Shown here one piece after another: positions 1 through 64,000 of a stretch of DNA of 64,000 nucleotides. The notes beneath the pieces are model-generated. The model saw only the letters and a program-made list of their open reading frames with translations. It had not been told where the DNA came from and ran no database searches. Source of the stretch: Occallatibacter gabretensis (GTDB taxonomy: Bacteria; Acidobacteriota; Terriglobia; Terriglobales; Acidobacteriaceae); NCBI RefSeq assembly GCF_001449115.1, contig NZ_LAIJ01000009.1, forward strand, positions 1,556,114 to 1,620,113, given 5' to 3'. The translations under genes were made by a program, and so were the position numbers. Every line of letters starts with the position of its first letter. Position 1 is the stretch's first letter.

Positions 1-418
1 AGGCCACCGGATTGTTGTACAGCATGCCTTGAAGCGGCGTGGCCTTCAGGATCGCAGCCACATGCGCCCGCATCTCGCGCCAGTCGCCCTTGTATACATA
101 GGGCGGCAGAATCATCAGCCCCTGCGCGCCAACCCCCGCAGAAGCCTCTGCCATTTTCACTGCCTCTGCCGTCGAAAGCGCAGAGATGGCCGCCACTACG
201 GGAATCGCAGGCGAAACCGCATCCACGACAGTCTTCACAATGGCGATCTTTTCATCAAAGGTCAGCGTTGCGGCTTCGCCAAGCGAGCCAAGACAGATGA
301 TGCCGGTGCAGCCATTCTCAATCAACCAGCGTGCGTGCCGCGCCACAAAGCCATGATCCACGCTGAGCTGCTCGTCAAATGCCGTCGTCATCGCCGGCAT
401 AACGCCCTTCCACTGCAT
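1..418 (-). CDS. DapA-family lyase/deaminase, probable 1-pyrroline-4-hydroxy-2-carboxylate deaminase (partial)
   Basis: This is the N-terminal part (about 139 residues) of a dihydrodipicolinate-synthase-family class I aldolase; it runs off the left edge. It starts MQWKGVMPAMTTAF and keeps the family's GxxGE-like loop (CLGSLGEAATL) and the YNNP motif just before the edge. The ATG lies 16 bp after the oxidase gene, so it is the third gene of a leftward operon epimerase-oxidase-lyase. In known trans-4-hydroxyproline pathways a DapA-family enzyme deaminates the cyclic imine made by the D-hydroxyproline oxidase, giving 2-oxoglutarate semialdehyde. The family assignment is firm. The specific reaction is inferred from the neighbours, because DapA homologues are functionally diverse. 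A semialdehyde dehydrogenase would be expected further left, outside the window. Confidence 0.85.
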   Translation of the reverse strand, partial: MQWKGVMPAMTTAFDEQLSVDHGFVARHARWLIENGCTGIICLGSLGEAATLTFDEKIAIVKTVVDAVSPAIPVVAAISALSTAEAVKMAEASAGVGAQGLMILPPYVYKGDWREMRAHVAAILKATPLQGMLYNNPVA

Positions 419-434
419 AAGAAACCCTCTTTGC

Positions 435-1547
435 TTAGTTGTCGAATCGTGCAGGCAGATACGGCTCAATTGGAATTTCCAACTTGTGCCCCGTGAGCGC
501 CGCTGCAATCAGCGCCGCCGTGCCGAGCGATGTCGTAATGCCCAGTCCCTCATGCCCGGTGGCGAGCCAAAGCGTCTCATCGTCCGGAACAGGGCCAATC
601 AGTGGCAGCTTGTCCGGCGTAGCCGCGCGAAAGCCCACTCGGGTCGTCGCCATTTTCTTTGTGGCTAGTGCAGGTATGTACTGCGCCGCGCGCTTCAGCA
701 GCGCCTCCACGATGCGCTTGTCTACGCCCGTATCCTCATTGTCATACTGACGTGAGGCGCCGATAAGGATCTGTCCGTTCGGTCTCGGCTGCACATTAAA
801 CACCACGGAATCGGACTCCGCGGCCTGCGTGCTCTTCAAATATCCAAGCTCGGCCACCTGGTGCCGCACAAGGTCCGGATATCTTTCCGTGAGGACCAGA
901 TGCCCTTTGCGCTTCCGGATCGGCAGGCCGGGATTAAGGTCTGTCGCCCATCCGCATGTGGCATTGACGAGTAGCGGCGCGGTCAGCCGCACGCCTTTAT
1001 CAAGCACAGCTTCGCCTCTGCGGAGTGCGTTAATCTTGCAGCCCAAAAGCAGTTCAGCACCATGCGCCAGCGCCTGCGTCACCAGGTGCATCGCCACTGC
1101 TGGTGGATTGACAATCGCATCCTGCGGCACAAACATCCCGCCCGCAAGCCCGGCGCGAAGATTGGGCTCGTGCTCGGCCAGATTGCTGGGACTCAGCACA
1201 GTTGCAGGCACTCCGCGCTCGTTGTAGTAGGCGCTCTTCCGCTCCGCTTCTGCCAGCTCTTCATCATCGGCCGCCACCCAAACGGTGCCCAGAGGCTCAT
1301 ATTCCGCCTCCGCCGCAAGCGTCGGCGCAAGCTCCTGCCATAGACGTTGCGAGTAGCGCGTCAGGGCAAACTGCGCCTCGGAGTCGTCGAGAACCACAAT
1401 GTGTCCCATACCCACGGAAGTGGTTTCGCTGCCGACTCCGCCGCGGTCCACAAGCGCCACGTGCATTCCCGCCCGTGCCAGACTTGCAGCGCACGCCGCT
1501 CCCACAATGCCAGCCCCCGCAACAATTGCGTCGAAATGATGGTTCAT
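435..1547 (-). CDS. FAD-dependent D-amino-acid oxidase/dehydrogenase, probable D-hydroxyproline oxidase
   Basis: This 370-residue protein of the DAO (DadA-like) flavoprotein family probably oxidises cis-4-hydroxy-D-proline to the cyclic imine. The N-terminus has a dinucleotide-binding Rossmann motif (VAGAGIVGAACAASLARAG, residues about 10-28) followed by an acidic strand end (VDRGG). The C-terminus has the FAD-contacting GHEGLGITTSLGTAA segment typical of DAO proteins. There is no signal peptide, so it is cytoplasmic. Its start overlaps the stop of the epimerase gene by 4 bp (ATGA), which argues for translational coupling. The sequence alone does not tell oxidase from dehydrogenase, nor hydroxyproline from other D-amino acids; substrate is inferred from the operon. 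Confidence 0.85.
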   Translation of the reverse strand: MNHHFDAIVAGAGIVGAACAASLARAGMHVALVDRGGVGSETTSVGMGHIVVLDDSEAQFALTRYSQRLWQELAPTLAAEAEYEPLGTVWVAADDEELAEAERKSAYYNERGVPATVLSPSNLAEHEPNLRAGLAGGMFVPQDAIVNPPAVAMHLVTQALAHGAELLLGCKINALRRGEAVLDKGVRLTAPLLVNATCGWATDLNPGLPIRKRKGHLVLTERYPDLVRHQVAELGYLKSTQAAESDSVVFNVQPRPNGQILIGASRQYDNEDTGVDKRIVEALLKRAAQYIPALATKKMATTRVGFRAATPDKLPLIGPVPDDETLWLATGHEGLGITTSLGTAALIAAALTGHKLEIPIEPYLPARFDN

Positions 1548-2512
1548 GCGCCAATCCCGTTCTGGAATGGATCTTCCGGGTCGAAAAGCAATGTAGCCTC
1601 TGCCGTTATATATGCGGAACCTGTAATGGAAGGATGCACCACATCGTTTTCCACACGCGCACGGCCTTCAAACACCGTGCCCAGGATCCCTTCCTGCCGC
1701 CACGCTTCACCTGGTGCAATCTTGCCATCGGCAATCAGGCACGCAAGTTTAGCGCTTGTTCCTGTTCCACACGGTGAGCGGTCGTACGCTTTTCCCGGGC
1801 AGAGTACGAAATTCCGGCTATGATTCTCCGTGTCCAGAGGTGGGGAAAATAATTCAATATGATCAATCTCTACATCATTCGCGCCTGTAATGCCTTGCGC
1901 CTTAAGCTGCGTGCGAATCTGCCACGTATACTCCGTTAGATGTTCTACATTCTCGAGCGCAAGCTCTTGCCCGTGATTTTGTGCGAGAAAAAACCAATTT
2001 CCTCCCCACGCCACATCGCCTGTCACTGCAATGCCGCCCGGCAGGCTCACGCGCGCGCCCATCTTATATCGATACGCAGGCACATTTTCCACCGTAACCG
2101 TATGTGCGTCTCTGAGATGTACCTGCACCACGCCCACTGGCGTCTGTAATCTATGCGTTCCCGCCGCAATGCGGCCAAGATATGCCAGCGTTACAGCCAC
2201 GCCAATCGTCCCGTGGCCACACATGCCAAGATAGCCTGCATTGTTAAAGAACACAACTGCCGCCGCACAATCCGGCTCATCCGGTTCCAGCAGATAGGCG
2301 CCAACCAGCACGTCGGACCCCCGCGGCTCGCACAAAATCGCCCTCCGCAGATCGTCATGCTCGCGCTTCAGTCGCTCCACACGCTCGGCCAGGGTGCCTG
2401 CGCTCCTCCTAAAAACAGGCTCCGGCACTCCCGCCAGCACGCATCGCGTTGGCTCGCCCGCCGTGTGCGAGTCAATCACAGTCATCTTGCGAATGGATTT
2501 CTCGGTCTTCAT
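1544..2512 (-). CDS. Proline racemase family, probable 4-hydroxyproline 2-epimerase
   Basis: This 322-residue enzyme of the proline racemase superfamily probably converts trans-4-hydroxy-L-proline to cis-4-hydroxy-D-proline. Both catalytic cysteines are visible: C98 in MCGHGTIG and C248 in SPCGTGTSA. Having both separates epimerases/racemases from the trans-3-hydroxyproline dehydratases, where the first Cys is replaced. It is the first gene of the leftward operon and is followed by the FAD oxidase with a 4-bp overlap. Its promoter must lie in the 123-bp gap shared with the divergent GH127 gene. Proline racemase itself cannot be excluded, but the oxidase and DapA-family partners favour hydroxyproline. 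Confidence 0.88.
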   Translation of the reverse strand: MKTEKSIRKMTVIDSHTAGEPTRCVLAGVPEPVFRRSAGTLAERVERLKREHDDLRRAILCEPRGSDVLVGAYLLEPDEPDCAAAVVFFNNAGYLGMCGHGTIGVAVTLAYLGRIAAGTHRLQTPVGVVQVHLRDAHTVTVENVPAYRYKMGARVSLPGGIAVTGDVAWGGNWFFLAQNHGQELALENVEHLTEYTWQIRTQLKAQGITGANDVEIDHIELFSPPLDTENHSRNFVLCPGKAYDRSPCGTGTSAKLACLIADGKIAPGEAWRQEGILGTVFEGRARVENDVVHPSITGSAYITAEATLLFDPEDPFQNGIGA

Positions 2513-2635
2513 AGCGGTTCGCTCAGGGATCGGTCAGTAAAGCACATATAGAATACAATCGGAACGCTCAAGCTCACTCAGCCATCGCTCCGCTAGTCTA
2601 TTCAGTGCCGGCTTTTCACATAGGAGCAACCTGCA

Positions 2636-4516
2636 ATGCGTCCCATCTCACGCCGCCATTTTATCGGGTCCTCGGCCGCGCTTGCGGCAGCCGCTGCCTT
2701 CACGCCTCGAAAGATTTTTGCGGCTTCGGACGCGGTCACGGAAACCATTCCCTGGAAGGCGCAGCCTTTTCCCATGTCGCAGGTGCGCCTGCTCTATGGC
2801 CCGTTTAAAGAGGCGCAGGAACGCAACCGCGTCTATCTTTTCATGCTGCCGAACGACCGCCTCTTGCATAACTTCCGTCTTACTGCCGGGCTTCCGTCCA
2901 ATGCGCAATCCCTCGGCGGCTGGGAGCTGCCGAACAGCGAACTGCGGGGCCATCTTGCCGGCGGCCACTATCTTTCCGCCTGTGCACTGATGTTCGCCTC
3001 CACGTGGGATGAAGCACTGCGAGCCAAAGCGATCAATCTGGTGGAAGAGCTTGCCAAATGCCAGCAGCCCAACGGCTATCTCGGCGCATATCCTGAAAAC
3101 TTTTACGATCGCCTCCGTCATTACAAGGAGGTCTGGGCGCCCTTCTATACCTACCACAAGATCCTCGCCGGCCACATTGACATGTATGTCCACTGCGGCA
3201 GCGACACTGCCCTCAAAACTGCCACGCGCATGGCCGACTGGGCCATCAACTGGATCGGACCGCTCTCCGACGAAGAACTTGCGCGCGTGCAGCTGGTCGA
3301 GCACGGCGGCATGAACGAAGCGCTCTTCAATCTCTACGCAATCACCGGCGAAAAGAAGTATCTCGACGGTGGCCTGCGTTTTGAACACAAGAAGTTCTTC
3401 GACCCGCTGGCCGCGCATCAGGACAATCTCGACGGCCTGCACTCCAACACCAACATTCCCAAGGTCATCGGCGCGGCGCGCGGTTATGAGCTCACCGGCA
3501 GTGAGCGCTATCACACCATTGCCGAGTATTTCTGGTCCACTGTCGTCGATCACCACACCTTCGCAGCCGGCGGCACCTCCAACGCCACCGAAGGCTGGAG
3601 TGCGCCCGACACCGCAGGCGCACATCTGGAAGCGGCTGGGCAGGAGTGCTGCTGCAGTTACAACATGCTCAAGCTCACGCGCCATCTCTTCGGCTGGAAT
3701 CCTGAAGCGCGCCGCATGGATTACTACGAGCGTCTCCTGTGGAACGTCCGCATGGGCACGCAAAACCCCGAAGGAATGCTCATGTATTACGTGCCCACAG
3801 CCGCCGGCGCATGGAAGACTTTCGGCAGCCAGTTTGATTCCAACTGGTGCTGCACCGGCTCCGGCATCGAAGAGTACTCCAAGCTCATCGACACGCTCTA
3901 CTTCCGCGATGCCGAAAGCATTTACGTGAATCACTTCGCTGCCTCTTACGTGGAGTGGCCGGAGAAGCATCTTCGCATCGAGCAACACACCTTCTTCCCC
4001 GAAGAAGAAAAAACGACTCTCGTACTTCACGCCACTCAGCCGACGGTATTCACCATGCGCTTGCGCAAGCCTGGCTGGGCAAACGATGCCCGCGTTACCG
4101 TCAACGGCCACGCCATCTCCTTCGCAACTGAAGCCGACGGTTACATCGCCCTCCAGCGCACGTGGCACGATGGCGATCGTGTTGAAATGACTTTGCCCAT
4201 GAAACTGCGTGAGCTGTCTGTCCCCGGCAGCCCCGATCTTGCCGCAGTTGCTTACGGGCCGCTGACGCTCGCCGCAGCCATGGGACGCGATGGCCTGACG
4301 CGCTTGCTCATTGAAAACCACGAGGGCCCTGATATGAGCAAGCTGCCCGCACTCGCCATGCCGCGTATTCAGCGCAAGCCCGGCGAAATGTGGGTCGAGA
4401 AGGTCCCCGGAGCCGCGCTCGCCTTTGAAACGCGCGGACAGGCCGAATCGATTCGGCTCAAGCCGATGCATAAGGTACTAGACGAGCGTTACTCCACTTA
4501 TTTCCAGATCGGCTGA
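2636..4516 (+). CDS. Tat-exported GH127 family glycosidase, probable beta-L-arabinofuranosidase
   Basis: This 626-residue protein belongs to glycoside hydrolase family 127 (DUF1680). The family's characterised members release beta-L-arabinofuranose, including from hydroxyproline-linked arabinosides of extensins. A Tat signal (SRRHFIGSSAALAAAAAF) directs it out of the cytoplasm. The zinc/catalytic residues of the family are recognisable: E337 and C339 in GQECCCSYN, and the C405-C406 pair in SNWCCTGSG; the first Cys of that pair corresponds to the known nucleophile. It is divergent from the hydroxyproline operon and is followed 24 bp later by a secreted M1 peptidase. Other GH127 members act on different sugars, so the exact specificity is inferred from context. 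Confidence 0.88.
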   Translation: MRPISRRHFIGSSAALAAAAAFTPRKIFAASDAVTETIPWKAQPFPMSQVRLLYGPFKEAQERNRVYLFMLPNDRLLHNFRLTAGLPSNAQSLGGWELPNSELRGHLAGGHYLSACALMFASTWDEALRAKAINLVEELAKCQQPNGYLGAYPENFYDRLRHYKEVWAPFYTYHKILAGHIDMYVHCGSDTALKTATRMADWAINWIGPLSDEELARVQLVEHGGMNEALFNLYAITGEKKYLDGGLRFEHKKFFDPLAAHQDNLDGLHSNTNIPKVIGAARGYELTGSERYHTIAEYFWSTVVDHHTFAAGGTSNATEGWSAPDTAGAHLEAAGQECCCSYNMLKLTRHLFGWNPEARRMDYYERLLWNVRMGTQNPEGMLMYYVPTAAGAWKTFGSQFDSNWCCTGSGIEEYSKLIDTLYFRDAESIYVNHFAASYVEWPEKHLRIEQHTFFPEEEKTTLVLHATQPTVFTMRLRKPGWANDARVTVNGHAISFATEADGYIALQRTWHDGDRVEMTLPMKLRELSVPGSPDLAAVAYGPLTLAAAMGRDGLTRLLIENHEGPDMSKLPALAMPRIQRKPGEMWVEKVPGAALAFETRGQAESIRLKPMHKVLDERYSTYFQIG

Positions 4517-4540
4517 CAAGCTAAAAGGACAAAGATACAA

Positions 4541-6298
4541 ATGTGTGCAATGCGGATGAAGCGCTTTTCAATGTTTGCGGCCTCGGTTGCGATCAGCTGC
4601 GCAGCGGTGGCGCAACAGAACGGCCAGAACGCGAATCAGGGCACAGGGCAGGGAACTGGACAAGCAGCAGGGCAAGCAACAGGACAAACGCAGACACAAC
4701 CCGCCAAGCCGCAGCCGCGCATCCGGCCCAATGACGCGGGCGCGCCCATTCCCATCCGCGCAGATATGCTCCGTGGCGCCTACGGGCCATACCGCGAGAA
4801 CAACAAGCTGCTCTACTACCACCTCGACATCCGCCTCGATCCGGAAAAGAAATACATCAGCGGCAAAAACACCATCCGCTTTCGTATGCTCAAAGCCGGC
4901 AATCGCATCCAGCTCGACCTGACGGACAAGCTGAACATCGACAAGATTCTCTTCGGCGACACGCCGCTTAAATATGAACGCGACGGCAGCGCCGTCTTCG
5001 TCAACTTCCCGTCTATGCTGCGCGTCGGGCAGGTTGTATCCATCGACCTCTACTACTCTGGCAATCCACCGGAGGTCGGGCGTTTTGGCGGCATCACCTT
5101 CAAAAAAGATTCTTCCGGCCACGACTGGATCAACACCGCCTGCGAGGGCGACGGCGCAAATGTCTGGTGGCCCAACAAGGATCAGTGGCGCGATGAAGGC
5201 GAAAGCATGGACCTGAGCGTCGCCATCCCCACTGGTCTAGTCGATGTTTCAAATGGCAAGTTCGTGAGCAAGACCGACCTGGGCGATGGCTATACACGCT
5301 GGGATTGGCATATCAGTTACGGCATCAATAACTACGATGTTTCGCTGAACATAGGCAACTATGTTCACTTTTCCGATAAGTTCGGCGACCTGCCGCTCGA
5401 TTTCTACGTGCTTCCCGAAGATCTTGACAAAGCCAAAGCGCAATTCTCGCAGGCTAAAGGCATGATCGAAGCCTACACCCATTACTTCGGCGAGTATCCC
5501 TTCGCAAAAGACGGATATAAGCTGATCCAGGCTCCCTACACCGGCATGGAGCACCAGAGTGCCGTCACTTACGGTAATTTATTCAAGAATGGCTATTACG
5601 GCCGCGACTGGACCGGCGTAGGCATCAGTCCCAGGTTCGACTTCATCATCATTCACGAAAGCGGCCATGAGTGGTTCGGCAATAGCATCACCGCCGTGGA
5701 TCCATCCGATATGTGGATTCACGAAGGCTGGGACACTTATCTCGAAAGCCTGTATGTCGAATACCGCTGGGGTAAGGCCGATGCTATCAAGTATCTAAGC
5801 GGCTACAGGCCTAAGATACATAATCTTCGCCCGATCATCGCTGAGCGCGGCGTCAACGCCGATCCCACGGAAGATCAGTACTTCAAAGGCGCGCTCATGC
5901 TAAACACGCTCCGCAGCGTGATCAATGATGATGCAAAATGGTTCGCGCTGATCAAAGGACTCTATCAGCACTTTAAGCATCAGCAAATCGAGACGGAAGA
6001 TATCGTCGCCTACTTCAATCAGCATTCCGGCATGAATCTCACGCCCATCTTTAACCAGTACCTTCGCCGCGCACACATTCCACGGCTTGAGCTGCTCTTT
6101 GGCGAGTCCCCAAATCTGGTCATGTACAAATGGGACGCCGACGAAGACGACTTCGCCATGCCGATACGTGTAGGCACGCCCGATCACTGGCAGATCATTC
6201 ATCCCACGACGAAATGGCAGTGGATGCAATCACCGCTCAGCAAGGATGACTTTCAGGTTGCGACTGATTTCTACTACGTGGACGTGAACAAACAATAG
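4541..6298 (+). CDS. Secreted M1-family metallopeptidase
   Basis: This 585-residue protein has a signal peptide (MKRFSMFAASVAISCAAVAQQ) and then a Gln/Gly/Thr-rich low-complexity stretch before the catalytic region. The zinc motif HESGHEWFG gives H372, E373 and H376, with E395 (WIHEGW) as third ligand at the expected 19-residue distance. The M1 substrate-anchoring exopeptidase motif appears as GMEHQSA rather than the classical GAMEN. It probably trims peptides in the periplasm or outside the cell. It lies 24 bp behind the GH127 gene, behind an aaaggaca-type ribosome site, and is likely co-transcribed. Three in-frame ATGs occur in the first 20 bases; the signal peptide fits any of them. The stop abuts the convergent next gene without a spacer. 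Confidence 0.9.
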   Translation: MCAMRMKRFSMFAASVAISCAAVAQQNGQNANQGTGQGTGQAAGQATGQTQTQPAKPQPRIRPNDAGAPIPIRADMLRGAYGPYRENNKLLYYHLDIRLDPEKKYISGKNTIRFRMLKAGNRIQLDLTDKLNIDKILFGDTPLKYERDGSAVFVNFPSMLRVGQVVSIDLYYSGNPPEVGRFGGITFKKDSSGHDWINTACEGDGANVWWPNKDQWRDEGESMDLSVAIPTGLVDVSNGKFVSKTDLGDGYTRWDWHISYGINNYDVSLNIGNYVHFSDKFGDLPLDFYVLPEDLDKAKAQFSQAKGMIEAYTHYFGEYPFAKDGYKLIQAPYTGMEHQSAVTYGNLFKNGYYGRDWTGVGISPRFDFIIIHESGHEWFGNSITAVDPSDMWIHEGWDTYLESLYVEYRWGKADAIKYLSGYRPKIHNLRPIIAERGVNADPTEDQYFKGALMLNTLRSVINDDAKWFALIKGLYQHFKHQQIETEDIVAYFNQHSGMNLTPIFNQYLRRAHIPRLELLFGESPNLVMYKWDADEDDFAMPIRVGTPDHWQIIHPTTKWQWMQSPLSKDDFQVATDFYYVDVNKQ

Positions 6299-7747
6299 CT
6301 ACTTCGCCGGGCAGCGGCATGCGCGATACGCATCCGCGCTCATATTCGTGAGCGCGCATGTGTACTGCGGCCAGACGAATGTCAGTTCCGCCGATTTGTC
6401 GCCTACAAAGTAATCGCGCAGATAGCTCCGGCTCTCGGCGGACTTCGCTCCAGTGTCCGCAGCAAATTCATCAGCCAGCGCCTCCACATCCGCAAGCGCA
6501 AAAGCCTGCCGATGGTAGACCTTTGCGTAGTCGTACTCTTCACTCCAATTCGTATCCACGCCCGTCTGGTTCGATCCAGCAATCACGCGGTAATCACGCA
6601 GCGTAGCCGTAGCCGGATCAACCGTCGCAATCGTGAACGCCGGATTATTTCCATTCACAGGCGAGATCGAAGGAACCATCTTCAGGGCAACAGGCTCGTC
6701 CTTCCCGTTGAGCGGAAACTGCTCAACCACGCGCATCTCATCCATGTGTGTATGCCCAAAGATCGCCAGCCGGATCACATCGCCATAGTTGTCCAGCGTA
6801 TTGGCCAAATCATCTGACGAGAGAAACATCTCCGGATCCTTGCCTCCGCAGACATTCCGCATCCTGGAGATAGTCGTATAAGGGTCCACGCCTGGTGGAA
6901 TGTGTCCCATCACCCATATCTTCTCGTGCTTCTGCCTCGCTTCATCCAGCTCGCTCTTGAGCCACGCAATCTGCGCCATAGCGCCGGAAGAATCCGTCTT
7001 CCCCCCGCAGGTCTGGTACTTCTTCGATTGAAAAATGTCATTCAAAATCAGCAGCAGCGTATGCTCAAAAGGCGCAGGCAGCGCAACACGGAAGTCGCCG
7101 CGCGCCGCAAAAGTTTCTTCCGCAGCCTTGCGCTCCGTCGCCGGCAGCTTCTCTGTAAAAACCTTGCTCGCCGCGGCAAGAAAGCTGCTGTTCGCATCGA
7201 CCTTGTAGTCCCCGCAACTCGAATCATTATTGCCCAGCGCTGCATACACCGGCGTCGCTGGAAACTCCGTGCGGAACGAACTCAGCACATACTCCAGCGT
7301 CTTCACCACAAAGGCTTCATACTCCGCAGGCTTCGCATTCGGCATCGCTGCCATCCATTTGCAGGAGAACGCATGGGAAATCAGATCCCCACTGATGGTG
7401 ACAAACTGCGCATCCGCAGCCCGCGCTCGCATAGCCTTCAGGCTCGAAGCCAACAACGTGTAGTTCGTATCCACGCCGCGCGCATTGCATGTCTGCTGCA
7501 ATGCAGCAAACCGCTGCGCCTGATCCGCCGAGGGCGGCGCAGCCAGGATCGTCTTCCACTCGCTCGCCGGCGCGGCAGCAAGCTGCGGCACCTTTGCTGG
7601 ATCCCAGAAAGGCTCAAAGTGTACATCGCTTACCAGCAGCGCTGTGACTCCAGCAGTTGCGGGTTCGGCAAACATCTCTCCGCAAAAAACAAGCGCAGCG
7701 GCCAAAAGGACAGTTAGCTTGAGCGAAGGCAGCAAACAACGGGCCAT
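6299..7747 (-). CDS. Secreted calcineurin-like metallophosphoesterase, acid-sphingomyelinase-like
   Basis: This 482-residue exported phosphoesterase has an N-terminal signal peptide (LKLTVLLAAALVFCGEMFA) and a complete set of two-metal motifs in order: SDVHFEPFWDP, SGDLISHAF, GNNDSSCGD, GHIPPG and GHTHMDEM. The order and long insertions resemble the acid sphingomyelinase-like group rather than small cytoplasmic phosphatases. Several cysteines in the C-terminal 60 residues may form disulfides, consistent with export. It converges directly on the M1 peptidase gene. The substrate (phosphodiester lipid, nucleotide or other) cannot be read from the sequence. Confidence 0.85.
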   Translation of the reverse strand: MARCLLPSLKLTVLLAAALVFCGEMFAEPATAGVTALLVSDVHFEPFWDPAKVPQLAAAPASEWKTILAAPPSADQAQRFAALQQTCNARGVDTNYTLLASSLKAMRARAADAQFVTISGDLISHAFSCKWMAAMPNAKPAEYEAFVVKTLEYVLSSFRTEFPATPVYAALGNNDSSCGDYKVDANSSFLAAASKVFTEKLPATERKAAEETFAARGDFRVALPAPFEHTLLLILNDIFQSKKYQTCGGKTDSSGAMAQIAWLKSELDEARQKHEKIWVMGHIPPGVDPYTTISRMRNVCGGKDPEMFLSSDDLANTLDNYGDVIRLAIFGHTHMDEMRVVEQFPLNGKDEPVALKMVPSISPVNGNNPAFTIATVDPATATLRDYRVIAGSNQTGVDTNWSEEYDYAKVYHRQAFALADVEALADEFAADTGAKSAESRSYLRDYFVGDKSAELTFVWPQYTCALTNMSADAYRACRCPAK

Positions 7748-7797
7748 GCAAGGCTCTCCATGCGTGGAATTTTCTTTGGAAGCTGCTCAACGAGCAG

Positions 7798-8643
7798 TTA
7801 CAGATTGAACAACTCGCGCAGATGACGCGTCTGCGAGCGGCTTACCGGAATCTCTGTCTGCTTTTTGTCGTTCATGCGAAGCTGGTAGCTCGATTTGAAC
7901 CACGGAACCACCTCGCGTATGTGATTGATGTTCACCACAAAACCGCGATGCGCGCGCCAGAAAACCGCGGGATCAAGTTGTTCTAATAGCTCCTCGAGCG
8001 TGCGGCACTTCGATTGCCCTTCAAAATGCTGCGTCACCACATGAATCACGCCCTCGTCAATCGAGGCATAGCAGATCTCCGCCTGGTCCACCAGCAGCAG
8101 CCGGCTCTGCGCCTGCACAATCAGCTTGGCATGCTGCGCCGCGGCGCCCGGCCTGCCGCCCAGCAGCTTCAGCAGCGCGTCAATTTGCGATTGGGATTGC
8201 GACGGCGCGTGCGTCGCGGTACCTGCCTCCGGCCCGCCGGCCATGCGGCTCTTCACGCGCTCCACGGCCTGCTGTACTCGCGCTCGGTCAAACGGCTTTA
8301 GCAGATAATCGGCGGCGTTCACATCAAAGGCGCGCACCGCGTACTGGTCGTATGCCGTGGCAAAGACAATCTGTGGCAGCGGCTCCAGCTCCTCACCGGC
8401 ATTTCCGGCAGCCTTCGCCGTGCCGCGCTCCGCCAGTTGCTTCAGCACTCCAAAGCCATCAAGCCCCGGCATCTGCACGTCCAGAAACACCAGGTCCGGG
8501 TGGTGCTCCTCAATCAGCTCAATCGCTTCAATGCCGTTGGCGCCCTGCGCCACAACATCCACGCCGCCCACTTGGTCGAGCAGATATTTCAGCTCGTCGC
8601 GAGCCAGTTGTTCATCATCGATGATGAGCGCGGAAAGTGCCAT
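7798..8643 (-). CDS. LytTR-family response regulator
   Basis: This cytoplasmic two-domain transcription regulator has an N-terminal receiver domain (ALIIDDEQLARDEL at the start, phosphoacceptor in LVFLDVQMPGLDG, then KPF of the last receiver strand) and a C-terminal LytTR DNA-binding domain (RAHRGFVVNINHIREV). The two are joined by an Ala/Gly/Gln-rich linker. I chose the internal ATG (MALSALIIDDEQ) because the upstream option is a GTG and the receiver starts immediately after. No histidine kinase lies nearby, so it is an orphan in this window. LytTR regulators usually bind direct repeats, but no target could be assigned here. Confidence 0.93.
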   Translation of the reverse strand: MALSALIIDDEQLARDELKYLLDQVGGVDVVAQGANGIEAIELIEEHHPDLVFLDVQMPGLDGFGVLKQLAERGTAKAAGNAGEELEPLPQIVFATAYDQYAVRAFDVNAADYLLKPFDRARVQQAVERVKSRMAGGPEAGTATHAPSQSQSQIDALLKLLGGRPGAAAQHAKLIVQAQSRLLLVDQAEICYASIDEGVIHVVTQHFEGQSKCRTLEELLEQLDPAVFWRAHRGFVVNINHIREVVPWFKSSYQLRMNDKKQTEIPVSRSQTRHLRELFNL

Positions 8644-8728
8644 GCCAAGCACGATTGTAGAGGAAAAGCGCGCTCCAGGGCCGGTGCGCGCTCAGGGTCA
8701 ATTGACGATTGACCCCGGAGCTCTGTTT

Positions 8729-9253
8729 TTAGCCCATCAAGTGCAGCCGCGCAGGCATGTGGTCCTCGGCCAGCTCGTGGCCGCAGCGCGTGCAGTACTG
8801 GTCTGTCGAGCGCACAGTGCGGAAGCAGTTGCCGCAGCTTGCCGTCAGCTGGTAGTTGCATTGCGGGCAAAAATGGAAGTCGCTCTGCGTAAACGTTCCG
8901 CACGCCGGGCAGGCCGAAACCAGCGGCTGCCGCAGCAGAAAGTACAGGACTGCGCCAATGCCGCCCGGCATCACAAAGCAGAGCACCATCCAGAAGCGCG
9001 CGCTCATCGCCCGGCGCGGCGCATCCTTGCTCACATAGCCAATCATCAGGAAGTAAATCGCCGCCAGCAGTCCCCATGACAGGTTGAAGTAGATACGGAA
9101 GCCCAGCGGCGGCGGGGCATGGTGGCGCGTGGCAGGCAGCACCATCCAGAAGTAGTACTCCACAACGGCAAATGCCACCACAGCCAGGCCTATCGACCAG
9201 GCTGGAATCAGACGTGCGTCATTATCGACTTGGATGGCTTCCGGGTTATGCAT
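8729..9253 (-). CDS. Membrane protein with C-terminal double zinc ribbon
   Basis: This 174-residue protein has three predicted membrane segments (about residues 18-38, 52-68 and 87-106). A cytoplasmic double zinc ribbon follows, with CPACG/CPQCN as the first knuckle pair and CGNC/CTRCG as the second. A GGGAGGG ribosome site precedes the ATG. It lies 85 bp behind the response regulator on the same strand, but co-function is unproven. Function unknown; such ribbons commonly mediate protein contacts. Confidence 0.8.
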   Translation of the reverse strand: MHNPEAIQVDNDARLIPAWSIGLAVVAFAVVEYYFWMVLPATRHHAPPPLGFRIYFNLSWGLLAAIYFLMIGYVSKDAPRRAMSARFWMVLCFVMPGGIGAVLYFLLRQPLVSACPACGTFTQSDFHFCPQCNYQLTASCGNCFRTVRSTDQYCTRCGHELAEDHMPARLHLMG

Positions 9254-9417
9254 GGCAAAGGCCCTCCCGCAGACTCTCCCTGGAGCGTGACGGGAAGTTC
9301 GAGTGTGCTCCTATCTTACTGACGGGGCCGTCCTGTGGGAAGTTGCGGCTGCCGGGCTCCGAACGCAATATTGATCGCATTTTTTCCTCCCATACCACCG
9401 TCCCTGCATGTCTGGAC

Positions 9418-9915
9418 CTACCTGCTAAGCGTTACAAACTGTCGCCCCAGATAAAAGCGGTACCCGCCTCCGGTGGAGATAAACTGCAGAGGAATCGGGT
9501 GTTTCATCGCGTCGTCTGTAGCCATCGGCGAAGTCAGCACATCGTGGCCGCCCACATCCGTCAGCACAAATTTGCCGCCCACAATCCCGGCCCCGTAAAT
9601 GCCCGCCGGCAGCACCTGCCCGCCAAGCTTCACTGCCACTTCCGTAATGAAATACGCCTGATACTTCGCAGACACATCGCTCGAGTAGCCGCTCGTGTCC
9701 ACCATTGCGGCCAGTACATTATAACCATCGCCAAACTTCACTCCGCTGGAGTTGCGAAGCTGCACCGGCGCGGACTGCCCCTTGTAATACACCGTAGCCG
9801 GCAGCAGCTTCTGCATGTCGGCAGGCTTAAGGACGGTGCCCGACTGGGCCGATGCCACAACAGCGACTGAAATCACCACCGCAGCGGCAAATGCGCGAAG
9901 TCTCGTGAAATGCAT
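9418..9915 (-). CDS. Exported protein of unknown function
   Basis: A 165-residue protein with a signal peptide (LRAFAAAVVISVAVVASAQ) and a compact beta-rich remainder. I set the start at MHFTRLRAF because a GAGGT ribosome site lies 6 bases upstream and the signal peptide begins there; a longer frame upstream has no such site. The mature part holds PATVYYKGQSAPVQLRNSSG and ends GGYRFYLGRQFVTLSR. I do not recognise the family. It sits between two other cell-envelope genes on the same strand. Confidence 0.7.
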   Translation of the reverse strand: MHFTRLRAFAAAVVISVAVVASAQSGTVLKPADMQKLLPATVYYKGQSAPVQLRNSSGVKFGDGYNVLAAMVDTSGYSSDVSAKYQAYFITEVAVKLGGQVLPAGIYGAGIVGGKFVLTDVGGHDVLTSPMATDDAMKHPIPLQFISTGGGYRFYLGRQFVTLSR

Positions 9916-10016
9916 GGTCTTACCTCTATCAGGAATCATAATTCGTGAGGAGTATACCGCAGCAGCCGGCACTCCACTCGTAATCCTGCTCGCACCTCTC
10001 CAGGCTGCTTCTCAGG

Positions 10017-12437
10017 CTAGTTTTCCAGGCTCAGCACGTCGTAGTTGTAGTTGATCCACACCTTCTTGATCGGCGCCGGCGGCTTCGGTAGCGCAACCGT
10101 GTGTTCCAGCGTCGTGTTGCCATTCATCCGCACCGACCCCAATTCCGACACCTTGCCGTCCTGCAACTCCAGGTAAATCGGAACAATACTCCGGAAGTTA
10201 TCCGGCACGCCAGACTGCACAAGCTTGATATGCAGGCTCACTCCTCCGTTGTCGGCCGTTGTCACCTGTGACTCAAAGTGATACACCGGCAGGTCCGTTC
10301 CATACACATACTGCCGGAAGAACCAGTCCATGGTGTGCGTCCCATCCATGTCCATCCCAGGCGTCATGTGCTTTTCCACAATCGCCTTGAAGTCCTCCGT
10401 CGTAGCGGCCTGCAGCCGATACGTGGCCACAAAGTCGTGCATCATCTCCCGGAATCGAGCATCGCCATCCGCCGGTTGCCACATCATCATGCGGAGCATG
10501 TGCAGAATGAATGCGCCCTTCGGATACACAAGATTCTGATAAACATTCCAGCCCGTCTTCTCTGTCGCCAGCCGGAAGCCCATCGTCACCGGCCCCACAT
10601 CAATCGGCCGGAACCCTTGCGCGTTCTTCTCCGTAATCAGCTTGCGCTGCTGCTTCCAGAACTCGTGAAAGTCGTTGTTCTTCGCACGCGTGGCCTGCAG
10701 AAACATCGCAGCCGAGGCGTCGGCGAATCCTTCGCTCATCCACTGATCGCGGTAGCTCCGGAAGCCCACTGTCTGGCCCCACCACTGATGCGCCACCTCG
10801 TGCGCCGTCACCACCTTCCAGTACATGTCCTCCGGGTGCAGCCCCATAAAATGCTGCTGCGTCGAGTCCAGAAACCCGCAGATCGGCAGATACACCAGCA
10901 TCGGCCAGCTCTGCCCGTAGTCGCACGCAAACTGCTGCGTCAGCGCCACCTTGGCATACGGAAGCGGCCCAAAGTAATTGGTATAAATCTGCGCCGCCGC
11001 TTCGCCCTCGCTCAGCTGCTGCGGCAGCATCCCCGGAGCATTAAAGTTCCCCAGGCCGGCGCTGCCCATGTTTTCAAACTCATCCGGCGGGGTCGTATTC
11101 GCATACGCGTCAATCGTCAGGTTGTCGCCCAGCTTGCCCGGCAACACGCCTTCTTTCATCGTGAACCGGCCAAGATTAAAGCCCACCACCGGCATCGGCA
11201 CATCGGTCTTCCACTCAGAGGTTGTAATCCTTCCGTCAGTTGTTTCATTTACGCGTGTGCCCGTGGCAATCAGGTTCAATCCCTTCGGAACATGAAAAAG
11301 CATGTGATATGTTGCGTAGTCGCCCAGCCCGCGCGCCGCATTCGGATACCAGCTTTCGCGCGCCGTGGGGTAGTAGTTCGCGTTGCCCTCGTTCGTCACC
11401 ACATCCTTGCCGCCATAGGTAATGCGAATGGAAACATCCTCGCCCTTCTTCAACGCATGCGGCAGAATCACGCCAAAATCCGCATCCTCTTCCTTCTTCT
11501 CCTGCACAAAATCCATTGCCTCGCCGCTCGCGCTAGCCACGTTGCTCACTCGCAGGCTCGGAAACAGCGACAGCCGCGCCGCCGCCACGCCATCCTGCTG
11601 CGCAACCACGTGCAGCGTCGCCATGCCGGTCAAAAACCCGCTCTTCTCAATTGTTGTGTCCAGATCCTCACGATCAATGCGATACGCGCCGCTGTCAGAC
11701 CGGCTCCTCGCGTGGGCGTGTCCTTCGCCGGATGAAAACGCGCACAGATACGTTTCGCCCCAGTCATTCAGCGTCAGCAGTGAAACCTCTTCCGGAGCCA
11801 CATGCCGAGCCCCGTCCGGGTCCACCGTAAAGATCAGGTGCGGATTTTTCTTCCCATGCATCGCGGCCATAAAGAATCCGCCATCAGCCGGGCTCAACAC
11901 ATCTTCGAGCAAGCGCAGGTCGATATTCTCAAACAGCTTCAGCCGCTGAAAGGCATGCAGTTCCATCGCACTCTGAATTAGCGGCTTGCTATCGCCGCCC
12001 TTGCCCGCACCCGCCTGATGCAACTCCGCAGCGGTCTTATCCGTAAAGCGCAGCACCGCCTGGTCAAAGTCCTCATCGAACTCCTCCGCATGGCTCAGAA
12101 TGCGCAGATTGTGCCGCTCCTCCAGCGTCGGAGGCGTCAGATGCAGATGACCCTGCCCGCGAAACACCGCGCCCGTCACCTTGCCGTTCACCTCGCCATA
12201 AAACGAGATGTCGCCACTCTCAAATGTGAAAACCGCGGCATCACGCTTCAGCTCCAGGTGATGCACAGCAATCACTTCACCGCCGGGCAGCAGATTCCTG
12301 AGCTGCTGATAATAAGCATTGGAATTGGGTGGCCGCTGTGCACAGAGGGATGTGCTTCCCAGTACAGCGGCAAACAGAACAAGGCACAGAACCAACGGGC
12401 AACGAGAACGAAAATCCAGCAAGATACACCAGCACAA
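10017..12437 (-). CDS. Secreted M1-family aminopeptidase-like protein
   Basis: An approximately 806-residue exported metallopeptidase. The zinc site is complete: HEVAHQWWG followed by SEGFADA, with the third-ligand Glu 19 residues after the second His. A long beta-sandwich N-domain of about 430 residues precedes the catalytic domain, as in large M1 proteins. The start is a problem. The open frame begins at a TTG without a good ribosome site, whereas an ATG at 12459 with an AGAGGGG site reads another frame for about 25 codons. Either the TTG is used or there is an indel near the signal peptide (VLCLVLFAAVLGSTSLCAQ). It is the second of three M1-type proteins in the window. Confidence 0.88.
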   Translation of the reverse strand: MCWCILLDFRSRCPLVLCLVLFAAVLGSTSLCAQRPPNSNAYYQQLRNLLPGGEVIAVHHLELKRDAAVFTFESGDISFYGEVNGKVTGAVFRGQGHLHLTPPTLEERHNLRILSHAEEFDEDFDQAVLRFTDKTAAELHQAGAGKGGDSKPLIQSAMELHAFQRLKLFENIDLRLLEDVLSPADGGFFMAAMHGKKNPHLIFTVDPDGARHVAPEEVSLLTLNDWGETYLCAFSSGEGHAHARSRSDSGAYRIDREDLDTTIEKSGFLTGMATLHVVAQQDGVAAARLSLFPSLRVSNVASASGEAMDFVQEKKEEDADFGVILPHALKKGEDVSIRITYGGKDVVTNEGNANYYPTARESWYPNAARGLGDYATYHMLFHVPKGLNLIATGTRVNETTDGRITTSEWKTDVPMPVVGFNLGRFTMKEGVLPGKLGDNLTIDAYANTTPPDEFENMGSAGLGNFNAPGMLPQQLSEGEAAAQIYTNYFGPLPYAKVALTQQFACDYGQSWPMLVYLPICGFLDSTQQHFMGLHPEDMYWKVVTAHEVAHQWWGQTVGFRSYRDQWMSEGFADASAAMFLQATRAKNNDFHEFWKQQRKLITEKNAQGFRPIDVGPVTMGFRLATEKTGWNVYQNLVYPKGAFILHMLRMMMWQPADGDARFREMMHDFVATYRLQAATTEDFKAIVEKHMTPGMDMDGTHTMDWFFRQYVYGTDLPVYHFESQVTTADNGGVSLHIKLVQSGVPDNFRSIVPIYLELQDGKVSELGSVRMNGNTTLEHTVALPKPPAPIKKVWINYNYDVLSLEN

Positions 12438-12534
12438 AAATTAGATTTGGAGGTGACATTATTATCCCCTCTCACCGTTCATTGCGCGAAGAAAAATTTG
12501 CCGTCCACTGCTGCCTGGTCCCCACACAAAGTCC

Positions 12535-12650
12535 GTCATCCTGACCGTAGCCGTTTTTCAGGCGGAGGGAAGGACCCGCTTTTGCTTTCCGCCCGTTCCA
12601 CCCCAACACGCGGGTCCTCCAGGTCTCTATTTTGAGACCTGGGATAGCAC
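12535..12650 (+). repeat. Composite two-hairpin intergenic repeat, copy 1
   Basis: It begins GTCATCCTGACCGTAGCC, passes through GGAAGGACCCGCTTTTG, and ends in a hairpin (CCAGGTCTC / GAGACCTGG) followed by GGGATAGCAC. The copy at 29216-29340 matches it along its whole length, and inverted copies occur near 54.2-54.5 kb. It fills most of the gap between the M1 peptidase and prpD. Confidence 0.85.
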
Positions 12651-12671
12651 TCCCGTTCACCGACCCGGACA

Positions 12672-14120
12672 TCACGGCAAATACAAATCCACATACTCAT
12701 TCACCGGCATCGCATCCAGCCGTTTCGTATCAAGCGAAGCCTCATGAATCCGCTCCTGCTGTGCAGCAGGGAAGCGCCGCGCCAGGTTCGTCCTGAACTT
12801 CTCCACCAGCAGCGGCAACCCAGCCTCGCGCCGCCGCCTGTGCCCAATGGGATACTCAACTGTTTGTTCCAGCAGGTCTCCATTTGCGAGAACGACCCGA
12901 AGCGCATTCGCAATCGACCGCTTTTCCGGATCGTGATAATCGCGCGTAAACTGCGGCTCCTCCACGCACGTAATCTTCTCGCGCAGCGCATCAATCCGCG
13001 CATTAGAGGCCACGCCATCCTCGTAATCCGCCGCAGTAAGCCGCCCAAAGATCAGCGGAATCGCCACCATGTACTGAATGCAATGGTCGCGATCCGCCGG
13101 ATTCACCAGCGGTCCCTTCTTGTCGATAATCCGCAGGCAAGCCTCATGCGTGCGAATCGTGATGCTCTTGATCGCATCCGCCGTCAGCCCACGCTCATCA
13201 AGCTGCTTCCGCAGCGTCATCGCCGCCTCTACCGCCGTCTGCGAGTGAAACTCCGCCGGATAGCTGATCTTGAACAGCACATTCTCCATCACATACGTGC
13301 CATAAGGCCGCTGAAACTTGAACGGCTGCCCTTTGAAGCTCACATCGTAAAAGCCCCACGTCTTCGCCGTCAGCGCCGTGGGATAACCCATTTCTCCAGA
13401 CTGGGCCATCAGCGCCAGCCGCACCGCGCGGCTCGTCGCATCGCCCGCCGCCCAGCTCTTCCGGCTTCCCGTATTCGGCGCATGGCGATACGTCCGCAAA
13501 CTCTGCCCATCCACCCACGCCAGAGAAATCGCGTTAATCGTCTGCTCCCTCGTCAGCCCCAGCAGCCTGCTCACCACGGCAGTCGAAGCCACCTTCACCA
13601 GCACCACATGGTCCAGGCCAACTTTGTTGAATGAGTTCTCCAGCGCAATGCATCCCTGAATCTCATGCGCCTGGATCATCGCACCCAGCACATCGCGCAT
13701 CGTCAGCGGCTGCTTCCCTTCAGCAATGTTCGTGCGCGAAATCCAATCCGCCACCGCCAGAATCCCACCCAGGTTGTCCGAAGGATGTCCCCACTCCGCC
13801 GCCAGCCAGGTGTCGTTAAAGTCCAGCCACCGAATCATCGCGCCAATATTGAAAGCCGCTTGCACCGGATCCAATTGATACGGCGTCCCCGGCACCCGAG
13901 CCCCATTCGGCACAACAGTGCCCGGCACAACCGGCCCCAGCAGCTTCGTACAGGCCGGATATTCGAGAGCCTCAAGCCCACATCCCAGCGTGTCAATCAA
14001 ACAAGCCCGCGCAGTAGACCACGCCAGCTCGCTTTCAATCGAGTAATTCAGCGCGTAATCAGCAATATCAACAAGCACCTGATCCGGCGCAGGACGGTCA
14101 TTCGAAATATGAGAGGACAA
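12672..14120 (-). CDS. prpD: MmgE/PrpD-family 2-methylcitrate dehydratase
   Basis: This 482-residue cytoplasmic enzyme of the MmgE/PrpD family dehydrates 2-methylcitrate to 2-methyl-cis-aconitate in propionate breakdown. The length and the conserved blocks [20 protein letters not shown] and [13 protein letters not shown] fit PrpD. It is the last gene of the leftward prpB-orf-prpC-prpD group, 134 bp after prpC, and that gap contains a dispersed hairpin repeat. No AcnD/PrpF pair is present, so the cofactor-free PrpD route is the one encoded here. Confidence 0.92.
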
Positions 14121-14180
14121 GTAAGACTCCTGATCTTAGGCAATATTTGGTCGATCGTCTTGGATAGGTTTTGTAACAGG

Positions 14181-14240
14181 GCACGACTTTAGTTGTGCCG
14201 AGAATGCGGCAAAAATAGCGGGCTTTAGCCCCTGAGGGAA
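14181..14240 (+). repeat. Dispersed two-stem repeat, type B, copy 1
   Basis: GCACGACTTTAGTTGTGC forms a first hairpin, and GGGCTTTAGCCCCTGAGGG provides a second small stem. The same arrangement occurs inverted at 56227-56288, with substitutions in the stems. It lies between prpC and prpD and could form an RNA structure inside the operon transcript. Confidence 0.75.
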
Positions 14241-14254
14241 TCTCTTGCCTGAGG

Positions 14255-15409
14255 TTAGATCCGCTGCTCGATTGCCACAAACTCCAGATTTTCCGGACCC
14301 GTATAATTCGCACTCGGCCGAATAATCTTTCCATCCGCACGCTGCTCCATCACATGCGCGCCCCATCCCGCCGTCCGCGCAATCACAAACAGCGGTGTAA
14401 ACAGATCAATCGGCACGCCCATTTCGTGATATGCGACCGCAGAAAACCAGTCGAGATTCGGAAACATGCGCTTCGTCTCATGCATCACCGCTTCAATCCG
14501 TTCCGCAACCGCATACAGCGTCATACCGCCGGCCTCATCTGAAAGTTCGCGCGCAATCCCCTTGATAATCTCGCTCCGCGGATCGCTGATCGTATACACC
14601 GGATGCCCGAAGCCGATAATCACCTCGCGCTCCGCCACCCGCCGCCGAATATCCGTCTCAGCCTCATCCGCAGATGCATAGCGCTCCTGAATCTCCAGCG
14701 CCACTTCATTCGCGCCGCCATGCTTCGGCCCCTTCAGCGCGCCAATCGCCCCCGTAATGCATGAATAGATATCCGATCCCGTCCCCGCAATCACCCGCGC
14801 CGTAAACGTCGAAGCGTTGAACTCATGCTCCGCATACAAAATCAGCGAGGCCTGCATCGCCGCCACCCACTCCGCGCTCGCAGGCTTGCCATGCAGCAGA
14901 TGCAGCAGGTGCGCCGCAATCGAATCATCATCCGTCTCAATCGCAATCCGTTTGCCATGCCGCGCAAACTGCAGCCAGTAGCACAACATCGAAACCAGCT
15001 TCGAGAGCAGCCCATCGGCAATCGCCGTTGCGGCTGCCGCATTATGGTCCAGCCCCTCCGGCTCAACGCACCCCAGCACGGAAACACCCGTCCGCAACAC
15101 ATCCATCGGATGCGCCGTAGCAGGCAGCAGCTCCAGCGCCTTCAAAACCGCATCTGGAAGTCCGCGCGCCGCCTTCAACTCACTTTTGTAAGCAGCCAAC
15201 TCCGCCGCCGTAGGCAGCTTGCCATGCAGCAGTAGATATGCCACCTCTTCGTACTCACAGTGCGCAGCCAGATCATGAATGTCGTACCCGCGATAATGCA
15301 GGTCGTTACCCGTATGGCCCACGGTACACAGTGCAGTGTTCCCGGCAGGCGTCCCAGACAGCGCCACAGATTTCTTCGGCTTAAATGTCGCAATTGCAGC
15401 TTCGCTCAT
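14255..15409 (-). CDS. prpC: 2-methylcitrate synthase / citrate synthase
   Basis: This citrate-synthase-fold enzyme of 384 residues condenses propionyl-CoA with oxaloacetate. The active-site blocks are present: [14 protein letters not shown] near the N-terminus, [10 protein letters not shown]-like [18 protein letters not shown], and [18 protein letters not shown], whose [10 protein letters not shown] form is typical of methylcitrate synthases. The C-terminal Arg is in [14 protein letters not shown] chose the ATG one codon after a GTG because the GGGAG ribosome site is better spaced. It lies between a small membrane-protein gene and prpD. Confidence 0.92.
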
Positions 15410-15477
15410 CACACAACTCCCGAGAGCTTCACCGTATCGAACGCTGCGTACGGGTGTCTAGAGTCAGTCAATCGAAA

Positions 15478-15801
15478 CTATTTCCGAGGCCGTCGGCTTC
15501 TTCCGATAATTTTTCTGAGTAGAAGCAGCACAACCCAGCAAAGAATGAAATGGAGGAATGCATTGATGAGTGCACCGGGAACTAATGAGCCAGTAACCGC
15601 CGCTACATAAAGCCCTGGAATGAGAAGAATTGTTAAGCCTGTCTGAGCGGTTGCAACCACAGCATTCTCGGAAAGCGCCGAAATCGGACCCGCAGCAAAC
15701 GTCAAGCACCCAAACAATATTCCCCAGATCCCAGCAATGGAATATATCCGTCCGTAACTCAAGAAACGATGGTCTGTCTCGCTGGAATCAGGCTGGCTCA
15801 T
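15478..15801 (-). CDS. Small membrane protein inside the prp operon
   Basis: A 107-residue protein with three hydrophobic segments (about residues 20-40, 49-66 and 76-97) and a basic tail ([12 protein letters not shown]). Its ATG overlaps the prpB stop by 4 bp, so it is translationally coupled to prpB and precedes prpC by 69 bp. I do not recognise the family. Placement suggests a link to propionate metabolism, for example transport or membrane tethering, but nothing in the sequence shows it. Confidence 0.75.
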
Positions 15802-16706
15802 CCTACTTCGGGTCTCTTCCCCTTCGCAAACAACTCATCCAGCTTCTGCTCATACGCGTGATACCCAAGATATTTATAAAGATCCGCCCTCGACTGCATC
15901 GTCTCCACCACGTTCTTCTGCGTGCCCTCCGCGCGAATCGTCTCATACACCTTCAGCGCCGCGGCATTCATCGCCCGATACGCCCCGCAGCAATAGAGAA
16001 CAATATCCACACCAGCCGCGCCCAACTCCTCACGCGTCCACAGCGGCGTCTGCCCAAACTCCGTAATATTCGCCAGCACCGGCACGCCCACAGCCTTGCG
16101 AAACTCCGTATACTGCCCCAGCTCCGTAACCGCCTCGGCAAAAATCATATCCGCACCCGCAGCCACATACGCCTGCGCCCGCGCAATCGCCGCAGCCAAG
16201 CCCTCACTCGCCAGCGCATCCGTCCGCGCCATAATCACAAACTGCGAATCCGTCTTCGCATCGACAGCAGACTTGACGCGATCCACCATCTCTTCCGCAG
16301 GCACAATCTCCTTGCCCGGCCGGTGTCCGCAGCGCTTCTGTCCCACCTGGTCTTCCATATGCACAGCAGCCGCGCCCGCTTTGATCATCTGCCGGATCGT
16401 CCGCGCAATGTTGAACGCCCCGCCCCAGCCCGTATCGATATCCACCAGCAGCGGCAGCGCGCTCGCATCCGTAATCCGCCGCACGTCGGTCAGCACATCC
16501 TCCATCGTGCTGATGCCCAGGTCCGGAATCCCCAGCGAATTCGCCGCCACGCCTCCACCCGAGAGATACAGCGCGCGAAAGCCCGCAGCCTCCGCCAGCT
16601 TCGCCGTGTAAGCATTGATGGCTCCAGCCACCTGCAGCGGTTTTTCTTCTTTCACAGCAGCGCGAAATCGCGCGCCGGGAGTGAGTGTAGAATTCGAGTC
16701 GGACAT
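15798..16706 (-). CDS. prpB: 2-methylisocitrate lyase
   Basis: This 302-residue isocitrate lyase-superfamily enzyme splits 2-methylisocitrate into pyruvate and succinate. The signature [10 protein letters not shown] holds the catalytic cysteine (C126), and VDIDTGWGG provides Mg-binding aspartates. I chose [16 protein letters not shown], behind an AAGGCGAG ribosome site; upstream in-frame codons would add 22 implausible residues. It is the first gene of the leftward prp operon. Confidence 0.93.
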
Positions 16707-16869
16707 TGCTCGCCTTATATCGTGTCTGGGCGTCATCATAGCAGGATATTCGCTCGCGCTTAACATATGCACTTCCCGGCTACAGGGAGGGTCACATCAG
16801 AATTGCGGCGCCGAGGCGTATTCGCCTGCACGGCCAGTCCTCAACCTTCAACCAAGGAGCAAGAAATCC

Positions 16870-17448
16870 ATGAAACGTCTTCTCTGTTGTCTCACCCTCT
16901 GTTGCGGCATCTTCGCCGCCGCCATGCCCGCCTCTGGGCAAGCTATGATGGCCGCCAAGCCCAAAGCTCCAGCCAGCCCGCCAGCCGCAGCTGTAAGTGT
17001 CATCGGCAACAAGTCTTTCTGGATTGCCTACTCTTCGCCAGGCGTCAAAGGCCGCGCAGGCAAGATCTTCACTGCGGATGGCCTCATCAAGACCGCCGGC
17101 GGCTCGCAATATCCCATCTGGCGCACCGGAGCCAACTCTGCCACCACCCTCATCGTTGACGGCAAAGTAAAGATAGGTGACATCACCGTGCCGTCAGGCG
17201 CCTACACGCTCTTCGCTGACATCTCTGACCAGAACAACTGGACGCTCATCATCAGCAAGAAGACCGGCCAGTGGGGCTTGTCCTACGACCCCGCCGATGA
17301 CCTGGGCAAAACCAAATTCACCATGTCCGCACCGTCCTCCATGGTCGAAAACCTGAAGTGGGAAATCACCGACAAGGGCAACGGCATGGGCGCCATCACG
17401 CTGAGCTGGGAGAACCACACCGCCACCGTCGATGTCGACACGCACTAA
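16870..17448 (+). CDS. Exported DUF2911-family protein
   Basis: A 192-residue protein with a signal peptide (KRLLCCLTLCCGIFAAAMPASGQ), an Ala/Pro-rich spacer and a DUF2911 domain. The family hallmark blocks are GKIFTADGL, PIWRTGANSATTL, VPSGAYTLFA and WTLIISKKTGQWG. The start follows an AAGGAGCAAG ribosome site. Function is not established for the family. It is divergent from prpB and followed by a small zinc-ribbon protein. Confidence 0.88.
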   Translation: MKRLLCCLTLCCGIFAAAMPASGQAMMAAKPKAPASPPAAAVSVIGNKSFWIAYSSPGVKGRAGKIFTADGLIKTAGGSQYPIWRTGANSATTLIVDGKVKIGDITVPSGAYTLFADISDQNNWTLIISKKTGQWGLSYDPADDLGKTKFTMSAPSSMVENLKWEITDKGNGMGAITLSWENHTATVDVDTH

Positions 17449-17542
17449 ACGTATCGCTGGGAACAAGGGCGGAAATTTACGCAAGTTTCCGCCCTGCCCG
17501 TAAAATAGATACAGAAGATTTTCCCTTCTCCGGAGCACCAAG

Positions 17543-17848
17543 TTGCCTTTGTATGCCTATCGCTGCACCCAGTGCGGTTACCAGTATGAAAAAATTCAGA
17601 AGTTCAACGCCGAGCCGGAGACCATCTGTCCCCAATGCGGTGGCCCGCTGGAGCGCCCGTTAACCGCGCCCGCCCTCCAGTTCAAGGGCGCAGGCTGGTA
17701 CATCAACGACTACGCGCCCAAGCCCGCAGTCGGTAGCGCTGCTAAAACCGCTCCGGACAACGCCGCTAAGCCAGCCGGCGATTCCCCCGCAAAGACAGAA
17801 TCCCCCAGCACTCCCGCGCCATCCGCGGCTCCGTCCAAGTCGGAGTGA
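17543..17848 (+). CDS. FmdB-type zinc ribbon protein
   Basis: A 101-residue protein whose first 50 residues are an FmdB-type putative regulatory zinc ribbon: PLYAYRCTQCGYQYEK and CPQCGGPLERPLT supply the four cysteines, followed by the usual FKGAGWYINDY. The remainder is a low-complexity Ala/Pro/Lys/Ser tail. The start is a TTG, fixed by the conserved MPLYxYRC N-terminus. Role unknown; it is a common small protein in many bacteria. Confidence 0.88.
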   Translation: MPLYAYRCTQCGYQYEKIQKFNAEPETICPQCGGPLERPLTAPALQFKGAGWYINDYAPKPAVGSAAKTAPDNAAKPAGDSPAKTESPSTPAPSAAPSKSE

Positions 17849-17858
17849 AACAAAATAA

Positions 17859-17893
17859 GCTACCCCTCACGCGAGTTGTGCGGGAGGGGTAGC
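17859..17893. terminator. Convergent terminator hairpin
   Basis: A perfect 10-bp stem GCTACCCCTC / GAGGGGTAGC lies between the convergent FmdB-type and fasciclin genes. A T-rich run (TTATTTTGTTTC) follows it on the minus strand, so it best terminates the fasciclin transcript and may also stop the plus-strand one. Confidence 0.75.
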
Positions 17894-17921
17894 GTGGGTG
17901 GGTAAGCTCTGCGCTATAGAC

Positions 17922-18473
17922 TCAGTTCGGCAGCAGTACCGCATCCACCACGTGGATAATGCCATTCGACTGGTAAACGTTGGGGATCGTTACAACCGCC
18001 ATTCCGCCCTTCTCATCCTTCAGAACCACATGGCCGTCGTGGATCATGGCCCAGAGCATTCCTCCGCTCACGGTTTTCAGCTCCGCCTTGCCGTGGCCGT
18101 CTTGAATCATCTTCTTGAGATCATCCGCCGTGACCCTGCCCGCAACCACGTGATAGGTCAGGACCTTCGTCAGCATGTCCTTGTTTTCCGGCTTGAGCAG
18201 ATTGTCCACGGTGCCCGCAGGCAGCTTGGCAAAGGCTTCATTGGTCGGCGCAAAGACTGTGAAGGGCCCTGGACCTTGCAGCGTGTCCACAAGACCGGCA
18301 GCCTTCACCGCGGTCACAAGAGTCGTATGGTCCTGTGAATTCATTGCGTTTTCAACGATGTTTTTGTTGGCGTACATGGCCGCGCCGCCAACCATTGGGT
18401 CCTGCTGACAGAATGCTGCGGTCGATACGGCCAGAATGAGCCCTGCTAGAACACTACGATAACGGGATTGCAT
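17922..18473 (-). CDS. Exported fasciclin (FAS1) domain protein
   Basis: A 183-residue protein with a signal peptide (VLAGLILAVSTAAFCQQ) and one FAS1 domain. The H1 box TVFAPTNEAFAKLP and the YHVVAGRV and VIHVVDAVLLP-like GIIHVVDAVLLPN blocks are clear. FAS1 proteins are adhesion or surface proteins. The ATG is set by an AAAGGAAA ribosome site. Upstream in-frame codons lack one. Confidence 0.93.
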   Translation of the reverse strand: MQSRYRSVLAGLILAVSTAAFCQQDPMVGGAAMYANKNIVENAMNSQDHTTLVTAVKAAGLVDTLQGPGPFTVFAPTNEAFAKLPAGTVDNLLKPENKDMLTKVLTYHVVAGRVTADDLKKMIQDGHGKAELKTVSGGMLWAMIHDGHVVLKDEKGGMAVVTIPNVYQSNGIIHVVDAVLLPN

Positions 18474-18577
18474 GGAATTTCCTTTCCCGAGCAAAACTCG
18501 GTCTGCTTGTATATCGCGCGAGAAGGGAAATCGGATTTAAAAGAATGCGGATTGTATTAGGAGCTTCGCTGCGGAGG

Positions 18578-18934
18578 TTATCGCTTCCTGAGCCAGCCCG
18601 CGATCAGCGCCGCCGCCAGTAGCGCCGGGCACAGAATGCACACCCACAGGCTGAATTCGCTTGTCAGGTCGCCCATGTGCTCACCGGAAATCAACGTCTC
18701 GGCCGCCCACCACAACAGCGGCCCCACCACCAGCAGCACAATCAGAGTAGCCGCCAGCGCTAATGAGCGCACGCGCTTCCGGCCCGCTCTCTGATCATTC
18801 AGCACACCGGCAGAGGCCAGCACCACCCGCCGGGTTTTGTGCGCTACCTCGCGGTCGCGCTCGGCTGACATGTTTGCAGAGATCGAAGCGGCCAGTCCCT
18901 GCTCGGACTCCGGCCCCTTCGCTATCTGGTTCAT
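18578..18934 (-). CDS. Membrane protein coupled to ECF sigma factor, possible anti-sigma partner
   Basis: A 118-residue protein with a hydrophilic N-terminal half of about 57 residues and two membrane segments (about 58-79 and 93-113). Its ATG overlaps the sigma-factor stop by 4 bp. That layout is typical of a sigma factor and its membrane regulator. However, no zinc-binding anti-sigma motif (HxxxCxxC) is visible, so the anti-sigma role is inferred from position only. Confidence 0.7.
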   Translation of the reverse strand: MNQIAKGPESEQGLAASISANMSAERDREVAHKTRRVVLASAGVLNDQRAGRKRVRSLALAATLIVLLVVGPLLWWAAETLISGEHMGDLTSEFSLWVCILCPALLAAALIAGWLRKR

Positions 18935-19584
18935 CCCGCTGCCTCGCTGAAGTTATGGTCTTCCAGCTCCGGTCGAATTGCCGCCAGGCCCCGGTACAGA
19001 CGGCTCTTAACCGTCGAAAGCGGCGCCCGCGTGATCGCGGCAATTTCCTGTAGTGAAAGCTCTTCATGGAAGCGTAACACCAGAACCTCGCGGTAGAGCA
19101 TATCCACCTGCAGAAGCGCCTGCGAAACCCGTTCGCGGTCCTCGCTCGTCGCCATGCGGTCAAAGGGCGTAGGCTGCCCGTCCGTCAACTCAAAGCTCAT
19201 CGGCCGGTCATCGTCCCCCGAGCCTTCAAAAAGCTCATCCAGGCTGGATAACGTGCGCTTGCGCCGGAAATCAATCACCAGGTTGCGCGCAATCGTAAAG
19301 AGCCACGTATCAAAGCGCGACTTGCCATTGAACTGATCGCCGCGCAGCAGCACCCGCATCCATACTTCCTGGAACAGGTCTTCGGCCAACTCGCGGTTTC
19401 CGGTCAGGTACACCAGGTAGCGCAGCAGCCGATGCTGGTACCGCACAATCAGCTCATCCAGCAGCCCTACCTCGCGGCGCTTCAACCCGCCGGCAATCGC
19501 CAGATTTTCCTGTCGTACAGCCTCCTGCTCAGCTGTGGCTGCGCTGCGGGTAAACACTGACTGAACTGTGGCAATGGCTCGCAT
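18931..19584 (-). CDS. ECF-type RNA polymerase sigma factor
   Basis: This 217-residue sigma-70 family protein has region 2 (LVYLTGNRELAEDLFQEVWMRVL, with FDTWLFTIARNLVIDFRRK) and region 4 (LPLREVLVLRF-like YREVLVLRFHEELSLQEIAAI, then PLSTVKSRLYRGLA). An acidic linker of about 45 residues joins them. It is transcribed leftward and followed with a 4-bp overlap by a two-segment membrane protein. It probably directs RNA polymerase to a specific stress or envelope regulon. Confidence 0.94.
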   Translation of the reverse strand: MRAIATVQSVFTRSAATAEQEAVRQENLAIAGGLKRREVGLLDELIVRYQHRLLRYLVYLTGNRELAEDLFQEVWMRVLLRGDQFNGKSRFDTWLFTIARNLVIDFRRKRTLSSLDELFEGSGDDDRPMSFELTDGQPTPFDRMATSEDRERVSQALLQVDMLYREVLVLRFHEELSLQEIAAITRAPLSTVKSRLYRGLAAIRPELEDHNFSEAAG

Positions 19585-19646
19585 CTGTGTGTATAGACGA
19601 CAGGTTAATCGCTGGAGATGTATATTATTCCGTACTTTACAAAACT

Positions 19647-20342
19647 TTACGTACTCTTGTGCCTTCTCCGCGCCCGCTCAGCCACGGCCAGGGCCTCCTC
19701 AATCATCTGTTGCAGGCGCTTTTCCCGGCTCTCCGGCGTCCGGTAATAGAAGATCCCCAGCAGTTGCCGCCTGCGCTGCACAATCGTCATTGCCTTCCAA
19801 CCCTGTTCCGCCAGCGGATGCCTCTGAAAGGCCATCTTTAGAATCGGCGGCGTCTCCACTTCACCCTCCATCGTCAGCATCAGCCGCTCCGCCATCTGCT
19901 CTGCCCGCCGCTCGCGTGTTTCCGCCGATTTCGCCTGCCCGATAAAATGCCCAATCCAGCTCCTGTCCGACTGGCTCAGCGATTTTTCGAACCACTTTCG
20001 CAGCTCCCGCTCGCCCTTGAGAATCCGCGCAAACTCATCCGGCAGAATCACCTGCCGTTGCTCAAAATCCGGCTCCAGGGTCACCTTTACCTCGTCCCCA
20101 GGCTTCACGCAGGCCTCGCGCTGCATCTTCTTGTAAACCACAATGCAGTCGCCGTCACCCTTGGCAATCGTCAGCAGCGAGGTGCGAAAGCCGACACCAT
20201 TCAGCGTGCCTTTCACTCGTCGCCGTTTCATCTCCGGCCACGTATTCGCTGCGTCAAACGGCACGCGCACCACGGTCCAGTTCATGTAGTCCCTGACCAG
20301 TTCCAGCCGGGCGCGGAAGTTCTTTGCTTTTGGAGCAGCCAT
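19647..20342 (-). CDS. YdeI/OmpD-associated family protein with DUF1905 domain
   Basis: A 231-residue cytoplasmic protein. The N-terminal half fits DUF1905 (FRARLEL, VRVPFDAANTW, RRVKGTLNGVGFRTSLL, KPGDEVKVTLEPD). The C-terminal half fits the YdeI/OmdA helical region (WIGHFIGQAKSAETRERRAEQ). The MAAPKAKNFRARLEL start matches the domain boundary; upstream codons do not look coding. It is divergent from rlmB. Function is not known. Confidence 0.85.
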   Translation of the reverse strand: MAAPKAKNFRARLELVRDYMNWTVVRVPFDAANTWPEMKRRRVKGTLNGVGFRTSLLTIAKGDGDCIVVYKKMQREACVKPGDEVKVTLEPDFEQRQVILPDEFARILKGERELRKWFEKSLSQSDRSWIGHFIGQAKSAETRERRAEQMAERLMLTMEGEVETPPILKMAFQRHPLAEQGWKAMTIVQRRRQLLGIFYYRTPESREKRLQQMIEEALAVAERARRRHKST

Positions 20343-20418
20343 CGCAAGTAAAAGCAGTATGCAATTCCAACGCGCGAAAGACAATCTGCTCCGCAAAATA
20401 GCCTTTTACACTGGATAC

Positions 20419-21222
20419 ATGGAGATTCTCTACGGCGTCCATTCCGTTGAAGAGGCCTTAAAGGCCGGTCGCCGCCGTTTTGACCACGTCATCGTCGCCC
20501 GCGAGCGTCAGGACGTACGACTGGAACGCCTCGTCGCTGCCTGCCGTCAGGCTGGCGTCCGCGTCCGTCAGGAGTCGCGCGAGCAGCTTACCCAGGTCGC
20601 CGGCACCGCTGGCCATCAGGGCGTGGTCGCCCTGGTCCGCGCCGCTGAATTCCTATCGATCGAAGACTTATTTGAGCCGCAACAACCCGGCCAGCCTCGT
20701 CTCGTCCTCGCGCTTGACGGTGTCGAAGATCCACAGAACCTCGGCGCTCTGCTTCGCGTCGCGGATGGCGCAGGCGTCGATGGCGTCGTGCTCACCGAGC
20801 GTCGCTCCGCGCCAATCAGCCCCGTTGCCGTAAAAGCCAGCGCCGGCGCGGCCGAACACCTCCGCATCGCCCGCGTCGTCAACCTTGTCCGCGCTCTTGA
20901 AGAGCTCAAAGAGCAGAATCTCTGGATCATTGGTCTCGACGAACGCGGCGAATCCGATTACGACCAGTTCGACTTCACAGGCGATTGCGTCCTCGTTCTG
21001 GGCCGCGAAGGCGCAGGCCTGCACGATCTCGTCAAGCGCACCTGCGACCACATTCTCAGCATCCCCATGGCAGGCGGCGTCAGCTCGCTCAACGTCTCCG
21101 CCGCAGGCGCCGTCGTGCTCTATGAAGCCTCCCGTCAGCGCCGCGCAAAACTCCGCGCTGCTTCCGCACCGGCCTCCGCATCGTCCAAGCCTCAAAAGAA
21201 ACAGAAGGGTCTCGGTTCGTAA
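20419..21222 (+). CDS. rlmB: SpoU-type 23S rRNA 2'-O-methyltransferase
   Basis: A 267-residue SPOUT-class (SpoU/TrmH) methyltransferase, probably modifying G2251 of 23S rRNA. The N-terminal substrate-binding domain begins EILYGVHSVEEAL. The knotted catalytic domain has DGVEDPQNLGALLR (motif 1), VLGREGAGL (motif 2) and IPMAGGVSSLNVSAAGAV (motif 3). The tail is Ala/Lys-rich. The start at MEILYG follows the conserved N-terminus. The stop is immediately followed by the ATG of the next gene. Confidence 0.93.
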   Translation: MEILYGVHSVEEALKAGRRRFDHVIVARERQDVRLERLVAACRQAGVRVRQESREQLTQVAGTAGHQGVVALVRAAEFLSIEDLFEPQQPGQPRLVLALDGVEDPQNLGALLRVADGAGVDGVVLTERRSAPISPVAVKASAGAAEHLRIARVVNLVRALEELKEQNLWIIGLDERGESDYDQFDFTGDCVLVLGREGAGLHDLVKRTCDHILSIPMAGGVSSLNVSAAGAVVLYEASRQRRAKLRAASAPASASSKPQKKQKGLGS

Positions 21223-23148
21223 ATGAAGTTTTTCCCAGCAGCGGCGCAGTGTCTTCTCGTGCTCGCAGTCAGCGCAGCGCAAAACCCGCCGCAAGCCCCA
21301 CAACCTCCCGCATCACCATCACAGCCCGCTTCGCAGCAGCCCGCTCAGCCAGCCCCCAGCGGCAAAGTCATCTTCTCCCGCTCCACCGACGAAAACGGCC
21401 AAACTACTACGGAAGCCTCGCCGGAAACAAAGCTCGCCAAAGCTCCCGTCTCTACGGACGAGGAACGCCAAGCCGTTACCTTCACCGCCTACGATCTCGA
21501 TGTCCATCTGCGCCCCGCCGAACACCAGATCGCCGCACGCGCCCAGCTCACCGCCCGCAATGACGGCAAAACGCCCCTAGCCCGCATTCCGCTCGAAATC
21601 TCCTCCACGCTGAACTGGGAGCGCATCCGCGTAGCGGATAAAGATGCTGCCTTCGAGGTCGCCACGCTCAACTCCGATTCCGACCACACCGGCCAACTCC
21701 ATGAGGCGGCCATCGCGCTCAGCTCCCCGCTCGCTCCCGGCGCAACCATCGCGCTCGATGTCACCTACTCCGGCATAATTGAGCCTTCCGCCCAGCGCCT
21801 CATCTCTGTCGGCGCTCCGGAAGACGCCGCTCTGCACTCTGACTGGGACCGCATCGACACCGAATTCACCGGCCTGCGCGGCTTCGGCAATGTCGCCTGG
21901 TATCCGATCTCCGCGCCGCCCGTCATCCTCGGCGATGGCTCGCGCCTCTTCGATGAGATCGGCGATCAGAAGTCCCGCATGGCCCCCGCGCGCTTCCATC
22001 TTCGCCTCACAGCCGAGTTTCCCCATGGCCAGGCGCCCACTATCGCGCTCATCAATGGCCATCCTGTCCCGCTCGCTGTCACAGACACAGAAACTTCAGG
22101 CATCGAAGTCTCCGGCGTAGCCACGGCAGAATCGCAGGCCGCACCGCTCGGCTTTGAAGCTCCCAGCCTCTTCGTCGCCATCCGCACGCTGCACCCCGGC
22201 GCAAACCTCACCGCATTCACCCGCGCTGAAGATGACGCCTGGGCCTCCTCATGGACACTGGCCGAGACGCCCGTGACGGCATTCCTTCAGCAGTGGCTTG
22301 GCGACAAGCCGCGCACGCAGCTCACCGTGCTCGACCTGCCCGATCCCAACGACGCACCCTACGAGACCGGCCCGCTGCTCGTCACAGCCATCAAAGACGC
22401 TGACCCGGAGCAGCTCAAATTCACGCTCGCTCACGCGCTCACGCATGTATGGCTCCAATCGCCGCAGGCCCCGCCCCAACAAGCATGGCTCTCGGAAGGC
22501 ATCCCTTATTTCGTGGGCACCCTGTGGACCGAGCAGCAGTATGGCCGCGCCAGGGCCCTCGAAATGCTGGAAGGCGGCCGCTCAGCCCTTGCGCTCGCCG
22601 AGCCCGAAAGCCCCGGCCAAAGCCCCGGCCAACCGCTCAGTTCCGCTTCCACGCCGGCCTACTACCGCACCAAGGCGGCCTATGTCTTCTGGATGCTCCG
22701 CGACATCGCAGGAGACGATGCGCTCTCCGCCGCTCTGCGCACCGGCCCTCAGTCCGCCGCCGATTTTGAAGCAGCGCTCCAAAAATCCGCCAAGTCAGAT
22801 CTGCACTGGTTCTTTGCCGATTGGGTCGATGCCGACCGCGGCCTTCCCGATCTTTCCATCGAAAGCCTCTTCACCAGCCCGCAGCAAGGCGATAACTGGC
22901 TCACCGCCGTCCACCTGTCCAACTCAGGCTATGCCGGCGTGGACGTCCCCGTCATCGTTCGCACAGACACCATCTCCATCACGCAGCGCGTGCAGATCCC
23001 CGCGCACGGTAAAACCATCGCACGCATTCCCATCCATGGGCGTCCCGTCGAAGTGCGCGTTAACGACGGCTCCGTTCCGGAGACCAATGCCACCGTGCAC
23101 GTAACCAAAGTCGGCCCTGCAAGCACATCCGACTCCGCAAAGCCCTGA
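21223..23148 (+). CDS. Exported M1-peptidase-like protein with a degenerate zinc motif
   Basis: A 641-residue exported protein with a short signal peptide (QCLLVLAVSAAQN), a Pro/Gln/Ser-rich spacer, an M1-like beta domain and a gluzincin-like domain. Where HExxH should be, it reads H404-A-L-T-H408. The third-ligand-like Glu is in WLSEG (E425), 17 rather than 19 residues after the second His. The catalytic Glu is therefore Ala while both His are kept, so it is probably a non-catalytic relative. It starts with no gap after rlmB. The C-terminal 100 residues form another beta domain (VDVPVIVRTD). Confidence 0.82.
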   Translation: MKFFPAAAQCLLVLAVSAAQNPPQAPQPPASPSQPASQQPAQPAPSGKVIFSRSTDENGQTTTEASPETKLAKAPVSTDEERQAVTFTAYDLDVHLRPAEHQIAARAQLTARNDGKTPLARIPLEISSTLNWERIRVADKDAAFEVATLNSDSDHTGQLHEAAIALSSPLAPGATIALDVTYSGIIEPSAQRLISVGAPEDAALHSDWDRIDTEFTGLRGFGNVAWYPISAPPVILGDGSRLFDEIGDQKSRMAPARFHLRLTAEFPHGQAPTIALINGHPVPLAVTDTETSGIEVSGVATAESQAAPLGFEAPSLFVAIRTLHPGANLTAFTRAEDDAWASSWTLAETPVTAFLQQWLGDKPRTQLTVLDLPDPNDAPYETGPLLVTAIKDADPEQLKFTLAHALTHVWLQSPQAPPQQAWLSEGIPYFVGTLWTEQQYGRARALEMLEGGRSALALAEPESPGQSPGQPLSSASTPAYYRTKAAYVFWMLRDIAGDDALSAALRTGPQSAADFEAALQKSAKSDLHWFFADWVDADRGLPDLSIESLFTSPQQGDNWLTAVHLSNSGYAGVDVPVIVRTDTISITQRVQIPAHGKTIARIPIHGRPVEVRVNDGSVPETNATVHVTKVGPASTSDSAKP

Positions 23149-23216
23149 CGCGTCTGAATCTCACTTGTATGGGATTGAAAGGGTACGGGCTTTAACTCTT
23201 ACATACCTGTAACGCC

Positions 23217-23260
23217 GGGTGCCCATTCATCGAGCGCTTTTGCTCGATGGGTGGGATACC
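23217..23260 (+). repeat. Right-half hairpin repeat (partial composite repeat)
   Basis: GGGTGCCC, then a stem ATCGAGC / GCTCGAT with loop GCTTTT, then GGGTGGGATACC. It is nearly identical to 30799-30843. It lies between two converging genes, so it may act as a transcription-ending hairpin, although no T-run follows. Confidence 0.8.
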
Positions 23261-23309
23261 GCAAACCTTCGCTGAAAAATTCGTGGGCTTTGCCCCTGAA
23301 GAGAGCAAG

Positions 23310-24251
23310 CTACTGCTGCTGATCCTGCTTCTTCTGCTGATTCGCCTGCTGCCCCTCATCGATCTGCTGCGCGGTCTTCTTCTGGAACCTCTTCGCAATA
23401 TCCCAGGCAAACTCCTGGAACTCCGAGCCGATAATACCCGTTGCTGTATTTACAAGTCCGTCGCCAAAGGTGTGCTCCAAGCCCTTCTGCTCCCGCGGAT
23501 AGTAGAGGTTAGAGATTCCGCCCGCAATAATGTTGCCGATCACGTTCGAATAATTCGGCTCCCACCGGTCTGTGCCGTCATGCTTGCATCGCACCGCGGA
23601 GATCGCCGCATAGAATGCGCGATGGACGACATTTCCATGTCCCAGCCGGAAGTAACGCGGCTCCTGGTGCCATATACCAGGCAAAAAACCATTGCCGATC
23701 ATGTTTCCCAGGAACGAATCCGCATACGCTGAGCCGGCACGCTTGAAATACCCCTGCACACCCCAACCGTATCCGTAGTAGTTATCCCCCAACTCCCGGT
23801 AGCCGCCAATCAACGCCTGCTGCGCAAAGGTAAACGGATCGATCGACCCGCGAAACGCGAGCTTCATCTTCTGTCCCTTGGTTAACGGGACCACATCTTG
23901 AGTAAACGAGGTGTTGAAGGACGGAATGATTCCGAAAGCGCGCTGTGACTCCTGCTTCTTGAGCTGCTGCTGCGCCTTATCGTACTGGCTCTGGTCCGCA
24001 GGTTGCTGTCCCGGCTGTTGAGACCCTGAACCCGATTGAGACCCGGCCTGAGAACTCGATTGACTTCCATTATTGCTAGGCGCAGGTTGCTGCTGCTGGA
24101 ACAGTTCCAGCTCCGCCATCTGTGGCTGAGGCGCATCCGGCAGCTCAGTGGCGGGGGCGTTCTCCTGAACATGCGGAGGACTCTGCGCAATAACGCCAGC
24201 CGCAGACAGAATCACCGCGCCGAAACATATCGCCCGAAGGAAATACTGCAT
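23310..24251 (-). CDS. Secreted protein, paralogue of the upstream gene
   Basis: A 313-residue protein with a signal peptide (FLRAICFGAVILSAAGVIAQ), a Gln/Ser/Gly-rich low-complexity region (about residues 45-105) and a conserved core. The core contains FRGSIDPFTFAQQA, WHQEPRYFR, PNYSNVIGNIIAGGISNLYYP and LQEF-like SEFQEFAWDIAKRF. The same core is found in the neighbouring 24404-25522 gene, so the two are paralogues. I do not recognise a characterised family; it may be envelope-associated. The tail is Gln/Lys-rich. Confidence 0.8.
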   Translation of the reverse strand: MQYFLRAICFGAVILSAAGVIAQSPPHVQENAPATELPDAPQPQMAELELFQQQQPAPSNNGSQSSSQAGSQSGSGSQQPGQQPADQSQYDKAQQQLKKQESQRAFGIIPSFNTSFTQDVVPLTKGQKMKLAFRGSIDPFTFAQQALIGGYRELGDNYYGYGWGVQGYFKRAGSAYADSFLGNMIGNGFLPGIWHQEPRYFRLGHGNVVHRAFYAAISAVRCKHDGTDRWEPNYSNVIGNIIAGGISNLYYPREQKGLEHTFGDGLVNTATGIIGSEFQEFAWDIAKRFQKKTAQQIDEGQQANQQKKQDQQQ

Positions 24252-24403
24252 TCATCACCAGAAAAGCCGGACCGGGACCGTCTCCAGTGTGCGGCGGGAG
24301 TAGGGAGTCCCGGCAGCCGACGGAAGAACAGGCCAGCCTCTCCGGAACGAATCACCCGTCTCTTGAGGTTAACCCACAAGTTATAAAAAGATTGTTTTAG
24401 CCG

Positions 24404-25522
24404 TTAGTTCGTTTTCCTTGAGCCCGGCGTCAGCCGCCGCAGCACAAACTCCTGCAGCACCGTGCTCAGTCCCCGCTCAGCTGTGCCAATCGCAAGATTC
24501 GTGAAAACCAGGCCGACACCGCGGTTCGACGGCGGATAGTACAGATTCGACAACCCGGCCGAAATCAAATCTCCGCCAATCGTCGAATAATTCGGCTGCA
24601 GTTTCCCGTTATCCCCTTTGCAGATAAACGGGTAAGCCAGCGCATGCTTCAGCCGCGAGCTCGTCGTTCCCGTCCCCTGGTAGTAGTAGCGCGGATCCTG
24701 GTGCAGTAGCGCCGGTAGAATTGCTCCGCCAAACATGATATCCGTAAACCCATCCGCGTATCTGGCTCCAACCCGCTCTCCAAATCCCCCCCAGCCCTGC
24801 GGATAATTCGGCGAATCCGAAGCCTGATCTACAGTACCCAGGAACGCCGCGGCTGCAAAGCTCACCGGGTCTACAGCCACCCTGAAAGCCAGTTTGAACT
24901 TCAACTTGGCCGGCAGCGGCACAGCATTCTGTGCGTCATACACCACGTAGAAATTCGGAATAAACCCCAGAACGCGCTGCTTCTCTGCCACCTGTATCTG
25001 TTCGGTCGCAATCTGCAGATTGTCGCCGTATACCGTCACGGAAGTAGAAGCTTCTGACAGCTTCAATTGGATTCCCGTCACCGTGGCAAACTCGCCCGGC
25101 TTGACAACCATCTCCTGGGATTTCCAGTCCGCAAAGTCCTTGCCACGAATCGTCACATGGTAAGACACTCCCGGCCTTACCCCGGCAAACTGAAAGAATC
25201 CGTTATCGTCACTGTCAACCGAGCGCTGATCCGTAATCGTGCCATCATCCAGCACCACCGTGGCGCCCACCACCACGTCGCCGTATGTATCCACAACCGT
25301 GCCTGTGATATGCCCGGGCTGCGCATCTGGAGCCGCCGGCGTCGCCTGTGCCTGCCCCGTCTGTTGCGGCGCTGCCGGTTGCTGCACCTCAACGGGAGCC
25401 GTGGCAGGCGGAGCAGAATCCACCTGCTGCGCTGACATCGCCGCCTCAAAACTCAGAATAAAAAAGACAAAAAAGGCTGCGGCAGTCCAGGTTCTTAAGA
25501 AAGTACGATTCCAGTACATCAT
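24404..25522 (-). CDS. Secreted protein with carboxypeptidase-regulatory-like domain, paralogue of the downstream gene
   Basis: A 372-residue protein. It has a signal peptide (FFVFFILSFEAAMSAQ), a Pro/Ala/Gln spacer and an Ig-fold carboxypeptidase-regulatory-like domain (residues about 70-165: GHITGTVVDTYGDVVVGA to STSVTVYG). The C-terminal core matches the next gene (FRVAVDPVSFAAAAFLG, HQDPRYYYQG, QPNYSTIGGDLISAGLSNLYYP). The regulatory-like domain is the same type as the N-terminal domain of many acidobacterial outer-membrane TonB-dependent proteins. Function unknown. Confidence 0.8.
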   Translation of the reverse strand: MMYWNRTFLRTWTAAAFFVFFILSFEAAMSAQQVDSAPPATAPVEVQQPAAPQQTGQAQATPAAPDAQPGHITGTVVDTYGDVVVGATVVLDDGTITDQRSVDSDDNGFFQFAGVRPGVSYHVTIRGKDFADWKSQEMVVKPGEFATVTGIQLKLSEASTSVTVYGDNLQIATEQIQVAEKQRVLGFIPNFYVVYDAQNAVPLPAKLKFKLAFRVAVDPVSFAAAAFLGTVDQASDSPNYPQGWGGFGERVGARYADGFTDIMFGGAILPALLHQDPRYYYQGTGTTSSRLKHALAYPFICKGDNGKLQPNYSTIGGDLISAGLSNLYYPPSNRGVGLVFTNLAIGTAERGLSTVLQEFVLRRLTPGSRKTN

Positions 25523-25618
25523 TCCACCAAATCAAAGATTGCCAGTCAGGAATGGCTTGTAAGAAGAAAGACACACACCTTAAAGGCTTTACGCACCTCA
25601 TCTCCTTTTCGCATATGC

Positions 25619-25678
25619 AAAAAGGGCGAAGATCCTACTCAGGCGTAACCTCCTGATTAGACGTTTCTCCGCCCTTGC
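25619..25678 (-). terminator. Terminator after the pspA operon
   Basis: On the minus strand, AAGGGCG and CGCCCTT form the outer stem, TCAGG/CCTGA an inner one, and TTTTTG follows. It lies 22 bp after the PspA-like stop, the right place to end the operon transcript. Confidence 0.65.
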
Positions 25679-25699
25679 CGCTCCATTTTTTTCGTCGTT

Positions 25700-26365
25700 T
25701 TAACCTACAGCTGTCTGTCGCTCCTTTATCTCCTTTAGCAGCAACTCCACCCGGTCTTCGCTCTCCAGCGCCCGGAACCGCTCTTCCAGTGATTCCTGCT
25801 CCAGCACCTCGCTCGCCGCCTCGCTCTCAGCCGAGCGCGCATGCACCTTGCTCTGCATCCGCTCCACGGCGTGAGCCTTGTCGACACCCGCCACCCGCCG
25901 CGCCTCTGCGGCACGTCCCACAGCCTTTGCCCGCCTGTGTTCGGCCACCAGCATCTCCGCCCGCGCCCGGGTCTCGCTCAGCTTCTGCTCCAGCTTGCAC
26001 AGCGCCTGCCGCAAATGGTCCGCCTCCTGCCGCTGCTCCACCACCTGCATCGCAAACCCCTTCTCCAGCGCTTCATGGCTCAGCGAGCGCTCCAGGGCCG
26101 CCCTCGCCATGTCATCCTGCCCTTTGCCCACGGCAAGCTCCGCCTTCCGCCGCCAGTCCGCGGTCTCGCGCTCCTGCTCGCCGCGCTTCTTTTCCAGCAG
26201 ATGCTGATCCGCAATCGCAATCGCCACCTGCGTCTTCAGCTGCATCAGCTGGTTCTCCATGTCCAGAACAATCTGCTTCAGCAGCTTCTCCGGATCCTCC
26301 GCTTTGTCGACAAGCTCATTGAGATTGGCGCGCAACAACGTTCCCACTCTTTCAAGTAACGACAT
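25700..26365 (-). CDS. pspA: PspA/IM30-family phage shock protein A
   Basis: A 221-residue, almost entirely helical coiled-coil protein of the PspA/IM30 (ESCRT-III-like) family that binds and stabilises stressed membranes. It shows the amphipathic N-terminus (MSLLERVGTLLRANLNELVDKAEDPEKLL), the core DMENQLMQLKTQVAIAIADQ and a C-terminal ALESEDRVELLLKEIKERQ. It closes the operon with the flotillin and NfeD-like genes. In other bacteria PspA and flotillin/YqiJ-type proteins are linked, consistent with membrane protection. Confidence 0.93.
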   Translation of the reverse strand: MSLLERVGTLLRANLNELVDKAEDPEKLLKQIVLDMENQLMQLKTQVAIAIADQHLLEKKRGEQERETADWRRKAELAVGKGQDDMARAALERSLSHEALEKGFAMQVVEQRQEADHLRQALCKLEQKLSETRARAEMLVAEHRRAKAVGRAAEARRVAGVDKAHAVERMQSKVHARSAESEAASEVLEQESLEERFRALESEDRVELLLKEIKERQTAVG

Positions 26366-26411
26366 AAAAACCTCCTCGGCTACTCGCTCGTCCTGTTACT
26401 CGTTCCTCTTG

Positions 26412-26840
26412 CTACTTGCTCTTCTCCTGAGGCTGCACCGGCTCATCCACTGTCTTCACCAGCGGAATCCCGTTGTTGCCGCTCGGAATGTAAATCGTTG
26501 TGTGATTCGGGCTGTTCGCCATCTGTTCTTGAGCCTGAATCGCCTCATGCTGCAGATACCGGTCCGTCAGCGTCGCATTGATAATCTGCTGGGATTTCGC
26601 AATGCCTTCTGCGTCCACAATGCGGATCTGAGCCTTCTGCCGCTCCACCTGCACAAGCTGCTCCGTTTGCTGAATCAGCAGCTCGTTCACCTGGATCTTG
26701 TTGGCCTCATTCGCGCGCGTCTGGTAGCGGCCGTACACCGGGCCACCCCAAAGCACCAGCCCCAGCACCATCAAGCCGCCAATCGCAACTACCCAAAAAC
26801 CACGCGCTAAACTCTTTCCCATTTCGTTTCCAGTAACCAT
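26412..26840 (-). CDS. Membrane-anchored protein with SPFH-type C-terminal tail but no SPFH domain
   Basis: A 142-residue protein with one N-terminal membrane segment (FWVVAIGGLMVLGLVLWGG). Next comes a helical region rich in Gln/Glu/Lys, and then AEGIAKSQQIINATLTDRYLQHEAI. That last block resembles the sequence after the SPFH domain in HflK/prohibitin-type proteins. The SPFH domain itself is absent. It lies between flotillin and PspA on the same strand. I preferred the second ATG (MVTGNEMGKS). It may partner the flotillin oligomer; this is inference. Confidence 0.75.
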   Translation of the reverse strand: MVTGNEMGKSLARGFWVVAIGGLMVLGLVLWGGPVYGRYQTRANEANKIQVNELLIQQTEQLVQVERQKAQIRIVDAEGIAKSQQIINATLTDRYLQHEAIQAQEQMANSPNHTTIYIPSGNNGIPLVKTVDEPVQPQEKSK

Positions 26841-26961
26841 AATGTCCTCGTCGATCCCATCCATGTTGCCTACGCAACATTCGTTCTGAACTCTGTCGAT
26901 TCAGCCTCAGCTTCCAGCTCCATACATTGAGAGCTGAAAGCTGACTGCTGATAGCCAATAG

Positions 26962-28380
26962 TTAGCTCTTCGTCTCACCATTCGCAGGCTTGTCCTTCAT
27001 CGCCTTCACGTTCGACATCAACTGCTTGATGTCCATCCCGCTCAGCGCCTCAAACAGTGCCGGAACCTGCGCCGCAATCTTCGTCATGTCTCCGGTGATC
27101 TTGTGCACGCCGGCATCTCCGTCGTTTCCAGTGGACACAATCGTGATCTTGTCCACCTTGCTCAGCGGCTCCGCCATTGCGCGAACCACATCGGCCATGT
27201 TGGTCAATAGCTTGTCCACAACAGCCGCCTGGTTCCATCCCTGGTAAGCCTCAGCCTTCACCGTCATTGCCTTCGCTTCGGCCTCGCCCTTCTGAAAGAT
27301 GATCGAAGCCTCAGCCTCGCCCTGCGTGCGAATCGCAGCGGCGCGGCCTTCTGCTTCGGCGGTCAAACGATTCTTCTCCGCGGCAGCCATCGTCTCAATC
27401 CGCTGACGGCTGATCTCGGCTTCCTTCAGCACCGTGGCAATCAGTTCCTTCTCATGGCGCGCAATTTCCGCTTCCTGCACCTTGATCTGGCCCTCCTTCT
27501 CCACCTGCTGCACCTTCACCTGTTCAGCCGTCACCTGCTGCTGCATAATGTTCGTCTGAATCTCATAAGCCTTATCCGCCTGCGCCTCCTGCCTGCGGCT
27601 CTGCTCCGTGTACTCGGCCTTCTTGATATCCAGGTCGCGCTGCGCCTCAGCCTGCCGTGTCTGTGAAGCCGTCTCCGCAATCACGCGGTCCTGGTCAGCC
27701 TGCGCCTTGGCTACCGCGGCTTCGCGTGTCGCCGTGGCCCGCAGAATGGCGGTATCGCGCTCAGCTTCGGCGGTCGCCATCTCCGCATCGCGCTTAATCC
27801 GAGCAATATCCGGCCGGCCCATATTCGAGATGTACTCGTTCTTGTCGCGAACCTCCTTGATCGTGAACGAAATCACCTCCAGCCCCATCTTGCTCATGTC
27901 GTCCGCGCACGTCCCGCGCATCCGATCGCCCACCATCTCCGGCTCTTTCACAATCTGCTCAACGGTCAACTGACCAATAATCCCGCGCAGATGCCCCTCC
28001 ATCACCAGGCGAATCAATCCCTCGCGCTGCTGCGGAGCCTTCGACAAGAACTGTTCTGCGGCAGTAAGAATCGAAGACTGATCGCTCCGCACCTTGATCT
28101 GCGCAACAGCTTCCACCGTCACAGCCACGCCTTGCTTTGTATAAAGGTCCTGCTGCGGAGCCACATCAAAGCTCATCAGCTCAAGGCTCAGTTCCCGGCA
28201 GTTCTCCACCATCGGAAAGATCACCGTGCCATGTCCCTTGATCACGCGCGGTCCGCGAAAGCCATACACAATCAGAGCCTCATTCGGGCCGGCCTTGCGA
28301 TACATCCGCGCCAGAATTCCGATAAGAAGAATCAATGCCAGGACTGACAGTCCAGAAATCAACACAATTTGGTTCATCAT
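26962..28380 (-). CDS. Flotillin-family (SPFH) membrane scaffold protein
   Basis: A 472-residue flotillin-like protein. An N-terminal hydrophobic hairpin (VLISGLSVLALILLIGILARMY) anchors it, the SPFH domain follows (PNEALIVYGFRGPRVIKGHGT to about residue 190), then a long Ala/Glu/Gln coiled coil (EAERDTAILRATATREAAVAKAQ) and a conserved tail. Flotillins organise membrane microdomains and influence fluidity. It stands between the NfeD/YqiJ-like gene with a 36-residue peptide and PspA, a known type of gene cluster. Confidence 0.94.
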   Translation of the reverse strand: MMNQIVLISGLSVLALILLIGILARMYRKAGPNEALIVYGFRGPRVIKGHGTVIFPMVENCRELSLELMSFDVAPQQDLYTKQGVAVTVEAVAQIKVRSDQSSILTAAEQFLSKAPQQREGLIRLVMEGHLRGIIGQLTVEQIVKEPEMVGDRMRGTCADDMSKMGLEVISFTIKEVRDKNEYISNMGRPDIARIKRDAEMATAEAERDTAILRATATREAAVAKAQADQDRVIAETASQTRQAEAQRDLDIKKAEYTEQSRRQEAQADKAYEIQTNIMQQQVTAEQVKVQQVEKEGQIKVQEAEIARHEKELIATVLKEAEISRQRIETMAAAEKNRLTAEAEGRAAAIRTQGEAEASIIFQKGEAEAKAMTVKAEAYQGWNQAAVVDKLLTNMADVVRAMAEPLSKVDKITIVSTGNDGDAGVHKITGDMTKIAAQVPALFEALSGMDIKQLMSNVKAMKDKPANGETKS

Positions 28381-28470
28381 TGCATTCCCAGTCCCTTCAA
28401 CCAGGAAAACGACTTTGTTAAAGGTTCACGTCACATGCCAGGTACAACCACAGTAATCAGGCCTCCTGAG

Positions 28471-28581
28471 TTACTGTCTGGCGCCGTTGCGTTTACGCGG
28501 ATAGAGCTTAGCAAGCAGTCCGGCCAGAAAAATCACCACCAGAACGCCCATGTCAGCGAAAATTACCGCGGTGTTGCTCAT
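28471..28581 (-). CDS. 36-residue single-span membrane peptide
   Basis: A short frame of 36 codons (MSNTAVIFADMGVLVVIF, then LAGLLAKLYPRKRNGARQ) sits in the 225-bp gap between the NfeD-like and flotillin genes. It encodes one membrane helix (about residues 5-27) with a strongly basic C-terminal tail, the classic positive-inside pattern. A possible GAGGACT ribosome site lies upstream, and the stop precedes the flotillin gene by 90 bp. No homologue is recalled. Coding is supported by composition and operon position only. Confidence 0.55.
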   Translation of the reverse strand: MSNTAVIFADMGVLVVIFLAGLLAKLYPRKRNGARQ

Positions 28582-28605
28582 TGCAGTCCTCAATTTCGGT
28601 TGCGG

Positions 28606-29190
28606 CTAGCGCACGCTCTCGTCCCAGCGGCGAACATACGCAATGCCTTTTTCATACCGCACCACAAAGACCTCTTCCTGTTTTGGAATCGGTAGTCCAT
28701 CCTCGGAGCGCGCCGGTGCCGAGCGCAGCGCTCCCATTTGCTGGTAAATAATCTCCCCCGTTCCGCCCGTCTGAATCACAGCGGAAACCTTTCCCACCGC
28801 TCCAACAACCGCGGTCTCATCGGCAGTCAACTCGCGCTCATGCGGCAGCAGCACGCGTGTCAGAAAGACAAAGACAATCGCTCCTCCTGCTACGCCGCAC
28901 ACCGCCGCCAGCGCCAGCACCACCCCGGCCACAAATCCCCCATACTTCGTCAGCAAATATCCCGAAGCGCCAAACCAGCAGAGAAAAATCATTGCGCTGA
29001 AGCCGTTCCACCACGGAACCTTCATCTGCGCCGCGCTCGAAACTCCGTGCGCTGCTCCCGCCACGCTGTGCGGAATATGCACGTGCACATGCCCACCAAA
29101 ATGCAGATGCCCCATCCCGCCCAGCAGCGCCACCACGCTCAGCATCAACCCAGCCACAAAACAAATCAGGTAAAACATTTCCCAGTTCAT
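28606..29190 (-). CDS. NfeD/YqiJ-like membrane protein
   Basis: A 194-residue protein with a first membrane span, a His-rich loop (GGMGHLHFGGHVHVHIPHS), two further spans (about 67-85 and 89-115), and a soluble C-terminal domain of about 80 residues. The C-terminal domain looks like the OB-fold of NfeD/YqiJ proteins (VVGAVGKVSAVIQTGGTGEIIY). YqiJ-type proteins are encoded next to flotillins and bind them. The MNWEMF start has a GGGAG ribosome site. It is the first gene of the operon leading to flotillin and PspA. The His-rich loop could bind metal. Confidence 0.8.
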   Translation of the reverse strand: MNWEMFYLICFVAGLMLSVVALLGGMGHLHFGGHVHVHIPHSVAGAAHGVSSAAQMKVPWWNGFSAMIFLCWFGASGYLLTKYGGFVAGVVLALAAVCGVAGGAIVFVFLTRVLLPHERELTADETAVVGAVGKVSAVIQTGGTGEIIYQQMGALRSAPARSEDGLPIPKQEEVFVVRYEKGIAYVRRWDESVR

Positions 29191-29215
29191 AACCACTCCC
29201 GACTATTCAAAAGGT

Positions 29216-29340
29216 CGTCATCCTGACCGTAGCCGTTTTTCAGGCGGAGGGAAGGACCCGCTTTTGTCTTTCTTTCCGTTCCACCACGGCAAGGGGTGCC
29301 CCATCCATGCGCAGTTTTTCGCGCATGGGTGGGATAGCAC
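29216..29340 (+). repeat. Composite two-hairpin intergenic repeat, copy 2
   Basis: It opens with GTCATCCTGACCGTAGCC, continues through GGAAGGACCCGCTTTTG and ends with GGGTGCCCC, a stem CATGCGC / GCGCATG, and GGGTGGGATAGCAC. It matches 12535-12650 over the entire length, except that the second stem is a different sequence that still pairs. It separates the flotillin operon from the XRE gene. Confidence 0.88.
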
Positions 29341-29362
29341 GAACCCTCGCCGTACCTCGTTC

Positions 29363-29860
29363 TTAGCCCCTTACTCCCTCAGTCCCTTTATTCCCCGGCT
29401 TTCTGAGCACCTCAGAAAGCCTATCCACCAACCCCGGCGTCTCAATCACCGCCTCCAGCAGCATCAAACACTCCCGCGTATTCTCATGCTTTGCCAGCGT
29501 CAGCAGCGCGCACCGCAAATCCGGATCTCTCCGGAACCGTTCCGCGCCACCCACCAGCCACAGATCCAGCTTGTCCTCCACATCCCGCAGTGGGCTCTCA
29601 AGCTCCGTCGAATAACCCTCGGGATCATCCACCAGGTAGCCCGGATGCACCTTGAAAAATGTGGAAAGAGTCTGTCGGCTGGTATTGGTCAGATGGGGCC
29701 GCGCTCCGCTTTCAATCTGGGAAAGGTAGCTCTGGCTGATCTTGGAGCCGGTCTCGGCCTCAATGGCCCTTGCCAGCTCCATCTGGCTCATTGCGCGGTC
29801 CAGGCCTCTCAAACTGCCTTCCACCTCGCGCAGGTATCGAATTTTGTCGCCGAGCGTCAT
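29363..29860 (-). CDS. XRE-family transcriptional regulator
   Basis: A 165-residue regulator. The N-terminal helix-turn-helix spans about residues 3-70 (LGDKIRYLREVEGSL, SQMELARAIEAETG, KISQSYLSQIESGARP, with long insertions between helices). A helical C-terminal half of about 90 residues is unassigned (VEDKLDLWLVGGAERFRRDPDLR). I set the start at MTLGDKI, which aligns with the HTH start. The region upstream holds ATTGC inverted repeats, probably its own operator, and a divergent small transcript. Confidence 0.88.
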   Translation of the reverse strand: MTLGDKIRYLREVEGSLRGLDRAMSQMELARAIEAETGSKISQSYLSQIESGARPHLTNTSRQTLSTFFKVHPGYLVDDPEGYSTELESPLRDVEDKLDLWLVGGAERFRRDPDLRCALLTLAKHENTRECLMLLEAVIETPGLVDRLSEVLRKPGNKGTEGVRG

Positions 29861-29910
29861 AACGTTTCTTAAAACCATCCCGCGATTAGGAGTCTTACGA
29901 AACGGCCTAT

Positions 29911-29944
29911 CGCAATCCGTAATAACTCTATTGCGAATTGCAAT
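29911..29944. promoter_or_regulatory. Candidate operator of the XRE regulator
   Basis: ATTGCGAATTGCAAT is an inverted repeat (ATTGC / GCAAT with a 5-base centre). A third GCAAT half-site lies 18 bases to its left, at 29912-29916. The cluster sits between the XRE start and the divergent small ORF, as expected for an autoregulatory operator. Binding is inferred. Confidence 0.45.
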
Positions 29945-29961
29945 AAACGTCAAGAGGTACG

Positions 29962-30030
29962 ATGCAAATATTTTTCAAAGCCTGTGGAAAACTTTGCATA
30001 AGATTATGGCCCTTTGTGGCAGACTCATAA
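29962..30030 (+). CDS. Possible 22-residue ORF ending just before a strong terminator
   Basis: An ATG with a GAGGT site 4 bases upstream opens 22 codons (MQIFFKACGKL, then CIRLWPFVADS) and stops 6 bp before a perfect terminator. It is divergent from the XRE gene and downstream of its putative operator. It may be a micropeptide gene, an attenuator leader or part of a non-coding RNA. Composition does not decide between these. Confidence 0.3.
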   Translation: MQIFFKACGKLCIRLWPFVADS

Positions 30031-30036
30031 GCAGCA

Positions 30037-30078
30037 GAAAAAGAAGGCCCGGTCCATCAGGACCGAGCCTTCTTTTTC
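30037..30078. terminator. Strong bidirectional rho-independent terminator
   Basis: AAAAAGAAGGCCCGGTCC pairs with GGACCGAGCCTTCTTTTT across the loop ATCA, giving about 18 nearly perfect base pairs with T-runs on both strands. No annotated gene ends here, so it must stop a short transcript from the XRE upstream region (plus strand) or a transcript coming from the right. Confidence 0.85.
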
Positions 30079-30415
30079 CAGCCGCAAACATCGCAAAAAA
30101 GATGCAGTAAATGTGTATTTTCGCCGCATTTTGGCCGCAAATTCGCAGCCTATTTTTTCCTGTAAGTCTATCAATAAAAATGATTTATACGCAATTTAAA
30201 TGAAAATACTGATTTTTCTGTATAAATTCTGTATTTCTGTATTTCTGTACCGATGCTACGGGGGGACATTCCAAAGCATCGCCCAGGGGCATCAGGCCTG
30301 GGCCCCGGAAAGGCCGTCTGACCCTTCGCCGGATTTTCATTCGCCTCACTCGCATGGCGCGGAGTAAATTGATCGCTGCTGTTATTTCCCTGGATTCAGA
30401 AGGAGCACGAAAACC
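30079..30415. other. AT-rich intergenic stretch with TTCTGTAT repeats
   Basis: No gene is visible here. The left 170 bases are markedly AT-rich against the GC-rich surroundings, and 30213-30250 holds four copies of a TTCTGTAT-like octamer. A small GGGGC/GCCCC hairpin follows near 30290. The promoter of the VOC gene is probably at the right end, ahead of the AGAAGGAGC ribosome site. Confidence 0.6.
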
Positions 30416-30772
30416 ATGCCTAACCCGGTTGTTCACTTTGAAATCATGGGCAAAGACAAACCCGCCCTCGAAACCTTCTACAAGGCAGCCTTTGACTGGC
30501 AGCTCCAGCCTGTCATGGATGAATACTCCATGATCTTCCCCGGCTCAGGCCCCGCCGGTGGCATCGGCACCTCGCCCAATGTCGACCACTACGTCAGCTT
30601 TTACGTCGAAGTCCCCAGCGTCGCCGCTCACCTTGAGAAAATCGAGTCCCTCGGCGGCAAAAAGCTCATGGGCCCCATGCAGGTTCCCAACGGCCCCGTC
30701 ATCGGCATGTTCAACGACCCCGCCGGCAACATGGTCGGCATCTGCGAGCCCTTTACGCCACCAGGCATGTAG
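30416..30772 (+). CDS. VOC-superfamily (glyoxalase/bleomycin-resistance-like) protein
   Basis: A 118-residue single-domain vicinal oxygen chelate protein: PVVHFEIMGKDKPALETFY at the start, YVSFYVEVPSVAAHLEKIESLGGK in the middle, and MFNDPAGNMVGICEP at the end. The H and E metal-ligand positions (HFEI, then DPAGNMVGICE) are partly conserved. An AGAAGGAGC ribosome site precedes the ATG. Substrate unknown; this VOC subgroup is common and uncharacterised. Confidence 0.88.
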   Translation: MPNPVVHFEIMGKDKPALETFYKAAFDWQLQPVMDEYSMIFPGSGPAGGIGTSPNVDHYVSFYVEVPSVAAHLEKIESLGGKKLMGPMQVPNGPVIGMFNDPAGNMVGICEPFTPPGM

Positions 30773-30798
30773 TATTTTCTGCAATTCAGTCGGGTGCC

Positions 30799-30843
30799 GG
30801 GTGCCCCATTCATCGAGCGCTTTTGCTCGATGGGTGGGATACC
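30799..30843 (+). repeat. Right-half hairpin repeat (partial composite repeat)
   Basis: GGGTGCCCCATTC, a stem ATCGAGC / GCTCGAT with loop GCTTTT, and GGGTGGGATACC. It differs from 23217-23260 by one base in the first box. It lies between the converging VOC and RNB genes. Confidence 0.82.
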
Positions 30844-30883
30844 TTAAAAGCTCGCTCTCCCACAGAAGGGCTAAAAGCTGCTT

Positions 30884-32359
30884 TCACGCTGCTGCAAAAT
30901 CAATAAACCCGCGTGCCGGATTCGTCCCAACCAGCTTCACCTTCACGCGGTCGCCCACATCCAGGCCTTTGGCCCCATGTATCAGCATGCCTTCCACGTG
31001 CGGATCAAGCGCCCGCACAAAGGTTCCATGCTGGTTTACGCCGGTGATAATGCCGTCAAAGATCTGCCCGATCCGCGGATGTAGCACCACCGCCGCAATG
31101 CGTTTCTGCATATCGCGCTCCACGTGCCGCGCCGCGTCTTCCATCTCCGTGCACCGAGTCGCAATCGCACCGAGCTGCTCTTCGGAGTAAGGCTTCGCCT
31201 CACCGCCAACCAGAGCCTTAAGAATCCGCTGCGCCACCATGTCGGGAAACCGCCGGTTCGGCGCCGTCGAATGCGTATAGTCCTGCACCGCCAGGCCAAA
31301 GTGTCCCGGCGCTTCAACTCCGGGCCGCACCAGCACGTACTCGCCCGGCCCCATCAGCTTCACCACGGAAAGCGAGAGGTCCGGAAACCGCTCCGGATCA
31401 GCCTTTTTTCTCTCCAGCAAAAACTCATTCAGCGCCTTCGAATCCGGCTCCGCGGGCAGCGTCGTTCCCAGCCCTTCGGCAAGCTGCACAATTCTGTCCC
31501 ACCGCTTCGGCACCCGCACCACGCGCCGAATCGATGCCACCTTCGCATCCTCAAAGTGCCGCGCCATCACGCCGTTGGCCGCCACCATGAACTCTTCAAT
31601 CAGGCTTGTCGCGCGGTTCTTCTCCTGCCGCGCAATATCGGTCGGCTGGTCTCCCTGCATCACCGGCCGCGTCTCCATCGATTCAAGGTCCAGCGCCCCA
31701 TGCTGAAACCGCGCACCCACCATCCGCCGCGCCGCCTCATCCTGCAGCTTCAGCTGAGCGGCCAAATCCGCATTCGCAGCCACCTTCGCTGGAGCCTGCC
31801 CGGTACCCTCAAGCCACGCGCCAACACTCGGGTAAGCAAGTTGCGCCCGGTTCCGCACCAGCGCCCGATAAGCCTTACCGTCGCTAGCCGCGCCGCTGGC
31901 GTCGACGCAATACTCAATCACAATCGCCGCGCGATCCTCATTCTCATTGAGCGACGTCGCACCCTCCGAAAGCTCCGCCGGCAGCATCGGAAACACCTTC
32001 ACGCCGGTATACACCGAAGTCGTCTCACTCTGCGCATGCTTGTCGATCACGGAACCGAGATGCACCCGCGCATCCACATCCGCAACGCCAACCAGCACAC
32101 GAATCCGCCCGTCCGGACCTTCATCGGCCAGCTTCTCCGCCCACTCAATCTGATCCAGATCCTTGGAGGTGTCATTGTCGATTGACGACCACAGCAGCGA
32201 ACGAAGGTCCTTCGGTCCTTCGGGCAGGCGATCATCAGAGAGAATCGCCGCCAGCTCCTTGTCCGTTCCTTGCGGGAAATCCGGCTGAAATCCATGTTCC
32301 AGCATTGCCGCATGCGCCGCGGCCACAAGATTAAAGTGCACAGGCTGACCTGAACTCAT
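30884..32359 (-). CDS. RNB-domain ribonuclease (RNase II family)
   Basis: A 491-residue 3'-5' exoribonuclease-type protein with a central RNB domain. The active-site loop reads SSIDNDTSKDLDQIE. It carries three of the usual four metal-binding Asp, with Gln at the position of the last one, a form I recall in the short RNB subfamily. Further RNB blocks are VLVGVADVDARV, YTHSTAPNRRFPDMVAQR and a C-terminal S1-like strand region (IFDGIITGVNQHGTFVRAL). N-terminal cold-shock domains of RNase II/R are absent, which makes it shorter than those enzymes. It probably acts in RNA turnover. Confidence 0.9.
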   Translation of the reverse strand: MSSGQPVHFNLVAAAHAAMLEHGFQPDFPQGTDKELAAILSDDRLPEGPKDLRSLLWSSIDNDTSKDLDQIEWAEKLADEGPDGRIRVLVGVADVDARVHLGSVIDKHAQSETTSVYTGVKVFPMLPAELSEGATSLNENEDRAAIVIEYCVDASGAASDGKAYRALVRNRAQLAYPSVGAWLEGTGQAPAKVAANADLAAQLKLQDEAARRMVGARFQHGALDLESMETRPVMQGDQPTDIARQEKNRATSLIEEFMVAANGVMARHFEDAKVASIRRVVRVPKRWDRIVQLAEGLGTTLPAEPDSKALNEFLLERKKADPERFPDLSLSVVKLMGPGEYVLVRPGVEAPGHFGLAVQDYTHSTAPNRRFPDMVAQRILKALVGGEAKPYSEEQLGAIATRCTEMEDAARHVERDMQKRIAAVVLHPRIGQIFDGIITGVNQHGTFVRALDPHVEGMLIHGAKGLDVGDRVKVKLVGTNPARGFIDFAAA

Positions 32360-32420
32360 CTATTCAACTCCGGTTCGCAACTCGCAGCCTATCACTTCAC
32401 ACCATGGCTCATGGATTTTC

Positions 32421-32451
32421 CTGATCCCTGACCCCTGATCTCTGATCGCTG
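32421..32451. repeat. CTGATCC-like short tandem repeat
   Basis: Four to five degenerate heptamers of the form CTGATCY/CTGACCC lie between the RNB ribonuclease and the Ig-like protein gene. Related GATCAG runs occur at 58632-58655 and 59262-59292. Confidence 0.6.
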
Positions 32452-32454
32452 TCT

Positions 32455-34347
32455 TTAATCCGTCGACGGAATCACGTTGACCGTCAGGTACACGCTGTGG
32501 CTCACCACCGCGTTATCTATATAAGCCGTAGCCGTCAAAGTCACCGTTGTCGTGCCAAGCGGAGTTCCCGCACCGTTCGAACCTTTATTAGTACTGTTGC
32601 ACCCCACGCCGGCACCGCACAGTCCAGCCAGCAGTAGAACCAGCGCCCCAAATCGCCGCAACCGTCGCGCCCTGCGTCCCACTGGCGCAAGCAATACAAC
32701 CAGCGCCAGAGCCATCCCGCCGCCCGCGCGCAGCCACATCGGACCATTGCCGCGGTGTGCCGAGCTGCTCGATGGCCCGCCAGTTTTATACGTCTGCACC
32801 GTGAAGGTGACCGTCCCCGTAGGCGTCACCTGCACCGGATTCGGCGTACACGTCATATCGTCCTGCGGCAGCACATTGCACGTCACCTGGATCTGGCTGG
32901 TGTAGCCCGCCAGTCCCGCAACAATAAAGGCCGCTTGCCCCGAATCTCCTTTGGGAATCGTCAGGCTCGCCGGAGGCGTCACCGGAGCGATCGTGAAATC
33001 CTGTACCGTCACCGTCACAGCACTCGATGTTCCCGGCGCAAAATACGAATCTCCCACATAAACAGCCGTGATCGTGTCCTGTCCCGCAGGCAGCGTCGCA
33101 ATGGTGAAAGTAGCCGTCGAGCTGTTCCCAAGCGCAATCATCAGCGTGCCGGTGCCAATCACTGTAGTGCCGTTGTAGAAGGTGACTTTGCCGGTGGGAT
33201 TTTGTTCGTACGTCGCAGGCGGCGCGGTAGTCGGCGTCACCGTAGCTGTAAAGTTGATAGCCTGCCCCGGACCGGCAACCGTCGGCGCCGCTGTGAGCGT
33301 CACCGTATCCGGCAGCAGCGCAGCCGTCAGGCTCACAGCATTTGAGGTGCTGCCCGCATAATTCGTATCGCCGGAGTAAACCGCCGTGACCAGGTGCGAT
33401 TTGGTGGTGTCGAGCATGAGGTTCGACAGCGTAGCGCTGTAAGAACTCACCTGCTGCGTTCCCAGCAGCGTCGCTCCGTCATAGAAACTGACGGTTCCAG
33501 TCGGCGCAATCGATGTCGAGACACCAGCGGCAGCATTGACAACAGCCGTCAGAGCTACCGGAATACCCACCTGCAGTGTGGTCGGAGCAGCAGTCAGCGT
33601 TGTGGTTGAGGCAAATTTTGAAACGGTAATGGTCACAGCAGGCGAGGTCGAAGACACGTAATTGTCATCGCCGTTGTACACCGCCTGCAGAGCGTGTGAG
33701 CCTGCGGCAGGAGCCGTAATACTGAACGATGCTGCGGTAACACTGCCCGCGGTTGCAAGTGCTGCTGTCCCCGTTGCCTTGCCGTCCACATTCAGCGTAA
33801 CCGCGCCTGTTGGATTGTCCTCGCCAATCGGTGGCGTACCAACCGTGACAGGCACAGAAACCGCAAGGCTTGCGCCTCCAACGGGAGTCGTCGTCGCTGG
33901 CGTCACGGTAAGCGATGTGGAGCTCTTTTCCATCGTCACCACAACCTGCTGCGAATCCTTCGCGGCGTAACTGGAATCGCCGGAATAGCTCGCGATCACA
34001 TTGTTGCCGCCAACCGCTAGTCCGGAGGTTACGGCCAGAATCGAAGTTCCCGTGCCGTCCAGCTGCACCGGACTGCCCGTAAGCTGCGCGCCGGTTGTCG
34101 CATTGGTAAATGTGACGCTCCCAGTCGGCGTGGCTCCGCCGGTGTTCGAGATCACCACGCACGTGAAGGTGACCTTTGCGGAAGGATTGTACGTATCGTT
34201 GGCTACCGTGGGGCTAAAGGTAAGCGAAACAGTAGTGTCGCCCGTGCCGTTAGCGTCAGGATTTTGGGCAAAGCTGCTGCTCGTCGCCGCCATCCAGGCG
34301 AAGGCAAGCAATGCAGCCATCCATCCCAAGCTCTTTCTCAGTGCCAT
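32455..34347 (-). CDS. Secreted Ig-like repeat surface protein
   Basis: A 630-residue exported protein. A signal peptide (WMAALLAFAWMAATSSSFAQ) is followed by about five tandem bacterial Ig-like (Big_3-type) modules. Each is near 95 residues with the recurring signature GTVTFYDG/GxxTFTN ... AVYSGDTNYAGSTS. The C-terminal part has two hydrophobic segments (MALALVVLLAPVG and FGALVLLLAGLCGAGVGC) and one last beta-strand module. The start at MALRKSLGW has an AGAGCAGAGA upstream and fits the signal peptide. It is probably an envelope-anchored adhesin or structural protein. Confidence 0.88.
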   Translation of the reverse strand: MALRKSLGWMAALLAFAWMAATSSSFAQNPDANGTGDTTVSLTFSPTVANDTYNPSAKVTFTCVVISNTGGATPTGSVTFTNATTGAQLTGSPVQLDGTGTSILAVTSGLAVGGNNVIASYSGDSSYAAKDSQQVVVTMEKSSTSLTVTPATTTPVGGASLAVSVPVTVGTPPIGEDNPTGAVTLNVDGKATGTAALATAGSVTAASFSITAPAAGSHALQAVYNGDDNYVSSTSPAVTITVSKFASTTTLTAAPTTLQVGIPVALTAVVNAAAGVSTSIAPTGTVSFYDGATLLGTQQVSSYSATLSNLMLDTTKSHLVTAVYSGDTNYAGSTSNAVSLTAALLPDTVTLTAAPTVAGPGQAINFTATVTPTTAPPATYEQNPTGKVTFYNGTTVIGTGTLMIALGNSSTATFTIATLPAGQDTITAVYVGDSYFAPGTSSAVTVTVQDFTIAPVTPPASLTIPKGDSGQAAFIVAGLAGYTSQIQVTCNVLPQDDMTCTPNPVQVTPTGTVTFTVQTYKTGGPSSSSAHRGNGPMWLRAGGGMALALVVLLAPVGRRARRLRRFGALVLLLAGLCGAGVGCNSTNKGSNGAGTPLGTTTVTLTATAYIDNAVVSHSVYLTVNVIPSTD

Positions 34348-34520
34348 TCTCTGCTCTGGTGCGCCTGACGGTTGCAACAGGTTCTATTGTCGGGTGAAAA
34401 GCCCTTTGATGCTTATCACTTTCGTGGATCAGTGCTAGCTGGCACTGATTGTAGCGTGGCTGCCCACAATGCGAACTTCATCGTCAAACAGTTATCATTA
34501 GAAGGGAGCTTTTTCCAACA

Positions 34521-35081
34521 ATGATTCGTCGTCTTGCCCTCTTTGCTCTTGTTCCGCTTTCGTGCTCTGCCGTATTTGCCCAATCTCCGGCCGCGCCGGC
34601 AACCCCGCAGATAGTCGGCGTCGCATCCGCCGCTGGTCCGGAGCTGATCGAGTTCCAGAAGGTCGAAGACTCGTGGTCTGCCTCCATCAACAGCCGCGAT
34701 CAGTATGGTTTGGAACTGGTGCTCTCGCCCCTATACGTCGATATTGCCGCCAGTGGCGACGTAACCACTCGCAACCAGCAACTGGCGCAGATCATCAACG
34801 CTGAAGACAAAACGATGCACCTTGACCAGCATGCCATCACCGTTCGCACGCTCGGCGATGTGGCCGTGGTGAACGGTACTTACACGCTGCATCACAAGGG
34901 CGCAACCGGACCCGTGGACGAAAAAGGCATCTTTACCCACGTCTTCCAGCGCGTACACAACAGCTGGCTCTGCATCAACGCCCAGCGCACAGTGCTACGG
35001 GAAGATGGGCCGCCAACCAAAACCAAGAAGAAAACAGACGCGGAGCTGCCCTTCCACATTCCCATCTTCAGCAAGAACTAG
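34521..35081 (+). CDS. Exported NTF2-like (SnoaL/DUF4440-type) protein
   Basis: A 186-residue protein with a signal peptide ([18 protein letters not shown]) and an NTF2-like domain ([75 protein letters not shown]), then a Lys/Thr-rich tail. The fold is recognised from the pattern of the DUF4440 family. Activity is unknown. Its stop overlaps the convergent mnmG stop by 4 bp. Confidence 0.82.
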
Positions 35082-37051
35082 CCGGGAAGGCTGGCCTCTT
35101 TAGGTCGCCGAGCTCCCTGCACCCTAATCGACACGTGCACCAGGCTCAGCGCCGCGGGCGTCACACCCGGAATCCTGCTGGCCTGCCCAATGGTGCCAGG
35201 CCGTACACGCTCCAGCTTTTCCTGCATCTCCCGTGAGAGGCCGCTGATAATGCGGTACTCCAGCCACGCGGGAATCTGCACGCCCTCCGCCGCCTTGAGC
35301 TTCTCGATCGACTTGCGTTGCTGGTCCAGATACCCGGCAAACTTGATCTCCGTCTCAACAGCCCGCGCCTCATTGCGGAAGACCGCGCGCTCGACTGGAT
35401 CCTGCTCCGGCAATTCCGCGCCGAAGGCGCCACTGCCTGGACGGCCAGTCCACTGCACAGCAAGCAGCACCGGCTCAATTTTCACCTCAGGACGCTTCAA
35501 TAATTGTGCCCAGGTCTGCCCCGCCACAGAGGTCAAACCCTCAAGCCCCGCCGCGCGCAGTCCCGCTTCATCTGCCTTCTTCGCCGTCAGCAGCTTTTCC
35601 AGTGCCGTCATCCGGGCCTGCTTCTGCTCAAACTCCGCCCACGCCGCATCGCCAATCAAGCCCAGCTTGCGCCCATACGGTGTCAGACGCCGGTCCGCGT
35701 TGTCGATTCGCAGATGCAGTCGAAATTCCGCCCTTGAAGTGAACATTCGATACGGCTCGTTGGTTCCCTTCGAAATCAGGTCGTCGATCAGGATGCCGGT
35801 ATAACCCTCCGTCCGGTCCATAGTGAAAGGCGGCTCGCCCTTCACCCGAAGCGCTGCATTGATGCCCGCCATTAGCCCCTGGCACGCAGCCTCTTCATAC
35901 CCACTCGTTCCATTGATCTGGCCGGCCAGGTAAAGGCCCTCCATGCTTTTCACACACAGGGCACGGTCCAGCTCCGTTGCGTCCACGCTGTCGTATTCGA
36001 TGGCATAGCCAGGCCGCAGCATCTCCGCCTCATCCAGTCCAGGAATCGACCGCACGATCTGCCACTGCACCTCCATCGGCAGGGAAGTGGACATGCCATT
36101 GACGTACACCTCATGCGTGTTGAGGCCCTCGGGCTCAAGGAAGAACTGGTGCTGTGTCTTGTCCGGAAACTTGACGACCTTGTCTTCGATCGATGGGCAA
36201 TACCGCGGCCCAACACCCTCGATCTGGCCTGAATACATCGCGGAGCGATGTACGTTCTCGCGAATCACCCGCAGTGTCTCCGGCGTGGTGAAGGCAATAT
36301 GGCAGCTCACCTGCGGCTGCACAATCTTCTTTGTACGGAAGCTGAAGGGCGTCGGCTCAGCATCCCCCGGCTGTTCCTCAAACATCTCCCACTTGATCGT
36401 CCGCCCATCCAACCGCGGAGGCGTTCCGGTCTTCAGCCGCGTCGTTCGCAACCCAAGCCGCCGCAATGCCTCACCCAGCAACACGGACGCTGGTTCACCG
36501 GAACGCCCCGCCGGATAGCGCTCCTCGCCGCAGTGAATCAGCCCATTCAGGAACGTCCCGGTCGTGATAATCGTCGCCCCAGCCAAAAGCTGCCTTCCAT
36601 CCCGCAGCTTCAACCCCAGCACGCGGCGGTGTCCCTCGTCCCTCGTCCCTTGTCCCTCTTCCAGCACCAGATCGACGACTTCAGCCTGCCGGATATGCAG
36701 CCCCGCCTGGCCCTCCAGCACCTCACGCATCTTCACGCGGTACAGCGCCTTATCGCACTGAGCCCTCGGACTCCAGACCGCAGGCCCGCGCGATGTATTC
36801 AGCAGCCGGAACTGGATGCCGACGGCGTCAGCGACCTCGCCCATAATGCCGCCCAGGGCGTCCACCTCGCGCACCAGGTGCCCCTTCGCTATGCCGCCGA
36901 TGGCCGGATTGCAGCTCATCTGCGCAATGAGGTCGAGGTTCATCGTAATCAGCGCCGTTTTCAGCCCCATCCGGGCAGCCGCCATCGCCGCCTCGCAACC
37001 AGCGTGACCCGCGCCCACTACGGCAATGTCGTAACGCTCCGTAAAAACCAT
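35078..37051 (-). CDS. mnmG: tRNA uridine-5-carboxymethylaminomethyl modification enzyme
   Basis: This 657-residue FAD enzyme (GidA/MnmG) works with MnmE to modify U34 of certain tRNAs. The FAD motif [19 protein letters not shown] is at residues 11-29, then [21 protein letters not shown] and the MnmG signature [12 protein letters not shown]. The C-terminal helical MnmE/tRNA-binding region has YIKRKQ-like [14 protein letters not shown]. An unusual in-frame simple repeat lies at 36631-36662 ([13 protein letters not shown]). No mnmE or rsmG lies beside it. Confidence 0.95.
36631..36662 (-). repeat. Short tandem repeat inside mnmG
   Basis: Four copies of a GGGACRAG-type unit (read on the minus strand) sit inside mnmG in frame, adding a Gly/Glu/Arg-rich insertion of about 10 residues in the FAD-domain region near residue 135. 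Such units usually occur between genes. Confidence 0.7.
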
Positions 37052-37157
37052 TCACTTTTATTCTAGCGGCGATTACATTTTCATGAGCGGCATACTCAGC
37101 CGCCAACATGAGCAATAGTCACGATCTCCATCTCTCATACGGAGGAACCGACTGATT

Positions 37158-38075
37158 ATGTTCGCAACCCGGCTTAGGCAACCTCAATCTTCCCAGCGCT
37201 CTGGAGCGTATGCAAATCCGATTGCGCGCGAAGAGACACCGCACGCGGCCCGCGTGCAGCCTGCCTGGAACTTCGGCGGCATCTCGATTTTCGGTGAGAA
37301 AACCAGTTCCGATCGCAACAACGAAGAGGACATGCGCGTCGACGGGCCGCAAAAAGGAGAGACGGACCAGCACGGATCCGGTTCTGGAAGCGGATCTGGA
37401 TCGGGCTCAGGGGCAGGTTCCGGCTCAGGCTCAGGCTCTGGATCGGTGGCCAGTGCGGCGGCCACGCCTGTGGCCGTTCGCAATGGCCCGCACCACACGC
37501 CTATCGACGATCCAGACAACGTTGGTATGGCGATTGCCATCACGCTTACCTCATCGACAGGAAAAGACGAGGATATGAGTGTTGTTCAGGATAGTGAGCA
37601 GGTTAGCGAATCTAACAATCACACGGGGAGCTGTAAAGACCTTCCAGCAAGCCACTCCAACAATAGTGACTTCATGACCGGTTTTCCAATTCCAGACGAT
37701 CAGCATGGAACCCCTCGCAGCAAGGTGCTCGACCGCGCCGACAACCATGGCGGCGATGGATCCTATGATCGCGCTCAACTCGACATCTTTAAGGGCGCGT
37801 CGGGTGGCACGCCCCATGTAATTCCTCACTCCGGCTACGTCGTTCGCAGAAGCATCATCACAGGCGCGGGGAAAAGCATCGTTCTGCGCACGGAGAAATC
37901 CCCAAAGGCTGCCACGATAAACAGCTTTTCCACCGAAGCCGGTCCTTCGGCGGCACAGCATGAGGATGTCACGGTCAGGGCGGCGACACGCGCCCCCGGT
38001 GGTGGAGGAAGCGGATCAGGCAGTGGCTCAGGTGGCGGATCGGGCACTAGAACGGGCAGCGGCTCAGGACACTGA
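37158..38075 (+). CDS. Unrecognised protein with a core flanked by Gly-Ser linkers
   Basis: A 305-residue protein of unknown family. The layout is a leader of about 70 residues (MFATRLRQPQSSQRSG, then VQPAWNFGGISIFGEK), a (Gly-Ser)n linker at about residues 73-97, a core of about 180 residues with GMAIAITLTS, LDRADNHGGDGSYDRAQLD and VIPHSGYVVRR, and a second (Gly-Ser)n tail. There is no signal peptide. A GGAGGA ribosome site precedes the ATG. The leader faintly recalls proteins linked to extracellular contractile injection systems, a weak impression. A small protein follows. Confidence 0.6.
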   Translation: MFATRLRQPQSSQRSGAYANPIAREETPHAARVQPAWNFGGISIFGEKTSSDRNNEEDMRVDGPQKGETDQHGSGSGSGSGSGSGAGSGSGSGSGSVASAAATPVAVRNGPHHTPIDDPDNVGMAIAITLTSSTGKDEDMSVVQDSEQVSESNNHTGSCKDLPASHSNNSDFMTGFPIPDDQHGTPRSKVLDRADNHGGDGSYDRAQLDIFKGASGGTPHVIPHSGYVVRRSIITGAGKSIVLRTEKSPKAATINSFSTEAGPSAAQHEDVTVRAATRAPGGGGSGSGSGSGGGSGTRTGSGSGH

Positions 38076-38222
38076 TCTGTGCCGCAGGAACTCCCGCATG
38101 AATCTTCTTCGCTACCCCATGCTGCGGTTGTGAGCGGAATGAGGACTGGAAAAATCTCCGCCCCCGGAATACCATCCTCGCAATGCACGCCAAAATCCCG
38201 CTTCAGGGAGGCCACTCGTCGC

Positions 38223-38522
38223 ATGGGTTCAACACACTGCAATTGGGAGCAACAATCTGCTCCTCCCGTTTCCCCCGTCGCTCAATCTCCGGAAGAACTC
38301 AAGGAAGAATCTCGCAATATTCGCCGCCTGCAGATGGTGGTCAACATGGTCGCGCAGGTCATCGCGCAGGATGCTTCGATCTCTGTTGAGCAAGCCTCGG
38401 AGATGGTGGCAGATACACGCCGTCTCGCTCTGGGAATGTTTCCAGACAAGGAGCTGGCCTTCAACCTGATCTTCTGGCCAAGGCTGCAGCGGCTGATGCG
38501 CGAGCGCTACCGGATGCAATAA
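38223..38522 (+). CDS. Small helical protein downstream of the Gly-Ser protein
   Basis: A 99-residue protein starting MGSTHCNWEQQSA, with a Pro/Ser spacer and a helical C-terminal domain (EELKEESRNIRRLQMVVNMV, DASISVEQASEMVADTRRLA, FNLIFWPRLQRLMRERYRMQ). An AGGGAGG site lies about 11 bases before this ATG. The frame is open upstream, but the extra 48 residues look non-coding. It follows the Gly-Ser-linker gene on the same strand and may be its partner. Family unknown. Confidence 0.65.
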   Translation: MGSTHCNWEQQSAPPVSPVAQSPEELKEESRNIRRLQMVVNMVAQVIAQDASISVEQASEMVADTRRLALGMFPDKELAFNLIFWPRLQRLMRERYRMQ

Positions 38523-38524
38523 AC

Positions 38525-39298
38525 CTATTTATTGTCCATCGCAGTGAGCTGGAAGGTAATAGTGCCCCAGAAGAGACGCGCCCGCATTTGGACGGGCAGA
38601 TGCCGGTCGTCATCTGTGTACCAGATCCAAATGTTGCCGCGATTTTTTACTACTCCGGCGTCTGCTGTGGGCTGCACGCGCAGAGTCTTGAACGTCCCTA
38701 GCGGCGTCTTGATCTGCTCGCGGCCCTCTACTTTGAGCGTCACCGGCACTGTATGCATTGCGTCTACAACTGGAACCACAAAGCTTTGGCCCACCTCCAT
38801 CGGCTGCGAGGCGGCGTAAAAGACGCCAGTCAACAGGTCCGTCAGGCAGCCAGTGATGGGCTGCTCAATGTGCTTGGTCTGCCCGGTGACCAGGTTTTTT
38901 TCGTCCAGCACAGACTTCGTAGCGCCGTAGTCCAGTCGCAGGGTGGAATTGACCTGACGGCGACCCTCCACTGTCTGCTTGTCGAACTCATAGGTGCAGC
39001 CCTTGGCGCGGTCGAAGCTCGACTGGAACTTGTCGGTGACGTGGAAGAGAAGGTTGATGGCGCCTGCCGTGTCAGCGGTGGCGGAGATCTTCTCGCGGTC
39101 GCCCGCCGCTTCAAAGTGAAGGACCGCAGTCCCGGCAGGGAAAACACGCCAGTCTACGGAGTAAGTCAGGGTCTGTTTTTGTGGAAAGCTGAAACCGGGC
39201 CGAGGTGCTGGAAGTGCGGCAGTCTGCTGCCCGAAGAGGGGAGCGGCAAGCGCAAAAACACACAAAAAACAGGCTGGAACCCTTGTATACTTCGTCAC
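38525..39298 (-). CDS. Exported DUF3108-family protein
   Basis: A 257-residue protein with a signal peptide (VPACFLCVFALAAPLFGQQ) and a DUF3108 domain: LTYSVDWRVFPAGTAVLHFE, KFQSSFDRAKGCTYEFDKQ, FKTLRVQPTAD and WIWYTDDDRHLPVQMRARL. Family members are periplasmic and unassigned. It follows the LPS-core genes on the same strand, 64 bp after the methyltransferase, so an envelope role is plausible. Confidence 0.88.
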   Translation of the reverse strand: MTKYTRVPACFLCVFALAAPLFGQQTAALPAPRPGFSFPQKQTLTYSVDWRVFPAGTAVLHFEAAGDREKISATADTAGAINLLFHVTDKFQSSFDRAKGCTYEFDKQTVEGRRQVNSTLRLDYGATKSVLDEKNLVTGQTKHIEQPITGCLTDLLTGVFYAASQPMEVGQSFVVPVVDAMHTVPVTLKVEGREQIKTPLGTFKTLRVQPTADAGVVKNRGNIWIWYTDDDRHLPVQMRARLFWGTITFQLTAMDNK

Positions 39299-39362
39299 CG
39301 GCGCTTTTCAGGCTCCTTAACAAATTTCACGTGGTCATTGGACGATTGCCGCACGGAATCGT

Positions 39363-39980
39363 TCATGGCCGCCCGCGCAAAAGCTCACTCATAACCGGCC
39401 GGAGGAGGACCAGGCTCAAATACAAACAGATTGCTCCCAAAAGAGCATTGTACTCGCGGTGTTTAAGGTAGAGTGCCAGAGAAAAGCTGCCTCGTTCGCC
39501 TTCTTGGGGAGCGCGTACCAAAGTGATACGCGGAATCAAACGAGGAACTTGCCGGCAGTAAGCGTCAAAGCCCGGAAATGTGGCTCGGAGAAATCGCTCT
39601 TCGGAGATGATAACTGGGACATAAATGGCTACAAACATAATGGTTAGCGCCAAAGCTACGGCCCAACTCTCGAGCGCTACGGCAAAGCCTGCTGCAATCA
39701 GGATTGAACCGAGGTAGAGCGGATTTCGCACCCATGCGTAGGGCCCCGTGATGGTAAGCTCTTGATTTTTCTTCACGTACCCCGAGGCGTAACCGCGCAG
39801 CCATAGGCCCGGAATCACAAGCGCCAGGCTCCAGGTCACAGCTCTCGGATCCGGTTCACGCCGCCATAGCTCGAAGAGATAAAGCGCAGCCGTGGCAAAA
39901 CCCAGTGGCACGCGAATCCTCCGCGCAATGCGCTGCCAGCGAGCAATCCAGTCGTTTCCGGTTGTTTTATTCCCGCTCAT
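39363..39980 (-). CDS. Isoprenylcysteine-methyltransferase-type membrane methyltransferase
   Basis: A 205-residue integral membrane protein with four or five spans. It has the ICMT/PEMT signature GPYAWVRNPLYLGSILIAAG, followed near the C-terminus by EERFLRATFPGFDAYCRQVPRLIP. Bacterial members methylate lipids or other hydrophobic molecules. It overlaps the preceding GT9 gene by 4 bp, placing it in the LPS-core operon and suggesting a lipid substrate. Confidence 0.88.
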   Translation of the reverse strand: MSGNKTTGNDWIARWQRIARRIRVPLGFATAALYLFELWRREPDPRAVTWSLALVIPGLWLRGYASGYVKKNQELTITGPYAWVRNPLYLGSILIAAGFAVALESWAVALALTIMFVAIYVPVIISEERFLRATFPGFDAYCRQVPRLIPRITLVRAPQEGERGSFSLALYLKHREYNALLGAICLYLSLVLLRPVMSELLRGRP

Positions 39981-41116
39981 CGCACTGCCTCCCCATCGCG
40001 AACTCCGCCCCGCAGTTCGTCGGCGGCTTGTAGCACTTCCGCCGGCTGAATCGTGAGCAATCCGGCCTCTGGCTCCGCGCGCCGGGTATGGTCGCGGCGG
40101 CTTTCCGCACTTCGCAGCACCCGAAATCGAGCCCAGCCACGTGCGCCGAAGGGCCCGTTCCGCGCCGGATCCGTGGGGCCAAAGATGCCCACGACCGGCT
40201 TACCAAGGGCACAGGCTAAATGAAGCGGGCCGGTATCGCCTGCAATGGCAAGACTTACCCGCCGCGTGAGTGCAATCAGCTGGCTGAGCGAGCAGGTTGC
40301 GGGCAGAGCTGCGCCGCCGGATTGCGTGCGAATGGCTTCGGCAAGCTCTTCTTCACCCGGTCCTGCATTCACCACCACGGAGAAGCCGCGCTCGACCAGT
40401 CCGCGCGCCACCGCCGCATAGCGCTCTACCGGCCAGCGTTTGGCGCCCCAGCCAGCCCCGGGATTGAGAAGGGCAATCGGTTGAACAGCGTAATCCGAGC
40501 TCCTGCGCGAGCCCGCAGCAGGTTTCACGCCGAGCAACGTGTCGCACCAGAATTCCGCCTCCGGATCGACAGGCAGGAGCGGCAGAATCGGTTGCAGGGC
40601 GTCACCAGCTACAGCGGAGGCCACTTCTACATCCTGCTCAATGACATGCACCCCGCAAGTCTCCACCCGCTCGGTAAAGAGCCACTTTGCTGCGGGTTCA
40701 CGCGGAATAGCCTCGCCAATAACCCGACGGCATCCAGCCAGACGCCCAATCATTGCCGAGCGGATCGCGCCCTGAAAATCGAGAACTGCATCGTAGCGGC
40801 TGGCAAGCAGACTGCGTCGTAAACTGCTGATCTTACGGATCGTGTTTCTGCTCAATGGACTGCGTGCCCATGCCTTCACCGCCGCGGGATGGATGTTGTC
40901 CACCAGCGGCTGATCCGGTCCTCGGTCGAATCGTGCCCCGGATTCCGATATAGGCCGTGCAGTTAGAAGAGGCGCCCAGGCCGGTTCCACCACCCAGTCG
41001 ATCTGCCAACCCGGATGCGCCTGGCGAAGAGCCGTAACCGCGGGAAGGGCGTGAAGAATGTCCCCCATGGCGCCCAGACGAACCACGAGTAGACGAAACT
41101 GGGACTGCGTACGCAA
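39977..41116 (-). CDS. GT9-family glycosyltransferase, LPS heptosyltransferase-like
   Basis: A 379-residue GT-B glycosyltransferase of family 9 (ADP-heptose:LPS heptosyltransferase group). Hallmarks are VVRLGAMGDILHALPAVTAL at the N-terminus, LLNPGAGWGAKRWP at the inter-domain region, and AGDTGPLHLACALGKPVVGIFGPTDPARNGP at the nucleotide-sugar site. It starts 12 bp after lpxK and fits a WaaC/heptosyltransferase I role in adding the first core sugar to KDO. The exact acceptor is inferred. Confidence 0.92.
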   Translation of the reverse strand: MRTQSQFRLLVVRLGAMGDILHALPAVTALRQAHPGWQIDWVVEPAWAPLLTARPISESGARFDRGPDQPLVDNIHPAAVKAWARSPLSRNTIRKISSLRRSLLASRYDAVLDFQGAIRSAMIGRLAGCRRVIGEAIPREPAAKWLFTERVETCGVHVIEQDVEVASAVAGDALQPILPLLPVDPEAEFWCDTLLGVKPAAGSRRSSDYAVQPIALLNPGAGWGAKRWPVERYAAVARGLVERGFSVVVNAGPGEEELAEAIRTQSGGAALPATCSLSQLIALTRRVSLAIAGDTGPLHLACALGKPVVGIFGPTDPARNGPFGARGWARFRVLRSAESRRDHTRRAEPEAGLLTIQPAEVLQAADELRGGVRDGEAVR

Positions 41117-41128
41117 GTTTCCATTTTC

Positions 41129-42121
41129 TCATAGGGAGCGATCTGCTTCGCCGCTCTGAATCTTGCCAATCAGCCAGTCGATCGCTGCCGATTCGTTCTC
41201 GATCTCGGTTCGCAGAGGGACGCTTTTCAGTGACAGGCCGTTGGCCATTTTGCCAAGTCGAACAGCATCTTTTTCCGTGGTGAGCAGGGTGGACGCCCTG
41301 GTGCTCTCTAGAGCAGCCCGCAGCTTCTGGAGATCGCTTTGCGCGTAAGCATGGTGATCCGGGAAGGGAATTCGTTCGGCAAGTTGCACTCCTGCGGCTT
41401 CGAGCCCCGCGAAGAACTGCTCCGGACGCGCAATGCCGCAGAATGCGACGACTGGCCCATCCACACCAGGCACATCCATGCGGCGATGCAGCTTCCAGAT
41501 GGGCTTATCCCAGCCCCCTCTTTGCAGCTCGGCTTCCAGTGCGAGTTCATCGGCAGGAATTGCTACCACATCGGCTCGCTTGATCGCGTTTCGTTCTTCC
41601 CGCAAATTGCCGGCCGGCAAAAGTCGATCCCGCCAATCATGCTCGTCGAGCAGCAAAATGTCCACATTCCGGTAAAGCTGGCGATGCTGAAAGCCGTCAT
41701 CGAGAAGATGCACCGCAGGGCCATCCGGCGTCTGTTCAGACTCTGCCAGTAATCCTGCCTCATACCGCTCCGCATCCACGTACACCGGCACGCCGGCCTC
41801 TCGTGCAATCAACATCGGCTCATCCCCAAAGTGCTGCGCACTGCCTTGTTGTTGGACGAGCGCAGTGTCTCTGTCAGCGCGCCCATATCCTCGGGAAAGT
41901 ACGTCCACATGGAAGCCTCTGGCCGTCAGCGCTCGCGCGAGAGCAATTGTCAGCGGAGTCTTGCCCGTACCGCCTGTCGAGAGATTTCCAATGCTAACAA
42001 CAGGCCATTCCAGTTCCCATTCCACCTCACGCCCGGATGCCAGCCTCCGCTCGCGCAGGGCCAGGCCTAGCTTGTAGAGCGGCACAAACGGGGCAAGCCA
42101 TGCACGCGTGAACTGATTCAT
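41129..42121 (-). CDS. lpxK: Tetraacyldisaccharide 4'-kinase
   Basis: A 330-residue membrane-associated P-loop kinase that phosphorylates the lipid A precursor at the 4' position. The Walker A loop is NLSTGGTGKTPLTIALARAL (from residue 46), and HLLDDGFQHRQLYRNVDILLLD carries the conserved DDGFQH motif. It overlaps waaA by 4 bp upstream and is followed 12 bp later by the GT9 gene. Confidence 0.96.
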   Translation of the reverse strand: MNQFTRAWLAPFVPLYKLGLALRERRLASGREVEWELEWPVVSIGNLSTGGTGKTPLTIALARALTARGFHVDVLSRGYGRADRDTALVQQQGSAQHFGDEPMLIAREAGVPVYVDAERYEAGLLAESEQTPDGPAVHLLDDGFQHRQLYRNVDILLLDEHDWRDRLLPAGNLREERNAIKRADVVAIPADELALEAELQRGGWDKPIWKLHRRMDVPGVDGPVVAFCGIARPEQFFAGLEAAGVQLAERIPFPDHHAYAQSDLQKLRAALESTRASTLLTTEKDAVRLGKMANGLSLKSVPLRTEIENESAAIDWLIGKIQSGEADRSL

Positions 42122-43401
42122 GAGTCTCTCCCCAGAAGCGTGCGAATCGCTTCAACGCTGCGGGCGGTCGCTCCAGCTTGCCGCTCAAAGACCTCACGGG
42201 CGCGTGCGCCTAAGGCTTCCGCAGCGACGCGGTTGTTCACGAGATCGATCAAAGCATCGGCAAAAGCCTCTTTGCCGGCGATCCGGATGGCATTGTGGGT
42301 GCGCAGGTCGTCTACCATCGCGCGGAAGTTTTCATAGTTCGGTCCCATCACAATCGGCACTCCAAACTGCGCTGGCTCCAGGGGGTTATGTCCGCCGGCG
42401 GCGACGAGGCTGCCACCGACAAAGGCGATGGATGCCAGAGAGTAGACCGAAGCCAACTCTCCGATCGTATCCAGAAGAATAATCTGACCCGCCTGCAATG
42501 TCTCAGAAAACGGGCCATTCCAGGTAGAACGTCGTATCCAGTTATGGCCTGAAGCATCAAGCAGGGCGGCAACCGTCCCGAATCGCTCCGGATGACGCGG
42601 AGCAAGGAGGAGAGCGAGATTGGGATCGGCGGCCAGCAGTTTCGGCCAAACTTCAAGGAGAGCGGTTTCCTCGCCCTCGAGCGTGCTGCCCGCGATGAGG
42701 AAGCGCAGATTTGTCCCGCGGGCCTTTAACTCGTTTGTCGCCTTTGATTCTCCGCTGGAGCGCACGTCAAACTTCAGGTTTCCCGCCACCGAGACCCGCT
42801 CCGGTGTACAGCCAATCGTCTTGAGCCGCTCCGCGTCGAGTTCGCTCTGAGCCGATACCAAGGTGAGCTGCGCAAGAAACGGCTTCCATAGGCTGCGGAG
42901 CGCTCGATACCGCGGCCAGGAGCGGTCAGAGATGCGCGCATTTACGACCGCGACCGGAATTCCGCGCCGGAAGCAGCCATTAAGCAGATTCGGCCAAAAC
43001 TCGGTCTCGGCCAGAATCAGGAGTTTTGGCTGGATAGCGTTGAGGTATGCCCGGACGGCCCAGGGTAGATCGAGCGGACAGTAGAAGACGCGATCAGGGC
43101 CGAAGCGTTCGCGCGCGAGAGCCTGTCCGGTCCGGGTTGTGGTTGAAATCAGCAGCCTATGGTTCGGAAACGCGGCGTCAAGTTCTTTGACCAAGCGTGA
43201 GACTGCCAGCACCTCCCCCACCGAGACCGCGTGCAGCCAGATCACAGGCTTACCAGCCAGGCGAAGCCCGTGCGGAATACTCCCAAGCCTTTGTCGGATG
43301 CCTTCGCGGTACTTCGCCGTCGTGGCAATCTGCCATAGCCACCACGGCAGACCAAGGATGAGCACAGCAAGCAAGGCGAGGTTGTAGAAAAATAGAATCA
43401 T
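42118..43401 (-). CDS. waaA: 3-deoxy-D-manno-octulosonic acid (KDO) transferase
   Basis: A 427-residue GT30 enzyme anchored by an N-terminal membrane helix (FFYNLALLAVLILGLPWWLWQ). It transfers KDO from CMP-KDO to lipid IVA. Conserved blocks are WLHAVSVGEV, ISTTTRTGQAL, ILAETEFWPNLL, GNLKFD and FVGGSLVAAGGHNPLEPAQFG. It is the first gene of the leftward LPS operon and confirms a lipopolysaccharide-bearing outer membrane. The 39-bp gap to the divergent gene must hold promoters for both. Confidence 0.96.
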   Translation of the reverse strand: MILFFYNLALLAVLILGLPWWLWQIATTAKYREGIRQRLGSIPHGLRLAGKPVIWLHAVSVGEVLAVSRLVKELDAAFPNHRLLISTTTRTGQALARERFGPDRVFYCPLDLPWAVRAYLNAIQPKLLILAETEFWPNLLNGCFRRGIPVAVVNARISDRSWPRYRALRSLWKPFLAQLTLVSAQSELDAERLKTIGCTPERVSVAGNLKFDVRSSGESKATNELKARGTNLRFLIAGSTLEGEETALLEVWPKLLAADPNLALLLAPRHPERFGTVAALLDASGHNWIRRSTWNGPFSETLQAGQIILLDTIGELASVYSLASIAFVGGSLVAAGGHNPLEPAQFGVPIVMGPNYENFRAMVDDLRTHNAIRIAGKEAFADALIDLVNNRVAAEALGARAREVFERQAGATARSVEAIRTLLGRDS

Positions 43402-43440
43402 CCGCTACGAATTTCGCCTTCTTTCGGTCTAATCCATCAA

Positions 43441-44121
43441 ATGATACAGTCGATGGCGATGAGAGTTGCGCGCTTGTTTTCGTTGCTTGCCCTGGTTTCG
43501 GTGCTGTGGTTCTCTCCTGCGGTTGAGGCGAATGATCATGCGCAGCCGCCGGTGCAGCCCGCTACTACCTTTGCCGCCGTGGAGGTTCATGCGGACGAGA
43601 AGGTTGCCATTGCCGCTGAGCCGTACGACACCAAAGAGAAAGAGGCGCTCTTTCGCGTGGATTACCTGGCCCACGGTGTGATGCCGGTGCGGCTGATCGT
43701 GACCAACAACGGCGACAAGCCAATTTCTTTGCGCGACGCACGCATTCTCTTTGAGACGGCGGGCGGGGATCGCATCCAGACGGCGGAGCCTGAGGACGTG
43801 GAACGGCTGATGACGCGCAAGGAGCGTGAAGGCGGAAAAGTTCCGATGCCTGGCCCTATCCCCTCCATCAAGCTCAAACCGAAGGCCAGTAACAAGGACA
43901 TTGAGGCGGACTTCAACACGTTTGAGTATGGAGCACTTGTTGTCGAGGCGCACACCACGCGCGCCGGATTTCTCTTTTACGACGTGTCGCAGCTTGACCA
44001 TCCGCTGAAAAACGCCAAGCTCTATCTGTACAAGTTACGGAATGCCGAAGGCGACGAGCTGTTTTATTTCGAGATTCCTTTCGACAAGTATTTGCAGTCG
44101 AAGTCCAGCCAGATGAACTGA
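43441..44121 (+). CDS. Exported protein of unknown function
   Basis: A 226-residue protein with a signal peptide (RLFSLLALVSVLWFSPAVEA), a His/Pro/Gln spacer and a beta-rich domain resembling an Ig-like fold (FRVDYLAHGVMPVRLIVTNN, GDKPISLRDARILFETAGGD, YGALVVEAHTTRAGFLFYDV, YFEIPFDKYL). I do not recognise the family. It is divergent from waaA and is the first gene after the strand-bias reversal. Confidence 0.75.
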   Translation: MIQSMAMRVARLFSLLALVSVLWFSPAVEANDHAQPPVQPATTFAAVEVHADEKVAIAAEPYDTKEKEALFRVDYLAHGVMPVRLIVTNNGDKPISLRDARILFETAGGDRIQTAEPEDVERLMTRKEREGGKVPMPGPIPSIKLKPKASNKDIEADFNTFEYGALVVEAHTTRAGFLFYDVSQLDHPLKNAKLYLYKLRNAEGDELFYFEIPFDKYLQSKSSQMN

Positions 44122-44189
44122 GCTGATATGCCAGGGGATGTTAGGATGCACTCGTCGTAGTGTGTTTACTTTGGCAGTTGGAGTTGAGT

Positions 44190-44915
44190 TTGGCTCGTAA
44201 ACCGGATTATGGCATTGATGCTCCGGGCGTGATCCGGAATATGTTCATCGCAGGGGCTCTTTTTCTCGTTGTCGCGCTGGTCTTTCCGAAGGTGACCATC
44301 GGTCCTCTCGTGTTTCTGCTTATACCGGGCTTTTTCTGGCCTGCCGGATGGTTTTTCCTGACAGGCATCTTGATGCTGATCTATGCGCTGGCCGGAAAAT
44401 TCCGCCATCGCGAACGGATGCTGGCCAAGGTGTCATGGAATAGTTCTGAGCAGGTGTTGGATGTAGGCACGGGGCGTGGGTTGTTGCTCATCGGCGCGGC
44501 CAAGCGCCTGACAAGCGGACATGCGACGGGCATTGACATATGGAACGCGGAGGACCTTTCGGGCAACGGGCCAGAAGGATTGAAGGCGAATATCGCCATG
44601 GAAGGCGTGGGCGAGCACACGACTATTCTGAGCGAGGATGCGCAGAAGGTGAGTTTTGCTGATGGGACGTTCGATGTGGTTCTCTCGAATCTCTGCCTGC
44701 ACAATATCTACAACAAGCCGGGTAGGGCGAAGGCCTGCAGCGAGATTGTGCGCGTGCTCAAGCCAGGTGGAGTGGCCGTGATCTCCGACTACAAGCATGT
44801 GAGAGAGTACGCGAGCGAATTTACGAAGAACGGACTGCGCGTGGAGTTGTGCTCTCTGGACTGGACCGGAACTTTTCCGCCGTTGCGGATGCTGGTGGCG
44901 CGGAAGACGGCTTGA
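44190..44915 (+). CDS. Membrane-anchored class I SAM-dependent methyltransferase
   Basis: A protein of about 241 residues. Two N-terminal membrane segments (IRNMFIAGALFLVVALVF and GPLVFLLIPGFFWPAGWFFL) precede a class I methyltransferase domain: motif I VLDVGTGRGLLLIGAAKRL, acidic GIDIW, FDVVLSNLCLHN and KPGGVAVISDYKH. The start is probably the TTG giving MARKPDYGID, with a GGAG site upstream; a GTG ten codons earlier is the alternative. Substrate unknown, possibly a lipid or quinone. Confidence 0.88.
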   Translation: MARKPDYGIDAPGVIRNMFIAGALFLVVALVFPKVTIGPLVFLLIPGFFWPAGWFFLTGILMLIYALAGKFRHRERMLAKVSWNSSEQVLDVGTGRGLLLIGAAKRLTSGHATGIDIWNAEDLSGNGPEGLKANIAMEGVGEHTTILSEDAQKVSFADGTFDVVLSNLCLHNIYNKPGRAKACSEIVRVLKPGGVAVISDYKHVREYASEFTKNGLRVELCSLDWTGTFPPLRMLVARKTA

Positions 44916-44921
44916 GCAGTG

Positions 44922-45299
44922 CTATTCGTAATAGGTAGCGGAGGTGGTGTCCGTTTCCCAGATGGTGCAGTCCTTGACGCGCACGCGGCCCGATGTCATT
45001 TCGTGGAGCTGATCGCTGGTCTGATCGTAGAAGTAGCGGGCGAGGTTCTCGGCTGAGGGGTTGATCTCTGTGAACGGCTCCAGGTCATTCAGCATCTGGT
45101 GGTCGATGCGGTCGATGACCGGACGCATGACGTGTTTGAGCTGCTTGAAGTCGAGGAGAAGGCCGGTCTGGTCAAGCTCTTTGCCGATCAGCGTGACGCG
45201 CACCTTGTAATTGTGTCCGTGAGGGTTTTCGCAGCGGCCGTGGTAGTTGCGGAGATAGTGGCCGGAGGAAAAACCCGCGTCTACTGTGACTTCGTACAT
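44922..45299 (-). CDS. queD: 6-carboxy-tetrahydropterin synthase / PTPS family
   Basis: A 125-residue QueD-type enzyme that makes 6-carboxy-5,6,7,8-tetrahydropterin for queuosine synthesis. Zinc ligands H14, H27 and H29 and the catalytic Cys C23 are visible in GHYLRNYHGRCENPHGHNY, followed by DFKQLK and LDHQMLND-like IDHQMLND, with the C-terminal E of VRVKDCTIWETDTT. No other queuosine genes are in the window. Confidence 0.93.
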   Translation of the reverse strand: MYEVTVDAGFSSGHYLRNYHGRCENPHGHNYKVRVTLIGKELDQTGLLLDFKQLKHVMRPVIDRIDHQMLNDLEPFTEINPSAENLARYFYDQTSDQLHEMTSGRVRVKDCTIWETDTTSATYYE

Positions 45300-45340
45300 G
45301 ATTCGTCTTAAACTCGCGGGAAAGGGTCCCTGCTTTGATT

Positions 45341-45604
45341 TTAGTAGTTCTTGCCGCGGCGTTTCTGTCGTGCGGTCAGGCGGGCTTCTTCGCTGCGGCG
45401 GTCTACTTGTTCAAAGAGGTGGCTCATAGTGCCGATGAGTGCTGAGGCCAGGCCGGCGAGCATCAGCAGGAGGGCGACGGTGCGCCATAGAGAGCCGTTG
45501 GCCGGCAGCCCCGGCTGAAAACCGGAGGGAATGAGCGACATGCCGCCCGCGATCAGCGCGAAGAAGGCAAGAACTGCGGCAAGGATGTAGAAGTTGCGGG
45601 ACAT
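45341..45604 (-). CDS. Small two-span membrane protein
   Basis: An 87-residue protein with two membrane segments (about residues 5-25 and 38-58) and a charged C-terminal tail (VDRRSEEARLTARQKRRGKNY). Unknown family. It lies between queD and pncA on the same strand, with small gaps, and may be co-transcribed with pncA. Confidence 0.7.
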   Translation of the reverse strand: MSRNFYILAAVLAFFALIAGGMSLIPSGFQPGLPANGSLWRTVALLLMLAGLASALIGTMSHLFEQVDRRSEEARLTARQKRRGKNY

Positions 45605-45619
45605 GGCTCAGCTTCAATT

Positions 45620-46255
45620 TTACGCGGCGCGAATAAGCGAGACCGAGTCGATGATGTCTACGCTAGCTGCGAGGAATTCAGATTCCATGCGGGCGACTGA
45701 GCCATTGAGGTCGATGGCTCGGCAGGCGTCGCGAAGGATGGCGGCGGGCAGGCCGAGACGGCGGGCGTCGAGTGCGGAGAAGCCGACGCAGTAGTCATAG
45801 GCCAGGCCGGCGAGAAAGATGCGGGTGAGGCCGCGTTCGCGGAGATAGCCTGCTAGGCCGGTGGGTGTGGAGCGATCGTTCTCGAAGAAGGCGGAGTAAG
45901 AGTCGATCTCCGGGCGGAAGCCTTTGCGGAGGATCAGTTCCGCTTGCGTTAGCTTGAGGTCGGGGTGGAACTCCGCGCCGGGGCTGCCCTGGATGCAGTG
46001 GTCCGGCCAGAGGGTTTGCGGGCCGTAGCTCAGTTCGATCTGCTCGAAGGGATGCTTGCCGGGATGTGCTGAGGCGAAGGACTTGTGGCTGGGCGTGTGC
46101 CAGTCCTGCGTGAGGATCACGTGATCGAAGAGCGGGGCGATGCGCTGGATGATCGGGACGACTTCATCGCCGCCGGTGACGGCGAGCGCTCCGCCGGGGC
46201 AGAAATCGTTCTGGACGTCGATAACGAGGAGTGCGTCGGTGGGTGTGATCTTCAT
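45620..46255 (-). CDS. pncA: Nicotinamidase
   Basis: A 211-residue isochorismatase-fold amidase converting nicotinamide to nicotinate for NAD salvage. The catalytic triad is complete: D13 (VIDVQNDF), K111 (LRKG) and C156 (YDYCVGFSALDA). Metal ligands D51 and H53 are in TQDWHTPSH, with H57 next to them. Its ATG overlaps the helicase stop by 4 bp, so the two are coupled. Confidence 0.94.
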   Translation of the reverse strand: MKITPTDALLVIDVQNDFCPGGALAVTGGDEVVPIIQRIAPLFDHVILTQDWHTPSHKSFASAHPGKHPFEQIELSYGPQTLWPDHCIQGSPGAEFHPDLKLTQAELILRKGFRPEIDSYSAFFENDRSTPTGLAGYLRERGLTRIFLAGLAYDYCVGFSALDARRLGLPAAILRDACRAIDLNGSVARMESEFLAASVDIIDSVSLIRAA

Positions 46256-48228
46256 GGCTCTGGTTCCTGCTCGAAGAACCGTTCTACGTCGCGTATTTCG
46301 GTGGTGACGCGGTAGGGCGGCAGGGATTGCAGGAAGGTCTGGCCGTAGCGTTGGCGGCGGATGCGCGGGTCGAGGAGAACCAGCACACCGCGATCTTCCA
46401 GCGAGCGGATGAGACGGCCGAAGCCTTGCTTGAGGGTGAGGACAGCTTCGGGAACCTGGTAGTCGAAGAAGGGTTTGCCGCCGGCTTCTTCGATGGCTTT
46501 CATGCGGGCCTGGACGACAGGGTCGTTGGGAACGGCGAAGGGCAGCCGGTCGACGATGACGCAGCTGAGCGCTTCGCCCTGCACGTCTACACCCTGCCAG
46601 AAGCTGGAGGTGCCGAAGAGGACGGCGTTGGGCGTCATGCGGAACTCGTCTAGCAAAGCGTGGCGCGGAGCGGTGCCGTGGAGCAGGATTGGGTAATCGA
46701 GCACGGGCAGGAGGCGCTCGTAGAGGTCTCGCATCTGGCTGTAGCTGGTGAAGAGGCAGAAGGCGCGGCCTTTGGTGATGTCGAGGATGCGGCGGATGCA
46801 GTCGGCGGCCATGGCGGGGAAGTCGGGATCGCGCGGGTCGGGCATCTCGGGCGGGAGATAGAGTACGGCCTGCTCACCGTATTTAAAGTGCGAGGGAATG
46901 ACGAGTTCGCGCGCGCCTTCGAGGCCGAGTCTTTTCTCCAAGTGCTGAAAGCCGCCTTGGACGGTGAGCGTGGCCGAGGTGAGGACGACTGTGGGGATTG
47001 CTTCGAAGACCAGTTCGCGGAGGAGTTCAGAGACATCGATGGGTGTGGCCTGGACGAAGGTGGCACGGTTGCCTGTGTTGCGGCCGCCGGAGGCGCGGCG
47101 TTCGAGCCAGTAGACGAGGTTCGAGGCGTCGGACTCCATGACGAATTCGAGCTCGCCACGGAGGCGGGCGATGCGCTTGCGGAGGCCGGGGACTTCATCG
47201 GCTTTGACGCCTTCGAGGTCGGCTTCCATGCGCTGGAGGGTGGCGCGGACGCTGAGGTAGAGGTCACCGGAGGTTTCGAGGAATTCTTCGCGCTGGGCGA
47301 AGGGCTGGCGTCCGTCGCCGATGGGCAGAGCGGAGAAGAAGAGCCGGGCGCGGTCGCGGAGCTGCTGGGTTACGCCAACGAGATTGCCTGCGCCTTCTTT
47401 GCCGCGGAGCTGCACATCGAGATCGCGGGCCAGCTCTTCGAAGCGGATGTTTGAGACGGAGAGGCCGAAGTAGCTGGAGGCAATTTCTTCGAGCTCGTGG
47501 GCTTCGTCGAAGATCACTGCGGCGGCTTCCGGGAGTATTCCGGCATCGGGTGCGCCGGCTGCTTCGCGCTTGACGGAGAGGTCGGCGAAGAAGAGGTGGT
47601 GGTTGACGATGAGGATGTCGGATTCAAGGGCGCGGCGGCGCATCTCCGTGATGAAGCAGCGCTGGTAGCTGGGGCAGGTCTGGCCCAGGCAGGCCTCGGA
47701 GCGGGCGTCGAGCTTGTGCCAGAGGGCGCTGGACTCGGGCAGGCCGGAGAGCTCGGCGCGATCGCCGGTTTCGGTGGTCTGTTCCCACTCGGCGATCTGG
47801 CGGTACTGGTCGATTTCTTCAAGGCCGTTGAGGATGGGTTGATCGCGGAGCTGGACGAGCTTGTGGCGGCAGAGATAGTTGGCTCGGCCCTTCATGTAGC
47901 AGACGTTCAGATCGCCGAGGAGAGATTCGAGGAAAGGGATGTCACGGAAGTAGAGCTGATCCTGTAAAGCCTTGGTTCCAGTGGAGATAATGACGCGCTG
48001 GCCGGTGCGGAGAGCGGGCAGGAGGTAGGCCAGCGTCTTGCCGGTGCCGGTGCCTGCTTCCACGATGAGGTGGCGGCGCTCCGAGAGCGCCTGCTCGATG
48101 GCTTTAGCCATCTGGAGCTGGCCGGGGCGGTATTCAAAGGGTAGTTTGGATTGCGCGAGGATGCCGCCGGAGGAGAAAAACTCGTGCAGGGAGGGCAAGG
48201 TGCGCGGCTGGGAAGCTGTCGAGGCCAT
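46252..48228 (-). CDS. DinG/XPD-family ATP-dependent DNA helicase
   Basis: A 658-residue superfamily 2 helicase. Walker A is EAGTGTGKTLAYLLPAL and Walker B is VIFDEAHELEE. A cysteine cluster between motifs I and II (C in SEACLGQTCPSYQRCF plus one upstream) suggests the 4Fe-4S cluster of XPD/DinG helicases. Motif VI is QGFGRLIRSLEDRGVLVLLDPR. It probably unwinds damaged or structured DNA. It is the first gene of the leftward helicase-pncA unit and borders the accessory island on its left. Confidence 0.94.
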   Translation of the reverse strand: MASTASQPRTLPSLHEFFSSGGILAQSKLPFEYRPGQLQMAKAIEQALSERRHLIVEAGTGTGKTLAYLLPALRTGQRVIISTGTKALQDQLYFRDIPFLESLLGDLNVCYMKGRANYLCRHKLVQLRDQPILNGLEEIDQYRQIAEWEQTTETGDRAELSGLPESSALWHKLDARSEACLGQTCPSYQRCFITEMRRRALESDILIVNHHLFFADLSVKREAAGAPDAGILPEAAAVIFDEAHELEEIASSYFGLSVSNIRFEELARDLDVQLRGKEGAGNLVGVTQQLRDRARLFFSALPIGDGRQPFAQREEFLETSGDLYLSVRATLQRMEADLEGVKADEVPGLRKRIARLRGELEFVMESDASNLVYWLERRASGGRNTGNRATFVQATPIDVSELLRELVFEAIPTVVLTSATLTVQGGFQHLEKRLGLEGARELVIPSHFKYGEQAVLYLPPEMPDPRDPDFPAMAADCIRRILDITKGRAFCLFTSYSQMRDLYERLLPVLDYPILLHGTAPRHALLDEFRMTPNAVLFGTSSFWQGVDVQGEALSCVIVDRLPFAVPNDPVVQARMKAIEEAGGKPFFDYQVPEAVLTLKQGFGRLIRSLEDRGVLVLLDPRIRRQRYGQTFLQSLPPYRVTTEIRDVERFFEQEPEP

Positions 48229-48267
48229 CGGCGGTTCTTTTCATCATAGAGTGGATCGCCGGTTTTA

Positions 48268-48358
48268 CAGATTTACAGATTCTGGTGGCGAGGAGGGGGG
48301 TACCCCCTTGCTTACAGATTTACAGAATTACAGGTTCTGGTGGCTGACAGGGGGGTGG
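48268..48358. repeat. Imperfect direct repeat with poly-G tracts
   Basis: ACAGATTTACAGATTCTGG and ACAGATTTACAGAATTACAG begin two copies, about 45 bases apart. Each runs into TTCTGGTGG and then a G-tract (GGAGGGGGG and GGGGGGTGGGGGG). It lies between the helicase start and the broken RHH gene and may be a slippage-prone tract. Confidence 0.65.
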
Positions 48359-48379
48359 GGGGCACTTCTATCCGCATTC

Positions 48380-48645
48380 TCAGTGACGGGCGCGGCTCAT
48401 GTGCTGAATGTTCCTGCGGTGCTGTTCCATGGCCAGTCTTTCGGCTTCCATTGCGACGCTGAATTCACGCCTGGACCAGAAAAGGTCGTCGAAGGTCTGG
48501 CCTGGAGGAACTGCTGAGCGGGGTCGTTCTGAGTGGTGAGGAGCAGGGCGCGGATCATGGCGGAGACGGACATATTGCGGCGCGCGGCGGCGAGGCGTGC
48601 GTGCTGGTAGAGCTCGTCTGAAACCTGGATGGTGATGTTGGGCAT
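48380..48645 (-). pseudogene. Ribbon-helix-helix antitoxin-like gene with a frameshift
   Basis: The first 45 codons encode a CopG-type ribbon-helix-helix DNA-binding domain: PNITIQVSDELYQHARLAAA, then RRNMSVSAMIRALLLT. After NDPAQQF, near 48513, this frame gives unlikely sequence and stops at 48397. Another frame continues with PPGQTFDDLFWSRREF, then EAERLAMEQHRRNIQHM and SRARH, and stops at 48380-48382. Together these look like one antitoxin-like protein of about 87 residues broken by an indel. No toxin gene lies beside it. Confidence 0.72.
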
Positions 48646-48689
48646 AGTGGCTCCTTAAGGCAGGGAATAGGGGACGGGGAACAGAAAAG

Positions 48690-48726
48690 AAAAAGGCCCG
48701 AATCCGCGAGGGGATCGGGCCTTTTT
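48690..48726. terminator. Strong rho-independent terminator
   Basis: AAAAAGGCCCGAATCC pairs with GGATCGGGCCTTTTT with T-runs on both strands; the minus-strand run (TTTTTCTTTTCTG) is longer. It lies upstream of the RHH gene, so it best stops minus-strand transcripts arriving from the LysR side. Confidence 0.85.
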
Positions 48727-48941
48727 CTGCTGCTGATTATGAGTGTTTCAGAAAACCACTTAAAGATGTGCAAACTTTCTTTGGGTGGGGACGTTACGAA
48801 AGGACATGGACGAAAGTAATGGGTGACAAGGACAAGAGCCGAATCACGAGGAACGGGAAACAAAAGCAGACCTCTTCCGCCTGAAAGACGGCTAAACACC
48901 CATCTGTCACTGGGCACTCGTATGTGAGGTACTTAAGGGTT

Positions 48942-49135
48942 TTATAGAGCCTTCTCTCGAGACATGGGGTCGGGGAACTCAATGTAGAAGTAGAAGAGCT
49001 TCGTTTTAGAGTTGTACGGCGAGTGGTCTGAGTTTGCCGATGAGTGCATTGGCCTGTTCGCACCATTCGAGAATTACTTCCGGCTGCCCGTGAGTCGGGA
49101 ACCGCTTGCGGAGTCGCCCTAGTCCATCCGATCAT
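48942..49135 (-). pseudogene. Gene remnant in two frames
   Basis: On the minus strand two adjoining frames read as protein: RKRFPTHGQPEVILEWCEQA then NALIGKLRPLAVQL, and, shifted by one frame, KTKLFYFYIEFPDPMSREKAL before a stop. They look like the C-terminus of one protein joined by an indel. No start codon or promoter is visible, and the LysR gene ends a few bases to the right. The original protein is not recognised. The rest of the 48727-49147 gap shows nothing else. Confidence 0.4.
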
Positions 49136-49147
49136 CCGCCACGAAGA

Positions 49148-50062
49148 TCACGAACTTATCGTCTTACCGATTCTCCTGATCTCGCCCCGGAGCCATGCGT
49201 GTGCGGCATCAGTATTGACTCTCGGATGCCAGATCATCAGGTACTTAAAGCCGGTCATTTCTCCCGGCGCCTTCAGCACCTTGATTTTGTGATTTTCGGC
49301 CTCCAATGCTGCGAATCGCCGGGGTGCGGTCAGAATCAGCTTAGTTCCCGGAATGCACCGGGTAGCTGCTCCAAAATATGGCAGCGTAATCACAGTTCGA
49401 CGACGATGGCCGTGCGCTGCAAGACGCTTCTCCGGTATATGTTGTGAACCTTCGACGACGTCGACGCCGATGTGCTCGGCCGCGAGGTATTGCTTCAGCG
49501 TCAGTTGGCGATGGTAGGGCGCGTCCGCTGCAACAATGCAGACAAGCTCTTCCTCGTAGATCACTTCAGTCAGCAGCGGCGAGGGCACATTGCCTTCATC
49601 GCCAATCAGGGCGAGATCGAGGCGGCCGTGAGTCAGGTCCTCGAAGACGTCGCCTCGCCAGCTTACGAACGTGAAGCGAATCAACGGCGCCACCGGGAGA
49701 GACTCGCGACAGAGAACGGGAGCAATGATCGAGGTCGCATTGTCTGTGGCTGCGATCCGGAAGGAACAATGCTCCGTTACCGGGTCAAAGGTCGAACCAG
49801 AGATGAGCCGATCCAATTTCGGCAACATGATCTCAAGCTCCTGCAGGATACGTTCTCCCTGCGGCGTTGGTTCATAACCCTTTGCGGTCCGCACCAGCAG
49901 ATCATCGTGAAACGTATCGCGCATTCGTTGCAGGGCGCGGCTCACCGCAGGCTGGCTCAATAACAACCGCTGCGCGGCACGGGATACGTTGCGCTCCTCG
50001 GCGAGCACCGAGAACACAACCAGGAGATTCAAGTCGGCCTGACGTAATTGCGTTATACGCAT
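49148..50062 (-). CDS. LysR-family transcriptional regulator
   Basis: A 304-residue LysR-type regulator. The winged HTH is at residues 6-65 (LNLLVVFSVLAEERNVSRAA, QRLLLSQPAVSRALQRMRD), followed by a substrate-binding domain (FRIAATDNATSIIAPVLCR, HGRLDLALIGD, LVCIVAADAPY). I chose MRITQLRQADLNLL, which aligns with the family N-terminus. It is divergent from an SDR gene, and the shared gap holds a palindrome that covers the start region, a common LysR autoregulation layout. Confidence 0.93.
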   Translation of the reverse strand: MRITQLRQADLNLLVVFSVLAEERNVSRAAQRLLLSQPAVSRALQRMRDTFHDDLLVRTAKGYEPTPQGERILQELEIMLPKLDRLISGSTFDPVTEHCSFRIAATDNATSIIAPVLCRESLPVAPLIRFTFVSWRGDVFEDLTHGRLDLALIGDEGNVPSPLLTEVIYEEELVCIVAADAPYHRQLTLKQYLAAEHIGVDVVEGSQHIPEKRLAAHGHRRRTVITLPYFGAATRCIPGTKLILTAPRRFAALEAENHKIKVLKAPGEMTGFKYLMIWHPRVNTDAAHAWLRGEIRRIGKTISS

Positions 50063-50082
50063 AATTAATATTAGTACTATGC
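50059..50082. promoter_or_regulatory. Candidate LysR operator
   Basis: GCATA and TATGC form an inverted repeat with a 14-base AT-rich centre (ATTAATATTAGTAC) between the LysR start and the divergent SDR gene. The left arm overlaps the LysR start codon. The size and AT-rich core fit LysR boxes. Binding is not shown. Confidence 0.45.
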
Positions 50083-50166
50083 ATTGGACGTATATCTCTG
50101 GCAGGTTCAATCTCTTTTTAGCGACGGACTTCAGGTTCAAAGAAGCCGCCCTAAAGGAGAACCACC

Positions 50167-50895
50167 ATGAGAAAGACAGCTATCGTAACCGGCGCATCCC
50201 GCGGCATTGGACGCACCATCGCTCTTCGCCTCGCGGCGGACGGATTCGGCGTTGTGGTCAACTATGCCGGCAACGCAGCCAAGGCCGAAGAGGTCGTCAA
50301 CGAGATCACCAGTTTGGGTGGACGCGCGCTCGCAGTCCAGGCTGACGTGGCCAGCCCCGAAGATGTCAAGCAGCTCTTCGAGAAGACCCTCAAGGCCTTC
50401 GGACAGATCGATGTCGTGGTCAACAACGCAGGCATCATGCCTCTTTCGCTCATCGCCAAAGGCGACGTGGAGACCTTCGACAAGGTGATCGCGACAAACC
50501 TGCGCGGGACTTTTCTGGTCCTCTCGCAGGCAGCGCAGCGCGTTGCGGAAGGCGGTCGCATCATCGCTTTCTCCAGCAGTGTTCTTGCCAAAAACTTCCC
50601 CGCCTACGGTCCCTATATCGCCTCCAAGGCAGGTGTTGAAGGGCTCGTCCACGTCCTCGCCAACGAGCTTCGCGGACACAAGATTACGGTCAACGCGATT
50701 GCCCCCGGACCTGTCGGGACGGAGCTCTTCTTTGACGGCAAGACGGATGAGCAGATCAAGCAGATCAGCAACATGGCGCCGCTTGAACGGCTCGGCCAGC
50801 CAGATGATATCGCCGGCGTTGTCTCCTTCCTTGCCGGACCTGATGGCGGATGGGTCAACGCGCAGGTGCTTCGGGCAAACGGGGGCTTCGCATAA
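50167..50895 (+). CDS. SDR-family oxidoreductase
   Basis: A 242-residue classical short-chain dehydrogenase/reductase. The cofactor motif is TGASRGIGRTIALRLAADG, the structural NNAG motif is VVNNAGIMPLSL, and the catalytic residues are Ser in FSSSVLAKNF and YxxxK in YGPYIASKAG. The arginine-poor cofactor site does not settle NAD versus NADP. An AAAGGAGA ribosome site precedes it. It is divergent from the LysR gene and is followed by a second SDR that is broken. Codon choice differs from nearby genes, consistent with acquisition. Confidence 0.93.
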   Translation: MRKTAIVTGASRGIGRTIALRLAADGFGVVVNYAGNAAKAEEVVNEITSLGGRALAVQADVASPEDVKQLFEKTLKAFGQIDVVVNNAGIMPLSLIAKGDVETFDKVIATNLRGTFLVLSQAAQRVAEGGRIIAFSSSVLAKNFPAYGPYIASKAGVEGLVHVLANELRGHKITVNAIAPGPVGTELFFDGKTDEQIKQISNMAPLERLGQPDDIAGVVSFLAGPDGGWVNAQVLRANGGFA

Positions 50896-50964
50896 ACAGC
50901 GCACACCGCTTGCACACGATCACGACATTCACGCACGTCGCACGGACGTCAAAGGAGGATCAAT

Positions 50965-51868
50965 ATGAAAAGCATCATCGTCATCACAGGAGCTTCGAGC
51001 GGCTTTGGCGCTCTCGCGGCACGCGCTCTCGCTATCGCAGGTCACACCGTTTACGCCAGCATGCGCGAGACCACTGGCCGCAACGCTGCGCAGATGGAAG
51101 CTGCTCAAGAGTTCGCGGTCGAGAACAAGGTAGATCTCCGCACGATCGAGCTGGACGTCGCCTCTCAGGAATCAGCCGACCAAGCCATCAAAACCATCGT
51201 CGAGAAAGGCGGTCGTCTCGATGTCGTCATCCACAACGCGGGACACATGGTCTTCGGCGCGGCGGAAGCCTTCACTCCCGAACAGCTCCTGCAGGTCTAT
51301 GACATCAACGTGCTCAGTACGCAGCGCGTCAATCGTGCCGCTCTGCCACAACTGCGCAAACAGATAAAGTGGTTTAGTGCTATGGGTCGGAAGCACTAGT
51401 ACGCGCGGAGGCACGCCGCCTTATCTTTCACCCTACTTTGCGGCGAAGGCAGCTATGGATGCGCTCGCTGTCAGCTATACTGCGGAGCTGAATCGCTGGG
51501 GTATCGAGACGTCCATCATCGTTCCCGGTGCCTTCACCTCCGGCACAAACCACTTCGCACACGCTGGCTCACCAGCAGACAAGGCTCGCCAGGCCGAGTA
51601 CGATAACGGCCCTTACGCCCATCTTGGTAACGACATCATGAAGGGGTTCGCTGCTACCGCGCCTGCCGATGCCGATGTGGCCGATGTCGCCAAAGCTATC
51701 GTCAGTGTGGTGGATTTGCCCTTCGGTAAGCGTCCGTTCCGCGTGCACATCGATCCCGCGCAGGACGGTGCGGAGATCGTCAATGGAGTGGCAGATCGTG
51801 TTCGCACCGAGATGTATCGCAACATCGGTCTGTCGGATCTGCTGTCGCCTGTTGCGTTTTCGCTCTGA
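50965..51868 (+). pseudogene. SDR-family oxidoreductase broken by a frameshift
   Basis: The first frame (stop at 51399) has VITGASSGFGALAARALAIAG and VVIHNAGHMVFG. The second (from about 51380 to 51868) continues with VGSTSTRGGTPPYLSPYFAA, where the catalytic YxxxK-type motif reads YFAAK, then the C-terminal half. One inserted base near 51364, in CGCAAACAGATAAAGTGG, explains the break: removing it reads RKQKSGLVLWVGS. The intact protein would be about 300 residues. A CAAAGGAGGAT ribosome site precedes the start. A sequencing error remains possible. Confidence 0.85.
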
Positions 51869-52146
51869 TTTTGGCCTCGGAGGAGAGGAGTTCGCACTAG
51901 GTTCTCTCCACTGGATCTTGGTTTGTGCCGGGATATGAAGCGTCGTCGCTGTCGAGTGTTCGGCAATCCGCAAGCAATGCTGAGCCGATCATTCTCAGGG
52001 GACGCAAAATCGTCAAGGCACTCAATGAGAAGCGACGAGTACCCATGAGCATCTCGTGGTGTGTGTGACACATTTCACAGGGTGGGGGCACATCGGTTTG
52101 TCCAGCATTTGTCGTGCGAAAAGCAGGCCATGGAAATGAGAGAGTA
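51869..52146. other. Intergenic stretch without a clear gene
   Basis: No convincing gene is visible between the broken SDR and the IS630 element. A plus-strand frame of about 48 codons (from about 51924, ending with SNAEPIILRGRKIVKALNEK, then RRVPMS) looks like a protein tail and may be a remnant of a mobile-element gene. The origin is not recognised. Confidence 0.4.
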
Positions 52147-52188
52147 TGGGAGGGTGGAAAGCCAAGAAGCCGGCTTTCCACCCTCCCA
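52147..52188. repeat. Long perfect hairpin left of the IS630 element
   Basis: TGGGAGGGTGGAAAGCC and GGCTTTCCACCCTCCCA form a 17-bp perfect stem around the 8-base loop AAGAAGCC. No T-run follows directly. It ends 20 bp before the left end of the IS element and may be a terminator or an element remnant. Confidence 0.8.
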
Positions 52189-52262
52189 CATTCCCACGGC
52201 CTTGACGACTAGTGGCCTGTCGCAGAGTAAACATTACTATGCGTGCTGACGTCTAATGAGAT

Positions 52263-53309
52263 GTGTCCAGCGATTCTCTTGTTCTCACCGACATCCAGCA
52301 ACTCGAACTCAGCCGTATCGCCCAGTCGCGTTCTCTGCCTGCCGGATATGTCTTCCGTGCCCGGCTTGTCCTGATGCTGGCTGAGGGCGCTTCTTACAAC
52401 ACTATTAAGCGGCATTTGAGAACCACCGCTCCGACCATCAGCCGATGGAAGCAGCGCTTCCTTGCTTCCGGGGTCGATGGGCTGGACACCAGTCATCCCG
52501 GTCAGTCGGCTTCTGTGCTCACTGCGAAGCTGCGGGCGCGGATTCTCTCGGCCACCCGCAGAAAGCCGAAGGACGGTTCCACGCACTGGAGCTGCCGCAA
52601 ACTGGCTGCTGAACTGGGCGTCAGCAAGGACGCTGTGCATCGCGTCTGGAAAGAGGCCGGTCTGAAGCCGCATCGTCTGGAGCGGTACATGGCCAGCGAC
52701 GATCCGGATTTCGAAGCCAAAGCGGCCGATATTATCGGGCTGTACCTGAATCCGCCTGAGCATGCGGCGGTTTTCTGTGTGGATGAGAAGACCGCCATTC
52801 AGGCCCTGGACCGGCTCGATCCGGTGCTGCCGCTTTCGCCCGGCCGCGCCGAGCGTCACGGCTTCGAGTACTACCGGCACGGCACGCTGTCTCTCTACGC
52901 CGCGCTGGAAACGGCCTCCGGCCGGGTGCACGGAAAGACTGCCGCGCGCCATACCAGTCAGGATTTCGTCGCTTTCCTGAAGGAAGTCGTCGCACTGTGC
53001 CCACCGCGGCAGCAGATCCATATCATCCTCGACAACCTCTCGGCTCACAAGACGGCCCTGGTGCGGGAGTTCCTGGAACAGCATCCCCACGTCCACTTCC
53101 ACTTCACGCCCACATATTCCTCGTGGCTGAATCAGGTCGAACTCTGGTTTTCCAAAATCGAACGTGAAGTCATCGCTCGCGGTGTTTTCACCTCGGTTGC
53201 GGATCTGGCCCGCAAGCTGCGCCGCTACATCAATGCCTATTCGACCAACGCCAGACCAATCCGGTGGAAGTACTCAGACCCTCTGAAACGCATCTCCGGT
53301 AACGCGTAA
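52263..53309 (+). CDS. IS630-family transposase
   Basis: A 348-residue DDE transposase. Two N-terminal helix-turn-helix regions (SYNTIKRHLRTTAPTISRWK and LAAELGVSKDAVHRVWKEAG) precede the catalytic core: D in VDEKTAIQ, D in ILDNLSAHK and E in WLNQVELWFSKIE, matching the IS630 D-D-E pattern. The start is a GTG giving MSSDSLVLTD. The frame ends at a TAA that coincides with the left end of the nested TA-bounded segment, so the original C-terminus may have been longer. It appears intact and may still be active. Confidence 0.95.
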   Translation: MSSDSLVLTDIQQLELSRIAQSRSLPAGYVFRARLVLMLAEGASYNTIKRHLRTTAPTISRWKQRFLASGVDGLDTSHPGQSASVLTAKLRARILSATRRKPKDGSTHWSCRKLAAELGVSKDAVHRVWKEAGLKPHRLERYMASDDPDFEAKAADIIGLYLNPPEHAAVFCVDEKTAIQALDRLDPVLPLSPGRAERHGFEYYRHGTLSLYAALETASGRVHGKTAARHTSQDFVAFLKEVVALCPPRQQIHIILDNLSAHKTALVREFLEQHPHVHFHFTPTYSSWLNQVELWFSKIEREVIARGVFTSVADLARKLRRYINAYSTNARPIRWKYSDPLKRISGNA

Positions 53310-53957
53310 TGGTGCAGTTTCCGGAAAGTCGGTCACTCACCCGAACCGCTGCCCGCCCAAGACTCGGCACGAATGACACCGCTGAAATAACGGAAGCGCA
53401 GTGCGAAGAGCTGACAAACGTCTAAACCAGTTCCTTCTTGCCCTTGAGTTGGAGGCGAATCGTGAAGTAAGCGATGATCATGACGAAAGGCGCAGCGACG
53501 GCAATGGTCACGACGAATCCATGGAATGTCTCCGCTCCTATTAGCCCCAGGCGCAGGGCCGAATAGAAGAGCGTCAGAGATCCACCCAACATTACTATTG
53601 CCATTCCCGCCAGAGCCGGACGGATATGTATGCGGCCTGGTTCTTTATTTGCCGCCCAGAAGAATGGCCCGGCGGCTGCAAACATCGCAATTGCCAGCAA
53701 CCCCGGTAAAAAAAGCTCACGCGGTGCCGTCTGCACTGAAAGCGCGGCGATCCCGCAGGTAAGAACAACAAGGCAGACTGCGGTCGCCATGAAGGCTCCG
53801 TACCAGCCGAGCTTTCGCGTTAGCCAAGCGTTGAAATCCTTTCGCCAGCCCATGTCCAGCCACCATCTCAAGAAACGGCGACAAGTCTACCTGATGCCGT
53901 GTAACAAAGAATTTACACCAACGGTCGCATCGTCGCGAACCGAAAACTGCACCACTA
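53307..53957. mobile_element. Possible TA-bounded mini-element nested in the IS630 right end
   Basis: The segment begins TAATGGTGCAGTTTCCGG and ends CCGAAAACTGCACCACTA, an inverted repeat matching at 16 of 18 positions, with TA at both outer edges. Removing it leaves the IS630 sequence running straight into its right terminal repeat. It holds one minus-strand membrane-protein gene and no transposase. That is compatible with a non-autonomous IS630/mariner-type element carrying a passenger, but this is an inference from ends alone. Confidence 0.5.
53422..53853 (-). CDS. Four-span membrane protein, possible passenger gene
   Basis: A 143-residue protein (start MGWRKDFNAWLTRKLG) with four membrane segments, about residues 18-38, 50-66, 80-100 and 108-130, and a basic end (RLQLKGKKELV). 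I do not recognise the family. It lies entirely inside the TA-bounded inverted repeats near the IS630 right end, antisense to the transposase. Confidence 0.65.
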   Translation of the reverse strand: MGWRKDFNAWLTRKLGWYGAFMATAVCLVVLTCGIAALSVQTAPRELFLPGLLAIAMFAAAGPFFWAANKEPGRIHIRPALAGMAIVMLGGSLTLFYSALRLGLIGAETFHGFVVTIAVAAPFVMIIAYFTIRLQLKGKKELV

Positions 53958-53990
53958 TCCGGTAATGAATTCCCTGCGACAGTCCACTAG

Positions 53991-54156
53991 ATATATGTCT
54001 TCTCGTGCCTCCTCAACTCGAACCGTCGCCACCACAATGGGCTTGTAACCGATGCCTCAGGTCCACAACGTAATGCATGTCCCGGTGCACTCATACTGTC
54101 TGGATGACATGCGATTTTTGTGGAAGAACTTTAAGAGTGGAAGAACAGGCGGCGGA
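53991..54156. other. Intergenic stretch right of the IS element
   Basis: No gene is visible between the IS630 right end and the two composite repeats. The stretch to the diguanylate cyclase start (54607) otherwise contains only those repeats and about 120 bases of leader sequence. Confidence 0.6.
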
Positions 54157-54305
54157 GGTATCCCATTCTAGGCGCAAAAAGACGCGCCTAGAATGGGGCA
54201 CCCGGATGTTGTAGTGGAATGGATGAAGGGCAACGGCAAAAGCAACCGCAGCTCCTTCGACTCGCCGGTCACGTGATACGTGACCGGGTTCGCTCAGGAT
54301 GACAC
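54157..54305 (-). repeat. Composite two-hairpin intergenic repeat, copy 3
   Basis: Read on the minus strand it begins GTGTCATCCTGAGCGAAC. Next come a stem CCGGTCACGT / ACGTGACCGG, GAAGGAGCTGCGG, and GGGTGCCCC with a stem CATTCTAGGCGC / GCGCCTAGAATG, then GGGATACC. Box order is the same as copies 1 and 2, but both stems differ. Confidence 0.85.
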
Positions 54306-54331
54306 GGTGTGGTGGGAGTCCAGACTGTAGA

Positions 54332-54483
54332 GGTATCCCAGGTCCCAACATCAGGGACCTGGGGCACCCAGCGAGTTGGCAGGTCGACGAAGAACAAAAG
54401 CAGGTCCTTCGGCTCACCACCCCCAAACTCTGCCCCAAATTGCAAAGACCGCTCTTTAGTGCCCCGTTCGCTCAGGATGACAC
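54332..54483 (-). repeat. Composite two-hairpin intergenic repeat, copy 4
   Basis: Read on the minus strand: GTGTCATCCTGAGCGAAC, a variable section with AAAGA / TCTTT, GAAGGACCTGCTTTTG, then GGGTGCCCC with CAGGTCCC / GGGACCTG and GGGATACC. It lies 26 bp from copy 3 in the same orientation, forming a tandem pair. Confidence 0.85.
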
Positions 54484-54606
54484 CGCCTTTTTTGAGATTG
54501 AGATCGAGCGGGCGCGCGCTGCAACCAACCTGTAATCGAGTCACTGTAGAATGGGCTTAGAGTGGCTTAGTTCGGTTGAAAGTCTCTCCCTGTACCGAAA
54601 CGCCCT

Positions 54607-56205
54607 ATGATTCAAGCCCTTGCGCTTCCGCGTCCACTTGTCCGGATGCAATTCCGGAGCGTTGTTGTATGGGCCATCTGCGGGATTTTCGCACTCCATT
54701 TTCTATTGATTGTGTTCTCGCTGGCGCATGCGGGGCCGGTTTCCCGTTCCTGTACCGGGGCGATTGCGGCGCTTGCCTCGATCAGTCTCCTGGCGCGGCT
54801 GAGGCTGCTGCCGGTGCGGGAGCGCGCGACGTGGTTCTGGGCCGCGCTGGGCATGTTGCTCTGGGCTGTTGCGCATGTAGTGGAGATCTTTCTGATTGCG
54901 CCTGCCGGAACTGCCGGGGCGAGCAATCTCTCGGTCGATGCTTCGGATTTTATCTACGTTGCCGCGATCTTTCCTCTACTGATGGCCTTCTCGACGACGC
55001 GCGAGCTGCAATCGCAGCGGGTGGTTTTTTTCTTTAACTGCGCGCAGGTCCTGCTGGCCTGCTTTTTGACCTATGTGCTGCTATACCGCATGGCGCTGGC
55101 GCCAACGGTGGCAGAAACAGTGATGGGCAAGGTGTACGGCGTGGCGTGTGTGCTGCTGGCCGTGATGTCTGTGATGCGGAGCTTTACCTGGGCTACGCAG
55201 GAGGAGCGCCAGTGCTTTCACCTGATCAGCATCTTTCTGTGGACTTACCTGCCGATTGAGCTGGGAATGGACTACCTGACGCAGTATCGCGGACTGCAGG
55301 CGGGGACGGTGCTGGACCTGGCGTGGAATATTCCGTTTGCGGTGACGGGATGGAAGGCGCTGACGCTGCCGCTGCCGGAATTTGATGTGATGGAGCGGGA
55401 TTCCGCCGGGCGGTCAGAGCTGCAGCACGAGGTGAGCAGGGGACGGCTGCTGGTGGAGTGCCTGTGCCCGCTGTTGATGAACGCGGGAATCTTTGCGCTG
55501 GCGGCTGCGGTGATGCGGCAGCACATGCTGCTGGGGATTGGCTCGCTGCTTGTGTTGCTGGTGATCCAGGGAGCACAGGCGGCGGTGATCCAGATGAATT
55601 ATCTTGCAGGACGCGAGCTGTTGCTGGAGCGCGAGCAGGCCCTGCGGGTGGCGAATGAAACACTGGCGGACCTGGCGCTGATGGATCCGTTGACGGGGAT
55701 TGCCAACCGGAGGCGATTTACCTCGGCGCTGGAGGCGGCGTGGCGGCTGGCGGTGCGCGAAGGCCGCACGATTTCTCTGCTGGCGATGGATGTGGATTTC
55801 TTTAAAGGGGTGAATGACCATCATGGGCACCCGTATGGCGATTCATGCCTGATTCATATTGCGCGCGTGCTTGGGAAGCAGGCGCAACGGGCGGGCGACC
55901 TGGTGGCGCGCGTGGGCGGCGAGGAGTTCATGCTGCTTTTGCCGGAGACGGATGGGGCGGGAGTGGCTATTGTGGCCGAGAGTATTCACAGAGCGGTTGA
56001 CGAGCTGGCGCTTGAGAATCATGCTTCGCCGTTTCAACGCATCCTGACTGTGAGCATTGGCGTTGTTTCATGCGGGCAGTGCGCGCCTGGGCCAGGGGAA
56101 GCGAGTTCGATTACGCCTCGGAGGCTGATTGAGGCTGTGGACAAGGCGCTGTACCAGGCGAAGGCAGAGGGGCGGAATCGTACGGTTGCGGCGACTATGG
56201 GGTGA
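54607..56205 (+). CDS. Membrane-bound diguanylate cyclase (GGDEF)
   Basis: A 532-residue protein. The N-terminal 330 residues hold about nine or ten membrane spans, an unassigned sensory region. A short helix linker (LLEREQALRVANETLADLAL) leads to a GGDEF domain starting DPLTGIANRRRF. The active-site motif is GGEEF at residues 437-441, which is catalytically competent. An RxxD inhibitory site is not evident before it. It makes cyclic di-GMP at the inner membrane in response to an unknown signal. Confidence 0.93.
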   Translation: MIQALALPRPLVRMQFRSVVVWAICGIFALHFLLIVFSLAHAGPVSRSCTGAIAALASISLLARLRLLPVRERATWFWAALGMLLWAVAHVVEIFLIAPAGTAGASNLSVDASDFIYVAAIFPLLMAFSTTRELQSQRVVFFFNCAQVLLACFLTYVLLYRMALAPTVAETVMGKVYGVACVLLAVMSVMRSFTWATQEERQCFHLISIFLWTYLPIELGMDYLTQYRGLQAGTVLDLAWNIPFAVTGWKALTLPLPEFDVMERDSAGRSELQHEVSRGRLLVECLCPLLMNAGIFALAAAVMRQHMLLGIGSLLVLLVIQGAQAAVIQMNYLAGRELLLEREQALRVANETLADLALMDPLTGIANRRRFTSALEAAWRLAVREGRTISLLAMDVDFFKGVNDHHGHPYGDSCLIHIARVLGKQAQRAGDLVARVGGEEFMLLLPETDGAGVAIVAESIHRAVDELALENHASPFQRILTVSIGVVSCGQCAPGPGEASSITPRRLIEAVDKALYQAKAEGRNRTVAATMG

Positions 56206-56226
56206 GCGAGGGGTTTCGCAGAAGGC

Positions 56227-56288
56227 TTCCCTCAGGGGCTAGAGCCCGGATGCTTTTGTGCCCTCTATCGGCACGGCTGAAGCCGTGC
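56227..56288 (-). repeat. Dispersed two-stem repeat, type B, copy 2
   Basis: Read on the minus strand: GCACGGCTTCAGCCGTGC hairpin, an A-rich spacer, then GGGCTCTAGCCCCTGAGGG. It has the same order as 14181-14240, and paired substitutions preserve the first stem. It lies between the diguanylate cyclase and der. Confidence 0.78.
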
Positions 56289-56394
56289 TCTTTCAAAACA
56301 ATTCAGTTTGCGAGATTGCTCGTTGGATAATGGATAGATATGTACGCCGTCTTTCCCGTCCTTGTGTGCGGACGAGCGGCATGAGGAGATTTTC

Positions 56395-57909
56395 GTGCCA
56401 AGTTATCGCAGATCCGTGATTCCAGCCAGCGCTGACGCGCAGGGGCTTCCGCTGGTGGCCATTGTGGGACGGCCCAATGTGGGCAAATCCACGTTATTTA
56501 ATCGTCTGACGAAGACGCGGCGCTCGATTGTGGGCGACGAGCCGGGGATTACGCGCGACCGCATCTATGGCGAGTACGAGTGGGCCGGGCGGCGGTTCCG
56601 GGTGGTGGATACGGGCGGAATTGTGCCGGATGATCCGGCGCTGATTCCTGCGGAGATTTACAACCAGGCGAAGGTGGCGCTCCAAGAGGCAGACGCGCTG
56701 GTGATGGTGGTGGATGTGCGGACGGAGCTGGCGAGTCCGGACTATGACCTGGTGCGGTTGCTGACGCGGAGCCGGAAGCCGGTGTTTCTGGCGGTGAACA
56801 AGGTAGAGGGCGACGCGATGGAGTCAGTGGCGGAGAACTTCCGCCAACTTGGCATCAAGGAGGTGTACCCGATCAGCTCGGAACACGGGCTTGGGATTGG
56901 AGAGCTGCTGGATGCGCTGGCGGCGGTGCTGCCGGAGCGTGAGGAGACGGTTCCCGAGACGGACGAAGTTGAGGCGGACGAAGAGGCTGAAGTCGAAACG
57001 GATAAGGATGCCGCGGCGGAAGAGGTGGACGGCGATGAGAAGGTGCATCGCACGCATGGTGAGTATGAGCAGCATGAGACTTCAATTGCGATTATCGGGA
57101 AGCCCAATGTGGGCAAGTCGACGCTGCTGAATGCGCTGACGGGGACAACGCGGGCGATTGTTTCGCCGATTGCGGGAACGACGCGCGATGCGGTGGATGA
57201 GGTGGTGGAGTTTGAGGGACAGACGCTGCGGTTTGTGGACACGGCGGGAATTCGGCGCAAGGGCAAGACGCACCTGATGGCGGAGAAGCTGAGCGTGGTG
57301 ATGGCTCGGCGGCATCTGGAGGCTGCGGATGTGGCGCTGCTGGTGATTGACGCGACCGAGGGCGTGACGGCGAGCGATGCGACGATTGGCGGCTACGCGC
57401 ATGAGAGCGGACGAAGCGTCATCATCATTGTGAACAAATGGGATGCGGTGACGACGGGACGCACGGATGGGAAGCCGCCGGCGGATCGCGAGATCTTTGA
57501 GAAGCAGACGCGGAATGTGCTGAAGTACCTGAGTTATGCGCCGCTGATTTTTATTTCCGCGCTGGAAGCGACGAACCGGGAATCGAAGAGCCTGGCCCGC
57601 GTGCTGCATGAAGTGATTCGTGTGGCCGCCGAGCGGCGCAAGCGCGTGACGACAGGGCAGATGAACAAGTTTGTGCAGAAGGTGGATTTTCAGCGCGCGC
57701 CAGTGCCGATGTCGAAACGGATACGGATTTTTTATATGACGCAGGCGGCGGTGGCTCCGCCGACGTTTGTGCTGTTCACGGACCGCGATATAAAGCTGCA
57801 CTTTGCGTTTGAGCGGTTTCTGGAGAATCAGATTCGGGCTGCGTTTGGGTTTGAGGGGACGCCGATCTGGTTCAAGGTGAAGGCGCGGAATGAGAAGAAG
57901 GACGACTAG
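56395..57909 (+). CDS. der: Ribosome-assembly GTPase Der (EngA)
   Basis: A 504-residue double-domain GTPase needed for 50S ribosome maturation. G1 motifs are GRPNVGKST (from residue 25) and GKPNVGKST (from residue 235); DTGG and DTAG, NKVE and NKWD are present, and a C-terminal KH-like domain ends FKVKARNEKKDD. The GTG start follows a GAGGAG site; a TTG eleven codons earlier is less likely. The linker between the G domains is unusually long and acidic (about residues 185-228, rich in Glu/Asp). Confidence 0.95.
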   Translation: MPSYRRSVIPASADAQGLPLVAIVGRPNVGKSTLFNRLTKTRRSIVGDEPGITRDRIYGEYEWAGRRFRVVDTGGIVPDDPALIPAEIYNQAKVALQEADALVMVVDVRTELASPDYDLVRLLTRSRKPVFLAVNKVEGDAMESVAENFRQLGIKEVYPISSEHGLGIGELLDALAAVLPEREETVPETDEVEADEEAEVETDKDAAAEEVDGDEKVHRTHGEYEQHETSIAIIGKPNVGKSTLLNALTGTTRAIVSPIAGTTRDAVDEVVEFEGQTLRFVDTAGIRRKGKTHLMAEKLSVVMARRHLEAADVALLVIDATEGVTASDATIGGYAHESGRSVIIIVNKWDAVTTGRTDGKPPADREIFEKQTRNVLKYLSYAPLIFISALEATNRESKSLARVLHEVIRVAAERRKRVTTGQMNKFVQKVDFQRAPVPMSKRIRIFYMTQAAVAPPTFVLFTDRDIKLHFAFERFLENQIRAAFGFEGTPIWFKVKARNEKKDD

Positions 57910-57945
57910 ATAGGTACCGAGGGAACAAGGCACCAAAACACCCGT

Positions 57946-58024
57946 AAAAGCAAAATCGGGTCCTTCGACTCACAACCCCCAGGCTGAAGAAAACGCCTGG
58001 GGCCCCGTTCGCTCAGGATGACAC
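57946..58024 (-). repeat. Left-half composite repeat (partial)
   Basis: Read on the minus strand: GTGTCATCCTGAGCGAACG, stem CCCCAGGC / GCCTGGGG, then GAGTCGAAGGACCC and a TTTTGCTTTT tail. The second hairpin is absent. It lies between the converging der and AhpD-like genes. Confidence 0.82.
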
Positions 58025-58048
58025 GGTTGTGTGGTGGGTCAGCGCACT

Positions 58049-58621
58049 TCAACTTGCGACGGCTTCTTCTACGGGGTGCTTGACGGAGGGGGCGCGGTAG
58101 CCTTCTTCGGCTAGATGCTTGCCCATTTGCGCGTACATCTCAGAGTTGTCTGGCTGCCAGGTGCCGAGGCCGTCGACGTAGCGGTTGAACATGCTGAAGG
58201 CTGCGGCGATTAGGACGGTGTCGTGGATTTCGAGGTCGGTTGCGCCTTCGCGGCGGGCGGCTTCGACATCGGCCGAGGTGACTAGCTTGCCGTCCTGGCG
58301 GACTTTGCCGGCAATGTTTAAAAGAGCTTTGAGCTTGGGACTGATTTCTGCACTGGTGAAATCTGTTTTTACCTGCTTGACTAGGGTGTCGTCTCCGCCT
58401 AGATGAGCGGTGGCGGCGGCTCCGTGGCTTAGGGCGCAGAACTTTGTGTTGTTGCCGGCGGAGACATGGGTGGCGATGAGCTCGCGTTCGGCGGGGGCGA
58501 GGGAGTTGGGCTCGTGCAGGAGGATGTGGGCGAGTTCGCGCATGGGCTTTGCGGTTTCGGGGCGGTAGGTGAAGCCGGCGCTGATGCCGGGATAGCCTTC
58601 GGGCAGTTCGATGTGCGGCAT
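58049..58621 (-). CDS. Carboxymuconolactone decarboxylase-like (AhpD-fold) protein, single-Cys
   Basis: A 190-residue AhpD-fold protein. The region that in AhpD carries CxxC-xxx-H reads GNNTKFCALSHG, so only the resolving-position Cys and the His remain. Otherwise it follows the peroxidase-related subgroup (PAERELIATHVSAG, KALLNIAGKVRQDG, DLEIHDTVLIAAAFSMFNRYVDGLGT). It is the second member of a tandem pair with 58666-59253, and the two share the sequence before their start codons (CTCTGGAGTT ribosome site). Without the first Cys, a thiol peroxidase role is doubtful. Confidence 0.9.
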   Translation of the reverse strand: MPHIELPEGYPGISAGFTYRPETAKPMRELAHILLHEPNSLAPAERELIATHVSAGNNTKFCALSHGAAATAHLGGDDTLVKQVKTDFTSAEISPKLKALLNIAGKVRQDGKLVTSADVEAARREGATDLEIHDTVLIAAAFSMFNRYVDGLGTWQPDNSEMYAQMGKHLAEEGYRAPSVKHPVEEAVAS

Positions 58622-58665
58622 GGGGTAACTCCAGAGATCAGGGTTCAGGGATCAGCAAGTGCGGA

Positions 58666-59253
58666 TTAGCTATGAGCTGCCGCTGCATGGTTGGCGAGGT
58701 ACTCTTCGCTGACGGTGACGTAGCCGTCTCGGGCGACGCGGCGGCCGCGGTCGCGATAGAGGGCTTCGTCGTCGGGCTGATGGGTGCCGAGGCCGTCGAC
58801 GTAGCGGTTGTACATGCAGAAGGCTGCGGCGATAAGCACGGTGTCGTGGATTTCGATGTCGGTTGCGCCTTCGTGGCGGGCGGTTTCAACGTCGGCTGAG
58901 GTGACGAGCTTGCCGTCCTGCTGGACTTTGCCGGCAATGTTGAGGAGGGCTTTCAGCTTGGGGCTGATTTCGGCCTGGGTGAAGTCGGTCTTGACTTGCT
59001 TGACGATGGCTTCGCTGGCTGCGGTTCCGCCGAGGTGCGCGGCGGCGATGGCGCCGTGGATGCTGTGGCAGTAATGCGTGCAGTTGCGGCTGGAGACGTA
59101 GGTGGCGATGAGCTCGCGGTCGCCTTTGGAGAGTGAGTTGGGGCCGGTGAGAAGGATTTCGACGATCTGGTTGAGGGGGCGCGCGGTTTCAGGCCGGAAG
59201 GCCATGGCGCCGCGGATGCCGGGAAGATCAGCGGGAAGCGGAATGTGAGGCAT
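58666..59253 (-). CDS. Carboxymuconolactone decarboxylase-like (AhpD-fold) protein, CxxxC form
   Basis: A 195-residue paralogue of the next gene downstream. Its active-site region is RNCTHYCHSIHG: two cysteines spaced CxxxC, not the usual CxxC, with the conserved His four residues after the second. The remaining blocks match the paralogue (RELIATYVSSRN, KALLNIAGKVQQDG, EIHDTVLIAAAFCMYNRYVDG). It probably has a redox role in hydroperoxide handling, but the altered spacing makes this uncertain. A GGAG ribosome site precedes the ATG. Confidence 0.9.
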   Translation of the reverse strand: MPHIPLPADLPGIRGAMAFRPETARPLNQIVEILLTGPNSLSKGDRELIATYVSSRNCTHYCHSIHGAIAAAHLGGTAASEAIVKQVKTDFTQAEISPKLKALLNIAGKVQQDGKLVTSADVETARHEGATDIEIHDTVLIAAAFCMYNRYVDGLGTHQPDDEALYRDRGRRVARDGYVTVSEEYLANHAAAAHS

Positions 59254-59261
59254 GGGAACTC

Positions 59262-59292
59262 CAGAGATCAGAGATCAGGTTTCAGAGATCAG
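59262..59292. repeat. GATCAG short tandem repeat
   Basis: CAGAGATCAGAGATCAGG and TTTCAGAGATCAG follow one another. The TGA stop codon of the permease gene lies inside the repeat. A related run is at 58632-58655, ahead of the other AhpD-like gene. Confidence 0.65.
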
Positions 59293-60679
59293 TTGTGAGT
59301 GAGTCCGCGGCTGGAATGGCGCGGGCAGCACCTTTCGAGCGGGTGAGTAAGGCGCGCAGAGGCAGGCCGGCGAGGACGATGGCTGCTCCGATGAGCGAGG
59401 GAATGGGGCTGTGCGCGAGGAGCAGGAGAGCGAGAAGCCCGCAGCCGACGAGGAAGACGATGGGAGCGAGTGGATACCACCACCGATCGACCGCGATGCC
59501 GCCGCGGAAGAGGGTGGCGACGGTGAGTGCGAGAAAGACCACGGATGAAAAGACGATGAAGGCCAGGATGCGATCGAATGCGCCGAGGAAGAGTATGGAG
59601 AGGGCCATGACGGTTTGCAGGACGATGGCGTTGGCGGGGGTTTGGAAGCGGGGATGAAGGCGTGCGAAGGCGGCGAGAGGGCCGGTGCTGGAGGATTCGG
59701 CGGAGGCGAGCGCGTAGGTGACGCGCGGGACGACCATGGTGAGCAGGATGAGGCCGCCGAGAACGCAGAGGACCACAATAGCGGCCAATATACGTGCGCC
59801 TGCGGAGCCGAATAATGCCTGGCCGAAGGCAGAGACGAATGCGGTGTCTGACCCGATGCTGCCGAGCGGGACGACGGCGACGAAGGCGAGGCTGACGAGA
59901 AGATAGAGCGCGGCGACGATGAGAACTCCGCCGGTGAAGGCGATGGGCAGGGTGCGGGAGGGATTGCGAAGCTGGCCGGCGATCTTGCCGGCTTCCCACC
60001 AGCCGCCGAAGCAGAAGTAGGCGCTGACGGCTGCGCCGGCGATGGCGGCGATGAGGGGATCAGAACCGGGGCGGCGTGCTGCGATGGGTGCGAGATTGGC
60101 GAATGTGGCGTGGCCTGAGACGAGCGCCCAGATCGCGAGGCCTGCGAGGACCGGTGCCTTGAGCCAGTTGAGGGTGGTCATGACGCCGCTGCTCATACGC
60201 GCGCCGCAGTAGTTGAGTGCGGCGGCGGCGATGAGCAGGATGGCGGGGAGAAACGGAGTGAGCGAGGCGGGGATGGGGAAGAGCGCGCGGAGATACGGCA
60301 CGCTTCCGACACAGAGTGCGGCGGCGACGCCGGGATACATGACGATGGCGGCCATCCAGCCGTAGAGAAAGGCAACGCGGGGACCGAAGCCGCGGCGGAG
60401 GTAGACGTATTCGCCGCCGTCATGAGGGTTGCGGACGGCTAGTTCTGTGAAGCAGAGTGCGCCGGCGAGCGTGATGAGAGCCATGCCTCCCCAGACGGCT
60501 GCGATGAGCGCGGGTGAGCCGAGGGATTTTGCCATGCCTGCGGGCGTGAGGAAGATGCCGAGCGAGATGGCTTCACCGGTGACGGCTGCGGTGGCGGCCC
60601 ATGTGCCCATCTGGCGGATTGGCGCTATAGTCCCCATATTCGCCCATCGTAGGGAGGACGGGTGGAAGGGCGCATCCAT
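59282..60679 (-). CDS. APC-family amino acid permease
   Basis: A 465-residue transporter with about 12 membrane spans of the amino acid-polyamine-organocation superfamily. The first span has the substrate-backbone motif TGEAISLGIFLTPAGMA (a GxG-like loop), and FCFGGWWEAGKIAGQLRNPS marks the conserved central region. The start may be the internal ATG at 60637 (MGTIAPIRQMG), because the first 14 residues are not membrane-like. Neither site has a strong ribosome site. It is transcribed toward the AhpD-like genes. Substrate unknown. Confidence 0.9.
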   Translation of the reverse strand: MDAPFHPSSLRWANMGTIAPIRQMGTWAATAAVTGEAISLGIFLTPAGMAKSLGSPALIAAVWGGMALITLAGALCFTELAVRNPHDGGEYVYLRRGFGPRVAFLYGWMAAIVMYPGVAAALCVGSVPYLRALFPIPASLTPFLPAILLIAAAALNYCGARMSSGVMTTLNWLKAPVLAGLAIWALVSGHATFANLAPIAARRPGSDPLIAAIAGAAVSAYFCFGGWWEAGKIAGQLRNPSRTLPIAFTGGVLIVAALYLLVSLAFVAVVPLGSIGSDTAFVSAFGQALFGSAGARILAAIVVLCVLGGLILLTMVVPRVTYALASAESSSTGPLAAFARLHPRFQTPANAIVLQTVMALSILFLGAFDRILAFIVFSSVVFLALTVATLFRGGIAVDRWWYPLAPIVFLVGCGLLALLLLAHSPIPSLIGAAIVLAGLPLRALLTRSKGAARAIPAADSLTTDL

Positions 60680-60757
60680 CTTTGGGTGTAGAGGAAGTTC
60701 GTGTGATCGAACTGCGCGCTGGTTATCGAACAGAATGTTTCCGACAATGTGCGCAAT

Positions 60758-61177
60758 CTACTCCAACAGCTTCACATCCGCCAGAGAGCACACTGCTTGC
60801 TCATCTCCGTCGATAACGCCTAGGGTGACGTGTTGGCCGTCCGTGACTTCTGCTTGAACTATCGAGACCTGATGTCCAATCGACCAATCACCTACACCTG
60901 GCTTCACGATTTCGGCTCTGATCGGCAAATCGTGTCCGAGCGAATATGGCGCACTCCGGCCATACGGTATGTAATAGATCGCCGTACCAGAATCGAAGTC
61001 TGCCTTTGTTGCCGTGCGTCCCTGAATCAATGGCTTTTTCACGCTCTTTCTATTCACTGTCCGCTCATTGTGATCTTTCATGCCATGGCATGCCTGGAAC
61101 GAAGCAACGCTAAGAACTCCGATTAGCAGAGAAATGGCCACTACGATCCGGTTAGCAGATGAATTTTGGGGCGGCAT
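60758..61177 (-). CDS. Exported small protein of unknown function
   Basis: A 139-residue protein with a signal-like N-terminus (NRIVVAISLLIGVLSVASF, then QACHGMKDHNE). The Cys after the hydrophobic stretch lacks a good lipobox. The mature part is beta-rich with IRAEIVKPGVGDWSIGHQVS and GVIDGDEQAVCSLADVKLLE. The ATG giving MPPQNSSANR is preferred over one 12 codons earlier. Base composition is less GC-rich than neighbours. Family not recognised. Confidence 0.6.
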   Translation of the reverse strand: MPPQNSSANRIVVAISLLIGVLSVASFQACHGMKDHNERTVNRKSVKKPLIQGRTATKADFDSGTAIYYIPYGRSAPYSLGHDLPIRAEIVKPGVGDWSIGHQVSIVQAEVTDGQHVTLGVIDGDEQAVCSLADVKLLE

Positions 61178-61221
61178 GAGAGCAGTATAGATAGCTTCGG
61201 ACCACTTACACACAAGTTGCT

Positions 61222-62628
61222 ATGCAGCAGGAAGGTGCAGGTTGTATGGTGCGTGACATGAATACGACAAATTCGGATTGGTTGAGCCCTGCGGACCGGC
61301 GCAAGCTGGGGCAGTCGCGGCGCAAGCATGTGGGCAGGCAGACGAACAACGAGTTGAAGGACAAGGCGCGGCCGGCGGATGCGCTGAAGCTGCTGGAGCG
61401 CGCGGCGAAGGGGCGCGTGCCGGCGCTGGTGAAGCTGAAGTTTCAGTTGATGTCTGTTTCGCCGTTTGGGTATTTTCGCGGAGCGGTGCCGGTGATGGCG
61501 GCGGACCTGGCGGCGCTGCCGAATACGGGAATTGTGACGCAGCTCTGCGGGGATGCGCATGTGCGAAACCTGGGAGCGTTTGCCGCGCCGGATGGACGGC
61601 TGGTCTTTGACATCAACGATTTTGATGAGACGATCCGCGGGCCGTTTGAGTGGGATTTGAAGCGTATGGCGGCATCACTAGTGCTGGCCGGGCGCGAGGG
61701 CGGGCAAAAGGACAGCAGTTCAAGAGCGGCAGTGGAGGCGTGCATCCGGCGCTATGCGGAGATGATGCGGAGCTTTGCTGAGATGCCGATTCTGGAGGTG
61801 GCGCGGCACCAGGTGCATGTGGAAGGCGCGGTGATGCATGATGCGCTGCTGAAGGCTGAGCGCGCGACGCCTCTGCATACGCTGGAGCAGATAACTGAGC
61901 TCGCAGACAGGAAGGCGACACAACGCGAGGCCCCGCGGCGGTTCAAGGAGATTCCGCCGATGCTGACGCGCGTGACGGGTAAGCAGGCACAGGATGTCAT
62001 TGGCAGCCTGGGACCGTACCGAAAGATGCTGGAGCCGCAGAGGGTGCATCTGCTCTCGCTGTACCGGCCGGTGGATGTGGCGTTCAAGGTGGTGGGCACG
62101 GGATCGGTGGGGCTGAGGGATTACTGCGTTTACCTTGAGGGCAATGGGCCGGGTGATCCGCTGTTTCTGCAGATCAAGGAAGAGACGGCTAGCGGTTATG
62201 CGGCTTATCTTCCCCACGCAAAACCTGCGCGCCAAAACGGGCAGCGCGTGGTGGAAGGGCAGAAGGCGATGCAGGTGCAGTCAGACCCGTTTCTGGGATG
62301 GACGGAGATAGATGGGCGGCACTACCTGGTACGGCAGCTCAACGACCACAAGGGCAGCGTGGATATGAACGATTTTGCCGGCAAGGGGCTTACGGCTTAT
62401 GCGCAGGTGTGCGGTGAGCTGCTGGCGCGGGGCCATGCGCGGTCGGGGGATGCGTTGTCGATTGCGGGCTACGTAGGGGTGGGGGATGGGTTTGCGGAGG
62501 CGCTGGCGGAGTTTGGCGCACGATATGCCGACCGGACGGAGAAGGACTGGCTGGAGTTGAAGCGGTCTGGGAAAGCTCGCCCGACTAAAACAGGCTCTGC
62601 CGGTAAGAAGCAGCTTAGTACGAAATAA
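61222..62628 (+). CDS. DUF2252-family protein
   Basis: A 468-residue protein of DUF2252, a kinase-like-fold family without a settled function. Conserved blocks are FGYFRGAVPVMAADLA, CGDAHVRNLGAFAAPDGRLV, FDINDFDETIRGPFEWDLKR and YLVRQLNDHKGSVDM. The CGDAHxxNxG and DINDFD elements resemble phosphotransferase-type active sites. Two further in-frame ATGs (61246, 61258) are possible starts. The tail is Lys/Thr-rich. Confidence 0.92.
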   Translation: MQQEGAGCMVRDMNTTNSDWLSPADRRKLGQSRRKHVGRQTNNELKDKARPADALKLLERAAKGRVPALVKLKFQLMSVSPFGYFRGAVPVMAADLAALPNTGIVTQLCGDAHVRNLGAFAAPDGRLVFDINDFDETIRGPFEWDLKRMAASLVLAGREGGQKDSSSRAAVEACIRRYAEMMRSFAEMPILEVARHQVHVEGAVMHDALLKAERATPLHTLEQITELADRKATQREAPRRFKEIPPMLTRVTGKQAQDVIGSLGPYRKMLEPQRVHLLSLYRPVDVAFKVVGTGSVGLRDYCVYLEGNGPGDPLFLQIKEETASGYAAYLPHAKPARQNGQRVVEGQKAMQVQSDPFLGWTEIDGRHYLVRQLNDHKGSVDMNDFAGKGLTAYAQVCGELLARGHARSGDALSIAGYVGVGDGFAEALAEFGARYADRTEKDWLELKRSGKARPTKTGSAGKKQLSTK

Positions 62629-62641
62629 ATGGAAAGTATGC

Positions 62642-62677
62642 TTGACATCTATGTGGGCCGTGTCTAGGATTACCTAG
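62642..62677 (+). promoter_or_regulatory. Sigma-70-type promoter with overlapping operator
   Basis: TTGACA at 62642 and TAGGAT at 62665 are separated by 17 bases, close to the consensus. The perfect palindrome CTAGG-ATTA-CCTAG (62664-62677) covers the -10 box and start point, just where the XRE protein encoded 16 bp downstream could repress its own operon. Confidence 0.7.
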
Positions 62678-62692
62678 TAAAGTTTGCTTGAC

Positions 62693-62917
62693 ATGTCGGC
62701 TCAGATTCCATATCGAATTGCGAATAAGGTGAAGGAGCTTCGGCTGGCTCGCGTGTGGACGCAGGAGCAGCTTGCGGCGGCTGCCGGCGTATCGCGGCAG
62801 AGCATTATTTCGATTGAGCGCAACCGGTATGTGCCGAGCCTGGAGTTGGCGCTGATTTTTGCGCGTATATTTGCCTGTTCAACAGACGAAATTTTTCATT
62901 TGGAGGCGCTCAAATGA
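62693..62917 (+). CDS. Small XRE-family regulator (YozG-like)
   Basis: A 74-residue single-domain helix-turn-helix protein: NKVKELRLARVWTQEQLAAA, GVSRQSIISIERNRYVPSLE, LALIFARIFACSTDEIFHLE. This compact Cro/C1 type is often encoded with small membrane proteins. The ATG giving MSAQIPYRIAN is preferred over a TTG 3 codons earlier. It overlaps the next gene by 4 bp (ATGA). A promoter with a palindrome over its -10 box lies immediately upstream. Confidence 0.9.
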   Translation: MSAQIPYRIANKVKELRLARVWTQEQLAAAAGVSRQSIISIERNRYVPSLELALIFARIFACSTDEIFHLEALK

Positions 62918-63150
62918 GCCATCCCTTAACGCGTGTTCCTTTTCTAGGGCAGTTTGTCGATGAGCGGTTTTTGGAGCATCGGCGCAAGGCGTCGAGTGTG
63001 GCCGGAATTATCACGGCGGTGCTGGCTCTGGTTGTGTTCGAGTACCGTCTGCTGCGTTATGGCGTTTTCGACTGGGAGCTGGCGGCGGTGGCTCTCGTTT
63101 TTGTGGCGATCAAGATGGGGCTGTTTCTGTGGTATCGGTTTCGCGACTAG
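62914..63150 (+). CDS. Small two-span membrane protein
   Basis: A 78-residue protein with two membrane helices (about residues 26-45 and 53-72) and a charged N-terminus (GQFVDERFLEHRRKASS). It is coupled to the XRE gene by a 4-bp overlap. Family unknown. Co-expression suggests the regulator controls it. Confidence 0.8.
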   Translation: MSHPLTRVPFLGQFVDERFLEHRRKASSVAGIITAVLALVVFEYRLLRYGVFDWELAAVALVFVAIKMGLFLWYRFRD

Positions 63151-63184
63151 AGACTTTGAACTGCTTTTGAGAGGAGAGATGATT

Positions 63185-63415
63185 ATGTGTGGGATCGATA
63201 ACAAGGATTCTAAAAAACTGCGCTGGATACTTGCGCTGGCCAATGGCAGCATGGCTGCGGGATTGATGCTGCGGCTCTTTGTTCCTGCAAACGGGATCAT
63301 TTCGCCTGCTGCGCTCCATTTTTTGGTGGGTATGCTGCTCGGCGTCTCCATTGCACTGAATTTCCATGTTGTGTGGATGCGCAGGCGCAACCGCAAAAAT
63401 GATCTGGCAAGATAG
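63185..63415 (+). CDS. Small two-span membrane protein
   Basis: A 76-residue protein (MCGIDNKDSKKLRWILALAN) with two membrane helices (about residues 12-32 and 42-63) and a basic tail (MRRRNRKNDLAR). The chosen ATG has an AGGAGAG site about 9 bases upstream; another ATG two codons earlier is too close to it. Third gene of the XRE operon; function unknown. Confidence 0.78.
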   Translation: MCGIDNKDSKKLRWILALANGSMAAGLMLRLFVPANGIISPAALHFLVGMLLGVSIALNFHVVWMRRRNRKNDLAR

Positions 63416-63462
63416 GCGGGAAGCAGTGTAAATAAAGTAAGTATTGATCGAAAAGGAGATAG

Positions 63463-63648
63463 ATGGCTAAATCCGGTGGCAGGCGAACTCATTTGTTGCA
63501 ACTTGGAGGCGTTTGTCTTGCGGCGGGTGTGTTGTTGTGGCTGTTCAGGCACCCTGTTGGGATGCACTCAAGGGAATACATGCATCTGATCGATGGGTTT
63601 CTGGCGGGTCTTGGTGTGGCGTTTTTGATTGCCGGTCTTGGTGATTGA
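63463..63648 (+). CDS. Small two-span membrane protein
   Basis: A 61-residue protein (MAKSGGRRTHLLQLGG) with two membrane helices (about residues 11-28 and 43-59). An AAAAGGAGAT ribosome site precedes it. It is the last gene of the XRE operon, ending 51 bp before hemL. Function unknown. Confidence 0.75.
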   Translation: MAKSGGRRTHLLQLGGVCLAAGVLLWLFRHPVGMHSREYMHLIDGFLAGLGVAFLIAGLGD

Positions 63649-63699
63649 GGCTCTGATGTAAGTTTCGTGCCGCGGTGTGACTTTTATACTTAGATCGAG

Positions 63700-64000
63700 A
63701 TGACTACGCCAACTGCAGTACCCGTACGCACACGTTCCCAGGCACTACAAGAGCGCGCTGAGCGCGTGTTTCCCGGAGGGGTGAACTCGCCGGTACGCGC
63801 GTTTCGCGCGGTGGGCGGAGGCGCGCCGTTTGTCGAAAGCGCGGAGGGCGCTTGGCTGACGGATGCGGATGGGAACCGGTACATCGACTACTTTGGCTCG
63901 TGGGGGCCGATGATTCTGGGACATGCGTTTCCGCCGGTGGTGGAGGCGATTGAGCGCGCGGCGCGGAAGTCGGCCAGCTTTGGGGCTTCTACGGCTGCCG
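63700..64000 (+). CDS. hemL: Glutamate-1-semialdehyde 2,1-aminomutase (partial)
   Basis: The first 100 residues of a class III PLP aminotransferase; the gene runs off the right edge. The family's N-terminal pattern is clear: [60 protein letters not shown] and [10 protein letters not shown]. HemL converts glutamate-1-semialdehyde to 5-aminolevulinate in tetrapyrrole synthesis. The PLP lysine lies beyond the window. Confidence 0.93.

Follow-up and report, generated by a model that had tools for sequence, protein, structure and literature searches.

Enzyme systems that break down the hydroxyproline-linked β-L-arabino-oligosaccharides of extensin have been described in Xanthomonas euvesicatoria (XeHypBA1/XeHypBA2/XeHypAA) and Bifidobacterium longum (HypBA1/HypBA2/HypAA, with Bll4HypBA1). 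The GH146 enzymes XeHypBA1, which is exported and acts last, and Bll4HypBA1 act on Araf-β-Hyp, taking off the last arabinose from hydroxyproline. The paper on the Xanthomonas system makes no mention of hydroxyproline catabolism or an epimerase. trans-4-Hydroxyproline itself is degraded through epimerase, dehydrogenase, and deaminase steps encoded by hypE-hypO-hypD-hypH operons and by the HypR regulons of Sinorhizobium, Pseudomonas, Streptomyces, and Shewanella. The upstream enzyme of HypR-type regulons, where present, is a collagenase (Streptomyces, Shewanella; PMC6608401, PMC5343134), and none of the hydroxyproline regulons in the literature compared includes a hydroxyproline-arabinose glycosidase. 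Degradation of hydroxyproline-rich glycoproteins via GH127 has been proposed for Latescibacteria, and the portions of that report considered here describe no glycosidase-linked hydroxyproline catabolic genes (PMC4454575).

We analyzed a 64,000-nucleotide stretch of the Occallatibacter gabretensis genome (the window), whose left end carries genes resembling both kinds of system. Whereas the Bifidobacterium system takes the arabinose, this locus is predicted to burn the amino acid part as well. We consider it a compact or reduced hydroxyproline-glycoprotein utilization locus, combining exported GH146-type deglycosylation with intracellular hydroxyproline catabolism and possibly helped by an M1 peptidase, with a probability of roughly 0.7. 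The widespread locus of which this would be a reduced member is absent from the literature compared, its closest parallel being the hydroxyproline regulons that include collagenases.

Gene Organization of the Locus

The following features were assigned from open reading frames and family matches.

1..418, minus strand: DapA-family gene (Pfam DHDPS), cut by the window edge; the complete 306-aa gene is L063:2612-3532
435..1547, minus strand: FAD-dependent D-amino-acid oxidoreductase (DAO; Pfam DAO), predicted D-hydroxyproline dehydrogenase/oxidase of the beta-subunit type
1544..2512, minus strand: predicted 4-hydroxyproline 2-epimerase (EPI; proline-racemase family), from NCBIfam and structure matches and catalytic and discriminating residues
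2513..2635, no strand: shared intergenic (divergent promoter) region of 123 bp between EPI and GH
2549..2558, no strand: possible operator-like element TAGAATACAA, a weak 8/10 match to TTGTATACAA
2636..4516, plus strand: predicted Tat-exported β-L-arabinofuranosidase (GH) of the GH127/GH146 group, nearer GH146, from Pfam GH127 domains and a TAT signal
4541..6298, plus strand: secreted M1-family metallopeptidase (Pfam M1, HESGH), locus membership uncertain

EPI, DAO, and DapA run leftward and GH and M1 rightward from the 123-bp gap, confirming the gene set, orientations, and divergent arrangement of the initial annotation. EPI and DAO overlap by 4 bp, DAO and DapA are spaced by 16 bp, and GH and M1 by 24 bp. 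The two arms may be co-regulated. A promoter scan of the gap gave no match to a sigma-70-type promoter. The operator-like motif occurred at ≥8/10 in 32 of 51 upstream regions of relatives (2.7 expected), although these regions overlap and the motif was picked post hoc; the element at 2549..2558 is thus a suggestive but weak candidate.

Beyond DapA, the next genes leftward are convergent and hyuA/hyuB-like, and the ~17 kb read left of the window also holds MFS, TolC-like, and FUSC-like genes. The initial annotation had expected α-ketoglutarate semialdehyde (KGSA) dehydrogenase, transporter, and arabinose genes there, and none was found in that interval. A KGSA dehydrogenase homologue is encoded elsewhere in the genome (contig C12, L085:907-2484; 58% identical to the operon-linked enzyme of genome G316), as is an L-arabinose isomerase. 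The window locus contains no transporter, TonB receptor, α-galactosidase, FadR-type regulator, or dehydrogenase partner subunits. Hydrolases accompanied by an outer-membrane receptor and a regulator, the hallmark of polysaccharide-utilization-type loci, occur in relatives including G316, G129, and Rhodanobacter and not at the window locus.

The Exported Glycosidase

GH contains the Pfam GH127 catalytic and middle domains and a Pfam TAT signal above the cut-off. The catalytic and Zn-binding set is complete (Glu319, Glu337, Cys339, Cys405, and Cys406), comprising the Zn-binding Glu-x-Cys and Cys-Cys and the acid/base Glu. Comparison with solved structures gave 337 bits to 5opj, 182–184 bits to 8k7x/8k7y (GH146), and 41 bits to the GH127 enzyme HypBA1. 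By these bit scores, GH is nearer GH146 than GH127, which corrects the family of the initial annotation; the Tat export given there is confirmed by the signal. Its closest solved relative, 5opj, we take to be BT0349, a GH146 enzyme from a rhamnogalacturonan-I locus of Bacteroides. BT0349 belongs to a pectin locus and acts on oligosaccharides of arabinan, whereas GH adjoins hydroxyproline genes; BT0349 also carries an extra C-terminal jelly roll, before which GH ends. We predict that GH is an exported β-L-arabinofuranosidase for Araf-β-Hyp. The inclusion of arabinan and arabinogalactan protein (AGP) enzymes in GH146 counts against this assignment.

The Epimerase and the FAD Enzyme

The catalytic pair of EPI was identified as Cys98 (in MCGH) and Cys248 (in DRSPCGTG), as the initial annotation had recognized. 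Val70, His218, and Cys238 match the HypE type at sites 1, 4, and 5, all three published sites that discriminate HypE from proline-type enzymes (PMC4364671). The best solved match, 4j9w, is identical to EPI at the discriminating and catalytic sites. EPI scored 405 bits against NCBIfam NF052296, below the cut-off of 450, and 207 bits against the proline racemase model. These residues support a hydroxyproline-type rather than a proline-type enzyme, a predicted 4-hydroxyproline 2-epimerase.

DAO carries a GAGIVG motif and directly follows EPI, in an order conserved in relatives; its best solved matches are glycine/sarcosine oxidases. Searches of the window genome returned no match for the dehydrogenase alpha-subunit common in relatives, for HcnB (a D-hydroxyproline dehydrogenase subunit), or for the FadR-type regulator seen in relatives, an empty search being weak proof of absence. 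Because no alpha-subunit homologue was found, a stand-alone form of this beta-type enzyme is assumed.

Linkage of the Two Halves across Genomes

Conserved linkage was the main test proposed for the initial annotation, and it came out in its favor. GH146 lies ≤32 kb from the epimerase gene in 16 of the 38 named genomes having both genes, against 0.6 expected at random, and in several architectures. In a class-wide sample not picked for linkage, the two were ≤20 kb apart in 5 of 20 genomes (0.17 expected). The two lie apart in over half of the genomes that have both, and many genomes carry only one. The divergent arrangement recurs in two other genomes (G013 and L211); in G038 and G032, which are from another family, GH146 directly adjoins DapA; and full loci occur in Rhodanobacter and Dyella. 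Culturable strains with a linked locus include Acidicapsa dinghuensis, Acidipila sp. EB88, and Rhodanobacter sp. PCA2. On the tree, the linked label was scattered, forming no single clade (14 changes, shuffled mean 16.5), and therefore one recent ancestor does not explain the linkage.

The usual operon in relatives, EPI-DAO(-HcnA-HcnB)-DapA(-KGSADH), matches the defined bacterial hydroxyproline pathway (PMC6608401). KGSA dehydrogenase is linked in many relatives, a permease is also found at the locus, and a FadR-type GntR regulator adjoins the hydroxyproline genes, as in the described regulons. The larger loci (Acidobacteriaceae, Rhodanobacter, and Dyella) add D-hydroxyproline dehydrogenase subunits, KGSA dehydrogenase, and companions that fit the glycans of plant extensin (PMC5371791): GH27 and a GH-D-like fold (Ser-α-Gal), GH43/GH51 (α-Araf cap), proline-specific S9/M24 peptidases, TonB receptors, and permeases.

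These data bear on an unlikely alternative, in which the GH146 enzyme targets pectic arabinan or AGP and is independent of a neighboring hydroxyproline operon of general use, the two being placed together by accident or by shared induction on plant litter. Characterized GH146 enzymes do act on such glycans (BT0349 on arabinan/RG-I, Bll3HypBA1 on AGP and arabinan), GH146 is without or distant from an epimerase in many genomes, and that of Xanthomonas sp. AmX2 sits amid transporter, GH43, and aldehyde dehydrogenase genes with no epimerase. Against independence, the linkage is tens of times over random expectation, spans two phyla and several gene orders, and must have changed state 10 or more times on the well-supported branches of the tree. 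The linked loci also hold proline peptidases, α-galactosidase, and permeases, and no arabinan- or galactan-backbone enzyme was recognized in those annotated.

Among the other companion families, neither DUF5695 nor a 790-aa one matched the PDB by sequence or profile search. The latter, modeled at a modest pLDDT of 67, has a fold that matches (α/α)6 glycosidases generally, HypBA1 and HypBA2 among many. The modeled fold of a 587-aa (~590-aa) family (pLDDT 60) is nearest the clan GH-D α-galactosidase/GalNAcase enzymes and is indicative only. We tentatively propose, at somewhat less than even odds, that a dedicated extensin locus common to Acidobacteriota and some Xanthomonadales (Rhodanobacter, Dyella) splits Hyp-arabinosides and Ser-galactose and burns hydroxyproline, with DUF5695 and the 790-aa and 590-aa families as new glycosidases acting on extensin.

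The DapA-Family Protein and the M1 Peptidase

The DapA-family gene adjoins the epimerase and dehydrogenase genes and lies downstream of EPI-DAO in most relatives; its product is a predicted hydroxyproline-pathway deaminase. The DapA superfamily includes L-2-keto-3-deoxyarabonate dehydratase as well as hydroxyproline deaminase, and KGSA is the product of each. The protein, which has no close match among solved DapA-family enzymes, could accordingly be the former, the locus burning freed L-arabinose oxidatively to KGSA and hydroxyproline joining at the same intermediate. We regard this as highly improbable, given that the DapA gene trails EPI and DAO even where no GH is nearby (e.g., G002, G003, and G022) and that the L-arabinose isomerase makes an isomerase route available for arabinose.

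M1 has a signal-peptide-like N-terminus, a Pfam M1 domain, and the HExxH zinc motif as HESGH (residues 372–376). It adjoins the hydroxyproline operon only in the window genome (G000) and one relative (G007), and is found unlinked across the genus at 73–81% identity. We rejected it as a general core member of the locus, and the dedicated peptide-trimming role first proposed for it finds little or no support. Slightly less probable still is that the hydroxyproline half serves another source (collagen, peptide antibiotics, or free litter hydroxyproline) beside housekeeping right-hand genes. In favor of this reading, M1 is generally unlinked, and collagen is the target of those hydroxyproline regulons known to have linked proteases (PMC6608401, PMC5343134). 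Against it, the recurrent neighbor here is a β-L-arabinofuranosidase-type enzyme, and hydroxyproline bearing β-linked arabinofuranose is characteristic of plants and green algae.

Proposed Pathway and Implications

Under the preferred reading, hydroxyproline-glycoprotein utilization, the Tat-exported GH146-type enzyme would strip the last β-linked L-arabinofuranose from hydroxyproline of extensin-type plant cell-wall glycoproteins outside the cytoplasm. This removal would enable peptidases (possibly M1, others encoded elsewhere in the genome) to free hydroxyproline. Inside the cell, EPI would convert trans-4-hydroxy-L-proline to cis-4-hydroxy-D-proline, which DAO would oxidize to Δ1-pyrroline-4-hydroxy-2-carboxylate. 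The DapA-type enzyme would deaminate this compound to KGSA, and the unlinked dehydrogenase would yield 2-oxoglutarate. The divergent extensin-use unit of the initial annotation is thereby retained in its coupling of GH to hydroxyproline catabolism, to which the linkage, the EPI residues, and the GH146 relatives acting on Araf-β-Hyp all point; the part given to M1 is kept only as a possibility, and extensin is the presumed exact substrate.

Among the components of plant cell walls, hydroxyproline-rich glycoproteins bear nitrogen, and little is known of the soil organisms and routes that mineralize them. The repeated pairing of GH146 with hydroxyproline-burning genes in soil Acidobacteria and some distant relatives suggests a dedicated route for using glycoproteins of the plant cell wall, extensin among them. 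The locus gives GH146 enzymes a physiological role, has a counterpart in the collagenase-hydroxyproline link of Shewanella and Streptomyces, and draws attention to companion enzyme families not yet studied. As a recurrent deglycosylation and catabolism locus, it may serve as a marker for hydroxyproline-glycoprotein mineralization in the abundant, hard-to-grow Acidobacteria.

Gene Layout of the Divergent Locus

In the 5.35-Mb genome of O. gabretensis (G000; window at G000:C2:1556114-1620113), two gene sets diverge from a shared gap, and Pfam and NCBIfam returned the same gene families as the initial annotation.

From 418, end beyond the window, leftward: DapA, DapA-family lyase gene, putative deaminase (306 aa in full), 16 bp from DAO
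435-1547, leftward: DAO, FAD D-amino-acid oxidoreductase gene, 4-bp overlap with EPI
1544-2512, leftward: EPI, predicted 4-hydroxyproline 2-epimerase gene, first left of the gap
2513-2635: intergenic gap of 123 bp
2636-4516, rightward: GH, Tat-exported β-L-arabinofuranosidase-like gene, first right of the gap
4541-6298, rightward: M1, secreted M1 peptidase gene, 24 bp past GH

Immediately past DapA lies a convergent hyuA-hyuB hydantoinase/5-oxoprolinase-like pair (L063:2-2562 and L062:15727-19262, named by reading the sequence), with an MFS-like transporter gene upstream of it, left of the window. The right flank carries metallophosphoesterase and LytTR regulator genes. We saw no reason to include the hyuA/hyuB-like, metallophosphoesterase and LytTR genes in the locus. 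Elsewhere in the window, consecutive MmgE/PrpD-like, citrate-synthase-like and PrpB-like genes (12672-16706), recognized by sequence reading alone, probably form a 2-methylcitrate cycle set, and two neighboring short ORFs (50965-51868) look like halves of a single short-chain dehydrogenase, possibly a broken gene.

Predicted Substrates of the Epimerase and the Glycosidase

EPI scored 405 bits against 4-hydroxyproline epimerase models (short of the curated cut-off, 450) and 207 bits against proline racemase (NCBIfam); its top solved match was 4j9w (404 bits). Proline racemases (ProR) and 4-hydroxyproline epimerases (HypE) both use a Cys-Cys pair, and differ at site 1 (Phe in proline racemases, Ser/Val in HypE), site 4 (a HypE-specific His) and site 5 (Cys/Tyr rather than Phe in HypE) (PMC4364671). 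EPI carries Cys98/Cys248, Val70, His218 and Cys238, with identical letters in the aligned 4j9w. Because of the HypE-type residues at sites 1, 4 and 5, hydroxyproline is predicted as the substrate over proline.

The Pfam domain of GH bears the name GH127, the family of the initial annotation. Among solved proteins, GH scored highest against 5opj (337 bits), which we take to be BT0349 of GH146, followed by 8k7x/8k7y (182-184 bits) and the GH127 enzyme HypBA1 (41 bits). The 8k7x/8k7y entries fit Bll3HypBA1 of GH146 (PMC10850190). The Zn ligands and catalytic residues are all present (Glu319, Glu337, Cys339, Cys405, Cys406), and the Tat signal scores above the Pfam cut-off. Two GH146 enzymes, the extracellular XeHypBA1 and Bll4HypBA1, cleave Araf-β-Hyp, the final sugar on hydroxyproline (PMC10850190, PMC6085000). 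Moving GH from GH127 to GH146 therefore strengthens the proposal that the divergon strips arabinose from extensin-type peptides outside the cell and burns hydroxyproline inside. GH146 also includes arabinan and AGP enzymes, so the hydroxyproline-arabinose substrate of GH is a prediction. In Xanthomonas sp. AmX2 (L209:2545-15385), the genes around a GH146 gene (48% identity) encode a GH43, an aldehyde dehydrogenase and the ATPase of an ABC transporter, a neighborhood consistent with L-arabinose as the enzyme's product.

Linkage in Relatives

EPI-DAO-DapA is the usual operon wherever EPI is present (41 genomes). The divergon with GH is kept in G013 of the same genus, where GH and EPI lie ~0.3 kb apart and GH is followed by HcnA and HcnB, the γ and α subunits of D-hydroxyproline dehydrogenase; it recurs in region L211 (GH 67% identical). 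In G038, from another family, EPI-DAO-HcnA-HcnB-DapA-GH occupies a single strand with GH immediately 3′ of DapA, and G032 has a DapA-GH arrangement. In G007, HcnB and M1 lie opposite EPI, where G000 has GH-M1. We infer an ancestral divergon, [EPI-DAO-DapA]|[GH-HcnA-HcnB-M1], with HcnAB lost in G000 and GH lost in G007, which would account for these layouts.

The retention of both halves together in relatives, which the initial annotation had proposed as a check, is borne out by counts across genomes. Among 299 genomes of the class, GH (E ≤ 1e-120) occurs in 65, EPI (E ≤ 1e-70) in 68 and both in 21, a co-occurrence slightly above chance (14.8 expected, P 0.03). With the window's genome left out, GH and EPI lie within 20 kb in 5 of 20 two-gene genomes (0.17 expected at random, P about 7e-7); linkage P-values are too small because the sets overlap and the genomes share kinship, and contig breaks, which conceal linkage, bias in the opposite direction. 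A second set of named genomes, chosen solely by GH similarity and sharing a few genomes with the first, includes 38 with both genes, at most 32 kb apart in 16 (0.6 expected), 20 kb in 14 and 15 kb in 11. On the GH tree, where the linked state is dispersed, it changes 14 times, and starred branches demand at least 10 of these changes; this scatter likewise counters the kinship bias. In two genomes GH and EPI share a contig but lie 0.2-0.5 Mb apart.

A Reduced Form in the Window's Genome

The window locus is a reduced form. It holds no transporter, receptor, regulator or HcnAB, and HcnB and GntR orthologues gave zero matches in G000. The α-ketoglutarate semialdehyde dehydrogenase (KGSADH), transporter and arabinose genes expected to the left did not appear in the ~17 kb read there, which has hyuA/hyuB-like, MFS, TolC-like and FUSC-like genes; KGSADH lies on a different contig and shares 58% identity with its operon-linked counterpart in G316. 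L-arabinose isomerase is encoded in G000.

The proposed role of M1 as peptide trimmer is at best weakly supported. Its motif is intact and it adjoins GH, but its orthologues (73-81% identity throughout the genus) lie mostly away from EPI, accompanying the EPI operon in two genomes, and linked loci elsewhere have S9 and M24 peptidases. M1 enzymes are not known to cleave proline or hydroxyproline bonds well. Its position in the locus may be real or incidental.

Upstream of EPI, a TTGTATACAA-like element (at least 8/10 match) occurs in 32 of 51 regions against 2.7 expected, an enrichment that is a lead only, because the motif was first spotted by eye and the upstream regions overlap one another. 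The window gap carries one at 2549-2558. Hydroxyproline genes in other bacteria are under FadR-type regulators, and the element is a possible operator for a FadR-type GntR regulator, none of which was found in G000.

Extended Loci and Companion Families

Hydroxyproline genes and GH146 share one region in G316, G071, G125, G129, G330 and other genomes, together with FadR-type GntR regulators, OMP_b-brl_4/CarboxypepD_reg outer-membrane proteins, GH27 α-galactosidases, GH43, GH51, S9 DPP4-like peptidases, amino-acid permeases, DUF885 and DUF5695. Within 20 kb, Rhodanobacter sp. PCA2 carries EPI-DAO-HcnA-HcnB-DapA-KGSADH-M24 peptidase-DUF885-permease-(790-aa family)-GH27-GH146-TonB receptor; the Dyella sp. 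AtDHG13 locus resembles it. Three companion families recur:

L130:7372-9738; also L163, L166, L176, L184, L197, L200, L201, L214: ~790-aa family, Tat-signal-like, without Pfam assignment, often adjoining GH146, in Acidobacteria and Rhodanobacter
L125:11697-13460; also L144, L153, L156, L168, L182, L189: ~590-aa (587-aa) family without Pfam assignment, beside or near GH146
L127:8288-10951, L128:14343-17012 and many more: DUF5695 proteins, repeatedly next to GH146 and hydroxyproline genes

With modest confidence, the 790-aa family would adopt an (α/α)6-type glycosidase fold, and the fold of the 587-aa family appears nearest, at similarly modest confidence, to clan GH-D α-galactosidase/α-N-acetylgalactosaminidase enzymes. 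A sequence search gave no solved relative of DUF5695.

Hydroxyproline catabolism and hydroxyproline-arabinose cleavage are each already known. We found no account of a joint locus in the open literature, a novelty that is provisional because subscription journals were mostly outside the search. The nearest parallels are the hydroxyproline regulons of Streptomyces and Shewanella, which contain collagenases, and the HRGP systems of Xanthomonas and Bifidobacterium, which are arabinose-only. Extensin glycans comprise α-galactose on serine and β- and α-linked arabinofuranose on hydroxyproline (PMC5371791; PMC6085000), and the GH27, GH43/GH51, GH146 and proline peptidases of the extended loci fit the pieces of extensin one by one.
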